Positions 1 to 5,560 of a DNA stretch of 5,560 bases are shown here, piece by piece. Source of the stretch: DRGV01 sp018903055 [NCBI: bacterium] (lineage in GTDB: Bacteria; UBP18; UBA7526); assembly GCA_018903055.1 (NCBI GenBank), contig JAHIPW010000046.1, positions 1 through 5,560 on the forward strand. Reading direction: 5' to 3'. Below the pieces are notes generated by a model. That model had not been told where the DNA came from. It searched no databases and saw only the letters and a list, made by a program, of their open reading frames with translations. A program made the translations under genes and the position numbers. Every line of letters begins with the position of its first letter. The stretch's first letter is position 1.

Positions 1-171
1 AGAATAAGGGAGGCAGAGAAGTTGGGCTTCAAGAGATGCCTCATTCCCAAAGGAAACCTGAAAAACCTAAGCAAGCCTATCCCTCTGAAGGCGGGGAAAG
101 AAAAGATTAAAATAATTGGTATAGGAAAAATTCAAGAAGCCCTAAGAATAGCAGGGCTGGACGGGAAATAG
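1..171 (+). CDS. radA: RadA (Sms) DNA repair protein, C-terminal fragment
   Basis: Only the last 56 codons are present, open from base 1 to a TAG at 169-171. RadA is a RecA-like ATPase and DnaB-type helicase that promotes branch migration in recombinational repair; its C-terminal domain resembles the Lon protease S16 fold without peptidase activity. What is seen here is the end of that domain: R-x-R-E-A-E-K-L-G-F-K-R-C-L-I-P near the start, which resembles the 'EA..LGF....P' segment of RadA, followed by a lysine-rich linker and a terminal I-G-I-G-K-I-Q-E-A-L helix corresponding to the 'i.gv..l.eAl' tail of the family. The catalytic ATPase and zinc-finger parts lie upstream of the window. Its position just before a yacL homologue is the usual radA neighbourhood, which strengthens the call. 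A Lon-like domain from another protein (ComM or Lon) is possible but fits the tail and the context less well. Confidence 0.8.
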   Translation, partial: RIREAEKLGFKRCLIPKGNLKNLSKPIPLKAGKEKIKIIGIGKIQEALRIAGLDGK

Positions 172-181
172 CAGAAATTTC

Positions 182-290
182 GGTAATCGGTTGCGGTTAC
201 GCAACTCGTTACGGCTATCGTTGAAGGTTATTCGGCAAAACACGCAACCGTAAGACGTAAGACGAAACGAGCCTCGCAACCTTTCAACGT
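182..290. repeat. Interleaved inverted repeats between radA and yacL
   Basis: The gap is full of short complementary words. GTTGCG (190-195) and CGCAAC (200-205) form a hairpin with loop GTTA. CGGTTGCG (188-195) is also perfectly complementary to CGCAACCG (243-250), and GGTTGCG (189-195) to CGCAACC (275-281), so the left arm has three possible partners. CTCGTT (205-210) pairs with AACGAG (266-271), and CGTTGAA (219-225) with TTCAACG (283-289). A 7-bp tandem CGTAAGA lies at 249-255 and 256-262. No T-tract follows any stem, so an intrinsic terminator for radA is not supported. The words GTAATCGGT (183-191) and GCGGTTACG (193-201) recur in other gaps of the window. Confidence 0.75.
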
Positions 291-303
291 ATGACGAAAT
301 CAG

Positions 304-313
304 AAGGAGGTGA
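304..313 (+). promoter_or_regulatory. Strong ribosome binding site deciding the yacL start
   Basis: AAGGAGGTGA is a near-perfect anti-Shine-Dalgarno match, ending 7 bases before the ATG at 321. It selects that ATG over an in-frame ATG at 291, which lies inside the repeat tract and has no such site. Confidence 0.85.
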
Positions 314-320
314 GAAAGAA

Positions 321-1295
321 ATGATCTGGATAATAAGAGTTCTTTTTTTATTTATCTGTGCTGGTTTAGGTTATCGCCTTATAGATGATAGGCTTGGTCT
401 CTTGGCCTTTTCCCTGGGAGCAGTGGCTATCCTTCTATTAGAATTCGCTTCTAAGAGAGTTCGCCTGAAGACTTTCTTAATAGTAGCCTCAGGACTTATT
501 GTTGGATTAATCTGTGCTAATCTCCTGGCCTATTGTATTACCCTCGTTCCCTTTTCTTATCCCATACCACGCTTTATCTTCATTGCCCTGAACCTTTCTT
601 TAGGTTATCTGGGAATAATCATCGCCTGGAAGAAGAGGGACGAGATTGCCTTTGCTTCCCTGACCTCGAAGAGAAAGATTACGCCCCGGGAGGGAGCAAG
701 AACAAAGGTCTTAGATACCAGTGTCATCATCGATGGAAGGATTGCCGACATCTGTCAGACGAAGTTTGTGGAAGGAACCCTCCTCATCCCCAGATTTGTT
801 TTAAGGGAACTACAATCCATCGCTGACTCTTCCGATTCTCTGAAGAGGAATCGGGGAAGGAGGGGGCTGGATATCCTGAACCGGCTCCAGAAGCAGAAGG
901 ATTTGGATGTCAAGATAAGCGAGCAGGACTTCCCGGCAATTAGAGAGGTGGATGGAAAGCTCATCCAATTGACCAAGGTCCTGGATGGCCTCCTGGTAAC
1001 GAATGACTTTAACCTCAATAAGGTAGCTGAGCTTCAGGCAGTAGAGGTCTTAAACGTCAATGAACTGGCTAATGCCTTGAGACCCGTGGTTCTTCCTGGT
1101 GAGGTGATGAATGTGCGCATCATAAAGGGAGGAAAGGATCCTGGTCAGGGAGTGGCCTATCTTGATGATGGGACTATGGTGGTAGTTGATGAGGGCGAAG
1201 ATTTCATGGGAAAGACCATGGATGTTGTGGTGACCAGTGTCTTACAAACCACCGCGGGAAGGATGATCTTTACCCGCCTGAAAGAAGCCACTTAA
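321..1295 (+). CDS. yacL: YacL-type membrane-anchored PIN/TRAM domain protein
   Basis: A 324-residue integral membrane protein with a cytosolic nuclease-like part. Four hydrophobic segments fall at about 1-20, 25-41, 51-73 and 83-103. A PIN domain follows at about 128-252, opening with K-V-L-D-T-S-V-I-I-D-G-R-I and carrying the family block S-D-S-L-K-R-N-R-G-R-R-G-L-D-I-L. Candidate metal-binding acids are D132, E163, D211 and D229 (in V-T-N-D-F-N-L-N-K), so the PIN site looks intact. A TRAM-like RNA-binding domain occupies about 257-320, starting at L-P-G-E and including D-P-G-Q-G-V-A-Y-L-D-D-G-T-M. Length and domain order match Bacillus YacL. PIN domains are usually Mg-dependent RNases, so a membrane-tethered RNase is the likely role, but the substrate is not known to me. 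The start at 321 follows the strong site at 304-313; starting at 291 would add 10 polar residues before the first membrane segment. The gene sits between radA and ispD as in Firmicutes, without disA. Confidence 0.9.
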   Translation: MIWIIRVLFLFICAGLGYRLIDDRLGLLAFSLGAVAILLLEFASKRVRLKTFLIVASGLIVGLICANLLAYCITLVPFSYPIPRFIFIALNLSLGYLGIIIAWKKRDEIAFASLTSKRKITPREGARTKVLDTSVIIDGRIADICQTKFVEGTLLIPRFVLRELQSIADSSDSLKRNRGRRGLDILNRLQKQKDLDVKISEQDFPAIREVDGKLIQLTKVLDGLLVTNDFNLNKVAELQAVEVLNVNELANALRPVVLPGEVMNVRIIKGGKDPGQGVAYLDDGTMVVVDEGEDFMGKTMDVVVTSVLQTTAGRMIFTRLKEAT

Positions 1296-1298
1296 TAT

Positions 1299-1365
1299 AG
1301 TGACCGGTGACCAGTGACCGGTGACCAGTAAAAAACCGATCACCGATGACCGATTACTGATTACC
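1299..1365. repeat. Heptamer repeats as an imperfect inverted repeat, yacL-ispD gap
   Basis: The left arm (1299-1329) is a 14-bp tandem, AGTGACCGGTGACC at 1299-1312 and again at 1313-1326, i.e. four GTGACC(G/A) heptamers. The right arm (1335-1365) is another heptamer run: CCGATCA, CCGATGA, CCGATTA, CTGATTA. Reverse-complemented, the 31-base right arm aligns with the 31-base left arm without gaps at 20 positions by hand count; all but one of the differences are transitions, and several leave G-U pairs. The loop is AAAAA (1330-1334). No T-run follows, so a classical terminator is unlikely. The array stops just before the ispD ribosome binding site (AGGAAG, 1370-1375). Confidence 0.8.
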
Positions 1366-1381
1366 AGACAGGAAGTGCTGT

Positions 1382-2083
1382 ATGAAAGTGGTGGCTGTTG
1401 TTCCCAGTGCGGGGAAAAGTGAAAGGATGGGAGAAAAGAAGGAGTTCCTTCTTTTGGGTGATAAACCTATCCTGGCTCATACCTTGAAACCTTTAGAAGA
1501 TCATCCCCGAATCTCTGAGATTATCTTAGTAGTCGATGAGAAGAGTGTAGAAAAGTGCAAAAGGGAGATTGTTGAGAAGTATGGCTTTAAGAAAGTTAAA
1601 GAAGTAGTCGTTGGGGGAGAGGAAAGGCAGGATTCTGTCTATAATGGCCTAAAGAAAATAACCAAGGATTGTGATATCGTTCTCATCCAGGATGGTGCCC
1701 GCCCCTTCCTAACCGAGGATTTGATCACCAGATCTATTGAGGAAGCAGAGAAGCATAAGGTAGCGGTAGTTGCTGTTTCCTGTATCGACACCATAAAGTT
1801 TGCCCGAAAAGAGAATAATATGGCCTTAGAGACTTTGGATAGGGACCACCTCTGGATGGCCCAGACCCCCCAGACCTTTAGATATGAGTTAATTCTAAAG
1901 GCCTATGAAAAGGCAGAAGAGGAAAACTTCAAAGGGACAGATGATGCTTCTTTAGTAGAGAGGATGGGGATAGCGGTAAAAATTGTAAGAGGCTCCTATG
2001 ACAATATTAAGATTACCACTCCAGAGGATCTAATCTTAGCAGAAGCCATCCTAACCAAAAGAAAGGTTACTAAGAGTTACTAG
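1382..2083 (+). CDS. ispD: 2-C-methyl-D-erythritol 4-phosphate cytidylyltransferase
   Basis: IspD catalyses the third step of the MEP pathway: CTP plus 2-C-methyl-D-erythritol 4-phosphate gives CDP-methylerythritol and pyrophosphate, in the cytosol. The protein has 233 residues, typical for the single-domain enzyme (not an IspDF fusion). The N-terminal nucleotide-binding loop is P8-S-A-G-K-S-E-R-M-G, with R15 and K20 in the places of E. coli R20 and K27. The block Q-D-G-A-R-P gives D104 (E. coli D106), D-R-D-H-L-W gives R154 (R157), and D-N-I-K-I-T gives K210 (K213). The segment V-G-G-E-E-R-Q-D-S-V (77-86) is also typical. So all key residues are present. The ATG follows AGGAAG at 1370-1375 with a 6-base gap. 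The last residues, about K226-Y233, are encoded by the start of a GTTAC repeat array, which also supplies the TAG stop. IspF follows; ispE, the step between them, is not in the window. Confidence 0.96.
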   Translation: MKVVAVVPSAGKSERMGEKKEFLLLGDKPILAHTLKPLEDHPRISEIILVVDEKSVEKCKREIVEKYGFKKVKEVVVGGEERQDSVYNGLKKITKDCDIVLIQDGARPFLTEDLITRSIEEAEKHKVAVVAVSCIDTIKFARKENNMALETLDRDHLWMAQTPQTFRYELILKAYEKAEEENFKGTDDASLVERMGIAVKIVRGSYDNIKITTPEDLILAEAILTKRKVTKSY

Positions 2084-2112
2084 CGGTTACGAATAGTTAC
2101 TATCAGTTACAA

Positions 2113-2171
2113 AGCAACCGATAGTAACAGCCCCCGCTAAAAGCGGGGGTGTAGCAACCGATAGTAACAGC
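2113..2171. repeat. Two 19-bp direct repeats at 40-bp spacing
   Basis: AGCAACCGATAGTAACAGC occurs at 2113-2131 and identically at 2153-2171. The 21 bases between them are almost entirely one arm, loop and second arm of the GC-rich hairpin. The layout resembles either a 40-bp unit partly duplicated or a small hairpin insertion flanked by duplicated target sequence. Confidence 0.9.
2131..2149. repeat. GC-rich hairpin between ispD and ispF
   Basis: CCCCCGCT (2131-2138) and AGCGGGGG (2142-2149) form a perfect 8-bp stem with an AAA loop. The 3' side reads TGTAGCAACC, not a T-run, so it does not meet the standard form of a rho-independent terminator. It could still pause RNA polymerase or protect transcript ends. 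Confidence 0.85.
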
Positions 2172-2206
2172 GAAGCCTAGTAACCATTATACTGACGGAG
2201 AAAGAG

Positions 2207-2668
2207 ATGAAGGTTGGTATGGGATACGATGTTCATAAGTTAGTTGAGGGAAGGAGACTTATCTTAGGTGGGGTGGAGATCCCTTTTGGAAGAGGATTAC
2301 TTGGTCATTCAGATGGGGATGTTCTCTTGCATGCCATATGCGATGCCTTATTAGGAGCGGCAGGAAAGGGTGATATTGGACAACACTTTCCAGATACCAA
2401 TCCAGAATATAAGGACATCTCAAGCCTCATCCTTATTGAGAAGGTGAAGGGGCTAACAAAGGAATATAAGATAAATAACATAGATAGCATCATTATTGCT
2501 CAGGAGCCAAAACTCGCTCCCTATCTTTCAAAGATGAAAGAGAATATTACCAAAGTATTGAAGATAGACAAAAGCAAGATCAACATCAAGGCAACCACTA
2601 CTGAAGGATTAGGTTCCATAGGAAGAGGGGAAGGAATAGCCGCCTACGCCATGGTAAGTCTCGAATGA
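2207..2668 (+). CDS. ispF: 2-C-methyl-D-erythritol 2,4-cyclodiphosphate synthase
   Basis: IspF is the fifth MEP-pathway enzyme: it cyclises CDP-methylerythritol 2-phosphate to methylerythritol 2,4-cyclodiphosphate with loss of CMP, as a homotrimer with zinc at each active site. The protein has 153 residues, close to the family norm of about 157. Zinc ligands D8, H10 and H42 are present in G-Y-D-V-H and L-L-H-A. The H34-S-D-G-D loop, the A-A-G-K-G-D56-I-G-Q-H-F-P-D-T block and the C-terminal A-T-T-T-E133[10 protein letters not shown] signature are complete. The ATG at 2207 is preceded by GGAG (2197-2200) at a 6-base gap, and the protein starts M-K-V-G-M-G-Y-D as the family does. The stop overlaps the next start as ATGA. 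Confidence 0.97.
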
Positions 2669-3324
2669 AATATCATCTTTCCTTAATTATTGTAATCGTT
2701 ATACTTTCATTGTTAAGCAGAAATGAAATATTAGCAGGAGAGAAGACGAAGATAGTAATTAATATCCCGACCACAACTTTGTATCTTTACCAAGGAGATG
2801 AACTAATTAAAAAGTATCGAATAACGGTTGGTCGCATAGATGCTCCCACACCCATTGGGAATTTCAAGGTAATTAATAAAAGGATCAAACCCACCTGGTA
2901 TCCTCCGGATGGAAGGAACCCCATCCCACCCGGTCCAAAGAATGAGCTGGGAACGAGATGGATTGGGATAGATAAGCCCCACTTTGGGATACATGGGACG
3001 ATCAAGCCCCGGGAGATAGGGAAAGCCACTTCGGATGGCTGCGTGAGGCTCAAGAACAAAGATATTGAGGAGCTATATCCGCTCATTTCTCTAACGGCGC
3101 CGGTTGAAATCAGATATCAGACAATCGATGTGAAACAAGAAGATGGACTATTTAAGATCACCATCTATTCCGACATCTATGCTTTAGGAACAAATACCAT
3201 AAAGAGATTAAGGAAAGAGACGGGTTTGGAGATGGATGACTCTTTCTGGGAGGATGCCATAAAAAAAGCAGAGGAGAAGGGGAGTTATTGTTTTACTGTC
3301 TTTTCTGGAGGAAAAAGAGAGTGA
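2665..3324 (+). CDS. Secreted L,D-transpeptidase (YkuD/ErfK family)
   Basis: A 219-residue exported cell-wall enzyme. Family members use a catalytic cysteine to form 3-3 peptidoglycan cross-links or attach proteins to peptidoglycan, outside the cytoplasmic membrane. A signal peptide is visible: K2, a hydrophobic core at about 5-17, and a likely cut after A24 in I-L-A-G. The +1 residue region has no cysteine, so it is not a lipoprotein. The YkuD domain spans about 28-150; the active-site block is F-G-I-H110-G-T followed by T-S123-D-G-C126-V-R128-L, all catalytic residues intact. The P-T-P-I-G-N-F motif (61-67) and P-T-W-Y-P-P (76-81) are typical. About 65 C-terminal residues follow the domain and I do not recognise them. 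The ATG overlaps the ispF stop by 4 bases and the stop overlaps the gltX GTG by 4 bases, so translation is probably coupled on both sides; its own ribosome binding site is weak. The exact substrate cannot be told from sequence. Confidence 0.9.
3307..3311 (+). promoter_or_regulatory. Ribosome binding site inside the transpeptidase gene, sets the gltX GTG start
   Basis: GGAGG lies 9 bases before GTG at 3321 and within the coding end of the transpeptidase gene. It supports that GTG as the gltX start; an in-frame ATG further upstream at 3288 has no comparable site. Confidence 0.75.
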
Positions 3325-4769
3325 GGATAAGGGTTCGCTTTGCTCCATCTCCCACCGGATATCTTCACGTTGGGGGAGCAAGAACGGCGCTCTTTAACTG
3401 GCTCTTTGCCCGCCACACAGATGGAACATTTATCCTGAGGATCGAGGATACGGACAGGAAGCGTTCTGCAGATAGATACGAGAAGGCTATTATTGATGAT
3501 TTGAGATATTTGGGGCTTGATTGGGATGAAGGATTGGGTATCGGTGGAAAGTATGGACCCTATCGCCAGAGTGAGAGATTCCCCCTTTATAAGGAATACG
3601 CTAAAAGATTATTAAAAGAGAAGAAGGCCTACTACTGCTACTGTACAGAGGTGGAACTGGAAGCAAGGAGAAAAGAAGCGCTAAGAAAGGGTCAGACACC
3701 GAGGTACGACGGGAGATGCCGCAATCTAAGAAAAGAAGAGATAAAGAGGTATAAGAAAGAAGGAAGAAAACCGACCATAAGATTCAAGGCCCCAAAGAAG
3801 AAAGTAGTGGTCTCTGATCTGGTGAGAGGAGAGGTGACATTTGAGGCCGATGCTCTGGGAGATTTCATCATCCTTCGCTCTGATGGGGTGGCGGCCTTCA
3901 ACTTCGCCAACATCATCGACGACATGAGTATGGAAATCACCCACGTAATTAGGGGAGAAGACCATCTTTCCAATACCCCCAGACAGATCCTCCTCTATCG
4001 GGCATTGGGGATAGAACCACCCAAGTTCGCCCATATCTCTATGATTCTTGGTCCAGATCGGGCACGACTTTCCAAGCGTCATGGAGCAACTGCAATTGCA
4101 GAATATAGAAAGAAGGGTTATCTGCCAGAAGCCTTGGTAAATTATCTCAGCCTCTTAGGATGGTATCCTCCGGATGGAAGAGAGATTAAATCTAAAAAGG
4201 AGTTGACAAAAGAGTTCTTTTTGGATAATATATCTAAGCCTCCCGCAGTCTTCGATAATCAGAAGCTGAACTGGATGAATGGTCACTATATAAGGAGCGC
4301 CCCGCTAAAGAGGATTACAGATTTAGCCATTCCCTACCTAAGAGAGGCAGGTTATCTAAAGGGAAGGATAACCCCGGCTAAGAAGAAGTGGCTTTTGAAA
4401 GTAATTGAAGCCACTCGGACCCATCTGGAATATTTAGCCCAAGTACCGAAAGAAGTAGAGGTCTTCTTTGCCAAAGAGGTTAAGATTTCTAAAGAAGGAA
4501 AAGAGATTCTTAAAAAAGAGTCGAGTAAAAGAGTCTTGTCTACCTTGAAGAATAAGTTAAAGGAAATAAAAGAGATTACAGATAAGAATTTCAAGTCCTT
4601 AGTAAAAGAGATAGAGAAAGAGACCGGCTATAAGGGAAAAGACCTCTATCTGCCCATAAGGATTGCCCTCACGGGCAAGAATAGAGGTCCAGAACTACGT
4701 TTTATTTTACCCATCTTGGGCAAGAAGGAATGCCTCAGAAGACTCTCCTTAGGTAGAGTAGGAAAGTAG
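3321..4769 (+). CDS. gltX: Glutamyl-tRNA synthetase
   Basis: A class I aminoacyl-tRNA synthetase that charges tRNA-Glu with glutamate using ATP in the cytosol. From the GTG start it has 482 residues, the usual bacterial length, beginning [13 protein letters not shown]. The HIGH motif is H16-V-G-G and the KMSKS counterpart is R249-L-S-K-R, a common GluRS form. F-I-L-R-I-E-D-T-D (37-45) recognises glutamate. The zinc-binding insertion has C106-Y-C108 and later D-G-R-C133-R-N135; E. coli has His where N135 stands. The R-G-E-D-H block (211-215), F-D-N-Q-K-L-N-W-M-N-G (311-321) and a lysine-rich anticodon-binding domain to the C-terminus (G-P-E-L-R-F at 456-461) complete the fold. An upstream in-frame ATG at 3288 lies deep in the preceding gene and would add non-conserved residues. 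GltX is the end of the conserved radA-gltX block. Whether it is discriminating or also charges tRNA-Gln cannot be told here. Confidence 0.96.
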   Translation: MRIRVRFAPSPTGYLHVGGARTALFNWLFARHTDGTFILRIEDTDRKRSADRYEKAIIDDLRYLGLDWDEGLGIGGKYGPYRQSERFPLYKEYAKRLLKEKKAYYCYCTEVELEARRKEALRKGQTPRYDGRCRNLRKEEIKRYKKEGRKPTIRFKAPKKKVVVSDLVRGEVTFEADALGDFIILRSDGVAAFNFANIIDDMSMEITHVIRGEDHLSNTPRQILLYRALGIEPPKFAHISMILGPDRARLSKRHGATAIAEYRKKGYLPEALVNYLSLLGWYPPDGREIKSKKELTKEFFLDNISKPPAVFDNQKLNWMNGHYIRSAPLKRITDLAIPYLREAGYLKGRITPAKKKWLLKVIEATRTHLEYLAQVPKEVEVFFAKEVKISKEGKEILKKESSKRVLSTLKNKLKEIKEITDKNFKSLVKEIEKETGYKGKDLYLPIRIALTGKNRGPELRFILPILGKKECLRRLSLGRVGK

Positions 4770-4796
4770 AAGAGAAGAAAAGTAGGAGAGTAAAAA

Positions 4797-4836
4797 GGAT
4801 ATCCGGTTATCCGGTAATCAGGTAATCGGTGATCAG
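4797..4836. repeat. Octamer repeats (ATCNGGTA type), gltX-galT gap
   Basis: Near-identical units ATCCGGTT (4801), ATCCGGTA (4809), ATCAGGTA (4817) and ATCGGTG (4825) run in tandem, ending ATCAG at 4832-4836. The tract begins with the palindrome GGATATCC (4797-4804). The word GTAATCGGT at 4822-4830 is identical to 183-191 and is the reverse complement of 1349-1357, linking this array to those in other gaps. Confidence 0.8.
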
Positions 4837-4855
4837 AGTCACTATCGAGATATCA

Positions 4856-4930
4856 ATCTGTCGAGAACAAGGTTTAGACATTCAGTATCTGTGATCTGTG
4901 CTCATCTGTAATAAATCTGTGATAATCTGT
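4856..4930. repeat. ATCTGT array upstream of galT
   Basis: ATCTGT occurs six times, starting at 4856, 4887, 4894, 4904, 4915 and 4925; the last four are spaced 10-11 bases apart, close to one helical turn. I recall similar 'ATCTGTG' spacer tracts from other uncultivated-bacterium genomes but cannot cite an instance. An extended -10-like TGTGATAAT (4918-4926) falls inside it with no convincing -35, so promoter activity is only a weak possibility. Confidence 0.75.
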
Positions 4931-4937
4931 GTCTAAA
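4873..4937. repeat. 8-bp inverted repeat bracketing the ATCTGT array
   Basis: TTTAGACA (4873-4880) is perfectly complementary to TGTCTAAA (4930-4937). The right arm runs into the A-tract at the start of the galT ribosome binding site (4935-4944), so a stem here could affect access to that site. The 49-base loop contains five of the six ATCTGT copies, the last only in part. Confidence 0.7.
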
Positions 4938-4944
4938 AGGAGGT
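4935..4944 (+). promoter_or_regulatory. Strong ribosome binding site of galT
   Basis: AAAAGGAGGT ends 8 bases before ATG at 4953 and fixes the galT start. Confidence 0.85.
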
Positions 4945-4952
4945 CTAACGGG

Positions 4953-5560
4953 ATGAATGAACTAAGAAAAGACCCTATTTTAGGAAGATGGGTAATTATT
5001 TCTACGGAGCGCAGTCGAAGGCCTGATTCTTTTGCTTCTCCCCAGGTGGTAACGAAGGAGAAGGCCGCCATCTGTCCCTTCTGTGAGGGCAATGAAAAGA
5101 TGACCCCGCCAGAGATCTGGGCCCTAAGGCCAGATAAGTCAAAGCGCGATACCCCGGGTTGGAAAGTACGGGTAGTGGCCAATAAATTCCCGGCTCTGGG
5201 TATAGATGGAGAATTGATACGTCGAGGGGTGGGGATGTTTGATATGATCAGTGGCTTTGGGGCCCACGAAGTAATCATTGAGACCCCGGATCACGATAAG
5301 AACCTGAAGGATCAGAGTAGCGAAGAGTTGGGCGAAGTTTTGAAGACCTTCCAATACCGAATAGCCGACCTCCATAAGGATAAACGTCTCCGCTATGTCT
5401 TAGTCTTTAAGAACGAAGGCCGGGAGGCCGGGGCCTCTTTAGAGCATCCCCACTCCCAGCTCATTGCCACCCCCGCCACCCCTAAAAGAGTAAAGGAAGA
5501 ATTGGTGGGTTCCAAGAACTACTTTGAAGCCAAGGAGAGATGCATCTACTGCGACATCCT
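4953..5560 (+). CDS. galT: Galactose-1-phosphate uridylyltransferase, N-terminal part
   Basis: The gene is cut by the window end after 202 complete codons, about 60 percent of the usual 330-350. GalT transfers UMP from UDP-glucose to galactose 1-phosphate in the Leloir pathway through a uridylyl-histidine intermediate. The start M-N-E-L-R-K-D-P-I-L-G-R-W-V-I-I is typical. Zinc-site residues by family comparison are C41 and C44 (C-P-F-C), H105 (G-A-H-E-V) and H165; the nucleophile is H167 in G-A-S-L-E-H-P-H-S-Q. R-V-V-A-N-K-F-P-A-L (73-82) is also conserved. A second C-x-x-C (C197-I-Y-C200) begins just before the window edge. HIT-fold relatives such as ADP-glucose phosphorylase are an alternative, but H-P-H-S-Q fits GalT better. 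It is separated from gltX by 183 repeat-rich bases, so it may be a separate unit from the gltX operon. Confidence 0.88.
   Translation, partial: MNELRKDPILGRWVIISTERSRRPDSFASPQVVTKEKAAICPFCEGNEKMTPPEIWALRPDKSKRDTPGWKVRVVANKFPALGIDGELIRRGVGMFDMISGFGAHEVIIETPDHDKNLKDQSSEELGEVLKTFQYRIADLHKDKRLRYVLVFKNEGREAGASLEHPHSQLIATPATPKRVKEELVGSKNYFEAKERCIYCDI

What the first reader, a model, noticed from the sequence alone, without database searches (positions are those of the whole stretch)
172..4952. Related degenerate repeats fill every open gene gap and no overlapping junction
Four of four non-overlapping boundaries (172-320, 1296-1381, 2084-2206, 4770-4952) hold arrays of 7-, 8- or 10-bp units, mostly in inverted arrangement; the two 4-base overlaps have none. 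Shared words tie them together: GTAATCGGT at 183-191, 1349-1357 (minus strand) and 4822-4830; GCGGTTACG at 193-201 and 2083-2091. Each array ends shortly before an intact ribosome binding site. Unit length and sequence drift, mainly by transitions, while hairpin potential persists, suggesting a spacer-repeat family that spreads or is maintained for structure. REP-like element, gyrase or nucleoid site, or mRNA-end stabiliser are all open.
Basis: partly seen in the sequence, partly recalled or inferred. Interest (0 to 1): 0.72.

Follow-up and report, generated by a model that had tools for sequence, protein, structure and literature searches.

The report
Gene-gap repeats are mobile-element-like remnants
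The repeat-filled gaps between these genes look like empty shells of small selfish DNA elements whose full versions carry a small protein gene between two mirror-image arrays of short repeats, an arrangement also found in unrelated bacteria.

Summary
All four gaps carry short-unit repeats, but gaps 1 and 4 as wholes fold no better than shuffled sequence, and GCGGTTACG is not a genome-wide word. The gap sequences belong to families dispersed through a small genome related to 'UBP18': 122 of 157 gaps resemble another gap, against 0-10 of 157 coding pieces. In relatives the same junctions are empty (a 4-base ATGA overlap) or hold a different family, so insertion makes the gap. Longer relatives of these repeats carry an ORF between inverted arrays of one unit: S23p (23S rRNA intervening-sequence protein, PF05635) or a GxxExxY nuclease-fold protein (PF13366). 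Gaps 1-3 match arms of S23p loci; gap 4 matches both arms of a GxxExxY locus of the same genome. At two orthologous junctions the arms are continuous in one species and interrupted by the S23p ORF in another. Most S23p loci tested in unrelated genomes, and 7 of 8 on named plasmids by eye, show the same anatomy with other units. No RAYT (4 genomes) or reverse transcriptase (6 genomes) was found. Movement is inferred; its enzyme is unknown. Best reading: ORF-less forms of array-armed, IVS-like selfish elements.

The parts
172..320 (+). Gap 1: family A repeat, ORF-less. 185-229 matches the left arm and 238-297 the right arm of the S23p locus L224 (G004).
   Evidence: 87% over 45 nt and 80% over 60 nt; also L169 and L209; five partner gaps, best 83% over 124 nt (L090:424-676).
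1296..1381 (+). Gap 2: heptamer family B, GTGACCR array 1300-1329, loop, inverted array 1335-1365.
   Evidence: fold z -3.6; matches one (right) arm of the S23p locus L201 of the same genome, 88% over 34 nt.
2065..2206 (+). Gap 3: decamer family C. Array 2065-2114 overruns the last 19 bases of ispD; inverted copies from 2116; inner GC hairpin about 2131-2149.
   Evidence: fold z -4.4; matches both arms of the S23p locus L226 (G003), 78% over 83 nt and 71% over 49 nt (E 0.002).
4795..4845 (+). Gap 4, first half: octamer ATCCGGTA and heptamer-like units.
   Evidence: resembles arms of S23p loci L201 (93% over 29 nt) and L217 (82% over 34 nt).
4883..4939 (+). Gap 4, second half: family D (ATCTGTG units), a lone arm of GxxExxY type just before the galT ribosome binding site.
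   Evidence: 4886-4939 matches the left arm (83% over 54 nt, inverted) and 4883-4931 the right arm (82% over 49 nt) of the GxxExxY locus L304 of the same genome.
2665..2668 (+). Unfilled 4-base ATGA overlap, ispF / L,D-transpeptidase gene.
3321..3324 (+). Unfilled 4-base GTGA overlap, L,D-transpeptidase gene / gltX.

Best explanation
The gap arrays are ORF-less or worn forms of array-armed selfish elements. A full element is: an array of one degenerate unit of roughly 7-12 bases, a small ORF, and the same array in mirror image. The ORF is S23p (four-helix bundle, the protein of 23S rRNA intervening sequences) or a GxxExxY protein (PD-(D/E)XK nuclease family); elements with CCCGCACC ends sometimes hold a GIY-YIG ORF. 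They enter gene junctions inside operons, in some cases exactly at an ATGA stop/start overlap, which they open into a gap while both genes keep a stop and a start. Without the ORF a hairpin of arrays remains. Shown: the anatomy; the matches of the window gaps to arms; arms with and without the ORF at orthologous junctions; filled and empty sites. Inferred: that they move; that ORF-less forms come from ORF loss rather than the reverse; that nuclease-type ORFs help entry in a homing-like way; that S23p binds the arms. The enzyme that moves the S23p type is unknown.
For: Dispersal: 122 of 157 gaps resemble another gap; coding pieces 0-10 of 157 in five draws. Insertion: gltX-galT is an ATGA overlap in L091, the same site plus a TIR-bounded insert in L093, and holds other families in L092 and the window; two more ATGA inserts of that family (L148, L159) face unfilled orthologous junctions. 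Of 72 junctions shared by G003 and G004, 15 were flagged filled in one and empty in the other; on reading I keep 11 and drop 4 (two gene-start errors, two non-orthologous pairs). S23p: 42 PF05635 matches in the six related genomes, 0 of 14 control genomes; arm score above the control 95th percentile in 19 of 28 scored loci, P 1e-10 against 1046 genes; 21 of 30 loci from unrelated genomes above the cross-pair 95th percentile. GxxExxY: 15 of 21 scored loci, P 3e-11; 10 of 17 loci from unrelated genomes. ORF-plus/minus pairs: L228/L031 (372 bases absent) and L224/L149 (408 bases absent), flanks continuous. Window gaps match arms. S23p is under purifying selection in the two pairs where dS could be measured: dN/dS 0.09 and 0.01.
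Against: No movement was seen. G000 gaps hit S23p flanks no more often (79 of 157) than flanks of random small genes (68-92 of 157), since most gaps share families. 9 of 28 S23p, 6 of 21 GxxExxY and 7 of 9 GIY-YIG loci scored do not pass the arm test. A plainer arm score passes only 13 of 27 S23p loci. Target duplication is visible only for the CCCGCACC family. Gap 2 matches one arm only. Family B double units in G004 are not gap-enriched (3 in gaps, 12 in coding). Purifying selection on S23p also fits a host role.
Confidence: 0.62

Rival explanations
1. Simple repeats born in place: arrays arise and drift by replication slippage and hairpin-templated repair in unconstrained gaps; small ORFs are passengers.
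For: Units differ between gaps and are degenerate; a small transition excess in direct arrays; bacterial heptamer repeats have been ascribed to polymerase slippage (PMC4679880 introduction).
Against: Long near-copies at different junctions (91-97% over 113-145 nt); filled and empty orthologous sites; the two sides of S23p and GxxExxY genes share a unit beyond controls.
Confidence: 0.15
2. Host-kept mRNA elements: hairpins processed by RNase III or acting as 3'-end stabilisers or translation spacers, spread by recombination and kept for function; S23p regulates them.
For: Folding z below -2 in 82 of 147 gaps; S23p lying between two co-directional genes reads with them in 23 of 23 and 18 of 18 cases and 6 of 7 annotated plasmid cases; S23p under purifying selection.
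Against: G.U against A.C pairs in stems 364/319, 586/604, 247/283: no consistent sense-strand wobble bias; the same junction holds different families or none in relatives.
Confidence: 0.13
3. REP/BIME-type palindromes moved by a RAYT transposase.
For: Short intergenic hairpins in many copies.
Against: No Y1 transposase in G000-G003 although the search rang in 5 of 14 control genomes; many unrelated units instead of one palindrome.
Confidence: 0.03

Closest known systems
Intervening sequences (IVS) of bacterial 23S rRNA with the S23p ORF (Coxiella burnetii IVS; PMC4990558, abstract and introduction read)
   Same: S23p ORF between complementary ends; called a selfish or parasitic element; ORF prone to decay.
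   Different: IVS sit in rRNA genes. Here the elements lie in gene gaps (no rRNA found by Rfam in 20 of the 30 unrelated S23p loci) and their ends are arrays of short degenerate units.
TAACTGA direct repeats of Beggiatoaceae, Cyanobacteria and Bacteroidetes (PMC4679880; abstract, introduction, first part of results and one discussion section read)
   Same: Intergenic heptamer arrays upstream of start codons, patchy distribution across phyla.
   Different: There one fixed unit, mostly direct, with possible translational regulation proposed; no link to S23p in that text (find). Here many units, usually mirrored, tied to ORFs.
MITEs, e.g. BrickBuilt of Porphyromonas gingivalis, a MITE holding a minisatellite (PMC4596501; abstract and outline seen)
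   Same: Short intergenic non-autonomous elements with tandem repeats and inverted ends.
   Different: No parent transposon is known for the array families; the linked ORFs are not known transposases. The CCCGCACC family here is MITE-like in form.
REP elements and RAYTs (PMC3733652, abstract in a search listing; otherwise recalled)
   Same: Intergenic palindromes in many copies.
   Different: No single palindrome, no RAYT found in the four genomes searched.
Cyanobacterial STRR heptamers (recalled; no paper on their sequence read)
   Same: Heptamer arrays in gaps; the Nostoc edaphicum S23p gene is flanked by AGTAGGG arrays.
   Different: STRRs are described, as I recall, without a linked protein.

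Membership tests
23S rRNA IVS / S23p element | S23p ORF (PF05635/TIGR02436) in the full element | tested here: met
   In relatives of the window repeats; the window copies themselves have no ORF.
23S rRNA IVS / S23p element | Complementary ends around the ORF | tested here: met
   19 of 28 and 21 of 30 S23p loci above the 95th percentile of controls.
23S rRNA IVS / S23p element | Location inside an rRNA gene | tested here: not met
   Window gaps lie between protein genes; no rRNA in 20 S23p loci. So IVS-like, not IVS.
23S rRNA IVS / S23p element | RNase III excision of the transcript | not testable with these tools
   Needs RNA data.
MITE | Inverted ends and target duplication | tested here: inconclusive
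   CCCGCACC family: TIRs and an ATGA/TGAA duplication at ATGA overlaps, exact length ambiguous. Not shown for the window's families.
MITE | Cognate transposase element | tested here: inconclusive
   Y1 transposase absent in G000-G003, reverse transcriptase absent in G000-G005; DDE and other transposases not searched.
REP/RAYT | RAYT gene in the genome | tested here: not met
   0 in G000-G003; G004 and G005 not searched; G000 is 85% complete.
REP/RAYT | One short palindromic unit with a GTAG/CGTC tag (recalled) | tested here: not met
   Many unrelated units.
Long simple sequence repeats / STRR | Tandem short units mainly in gaps | tested here: met
Intrinsic terminators | GC hairpin followed by a T run | tested here: not met
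   Read: the GC hairpin of gap 3 (about 2131-2149) is followed by TGTAGC, no T run. The terminator scan was not run.

The most novel reading that the evidence does not exclude
A broad, so far unnamed class of bacterial selfish elements in which architecture is inherited rather than sequence: each copy has mirrored arrays of its own short unit around one of a few small ORFs (S23p, GxxExxY, perhaps GIY-YIG), and the repeat unit is rewritten between copies. At one junction three related species carry S23p elements with three different units and three different S23p proteins (L200, L208, L226). It would explain heptamer arrays and ATCTGTG-type repeats, and give two large families of unknown role a shared context.
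Probability: 0.35. Interest if true: 0.88.

Novelty: new variant of a known kind. Interest (0 to 1): 0.74.

Why it matters
S23p (a PF05635 match in 161 of 386 genomes searched) and GxxExxY (21 of 60) are common small protein families without a settled role, and short tandem arrays in bacterial gaps have been an open puzzle. If the arrays are the ends or shells of elements carrying these proteins, both questions become one testable question, and many 'regulatory' intergenic repeats would be insertion scars. I did not find this link in print in ten searches of one open-access library; subscription papers are mostly missing there, one search was swamped by cardiology papers, and one search showed 12 of 11,890.

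Tried and rejected
RAYT: searched, none in G000-G003. Reverse transcriptase, because S23p is a distant relative of the DGR protein Avd (two of four proteins, NCBIfam 1e-10 and 3e-4, both under the curated cut-off): none in six genomes. RNA-level selection through wobble pairs: no consistent bias. Known RNA family in the window: none. S23p in phage records by similarity to the L200 protein: none. Enrichment of S23p flanks among gap matches: not seen, control equal. GIY-YIG as general cargo: 2 of 9 scored loci pass, P 0.053, so kept only for the CCCGCACC family. First gene calls failed because withheld contigs read N; redone.

Rows dropped before counts: 18 of 60 sampled G000 contigs that read N, window contig added (43 contigs); gap 1 is not because its upstream ORF is cut; 30 of 42 S23p matches came with loci, 28 scored, 27; 21 of 22 GxxExxY loci scored, 10 of 18 GIY-YIG matches given and 9 scored; 17 of 21 loci with GxxExxY matches from unrelated genomes given, the four left out being partial or weak. 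The 30 unrelated S23p loci are the tool's best-scoring ones, not a random draw. 8 of 15 listed plasmid hits were opened.
Full report
What the window is. The window is contig 23 of a 1.085 Mb draft genome in 191 contigs, 85% complete. Its genes by Pfam are PIN-TRAM, IspD, IspF, an L,D-transpeptidase, a class I glutamyl/glutaminyl-type tRNA synthetase (called gltX here) and a GalT-type protein. The nearest named relatives by that synthetase are unnamed MAG bacteria and UBA7526 of 'UBP18', 80-87% identical.

The observation. All four gaps carry short-unit repeats and both 4-base overlaps carry none. Whole gaps 2 and 3 fold far better than shuffles, gaps 1 and 4 do not. A three-unit heptamer pattern (GTRAYYR) has 35 hits in the genome against 1 for the pattern read backwards; it is present in all five relatives of the same family and in 3 of 54 other genomes. 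In 43 contigs with 203 gaps, direct arrays and folding pass in about half of the gaps tested. Of 157 same-strand gaps, 122 resemble another gap at E 1e-3; equal coding pieces gave 2, 10, 4, 6 and 0 of 157. Window gaps 1 to 4 have 5, 2, 3 and 16 partner gaps. Read by eye, 75 of the 135 gaps of 60-400 bases show many families, each with its own unit. The window's families are gap-enriched in G000 and G003; in G004 family B is not.

Same junction, different contents. In gltX-galT, L091 has no gap, only an ATGA overlap. L093 has the same site with an insert bounded by TCCCGCACCTTT and its mirror image, and ATGA on both sides. L092 has a GTTTACGG hairpin, and the window has octamers plus ATCTGTG units. 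The ispD-ispF gap holds the same decamer family in the window and L093, and other families in L091 and L092. Filled/empty pairs were flagged in 15 of 72 shared junctions of G003/G004 and 10 of 46 of G000/G003. Reading the G003/G004 rows leaves 11 after dropping two gene-start errors and two non-orthologous pairs; the G000/G003 rows were not sifted one by one. Three inserts of the CCCGCACC family sit at ATGA junctions whose orthologues are unfilled (L093, L148, L159). This explains why overlaps have no repeats: insertion makes the gap.

The long versions. Two long gaps in G003 held ORFs between the repeats: a GIY-YIG ORF between CCCGCACC ends (PF01541 match G003:C35) and an S23p ORF between family A arms (PF05635 match G003:C30). 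PF05635 has 42 matches in the six genomes and none in 14 control genomes. Around S23p the two sides share one unit in mirror image, and the unit differs from locus to locus. With a transition-tolerant score 19 of 28 loci exceed the 95th percentile of 1046 genes, P 1e-10; with a plainer score 13 of 27, P 3e-8. In 30 S23p loci of unrelated genomes the median is 46 against 22 for arms swapped between loci and 23 for shifted positions; 21 of 30 exceed the swapped 95th percentile. None of 20 of these loci contains rRNA by Rfam. On named plasmids, mirrored arrays are visible in 7 of 8 opened loci: Nostoc edaphicum between two ribonucleotide reductase genes, Calothrix, Picosynechococcus between cas10 and cmr3, Trichormus, Geminocystis, Anabaena 90 between cas6 and cas4, and Azospirillum lipoferum; 6 of 8 exceed the swapped 95th percentile. 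Pseudanabaena has direct, not mirrored, arrays.

A second ORF family. A long G003 gap with ATCCGTG units held a GxxExxY ORF. PF13366 has 22 matches in the six genomes and rings in 3 of 14 controls. 15 of 21 scored loci exceed the control 95th percentile; 8 of 21 have at least two family D words on both sides, against 15 of 1046 genes. In 17 loci of unrelated genomes 10 exceed the shifted 95th percentile, often with CACAGAT- or CACAAAG-like units. Of 9 GIY-YIG loci scored only 2 pass.

The window placed. Gap 1 matches both arms of L224, gap 3 both arms of L226 (the second weakly), gap 2 one arm of L201 (same genome), and the first half of gap 4 arms of L201 and L217. The second half of gap 4 matches both arms of the GxxExxY locus L304 of the same genome. 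As a control, the G000 gaps at large match S23p flanks no more often than flanks of random small genes, because most gaps share families; so these matches say which families have ORF-bearing members, not that S23p flanks are special among gaps.

ORF-plus and ORF-minus at one site. L228 (G001) has S23p; L031 (G000) at the same junction has the same arms joined, 372 bases shorter. L224 (G004) has S23p; L149 (G003) has a family A type hairpin, 408 bases shorter. Direction (loss or gain of the ORF) is not shown. One junction carries three S23p elements with three units in G004, G001 and G003 (L200, L208, L226).

How it may work. S23p between two co-directional genes reads with them in 23 of 23 and 18 of 18 cases and in 6 of 7 annotated plasmid cases; Nostoc edaphicum is the exception. 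Two S23p pairs show dN/dS 0.09 and 0.01, so the protein is used. Stems show no consistent sense-strand wobble bias, which speaks against selection on the RNA fold. No reverse transcriptase in six genomes and no Y1 transposase in four. I infer a DNA-level selfish element: nuclease-type ORFs (GxxExxY, GIY-YIG) may open sites in a homing-like way, S23p may bind arms; how the S23p type moves is open. The Coxiella IVS is called a selfish element whose ORF is decaying (PMC4990558, abstract and introduction), and S23p ORFs were reported in rRNA insertions of CPR bacteria (PMC11270868, passages). The link of S23p or GxxExxY to arrays in gene gaps was not found in ten searches of one open-access library.

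Verdict. It is IVS-like but not an IVS, MITE-like but without a known transposase, and not REP/RAYT on present evidence.

Noticed in passing
L280, L283, L284 (plasmids of Picosynechococcus 7003, Pseudanabaena galeata, Anabaena sp. 90): S23p genes sit inside CRISPR operons: between cas10 and cmr3, and twice between cas6 and cas4.
   Followed up: partly
L218 (G000:C138): An S23p frame stays open into a second domain that looks, from recall of the motif, like a NUDIX hydrolase: possible fusion of an element to a gene.
   Followed up: no
43 sampled contigs of G000: 211 of 225 neighbouring gene pairs lie on the same strand.
   Followed up: no
   Followed up: no
window 2065-2083; G000 L084 junction 3-4: Arrays run into gene ends (last 19 bases of ispD; GAAAGTG units at the end of a gene), so elements change protein C-termini.
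   Followed up: no
G000 gaps in sense orientation: Some words are strongly strand-biased, e.g. GAAAGTG in 15 gaps forward only against 1 reverse only and 1 with both, ATGCAAA 10 against 1, CCGAACT 1 against 9.
   Followed up: no
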